11,753 bases of DNA from Candidatus Nitrosopumilus sp. (GTDB lineage Archaea; Thermoproteota; Nitrososphaeria; Nitrososphaerales; Nitrosopumilaceae): the NCBI GenBank assembly GCA_011055585.1, contig DRGT01000102.1, forward strand, positions 1-11,753, given 5' to 3'. The notes under the pieces are model-generated. The model was not told the DNA's origin and ran no database searches. It saw nothing but the letters and a program-made list of their open reading frames with translations. Shown here in pieces: positions 1 through 11,753 of the stretch (position 1 is its first letter; every line of letters begins with the position of its first letter). The translations under genes and the position numbers were made by a program.

Positions 1-84
1 GGAAATACCTTTTTTATCTATAGAACCCACTACGATGATATTTTCTTGTTCCATTAATTTTTGGATTCCATCAGGAATTATCAC
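1..84 (-). CDS. Partial gene, N-terminus of a probable pyridoxamine 5'-phosphate oxidase-like flavoprotein
   Basis: Only the first 28 codons are inside the window; the gene runs off the left edge. The frame begins with GTG at 84; an in-frame TGA lies seven codons upstream with no ATG between, so this start is the natural choice. The peptide has an amphipathic start (IPDGIQKLMEQEN), then a beta strand (IIVVGSID) and a turn (KKGIS). That matches the first helix and strand of the split-barrel FMN-binding (PNPOx-like) family common in archaea. The assignment rests on this short N-terminal pattern only. An A/T-rich TATA-like stretch lies around 110-118 on the minus strand. The active-site region is outside the window. 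Confidence 0.5.
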   Translation of the reverse strand, partial: MIIPDGIQKLMEQENIIVVGSIDKKGIS

Positions 85-251
85 TATATGATAAAAATAA
101 TTTCAATTTCTAATAAACTGGCATTACAAAAATCAATATTGATAACTAATTTTCTTTAATTTATTATCATGATTTAATAATTTGGGTAATAGCAGAATCA
201 TCTTTGATAATCATGTCCGGTCAATAATAGTTCTAAAATGAATAATTAAAC

Positions 252-470
252 ATGCAAGAATTTCTGGGTATAAGTCCTGAATGGAAACCAATTATTGGCA
301 CAATCTCAGTCATGATCTTGGGTATTTCTCTTCTACTTGTACACAAAAATCTCGTTTTACTTCCAGATGCTATACTATTTGGAGCTGCAGCAATGTGGGT
401 TTCAGGAGCAGTGATTTCTCTATATTGGGTTGTAATGATTGAACGACGAAAACGTCATAATTCCTATTGA
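252..470 (+). CDS. Small two-helix membrane protein, function unknown
   Basis: This is a 72-residue hydrophobic protein I do not recognise by family. Residues 13-30 form one predicted transmembrane helix and residues 36-62 a second, long one containing the small-residue run GAAAMW. The C-terminus is strongly basic (ERRKRH), which suggests a cytoplasmic tail by the positive-inside rule. There is no cleavable signal peptide and there are no metal-ligand clusters. ATG at 252 is the first start after a stop and no Shine-Dalgarno sequence precedes it. The only A/T-rich box at a suitable distance for a leaderless transcript (about 221-230) is weak. The 3' end overlaps a possible 31-aa ORF in another frame. 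Confidence 0.6.
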   Translation: MQEFLGISPEWKPIIGTISVMILGISLLLVHKNLVLLPDAILFGAAAMWVSGAVISLYWVVMIERRKRHNSY

Positions 471-534
471 TCGCCAGAAAGATGTTACAAAGTATAATGG
501 AAAACAAGTTAAGATAACTATAGACGGAATCTAA
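439..534 (+). CDS. Possible 31-aa small protein overlapping the upstream membrane gene
   Basis: A short frame starts with TTG at 439, just after two stops (433-438), and ends with TAA at 532. It overlaps the last 32 bases of the membrane protein gene. The peptide (VIIPIDRQKDVTKYNGKQ, then VKITIDGI at the end) looks like real protein: mixed charge, no low-complexity run, and a beta-hairpin-like C-terminus. It fills most of the otherwise empty gap before the CBS gene. The overlap suggests translation coupled to the upstream gene. Against it are the TTG start, a weak ribosome-binding site and the short length. It could also be the remnant of a longer gene. I know no family for it. Confidence 0.35.
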   Translation: MNDENVIIPIDRQKDVTKYNGKQVKITIDGI

Positions 535-566
535 TTCATACTTCAAATTTGGAAATCAACTCTGGT

Positions 567-576
567 CTTTATTAGT
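567..576 (+). promoter_or_regulatory. Candidate TATA box for the four-CBS gene at 597
   Basis: The A/T-rich element CTTTATTAGT is centred about 26 bases before GTG 597, the spacing expected of an archaeal TATA box on a leaderless transcript. The match is modest and there is no Shine-Dalgarno sequence before the start. Confidence 0.3.
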
Positions 577-596
577 CAAAAATTAAAAAAGTAGTT

Positions 597-1424
597 GTGG
601 TTATTGCAAAAAATTTGATGCATGAACAGATAACAATTCTTAGAGATTCTTCTCTTTCAGATGCAATAAAAAAACTACTTTATTATAACATTAGTAGACT
701 AATTGTTAGAAAAGATCTAAAACCAGTTGGCATTTTAACAGAAAAAGATATTGGCGATTTCTTGTTCAAAGACACTTCAGCTTCAAGTCTGGAACAAATT
801 CCTATAGATAAAATTATGAAACAAATTATTTTCATTGATGGTACTGCCTCAGTACAAGAATGTGCTAGAACCATGATTTCAAAGGGGATTAGTTCTTTAG
901 TAGTTGGTACCTCTGAAAAAGCTGAGGGCATATTAACCAAAACGGACATTGTTGCAAATTATGCAGAAAGCCATGTTGGTGAAAATAAGGTTGTACAAAT
1001 CAAAAATCCAGGATATGTTTCCGTTTCAACAGAGTCCCCTCTTTCAGAAGCAATCCAAAAAATGCTTGAAAATAACATATCAAGAATAATTGTTACAAAC
1101 CAAAACAAAAAACCAATAGGAATTATCACCTTTAGAGACTTTTTTGGGATAACATTACAATTGGCTAGTCAGATAGATGTAACTGAATCTGCGGTTCTTT
1201 CAGGTCAAATGAGAAAGGGTTTTCTCTCCGATGTGGGATTTGGCGGAATCTCATTGGCAAGAGACATTATGACACGTAAAATACTTTCAGTTAGTCCTGA
1301 CGATGATTTATCATATGCATGCAAATTGATGATTACTAATCAGATTAACGGATTAGCAGTTGTAGACAAGGAAGGAAACACTGGAATAATCAGCAAAACT
1401 GACATTGTACAATTCTTAACATGA
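597..1424 (+). CDS. Four-CBS-domain protein, probable adenine-nucleotide sensor
   Basis: This 275-residue protein consists almost wholly of four CBS (Bateman) motifs at about residues 3-58, 67-122, 133-188 and 218-275. Each repeat shows the family signature, ending in a G-I-[IL]-[ST]-x-x-D or F-R-D strand-helix such as GILTEKDI, GILTKTDI, GIITFRDF and GIISKTDI. CBS pairs bind AMP, ATP, SAM or other adenosine ligands in the family. No catalytic or DNA-binding domain is attached, so it probably works by binding a partner. A linker of about 30 residues separates repeats 3 and 4. The start is GTG at 597; an internal ATG follows at codon 8, but starting there would cut into the first CBS repeat. 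The USP gene downstream has its own TATA box, so the two need not be one operon. Ligand and partner cannot be read from the sequence. Confidence 0.85.
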   Translation: MVIAKNLMHEQITILRDSSLSDAIKKLLYYNISRLIVRKDLKPVGILTEKDIGDFLFKDTSASSLEQIPIDKIMKQIIFIDGTASVQECARTMISKGISSLVVGTSEKAEGILTKTDIVANYAESHVGENKVVQIKNPGYVSVSTESPLSEAIQKMLENNISRIIVTNQNKKPIGIITFRDFFGITLQLASQIDVTESAVLSGQMRKGFLSDVGFGGISLARDIMTRKILSVSPDDDLSYACKLMITNQINGLAVVDKEGNTGIISKTDIVQFLT

Positions 1425-1480
1425 AGAGGAGTAGAAGAAATTTTTTCTTAATAACTCATGAAATGATTTTACAAAGAAAT

Positions 1481-1490
1481 TTTTAAAATT
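1481..1490 (+). promoter_or_regulatory. TATA box of the universal stress protein gene at 1513
   Basis: TTTTAAAATT is centred 27-28 bases before GTG 1513. This spacing predicts transcription starting at or within a base or two of that GTG. It supports a leaderless mRNA and favours GTG 1513 over the internal ATGs at 1522 and 1546. Confidence 0.5.
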
Positions 1491-1512
1491 ATCAAAACCG
1501 AAAATCATCTTT

Positions 1513-1974
1513 GTGTCTTATATGCCAAGTCAAGACAGAAATTGTATGGCAACAAAATTAAAGAAAATTCTTGTTCCTTTTGATGGTTCTAAAAACTCAT
1601 TAAAAGGAGTGGATCTCGCTATTAGGCTTGCAACGCCTCACGATGCTTCAGTAACAATTTTTCATGTTGTACCGCTCTCACATAGTTATGGATTTCCGCT
1701 AACAAACGATTTTCATAAACTAGCTCAAAGAAAAGCGAATGGAATTATACAAGATGCCTTAAACTACATCAAAAAAAGAGATGTTCAAATTAAGAGTAAA
1801 ATCCTGTTTGGAGATAAGATAGGAAGTACTATTGTTAAATTTTCTAGCCACAATAAATTTGACCTCATTGTAATATGTTCTCGTGGACTAAGTTCCCGAA
1901 TGGAAAGGTTCCTTGGCAGTGTTTCAAATTATGTTATACATAATTCGAAGATTTCAGTAGTGCTAGTAAGGTGA
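1513..1974 (+). CDS. Universal stress protein (UspA family)
   Basis: A single-domain USP of 153 residues with the alpha/beta Rossmann-like fold. The first strand and adenine-contacting Asp are in KILVPFDGS (residues 18-26, D24). The C-terminal nucleotide loop is CSRG-x9-GS (residues 122-136), where ATP-binding members have G-x2-G-x9-G-[ST]; here the first Gly is Cys122, while G125, G135 and S136 are kept. ATP or AMP binding is therefore plausible but not certain. Family members act in the cytosol as dimers in stress and energy-limitation responses. The start is ambiguous: GTG 1513 fits the upstream TATA box, but ATG 1522 or ATG 1546 (MATKLKKILVP) gives a more typical N-terminus. It faces the SAM synthetase gene convergently. 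Confidence 0.85.
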   Translation: MSYMPSQDRNCMATKLKKILVPFDGSKNSLKGVDLAIRLATPHDASVTIFHVVPLSHSYGFPLTNDFHKLAQRKANGIIQDALNYIKKRDVQIKSKILFGDKIGSTIVKFSSHNKFDLIVICSRGLSSRMERFLGSVSNYVIHNSKISVVLVR

Positions 1975-1982
1975 ACCATATA

Positions 1983-2029
1983 GGATTAAAAAATCAAAAA
2001 ATGAGCAAAACAAACTAACCTCTTTTTTT
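1983..2029. terminator. Bidirectional T-rich terminator region between convergent genes
   Basis: The 57-base gap between the convergent USP and SAM synthetase genes holds T-tracts for both directions. A T7 run at 2023-2029 follows the plus-strand USP. On the minus strand, two T6 runs (complement of 1988-1993 and 1996-2001) follow the SAM synthetase stop. Archaeal intrinsic termination relies mainly on such T-tracts. A small GATT/AATC inverted repeat sits at 1983-1994, but its stem is too short to matter. Confidence 0.5.
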
Positions 2030-2031
2030 AA

Positions 2032-3234
2032 TCACGCAATAGCTACTTTCCCTGAAATCAAATCACTACAAAAAACATCAATGTTTTCCAAATGCCTCTC
2101 AATTATTTCTTCAATCTGTTTCTTTTCTTTAGCGCCAATTTCTGCTCTGTTTTGTAAAATGGGTTGTACCACAACAGCTTTTGGTTCTTTAACTGGGCTT
2201 CCGATAATGTTATACATCCATACAAAAACTTCATCCATTTCTGGAATGGCATTTTGTATTTCATCGGCCAATTTGAAGGAAAGAGCATTGTAGATCTTAC
2301 CAATATGACTTACAGGATTTTTTCCAGCAGTTGCCTCAGCTCCTGCAGGTCTGCTGGGAGAAATAACACGATTTACCATGTTTCCTCTTCCAACCTCCCC
2401 CGAGTCAGCGCTATCTGCGGATGTACCAAGAACAGTGAGGTAAAGTCCGTCTATTCCACTGTTCTCATTATCAAGACAGTTAATCCTTGCATCTATTGAG
2501 AAATCTTCATCCTTTAGATATTCTAAAAGAGAGTTCAGCATCTCCTGTTTTCTTCTAAAATAATTTGCTCCAGATTCCACAAACTTGTCTACAAAAGCCA
2601 TTGCAATTGTTAGATCTAGATGATTTTGATTTCTAAATCCCATAACTTTAACATCTTCACCTGATTCAGGAAATTCTTTTTTGAAGTTCTTTGAATTTAG
2701 ATATTCTTCTGTAGATAGTACAATCGATTCAGTTTTTGTAAATGGTGCATAACCAACAAGAGCAGAGGTATCATTTGATGAAAACATTTTTGGGTCTTTG
2801 AAAACTGATTGTAGTTCTTTTGATGCTGTTCCAATCTCAACTTGATAATCAATATGTTCATCTTCCACAAACCTCAAATTATTTTGAATCCATGATTTTG
2901 CAGAAGAAATTGCAAGATCACCAATTGGGAATTTTTTTTCACCTACTTCAAAAGTAGCCCTGTCACCAAAAATGAGTTTCATTGGTTTGGTAACTTTTCC
3001 TCCAGAAAATTTGTTAATGCTTTGACCTGCAACCAACATACCTTTATCCATATTATGATGTTGAACAGAACCAGTCTCTTTTAGATAGAATTTTGATAAA
3101 TCTACAGATACTTGATTCATGATCAGATCACAAATTGTATCTGGATGCCCAATACCTTTTCTTTCAACTATCTCAAATCGTTTTTTGAAGGTAGGTACAC
3201 TTTTTATCGTTTCAAAGAAAATGTTTTCAGCCAT
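2032..3234 (-). CDS. mat: S-adenosylmethionine synthetase, archaeal type (methionine adenosyltransferase)
   Basis: Makes S-adenosylmethionine from ATP and L-methionine, releasing phosphate and diphosphate, in the cytosol. The 400-residue length is the norm for the archaeal MAT family (COG1812), which is very divergent from bacterial MetK. Family landmarks are all present: GIGHPDTICD (27-36, near-N-terminal catalytic region), NDTSALVGYAP (154-164), the Gly/Ser/Asp-rich loop GTSADSADSGEVGRGN (270-285), and the long conserved block RPAGAEATAGKN followed by HIGKIYN (295-316). ATG at 3234 begins 4 bases after the stop of the small membrane gene upstream, so it is probably the last gene of a three-gene transcript. 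Its product would serve the two SAM-dependent methyltransferases in this window as well as the whole cell. No missing motif or truncation seen. Confidence 0.96.
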   Translation of the reverse strand: MAENIFFETIKSVPTFKKRFEIVERKGIGHPDTICDLIMNQVSVDLSKFYLKETGSVQHHNMDKGMLVAGQSINKFSGGKVTKPMKLIFGDRATFEVGEKKFPIGDLAISSAKSWIQNNLRFVEDEHIDYQVEIGTASKELQSVFKDPKMFSSNDTSALVGYAPFTKTESIVLSTEEYLNSKNFKKEFPESGEDVKVMGFRNQNHLDLTIAMAFVDKFVESGANYFRRKQEMLNSLLEYLKDEDFSIDARINCLDNENSGIDGLYLTVLGTSADSADSGEVGRGNMVNRVISPSRPAGAEATAGKNPVSHIGKIYNALSFKLADEIQNAIPEMDEVFVWMYNIIGSPVKEPKAVVVQPILQNRAEIGAKEKKQIEEIIERHLENIDVFCSDLISGKVAIA

Positions 3235-3238
3235 TGTG

Positions 3239-3463
3239 TTAAAATCTTCTTGCTGGTTTGAACTTACCCTTTTTGAATTGATAAAAAATACGAATAATAA
3301 ACAAAAACCAGATCATGAATAATATAAAAAAAATCAATCGATTGTCGCTTTCTGTTGATGGTGAAATAGGTTCTGGAGATTCTCGTTGCTCTTCAAGTGG
3401 TGAAACTATTACTATGTAAAGTATAATTGGAATAATGATTACTGGTGCTAGTTGAAAAACCAT
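3239..3463 (-). CDS. 74-aa two-helix membrane protein upstream of SAM synthetase
   Basis: Unrecognised small integral membrane protein. Helix 1 spans residues 5-21 (APVIIIPIILYIVIV), then comes an acidic, proline-rich loop (residues 22-40) and helix 2 at 42-62, followed by a basic tail (KKGKFKPARR). The pattern suggests a hairpin with both ends in the cytoplasm and the acidic loop outside. I chose ATG 3463 because it lies 2 bases after the stop of the upstream gene and starts directly at the hydrophobic helix. The frame is open further, to 3589, but that extension overlaps the upstream gene by over 120 bases and is not protein-like. Four bases separate it from the SAM synthetase ATG, so the two are very likely co-translated. 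Confidence 0.6.
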   Translation of the reverse strand: MVFQLAPVIIIPIILYIVIVSPLEEQRESPEPISPSTESDNRLIFFILFMIWFLFIIRIFYQFKKGKFKPARRF

Positions 3464-3465
3464 TT

Positions 3466-3819
3466 TTAGCCCAATCTTTTGTAGGTTTGATGAAATTCTG
3501 TATAAAGAGTGAACGCAATGTCTTGTAGATTGATAATTTGATGTATGTTCTTTTTGCCTTTTGCCATAGATCTCATAATTGTCATACATTTAGCATTCTT
3601 ATTGGCATTTGATTCTCCATCATCAGTCCAAATTTTAAAACACTCTTCAAAATTAAGACAAAGTTTCAAAACAATTATTTCCCAGTCTTCTGTGGTTCTA
3701 GGAATTCCAATGGCTTCAGCTAATTCCATAAACTCATTTTTTCTATCACGTAGTAACAAGTTTAGCGTTTCTCGGACTTTTTTCTCCTCAAACCCTCCAA
3801 TTAACGCAATACGACTCAT
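3466..3819 (-). CDS. Conserved-looking 117-aa hypothetical protein, first gene of the SAM synthetase operon
   Basis: I do not recognise this family. The protein is soluble and mainly helical by its pattern, with an N-terminal MSRIALIGGFEEKK, an amphipathic helix rich in Leu/Arg (residues 14-27), and a mid-section with Trp46 and Trp64 and cysteines at 54, 60 and 78. No metal-binding spacing, signal peptide or membrane segment is visible. The start at ATG 3819 is supported by a TATA-like box about 26 bases upstream (3840-3850), which predicts a leaderless transcript. It stands first in a tight unit: 2 bases before the small membrane gene, which in turn is 4 bases before SAM synthetase. Co-transcription is likely, but nothing in the sequence ties it functionally to SAM synthesis. 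Confidence 0.65.
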   Translation of the reverse strand: MSRIALIGGFEEKKVRETLNLLLRDRKNEFMELAEAIGIPRTTEDWEIIVLKLCLNFEECFKIWTDDGESNANKNAKCMTIMRSMAKGKKNIHQIINLQDIAFTLYTEFHQTYKRLG

Positions 3820-3839
3820 TAAATCAACTTCTCATTAGA

Positions 3840-3850
3840 GTTTAAAAAAC
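3840..3850 (-). promoter_or_regulatory. TATA box for the 117-aa gene / SAM synthetase operon
   Basis: On the minus strand the element reads GTTTTTTAAAC, centred 26 bases before ATG 3819. This is the position expected for a leaderless archaeal transcript and the best promoter candidate for the whole three-gene unit ending with SAM synthetase. Confidence 0.5.
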
Positions 3851-3900
3851 GGCCAGACTATTTTCATGTTTGATTATCAAAGGTTTGCATTATTCTACTT

Positions 3901-4023
3901 TTATTTTACTTCCAGAAAATAATTTTGGGATAGAATTTGTTGTTCAATATCATCTCTAAACATTGGATTTACTAGAGTACATACAATGTTAATTTCTGTC
4001 TCAGGTTTTTTCATGCATATCAT
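3901..4023 (-). CDS. 40-aa small ORF coupled to the PAC2 gene by an ATGA overlap
   Basis: The ATG at 4023 overlaps the TGA stop of the PAC2-family gene in the 4-base ATGA arrangement, and a second in-frame ATG follows at 4014. The frame runs to TAA at 3901. The peptide is protein-like: a polar start (MKKPETE), a hydrophobic strand (INIVCTLVNP), an amphipathic helix (MFRDDIEQQILSQN) and a second strand (YFLEVK). This beta-alpha-beta order recalls the opening of ferredoxin-like folds, for example nucleoside diphosphate kinase, but I do not assert homology. It may be a genuine small protein or the surviving N-terminal part of a larger one; no continuation is visible in other frames downstream. 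The same overlap joins the two genes ahead of it, which argues for a three-gene coupled operon. Confidence 0.5.
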   Translation of the reverse strand: MICMKKPETEINIVCTLVNPMFRDDIEQQILSQNYFLEVK

Positions 4024-4754
4024 CTATAGATTTGAGGAGCTCGTGCTTGCGGTTGTTTTTCGTGTTGTTGCTGTAATGCTTTGACAGTTTCTTCCATAAG
4101 ATTACGATTTTGGATTTTTAATAGCTCTATATTTTTCTGAATGTCTGTGGTATCCACTTTAATATTCAAAATCTTTGCAACAGAGGTTATGGCAACAATT
4201 GAAGCCTCAAGATCAGGTAAAAATGGATGACACTCCACATATAACATAAGTACTGGAATGTTTGATTTTCTAAACACCGAAATTATTGCAGCATCTGTGC
4301 CAAAAATTGAACCTGAAAGAAACTTTGGTATTTCATTCTTGTATAGAGCTTCTTCTAAAGATGGATGAGTGATTAATCCAAAAATTTTGGATTTTTTTGA
4401 GACATGATCTATAATTCCCAGTCCACTTACAATGATAATTTTTGAAATTTTTTGTTTTTTACAAAATCCAAGTGTTGATTGAGCAAAATCATATGCTACA
4501 AACGGATCAAATGGCAAATCCGAAATTATTATGTACAAATTATCCTTATTGTAAATTCTAATTGGTGCCAGTATTTCTCCATTTTCGACAAAAAAAGCTG
4601 AAGGTAAATCAGGATGATCTATTTCTCCAATTTGCTTCATTTTCTGAATATGAATAAGATAAGATATTGTGAAAGTTCCTACTAGTCCGTTACTAGGAAA
4701 TCCTACTATCAAGACTTTGTCATTTCTATTTTTTGTTGATTTTTTGGATTTCAT
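4020..4754 (-). CDS. PAC2-family protein (archaeal proteasome assembly chaperone/activator homologue) with C-terminal HbYX motif
   Basis: A 244-residue member of the PAC2 family (COG2047-like), homologous to eukaryotic proteasome assembly chaperones PAC1/PAC2 and archaeal PbaA/PbaB. The N-terminal strand-loop VGFPSNGLVG (17-26) is the family hallmark. Later features are the ISDLP strand (77-81), VSGLG (109-113), and the C-terminal VECHPFLPDLEAS (173-185), which corresponds to the family's conserved Pro-Asp-x-Glu-Ala region. From about residue 200 a coiled, charged helix leads into a flexible Gln/Pro-rich tail ending Ile242-Tyr243-Arg244. That fits hydrophobic-Tyr-any (HbYX), the tail with which proteasome activators dock into the 20S alpha ring. 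Archaeal PbaB is reported to act as an ATP-independent proteasome activator through such tails. ATG 4754 overlaps the stop of the upstream CBS gene by four bases (ATGA), so translation is coupled. Confidence 0.82.
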   Translation of the reverse strand: MKSKKSTKNRNDKVLIVGFPSNGLVGTFTISYLIHIQKMKQIGEIDHPDLPSAFFVENGEILAPIRIYNKDNLYIIISDLPFDPFVAYDFAQSTLGFCKKQKISKIIIVSGLGIIDHVSKKSKIFGLITHPSLEEALYKNEIPKFLSGSIFGTDAAIISVFRKSNIPVLMLYVECHPFLPDLEASIVAITSVAKILNIKVDTTDIQKNIELLKIQNRNLMEETVKALQQQHEKQPQARAPQIYR

Positions 4755-5932
4755 AACGCTGTAATTGGGAGATTAATTTTTCTTATACTCGTTTTTGAAC
4801 GTCTTTTAGATCTTTTCGAAAGATTTCTGAGCAGTTTTTGACTTAGATTTTCAAGAACTTTGCTTAGATCAAAACCAACTTCCTTGTAGATATACGGAGA
4901 ATGGTGTGGAGTAGTAACCATTATTGATATGTCAAACTTACCTGCCTTTTTACTGCCTGATCTTTGTTGTTTGATTGAAATCTTTGCTTCTTGTATTTCC
5001 GAATATACCTTTTGGATTCGTTTTAGAGTTTTTGTAAATTTTGAAGTAATCAAATCCACATTTCGTTGATCCTCTGGCATTCCAACTATGTAAAGAGGAA
5101 TTTCAGTTTCCATCTTTACACTCAGTAGGCTCATGATATCCCGATATGTAATAATCCCAAGAAGATTTTCTCGCAAATTAACAAGACAACATGTGGTATT
5201 TGTTTTGAGCATTTTTTCTAATATTGAATTTAAATTATCATCTGGAACGCATTGGGGTATACGAGTTGTTCCTATGTTACCTATTTTTGATTGTAAATTG
5301 CGAACTTTTTTCATTCCCATGGCACGTCTGCCTAAACTTTCATGAGGAAGCAAAGCATGGAGAATATGATAAGAGGTAAGAACTTGTTTAATAATGCCTT
5401 TATTTTGTACTGGAAGGTGGTCTATTCTTTTTAAAGTCATAATTTTTCTTGCTGTACTTAATGATTTTTCTGAAGAAATTGTAATTGGGTTTTTAGTGAA
5501 AATTAGATTTGCTTTAATCCATTTATTATCTTTAGAAGAAAGTAATCTCAAAATTTTTTCTGCTTTAATCCCTCCAATAATTTCTCCATTATCAACTACA
5601 GGCACGGTTCTAATTCGATAGTGATTCATAACATTAGCCGCTTTTTGGACATTATCTTTTAAAGTTAAGGCTGGAATAGTTTCAAGAAATGGTTTTACTT
5701 TCATATCTACAATGTCTTTACCCGAAAGTAGCGTTCGAACATTTGTTGTTAAAACGGATTTCCCATTTAGGTAAAATGCATCATATGAATCATTTTTCGA
5801 TAGCTGATTAATAATTCTGGAAACAGAAGAATTTGGTTCAATTATTGTTACAGGTTCAAGTAGAGAATTGATTTTTTTGTAAGAGATATCTTTTAGATGC
5901 TCATATATTGTGTCCGAAATCATAATTTCCAC
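4751..5932 (-). CDS. CBS-domain protein with C-terminal ribosome hibernation factor (HPF/RaiA)-like region
   Basis: A 393-residue protein. Residues 18-71, 78-132, 141-194 and 217-271 are four CBS motifs, several degenerate, the clearest being RTVPVVDNGEIIGGIKA and LLGIITYRDIMSLLS. The linker 195-216 is basic. Residues 278-378 are not CBS. They read as strand (PLYIVGM), amphipathic helix (LITSKFTKTLKRIQKVYSEI), strand (EAKISIKQ), strand (FDISIMVTT) and helix (FDLSKVLENLSQKLLRNLSK), ending in a cluster of Lys/Arg. That is the beta-alpha-beta-beta-alpha layout and charge pattern of HPF/RaiA (S30AE), which bind the small ribosomal subunit and stop translation. The HPF call rests on this pattern, not on a search. 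Inference: an adenosine-ligand sensor gates ribosome binding. GTG 5932 fits a TATA box at 5956-5965; ATG 5923 is the alternative. First gene of a coupled cassette. Confidence 0.75.
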   Translation of the reverse strand: MEIMISDTIYEHLKDISYKKINSLLEPVTIIEPNSSVSRIINQLSKNDSYDAFYLNGKSVLTTNVRTLLSGKDIVDMKVKPFLETIPALTLKDNVQKAANVMNHYRIRTVPVVDNGEIIGGIKAEKILRLLSSKDNKWIKANLIFTKNPITISSEKSLSTARKIMTLKRIDHLPVQNKGIIKQVLTSYHILHALLPHESLGRRAMGMKKVRNLQSKIGNIGTTRIPQCVPDDNLNSILEKMLKTNTTCCLVNLRENLLGIITYRDIMSLLSVKMETEIPLYIVGMPEDQRNVDLITSKFTKTLKRIQKVYSEIQEAKISIKQQRSGSKKAGKFDISIMVTTPHHSPYIYKEVGFDLSKVLENLSQKLLRNLSKRSKRRSKTSIRKINLPITAL

Positions 5933-5955
5933 TTCAAGTTAGTTTCCTTTTTTTG

Positions 5956-5965
5956 CATTAAAAAC
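5956..5965 (-). promoter_or_regulatory. Candidate TATA box for the CBS-HPF / PAC2 cassette
   Basis: The minus strand reads GTTTTTAATG, centred about 28 bases before GTG 5932. This fits a leaderless transcript from the GTG, or a short leader to ATG 5923. It lies in the divergent gap shared with the plus-strand CBS gene. Confidence 0.35.
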
Positions 5966-6060
5966 AATCTCCAGATTTTCAAGATTGATTTTAGGAATTT
6001 TCATTATCAGATATGATATTCAGTTTCAGTAATCAAATACAAGGTTGCTCAACAAATAAT

Positions 6061-6861
6061 ATGGGACTAAAAATTGGAAATCTTCCTGTAGCTAATTACA
6101 TGACTCCTTATCCGATCTCAGTAAATCCTAACGTATCTTTTACTGAAGCAGTAGATTTTATGGCAGAAAGAGGATTTGGCAATCTCATAATAAGTGATGG
6201 AACAATTCCAAAAGGAATACTCACAGAAAGGGAAATCTTACGAGCGGTTGCTCTTTCCAAAGACACCTCAGAGCTTAAAGTCGGGGATATTGGGTTTCAA
6301 CCATATGTCAAGATAACACCTGGTCATACCATTCTAGATGCTTCAAAAACTATGATTTCTAAGAAATCACGACTCTTAGTTTTTGATGATGACAAATTAG
6401 TAGGCATTATTACTGCATCAGATATGTTAAGAGCATTTAGGAAGACAAGCCTTACACCCACGTTAGACGAAGTAGCTAGTACCAATATAATCAAGTGTCA
6501 ATGGTCTGATACAATTTTAGATGCTGTAAAAATTTTACATGAAAAGAAGGTTGGGAGTGTCATTATAGATAATATGAAAGGGTATGGCATTTTCACTGAA
6601 AGAGATCTTCTTGTATGTGTTTTAGCTAATAATGTTGATTTAAACGGGCAAGTAGGAGGTTATTCTTCATCACCGCTCACTGTCGCAGAATTAGGGATTA
6701 AAGGAAATGAAGCTGCAAGTGTTATGGCTGCTCAGAACATTAAACGACTAGGTTTGATAAAAGAAGGTAAACTGGTTGGCATTGTTACTGCAAGAGACAT
6801 AGTAGATGCATATCAAAGTGATCAGATTACAAATCCATGGTCAGAACAAATAGGCGGATAG
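6061..6861 (+). CDS. Four-CBS-domain protein, divergent from the CBS-HPF cassette
   Basis: From ATG 6061 this is 266 residues made of four CBS motifs at about 8-64, 73-127, 134-188 and 200-252. The hallmark strand-helix ends are GILTEREI, GIITASDM, GIFTERDL and GIVTARDI. Three of the four keep the Ser/Thr and Asp that contact ribose in AMP-binding CBS pairs, so adenine-nucleotide binding is plausible. No output domain is attached. The frame is open to an earlier ATG at 6013, but the extra 16 residues (FSNQIQGCSTNN region) do not look like family sequence, and MGLKIGNLPVANYMT is a normal CBS N-terminus. A clear TATA box is not visible for either start. The gene shares its upstream region with the cassette beginning at 5932, so the two may be co-regulated. 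Confidence 0.85.
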   Translation: MGLKIGNLPVANYMTPYPISVNPNVSFTEAVDFMAERGFGNLIISDGTIPKGILTEREILRAVALSKDTSELKVGDIGFQPYVKITPGHTILDASKTMISKKSRLLVFDDDKLVGIITASDMLRAFRKTSLTPTLDEVASTNIIKCQWSDTILDAVKILHEKKVGSVIIDNMKGYGIFTERDLLVCVLANNVDLNGQVGGYSSSPLTVAELGIKGNEAASVMAAQNIKRLGLIKEGKLVGIVTARDIVDAYQSDQITNPWSEQIGG

Positions 6862-6881
6862 TTATTAGAAAGTTATTCAAG

Positions 6882-7004
6882 TTATCTGTTTTTTCCAAAC
6901 GCACCTTGATGATCACTCAAACAACATTGACATTGTTTTGTGTAACACTCACTTGATGTTTCGTGCCCGCAAGAACCACAGTGACAGTATAGATCATTTC
7001 TCAT
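6882..7004 (-). CDS. 40-aa cysteine-rich probable zinc-binding protein
   Basis: A 40-residue protein from ATG 7004 to TAA 6882 with seven cysteines (7, 9, 12, 20, 25, 27, 28) and His14. The spacing CxCxxCxHx5Cx4CxCC would supply eight ligands, enough for two tetrahedral zinc sites; other metals are possible. The same pattern, with every cysteine, the His and a following Asp at a constant offset of 15 residues, forms the N-terminal module of the isoaspartyl methyltransferase encoded at 7217-8062. This match and the compositional extremity for AT-rich DNA make it a real gene rather than a chance ORF. The last 12 residues are polar and flexible. The gene is convergent with the CBS gene ending at 6861. 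A TATA-like TATTAAATAC lies at 7031-7040 on the minus strand, about 31 bases upstream. Function unknown; partner binding or metal storage are possibilities. Confidence 0.78.
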   Translation of the reverse strand: MRNDLYCHCGSCGHETSSECYTKQCQCCLSDHQGAFGKNR

Positions 7005-7030
7005 ATCTGACAAATATTTTAATGAATTTT

Positions 7031-7040
7031 GTATTTAATA
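7031..7040 (-). promoter_or_regulatory. Candidate TATA box for the 40-aa cysteine-rich gene
   Basis: The minus strand reads TATTAAATAC, centred about 31 bases before ATG 7004. That implies a very short leader of a few bases, slightly longer than the leaderless spacing seen elsewhere in the window. Confidence 0.3.
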
Positions 7041-7086
7041 TGAAAACACGATTTTCAAAACTAATAATTATAAAATTTGAATTCAT

Positions 7087-7205
7087 GTGGCACAAGATGC
7101 AAAGACAATTTGTGTTAAGGATATCATGACAAAAAATGTCATAACTATAGATTCCACAGTATCAGTGAATCAAATATCAAAACTGATAATAAATCAAGAA
7201 AATTT
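7087..7205 (+). pseudogene. Truncated CBS-domain gene remnant
   Basis: From GTG 7087 the frame encodes the start of a CBS motif: a short lead, then VKDIMTKNVITIDSTVSV and NQISKLIINQENF, matching the first strand and helix of the four-CBS proteins in this window. The similarity stops at about codon 40, just before the isoaspartyl methyltransferase stop at 7217 on the opposite strand. Beyond that point the frame is the antisense of the methyltransferase and has no CBS character, although it stays open to 7323. The GI-x-T-x-x-D end of the motif is absent, so no full CBS fold could form. The best reading is a CBS gene whose 3' part was deleted. It might still be expressed as a 78-aa chimera, but nothing suggests a function. 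Confidence 0.65.
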
Positions 7206-7216
7206 TTTGATTCTGG

Positions 7217-8062
7217 CTAAAAGCCAAACTTTCCCTTTAATGGAACAAAAAAATAGCCTAATTCTCTCTTCAACTCTTTTATACCATCTTTGGTTTTTTT
7301 CAAGAGTATCATCGATTGCATAAATTCTCCAATTGGTGCTACTAGCAATCCATCTATCGAAAGCTGTTCAACAAGAGGTTTTGGAATCTTAGGACATGCT
7401 GCCGTGATGATTATCCTGTCAAATGGAGATTTTTCAGGAAGACCAAGTGAACCATCACCTTCAATTATTTCTACATTTTTAATTCCAGCCTTTGCGTGGT
7501 TCTTTTTAGCAAATTCTACCAGAACAGATGACATTTCAATAGAAAATACATTACCATTCTCTACCAATAATGATAAGATAGCAGATTGCCATCCAGACCC
7601 ACATCCTATTTCAAGAACCTTGTTTCCCTTCTTTACATCAAGCCACTCTGTCATTCTTGCAACAACAGATGGTTGAGATATAGTTTGTTCATTTTGAGAA
7701 GGAAGAGGTCCATCTTCATAGGCAAACTTGATGACGTTTGAAGGTACGAAAAGATGTCTAGGAACCTTTCTTATTGCTTCCTCAACTTTACTGTCTGTAA
7801 GAAATCCTTTTACCTTCATTACTTTTATGAGGTCTTCATTTCTTATTTTGCTGGCTTCGTCAAAATATGATTCTGGCCTTATTGATAGGAATCCTTCTAT
7901 CCCATCTAGGATCATTGAATGTTCATCTTTCGCACAACACGTGCATGAAGATTTGACACAATCACGAAAAAAATCATGATGACACGATTTACATGTACAA
8001 ATAGCATCTCTTGGGATCTGATCACCTCGTTCAATGCTATCTGTCTTTGTTTTCGGATTCAT
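7217..8062 (-). CDS. pcm: Protein-L-isoaspartate O-methyltransferase with N-terminal cysteine-rich module
   Basis: Methylates L-isoaspartyl residues formed by ageing Asn/Asp, starting their repair, with SAM as donor. The C-terminal 210 residues are a standard PCMT: PRHLFVP (101-107), the PCMT signature region TISQPSVVARM (127-137), SAM motif I LEIGCGSGWQSA (150-161), acidic E176 after strand 2, and a late GRI-like strand (FDRIIITAACP, 214-224). The protein is 281 aa, about 70 longer than usual. The excess is N-terminal: residues 22-43 hold CxCxxCxHx5Cx4CxCC, a probable two-zinc module shared with the 40-aa protein at 6882-7004, followed by a linker helix. ATG 8062 is preceded by a moderate AAGGTTAAG ribosome-binding site. 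The gene lies 36 bases after a USP gene on the same strand and is probably co-transcribed with it. Confidence 0.93.
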   Translation of the reverse strand: MNPKTKTDSIERGDQIPRDAICTCKSCHHDFFRDCVKSSCTCCAKDEHSMILDGIEGFLSIRPESYFDEASKIRNEDLIKVMKVKGFLTDSKVEEAIRKVPRHLFVPSNVIKFAYEDGPLPSQNEQTISQPSVVARMTEWLDVKKGNKVLEIGCGSGWQSAILSLLVENGNVFSIEMSSVLVEFAKKNHAKAGIKNVEIIEGDGSLGLPEKSPFDRIIITAACPKIPKPLVEQLSIDGLLVAPIGEFMQSMILLKKTKDGIKELKRELGYFFVPLKGKFGF

Positions 8063-8098
8063 GTCTTAACCTTTTTCACAAATTTGAATCAAACTTAG

Positions 8099-8530
8099 TT
8101 AAACAACCAAGAGTGGAACCTTTGTCTTGTTCAAGACATAATTTGAAATACTTCCAAAAACAAATTGTGAATCATCCTTATTTTTAGTACCAATTACAAT
8201 CATGCCAACATTATTTCTTTTGTTGTTAGCAAACTCTACAATATCGCGTCCTGGAAAACCACTCAGAATTTTCTCATTGAAGATAATGTCCTCTTTTTCA
8301 GTCTGTTTCCTAACTGACTTCATGATACGTTTAGCATTTTTTAACATCTCTTCTTTTAGGTTGCTGGGTCTATACACTGAGCATAAAAAAGATGTCGGCA
8401 TGACATGAATTCCTAAAATTGTAGCTTTGTTTTGTTTAGCAAGATCTATTGCATGAGTTAACCCTCGCACAGAGTTTTTTGACCCATCAAGTGGAACTAA
8501 AATGTTTTTTATTCTTACATTTTTTTGCAT
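8099..8530 (-). CDS. Universal stress protein (UspA family), probable operon partner of pcm
   Basis: A 143-residue single-domain USP. The first strand with the adenine-contacting Asp is ILVPLDGSKNS (10-20, D15). The C-terminal nucleotide loop is degenerate: GTKN (114-117) then only eight residues before GS (126-127), where ATP-binding members have G-x2-G-x9-G-[ST]. The second Gly is Asn and the loop is one residue short. Nucleotide binding may therefore be weak or lost. The Cys50 area (FLCSVYRP) falls in the variable loop. The start at ATG 8530 fits a TATA box 25 bases upstream. The gene precedes pcm by 36 bases, linking a stress protein to protein repair. Confidence 0.88.
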   Translation of the reverse strand: MQKNVRIKNILVPLDGSKNSVRGLTHAIDLAKQNKATILGIHVMPTSFLCSVYRPSNLKEEMLKNAKRIMKSVRKQTEKEDIIFNEKILSGFPGRDIVEFANNKRNNVGMIVIGTKNKDDSQFVFGSISNYVLNKTKVPLLVV

Positions 8531-8550
8531 ATTTTAAGTTCTAGTTTATT

Positions 8551-8560
8551 CTTAAATAGA
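8551..8560 (-). promoter_or_regulatory. TATA box of the USP-pcm transcription unit
   Basis: The minus strand reads TCTATTTAAG, centred 25 bases before ATG 8530, which predicts a leaderless USP mRNA. Just upstream the minus strand carries TTCAATACT, whose 9-mer complement AGTATTGAA also occurs in the 10228-10254 inverted repeat ahead of another USP gene. Confidence 0.5.
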
Positions 8561-8581
8561 GTATTGAACATTTTCAGATTT

Positions 8582-8635
8582 GATAATAGCTCCACAATTG
8601 AGAGCAAGTTTGATTGTCACTATTATCATGACAAT
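8582..8635. repeat. Overlapping inverted repeats with mutually exclusive pairings
   Basis: The 140-base gap between the kinase gene stop (8671) and the USP start (8530) has no gene. It holds a perfect 7-bp inverted repeat, ATTGTCA (8613-8619) and TGACAAT (8629-8635), around a 9-base loop. It also holds an 8-bp repeat, GATAATAG (8582-8589) and CTATTATC (8620-8627), reinforced by ACAAT (8594-8598) with ATTGT (8613-8617). The arms at 8613-8619 and 8620-8627 belong to both structures, so only one can form at a time. Possible roles are a 3'-end or processing structure for the upstream kinase operon, or an operator for the USP gene. In AT-rich DNA some such pairings arise by chance. Confidence 0.35.
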
Positions 8636-8670
8636 TTTATCACATTTTTACAGTTTGTATCAAATGTAAC

Positions 8671-9681
8671 TTAGAATGATGTTAGGTAAGAGTCTGCGAG
8701 TTTAAAATGCCTTTTCGATTCTTTGATGAAAACATTTCTTTTCTTATTCATTGGTTCATTTTTTGCTTGAAAAAGAGAAACTTTACCTCTTACACAGGCT
8801 TTGAAACACATTAGAAAATATATGAGGTTTTTTAGATCAAAATCGTTGCTTTTTTCCAAATATTGAGAAATAAAGTGCCTTCGGAGGTCCTTTCTTTTGT
8901 GAAAATCAAAATCCATAGCAAGATGAGCTACATCTTCAGCGATATCAGCATATCTTAACGAATCATTAAACTCTAATCTGTCATATAGGTAGAACCTGTT
9001 TTTTACAATGAAGATGTTTTTGAGATACAAATCGCCATGAATGTCACGAATCTTTTTGTCTTTTATGCGTCGCTCAAACAGTTTTGTGTTGTTTTTTATA
9101 AACAAGAGCAGCTTCTTTTCGTATTTGGGATTAACTTTTGTAAGTGTTTCAAGCGTTCTGAAATTTTCTTGAACTTTGTTTTGCATACATTTTGGCTGTC
9201 CAAATCTCTTTATCTTTACTCCAGTAGGGGTATAACGGTGAAAATTATCTAGAATGGTGGTCAGTTTATCTATTGTCTTGAAATTTACTTTTTTGGTATC
9301 AACAAGTTTATCCATTCTATATTTTTGAGGAATTTCAATCATTTTTACTGCATACTCTAAGGCTTTTCCAGAATGTTGTGGGTTCATAATTTTCAAATTA
9401 CTATTTTGTTTTACTACTTTTACAACTCCTCGATACATTTCATTACAGAGGACTTTGTTTAGCTTTACTTCTTTTTCACAAAACTTCTTTCTTAATTGAA
9501 GAGTAGAAAAATCAAGAACTTCACCGAATTTTAGTGCTTTTTTTATCTTGTATGCATACTTGCCTGTAAGAAATATCCATGAAATATGAGTTTCATTTAT
9601 TTGGATTTTTGATACTTTGTGCGGGTAAACATCTTTACTTTTTTTGAGAATAGAAACTAGTTCTGGTTGGGTAAATTTCAT
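8671..9681 (-). CDS. Aminoglycoside phosphotransferase-like kinase (COG2187 type)
   Basis: A 336-residue protein of the APH/protein-kinase-like superfamily, closest in motif to COG2187 proteins of unknown substrate. The N-lobe strand-Lys is YAYKIKKALKFG (42-53). The catalytic loop is HGDLYLKNIF (215-224: catalytic D217, metal-ligand N222), followed by the DFG-equivalent YDRLEFND (233-240, D234) and the COG2187-typical RYADIAEDVAHLAMDFD (243-259). Its substrate is unknown and resistance to aminoglycosides should not be assumed. In many bacteria this domain is fused ahead of a P-loop kinase in a protein of about 500 aa, M. tuberculosis Rv2004c being one example. Here the partner is a separate gene upstream, overlapping by four bases (ATGA at 9678-9681), for a combined 500 residues. 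ATG 9681 is thus well supported. Confidence 0.85.
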   Translation of the reverse strand: MKFTQPELVSILKKSKDVYPHKVSKIQINETHISWIFLTGKYAYKIKKALKFGEVLDFSTLQLRKKFCEKEVKLNKVLCNEMYRGVVKVVKQNSNLKIMNPQHSGKALEYAVKMIEIPQKYRMDKLVDTKKVNFKTIDKLTTILDNFHRYTPTGVKIKRFGQPKCMQNKVQENFRTLETLTKVNPKYEKKLLLFIKNNTKLFERRIKDKKIRDIHGDLYLKNIFIVKNRFYLYDRLEFNDSLRYADIAEDVAHLAMDFDFHKRKDLRRHFISQYLEKSNDFDLKNLIYFLMCFKACVRGKVSLFQAKNEPMNKKRNVFIKESKRHFKLADSYLTSF

Positions 9682-10172
9682 CTTTTTCGAATTTTTTTGT
9701 TTACATCCCTTGCCGTTGTCTGAGGATTCTTACTTGTATCTGCAGTAATGTGCTCACCTCTTACGGGTTCATAGATTTTTGCCATTTTATTATAAACTTG
9801 AATATCTGCATCAGACAAATCATTTTTTCTTTTTTCAAGTCGTGAAATTACAATATCTTTTGGACAAACACATTCAACAATGAATACTTGTTCTGATGAT
9901 AGCTCTAGTTTTTTTACAACGTCTCTTCTAGATCTTTCTTTGTTGAAAGTAGCATCAAGTATACAATTTTTTCCAGCATTATAGAGATATTTTGCAAATA
10001 ATAATAATACATCATAAACAAACTCTCTTTCCTTTTTGGAATAAGTGGGGTTAGGATTTAGGTCCTTTCTGATTTTGTCAGTAGATAATATGATGGCGTC
10101 AATTAGCGGAGCTAAGGCTTTAGATAGTGTTGTTTTTCCAACTCCTGGAAGCCCACAAACTATTACTATCAA
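9678..10172 (-). CDS. P-loop kinase (COG0645 / AAA_33 type), partner of the COG2187-like kinase
   Basis: A compact 164-residue P-loop NTPase. Walker A is GLPGVGKTT (7-15), preceded by the hydrophobic strand IVIVC. STDKIRKDL (30-38) is the substrate/nucleobase-side loop typical of zeta-toxin/polynucleotide-kinase-like small kinases, ILDATF (71-76) holds the Walker B-position Asp, and the Arg-rich SRLEKRK (110-116) fits the lid. The substrate is unknown. No ATG is available: the only start between the upstream stop (TAA at 10197-10199) and the P-loop strand is TTG 10172. It is preceded by AGGTGTGA, a strong Shine-Dalgarno sequence seven bases from the TTG. The stop overlaps the next gene's ATG (ATGA). 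Two separate coupled proteins in kinase-then-APH order is the reverse of the domain order in bacterial fusions. Confidence 0.85.
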   Translation of the reverse strand: MIVIVCGLPGVGKTTLSKALAPLIDAIILSTDKIRKDLNPNPTYSKKEREFVYDVLLLFAKYLYNAGKNCILDATFNKERSRRDVVKKLELSSEQVFIVECVCPKDIVISRLEKRKNDLSDADIQVYNKMAKIYEPVRGEHITADTSKNPQTTARDVNKKIRKR

Positions 10173-10179
10173 TAATTCA

Positions 10180-10184
10180 CACCT
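10180..10184 (-). promoter_or_regulatory. Shine-Dalgarno sequence fixing the TTG start of the P-loop kinase
   Basis: The minus strand reads AGGTG, seven bases before TTG 10172 (AGGTGTGAATTA then TTG). It is the clearest ribosome-binding site in a window where most first genes look leaderless. It supports TTG as the true start. Confidence 0.5.
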
Positions 10185-10227
10185 TGCTTTTTTGTTTTAT
10201 TTTGGATTATTATATTGATAAACTATC

Positions 10228-10254
10228 TTTCAATAGTGATAATCAGTATTGAAA
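10228..10254. promoter_or_regulatory. Operator-like inverted repeat in the divergent kinase/USP promoter region
   Basis: TTTCAATA (10228-10235) and TATTGAAA (10247-10254) form a perfect 8-bp inverted repeat with half-site centres 19 bp apart, about two helical turns, as for a dimeric helix-turn-helix regulator. It lies in the 156-base gap between the divergent P-loop kinase (start 10172) and USP (start 10329), upstream of both likely core promoters. The regulator is unknown; the Lrp/AsnC-like gene at the right edge only shows an effector domain, so a link to it is unsupported. Confidence 0.4.
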
Positions 10255-10297
10255 TTAGGTTTATGATTAGATTCAGCTATGAGAATTGTATTATCAG

Positions 10298-10306
10298 TTT
10301 TAATCT
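10298..10306 (+). promoter_or_regulatory. Candidate TATA box for the USP gene at 10329
   Basis: TTTTAATCT is centred about 27 bases before ATG 10329, consistent with a leaderless transcript. No Shine-Dalgarno sequence precedes the ATG. Confidence 0.4.
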
Positions 10307-10328
10307 ATATTATCGAAATTAAAGTAGA

Positions 10329-10766
10329 ATGACATTCAAAAACATTCTCGTTCCCTACGATGATTCAGAATGTGCTCTTCGTGCTTTCAAAATTGCCGCG
10401 GAGATGGCAAAGAAATTCAATTCAAAGTTAACTGTTCTCACCGTTGTTCCAAGAACATATCATGCCAGTAGTTTGTATACCAATGCTAGATACGAAGAAG
10501 TTTTGCTCAAACAACAAAGAGATTCAGCAAACAGTGCCTTATCAAAAGTAGATTCAATTGCTAAAAAGCAACGGATTAGTCTCGCAAAATATGTTTTAGA
10601 ATCTAATGCGGTGGTTAAACAAATAGTTTCATTTGCAAAATCTGAAAAATTTGATCTTATAGTAATGGGTACTCATGGGCGAACTGGCTGGAATAAGCTA
10701 ATTCTTGGAAGTGTGGCAAATGGAGTATCTCAAAGAGTTGGGTGTCATGTCTTTCTTGCAAGATAA
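10329..10766 (+). CDS. Universal stress protein (UspA family) with intact ATP-binding loop
   Basis: A 145-residue single-domain USP. The first strand with the adenine-contacting Asp is ILVPYDDSECA (6-16, D11). The C-terminal loop is complete: G114-T-H-G117, nine residues, G127-S128, the G-x2-G-x9-G-[ST] motif of ATP-binding members such as MJ0577. Of the three USPs in this window it is the only one that keeps every motif glycine, so it is the best candidate for real ATP binding. Length is normal. It is divergent from the kinase pair, with an inverted repeat between them, and is followed 77 bases downstream by the interrupted methyltransferase gene. Confidence 0.92.
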   Translation: MTFKNILVPYDDSECALRAFKIAAEMAKKFNSKLTVLTVVPRTYHASSLYTNARYEEVLLKQQRDSANSALSKVDSIAKKQRISLAKYVLESNAVVKQIVSFAKSEKFDLIVMGTHGRTGWNKLILGSVANGVSQRVGCHVFLAR

Positions 10767-10813
10767 ATTATGTAAACTGCAGTGATTTCCCAAATTGATA
10801 ATTGATTGTCAGC

Positions 10814-10820
10814 TTAAAAT
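10814..10820 (+). promoter_or_regulatory. TATA box pointing to an upstream start of the methyltransferase gene
   Basis: TTAAAAT is centred 27 bases before ATG 10844. It predicts a leaderless mRNA starting at that ATG, which is in frame with the methyltransferase but is followed by an in-frame TAA six codons later. Confidence 0.4.
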
Positions 10821-10843
10821 GTTCAAAATTCCATTATAACTAC

Positions 10844-10984
10844 ATGCAGAAAGAAGCTAGATAAAACATTGGTACCAAAAAAACTTCTCAAATAATTCAA
10901 GCGTACAGTAAATATGCAGAAAATTACGATTCTGCAGAAATTTTTTACCGTCTTCTAGGATGCAAAATACCAAAATATCGAAAA
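10844..10984 (+). pseudogene. N-terminal coding segment of the methyltransferase, interrupted by an in-frame TAA
   Basis: In the same frame as the methyltransferase at 10985, ATG 10844 opens six codons (MQKEAR), then TAA at 10862-10864, and then 40 sense codons leading into ATG 10985. Those codons read as typical methyltransferase N-terminal sequence: SQIIQAYSKYAENYDSAEIF, then YRLLGCKIPKYRK. Many small class I methyltransferases begin with just such an AYSxxAxxYD helix. No ATG, GTG or TTG lies between the TAA and 10985. Explanations are a single-base nonsense change (for example CAA or AAA to TAA), a sequencing error, or initiation at a non-standard codon such as ATT 10868. A missing base in the A7 run at 10877-10883 combined with TTG 10869 would also restore a frame. 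Confidence 0.55.
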
Positions 10985-11518
10985 ATGACTGTAGATGCAC
11001 TAGAATTATCAAAAGGAGATATAGTTGTGGAGCTTGGATGTGGAACTGGATCAAATTTTCCTTTAGTTTTAGATAAAATCGGTCCAGAAGGAAAGCTAAT
11101 TGGAGTTGATATCACCGACAAAATGCTGGAACAAGCAAGGAAGAAAATACAAAAAAATGGATGGAAAAATGTTGAATTGGTACTCTGTGATATTGCAGAA
11201 TACAATTTTCCTGAAGCATTGGATGGTATTTTCTCAACTGGTGCACTGTCATATTCTCTACAGTATGATAAAATAATCAAAAAAGCACAGGAGGCATTAA
11301 AAACTGGCAAAAATTTTGTGTTATTTGATTTTAAAAAGTCAGAAGGACCTGCAAGAATTTTTGCGCCAATATTGTTATTGACTACCAAGCCCTTTGCCGT
11401 CGATAAAGAGTATTATGAACGCCAAGCATGGAAATCAGTTGAAAAATATTCTGAAAATACTTCTTACTTAGAAGGCTGGGGCGGGTTTTTGTATCTCTCA
11501 GTTGGAAAAAAGATCTAA
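10985..11518 (+). CDS. Class I SAM-dependent methyltransferase
   Basis: The open part from ATG 10985 is 177 residues. It carries SAM motif I VVELGCGTGSNFP (14-26), the acidic ribose-binding D42 in GVDITDKMLEQARKK (40-54), motif II-like VLCDIAEYNF (66-75) and DGIFSTGALSYS (80-91). The C-terminus ends with a YLEGWGGFLYLSVGKK strand like that of small lipid/quinone-type methyltransferases. The substrate cannot be read from the sequence. The true protein probably starts about 40 residues earlier, because family-like sequence continues upstream in frame to an in-frame TAA at 10862. Without that N-terminal helix, which caps the SAM site, a protein from 10985 would likely be impaired. It follows a USP gene, and together with the kinase pair the block recalls M. 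tuberculosis Rv2003c-Rv2005c. Confidence 0.85.
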   Translation: MTVDALELSKGDIVVELGCGTGSNFPLVLDKIGPEGKLIGVDITDKMLEQARKKIQKNGWKNVELVLCDIAEYNFPEALDGIFSTGALSYSLQYDKIIKKAQEALKTGKNFVLFDFKKSEGPARIFAPILLLTTKPFAVDKEYYERQAWKSVEKYSENTSYLEGWGGFLYLSVGKKI

Positions 11519-11583
11519 CATTAACTGCTTATTGTTAAACAAAAATTTAGGAGAAATTCTGACAGTAATACTTGATCAATTTA

Positions 11584-11753
11584 TTATTTAGTTTCTGCAT
11601 CTATGGTACCGCCTTGGCCATAAAGTGCAGTCATAGTGTAACTGCTAGTTATTCCTTCAATTGATCTGATTTTAGCTACACCAAAATCTATGTCTCCAGG
11701 TATTTCTCCTGTTATTTTAACAAAAATATCATACCTTCCCATTATTCCATTAA
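11584..11753 (-). CDS. Partial gene, C-terminus of an Lrp/AsnC ligand-binding (RAM) domain protein
   Basis: The last 55 codons of a minus-strand gene that begins outside the window; two successive TAA stops end it (11584-11586, then 11581-11583). The visible part is NGIMGRYDIFVKITGE, then DIDFGVAKIRSIEGITSS and YTMTALYGQGGTID. This is the C-terminal beta-strand/helix/strand of the RAM fold, in which G-x-YD-hhhhh and hx-x-h-x-GV/I-x-S/T-x-T are typical. Whether a DNA-binding helix-turn-helix precedes it cannot be seen. Archaea of this kind encode many stand-alone RAM proteins of about 80 aa as well as full regulators. It is convergent with the methyltransferase. The 65-base gap between them has a weak T5 tract on the minus strand and nothing else clear. 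Confidence 0.75.
   Translation of the reverse strand, partial: NGIMGRYDIFVKITGEIPGDIDFGVAKIRSIEGITSSYTMTALYGQGGTIDAETK

Follow-up and report, generated by a model that had tools for sequence, protein, structure and literature searches.

Within an 11,753-nucleotide contig of Candidatus Nitrosopumilus (DRGT01000102.1; the whole stretch is hereafter the window), three minus-strand frames are joined by two ATGA stop-start overlaps, just as an earlier note on this DNA had reported. The first (4751..5923, minus strand) encodes a 390-residue protein resembling archaeal HibA; it shares the ATGA at 4751..4754 (minus strand) with a PAC2 family gene of 244 codons (4020..4754, minus strand), which in turn overlaps, through the ATGA at 4020..4023 (minus strand), a 40-codon frame (3901..4023, minus strand) that comparison with relatives identifies as the 5' end left over from a truncated Hsp20 (small heat-shock protein) gene. 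ATG 5923 is the probable true start of the first gene; GTG 5932 was also considered and is probably not the start, because the best 25 homologues are 390 residues each and the aligned homologues begin at the Met of 5923. A gene for a 282-residue four-CBS protein (6013..6861, plus strand; from the ORF list, Pfam and neighbourhood) diverges from the HibA-like gene across a common promoter region.

The first product combines an N-terminal module of four CBS domains with an HPF/RaiA-like domain at its C-terminal end (residues 275-377; 4793..5101, minus strand; order strand-helix-strand-strand-strand-helix). This architecture, proposed in the earlier note, is borne out by a fold match, by a sequence-profile match and by an alignment to Pyrococcus abyssi HibA that is colinear and nearly full-length (E 7.8e-16, residues 22-372 of 390 on 11-372 of 392). 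A single-sequence search reaches HibA over residues 58-284 only, a phmmer search of PDB with the C-terminal 119 residues alone returns nothing meaningful, the Pfam S30AE score is sub-threshold, pLDDT in the HPF part of the predicted model is about 60-77, and the 50 Foldseek matches listed for the model are all CBS and AMPK proteins. The CBS4 motif T259-x-x-D262 (5138..5149, minus strand), which we take to be the ribose-binding position of CBS proteins, is well kept: across an alignment of 21 rows D262 is invariant and T259 present in at least 90%. The loop that joins CBS3 to CBS4 (roughly residues 193-217; 5273..5347, minus strand), where pLDDT falls below 50 at residues 195-207, aligns without gaps with the corresponding stretch of HibA from P. 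abyssi, for which a long CBS3-CBS4 loop has been described (PMC13324472; papers are cited here by PMC number and drawn on in part).

HibA was published in April 2026 (PDB 9SR9-9SRF, 9T7H; PMC13324472), which rules out a categorically new CBS-HPF protein and overtakes the suggestion that the kind was undescribed. The two proteins share the order of CBS module and C-terminal HPF/RaiA domain, their length (390 versus 392 residues), the T-x-x-D motif and the loop; the window's protein differs in being divergent and in adjoining PAC2 and Hsp20 genes. Dri and Sri (9E6Q, 9E7F, 9ZNF-9ZNI) are likewise CBS-module proteins in archaeal ribosome complexes and match the fold of the CBS part, but the listed matches cover that part only. 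The product of the first gene is probably a ribosome-parking protein of the HibA family. Two close homologues with 81% identity are labelled Nitrosopumilaceae, and one locus of our family draw (genome G012) is 96% identical to that of the window over 2121 aligned columns, which places the organism very probably in this family. The viral contigs searched yielded no relative at the sensitivity used. Some copies stand apart: one genome with a PAC2-linked copy also carries a second, very divergent CBS-HPF protein (L127, G049:C257; 185 bits, the longest branch of the tree), and in Nitrosarchaeum assembly BD3 one HibA-like copy carries a frameshift (L027) while another, intact, has next to it a PAC2 gene broken into two frames (L009); these interruptions reflect sequencing error or decay.

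The identity of the second gene, and the proteasome-docking HbYX tail that the earlier note had seen in it, both hold. Pfam places the protein in the PAC2 family, and its profile lies far nearer PbaA of P. furiosus (3WZ2/5Y9N; 91.9 bits) than PbaB (3VR0; 35.7 bits, third-ranked of three PDB sequences). The tail, Ile-Tyr-Arg in the window (4023..4031, minus strand), recurs as IY[RKHG] in all 46 full-length relatives.

The third frame had been taken for a small gene of its own, a candidate that we reject: relatives carry complete Hsp20 genes at this place, and the frame aligns with their start (tblastn, E down to 2.9e-4). It has neither a Pfam match nor a complete alpha-crystallin domain, in contrast to the relatives' third gene, which scores above the Pfam HSP20 cut-off in four of four scanned and, judged by ORF, encodes 122-171 residues. 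A complete Hsp20 follows PAC2 in 45 of 47 loci with enough downstream sequence, the two misses being L055 and L130 (in L130 PAC2 itself is cut), and in 18 of 18 further loci lacking an adjacent HibA-like gene. L055, the nearest relative (96% identical), retains 52 codons with a different end. With only these 52 and the window's 40 codons remaining, the window's lineage has lost the operon's Hsp20; genome G012 retains two other Hsp20 matches. At the operon's end, many relatives have a convergent gene for a 90-residue protein of no Pfam family (for example L018 10299-10571).

How widely is this arrangement kept? The ATGA coupling is not itself a conserved trait, many relatives having a 2-nt gap instead. 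Our neighbourhood sample comprised 85 HibA-like copies from 81 genomes (a few fragmentary; the window, G010 and a frameshifted second copy in G004 are left out), and the counts that follow use the 81 copies not cut at a contig end and, like all cassette counts here, ignore shared ancestry. PAC2 lies on the same strand within 250 nt in 39 of them and within 5 kb in 10 more, which bears out the pairing that the earlier note had described; the remaining 32 have no PAC2 in the flank examined, which for 13 was 1.5 kb or less. Adjacency by chance would be rare, given only three to six PAC2 matches per genome (15 genomes). In a tree built from 88 proteins, copies with a PAC2 neighbour (the window's among them) make up 12 of the 14 rows of one deep clade and 26 of the 41 rows of another, with a single row outside both; the linkage label requires 10 changes against 29 for shuffles, near relatives not being independent. 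Among the neighbours listed, neither PAC2 nor Hsp20 occurs at any of 20 loci with lower scores that a class-wide draw supplied, or at any of 22 stand-alone HPF loci.

Upstream of the HibA-like gene lies a direct repeat, TGAAWATC-N5-TGAAWATC (5974..5994, minus strand, two mismatches), that begins 71 nt before ATG 5923, a position common to relatives; more copies with two and three mismatches (6002..6035, minus strand) reach into the start of the divergent gene. A match of at least 14 of 16 letters occurs within 120 nt upstream in 38 of 39 PAC2-linked copies (window included, with 14) versus 11 of 43 other copies, a comparison that is not independent because the repeat was spotted in the same sequences as were counted. 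Across 12 whole genomes, at most one mismatch allowed, there are 36 sites compared with two for a reversed control pattern, eight of the 36 before HibA-like genes. Thirty sites were viewed as loci: 19 (of which two overlap in a single promoter) are followed after 59-74 nt by a start codon on the same strand, the spacings being either 59-61 nt or 71-74 nt and so differing by roughly one repeat; the other 11, some of them inside open frames, have no such start codon. Behind the repeat stand HibA-like genes, universal-stress-like genes (judged from their first residues), a PAC2 paralogue of G185 and others; at a G013 site the opposite strand carries the start of an Hsp20 gene, the same repeat lying upstream of the 90-residue protein. 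The window holds seven matches with up to three mismatches where 2.2 are expected (0 of 200 shuffles). Weak copies, with two or three mismatches, also lie at 3859-3879, 7037-7070 and 10237-10257; one starts 60 nt ahead of the minus-strand ORF that begins at 3819, another 92 nt ahead of the universal stress gene that begins at 10329.

The window (1-11753) is, more broadly, a stress-gene island. It encodes universal stress proteins (1513-1974, plus; 8099-8530, minus; 10329-10766, plus), a further four-CBS protein besides that at 6013-6861 (597-1424, plus), a protein-isoaspartate methyltransferase (7217-8062, minus) and SAM synthetase (2032-3234, minus), a content reminiscent of the DosR dormancy regulon of mycobacteria. 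At 8671-10172 there is another coupled pair (ATGA overlap 9678-9681), an AAA_33 kinase-like protein and a 336-residue protein with neither a Pfam match over cut-off nor a PDB sequence match at E<=1.

Among 200 genomes drawn from Nitrosopumilaceae, 81 have the CBS-HPF fusion (E<=1e-30) and 106 an HPF domain of any kind (E<=1e-6), 25 of these without the fusion; the other 94, some of them incomplete, have no HPF domain at E<=1e-6. In the class-wide draw, 110 of 200 genomes match query A1 at E<=1e-12, some of the matches being full-length fusions that score about 220-290 bits, others HPF proteins that stand alone. The HibA paper lists Nitrosopumilaceae as lacking identifiable hibernation factors (PMC13324472). 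Its statement may hold for the 94 genomes, as no HPF domain reaches threshold there, and the paper's figure may be subtler than that sentence, since HPF/RaiA-like proteins that stand alone are described there too, chiefly in DPANN and Nitrososphaerales (PMC13324472). In L166 (3946-5651) and similar loci in L167-L185 we see a string of stand-alone HPF, universal stress protein and malate/lactate dehydrogenase, often beside a CBS gene, families having been checked in L166 only.

Sequence comparison firmly establishes the homologies, the gene order and what the third gene is, and shows the repeat to be conserved. We consider it likely that the genes form a stress operon of Nitrosopumilaceae, in which HibA-like ribosome parking, a PbaA-type PAC2 protein and Hsp20 are induced jointly; the cassette looks like a single stress switch that halts protein synthesis while protecting or clearing proteins. 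Heat or energy stress would induce the genes together, probably through a regulator binding the 13-bp repeat. The HibA-like protein would park ribosomes, the PAC2 protein would use its HbYX tail to dock to 20S proteasomes (immature or stressed ones) or would keep hold of clients destined for them, and Hsp20, complete in nearly all relatives examined and broken in the window, would hold unfolding proteins. We infer a single transcript, its induction by stress and its function in this organism, whereas the mechanisms of HibA and Pba, like control of the three genes by the repressor Phr in Thermococcales, come from papers on other archaea. Several observations count against this explanation: the 32 copies with no PAC2 in the flank (short in 13), the 20 class-wide loci with neither PAC2 nor Hsp20 nearby, the weak S30AE score and modest pLDDT of the HPF part, the loss of a complete Hsp20 in the window itself, and a report that PAC2 transcripts of S. 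acidocaldarius are lower under heat shock (PMC10653856).

The strongest alternative concerns the second gene and is compatible with the rest of the stress operon: PAC2 might only help to assemble 20S proteasomes, or act away from them, so that the operon would serve hibernation and chaperoning and not degradation. We give this somewhat less than an even chance. The opening of 20S proteasomes, as the earlier note had it, is unproven; the protein is nearer PbaA than the activator PbaB, and PbaA of P. furiosus showed no binding to mature 20S when this was tested (PMC3605417). Against a role in assembly only, or off the proteasome, speak the HbYX tail of all 46 full-length relatives and M. maripaludis PbaA, which binds a 20S precursor through HbYX according to the introduction of the same paper (PMC3605417).

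Alternatively, the neighbourhood may be frozen, its order kept by descent without joint function. Every cassette found does stem from one family's draw, and the 20 lower-scoring class-level loci lack it. However, 63 of 65 loci overall keep Hsp20 next to PAC2, 18 of these without a HibA-like neighbour, and PAC2 of this type (at least 240 bits, 71 of 200 genomes) co-occurs with HPF domains: an HPF domain is present in 69 of the 71 genomes, another 37 genomes carry HPF but no such PAC2, and 92 carry neither (Fisher p 1.5e-23, ancestry and genome completeness ignored). Moreover, Phr controls hibA of Thermococcales (PMC13324472) and is reported to regulate HSP20, while PbaA rises strongly with heat (log2FC 3.9) and is marked by its motif as another Phr target (PMC10746257), so that in distant archaea the same three genes belong to one regulon, although in these papers as members of a regulon under one repressor and not as a single gene string with a 13-bp direct repeat upstream. 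We therefore regard a frozen neighbourhood as unlikely.

Less likely still are two readings of the CBS module. In one, it would sense adenylates and directly switch ribosome silencing and proteasome opening as a single ligand-gated unit. Its conserved T-x-x-D motif and the binding of AMP by HibA's CBS module (Kd 12 uM; PMC13324472) fit this, yet neither AMP nor ATP clearly altered ribosome binding by HibA (PMC13324472), so that the adenylate control of hibernation suggested in the earlier note finds no support there. In addition, Pfam finds no CBS part in the PAC2 protein, nothing found links the CBS module to PAC2 physically, and in many relatives the two genes do not lie together. Present data do not support an adenosine ligand that gates both proteins directly. 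The other, equally improbable reading, a CBS-based regulator of metabolism or of transcription, as is HhpR of CBS-module family CM-3 (PMC13324472), with the HPF fold reused, draws on the many unrelated regulators matched by the CBS part alone, and sits poorly with the colinear full-length HibA match that includes the HPF domain, with the fold and profile matches of that domain and with the linkage to chaperone genes.

A bolder extension of the stress operon is a general dormancy regulon of ammonia-oxidising archaea read from TGAAWATC-N5-TGAAWATC, with HibA, PbaA-type and Hsp20 proteins in one transcript and universal stress proteins alongside, the proteins handing over clients and ribosome parking being coupled mechanistically to protein triage. 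We hold this only tentatively and think it rather doubtful in full; if true, it would be an archaeal counterpart of bacterial dormancy regulons.

The text of the HibA paper mentions neither proteasome, PAC2, operon nor neighbouring genes (PMC13324472). In the open-licence literature we found no description of this gene string in Nitrosopumilaceae, nor any paper joining Nitrosopumilus with ribosome hibernation by that phrase. Nitrosopumilaceae are among the most abundant archaea. Their apparent lack of a hibernation factor, a question left by the HibA paper, is answered for a large part of the family by a divergent HibA, which makes ribosome hibernation testable in cultured ammonia oxidisers. 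The operon would give PbaA-type proteins a physiological setting. It brings ribosome hibernation together with a PAC2 protein and Hsp20, a combination that matches a heat-shock regulon of distant archaea.
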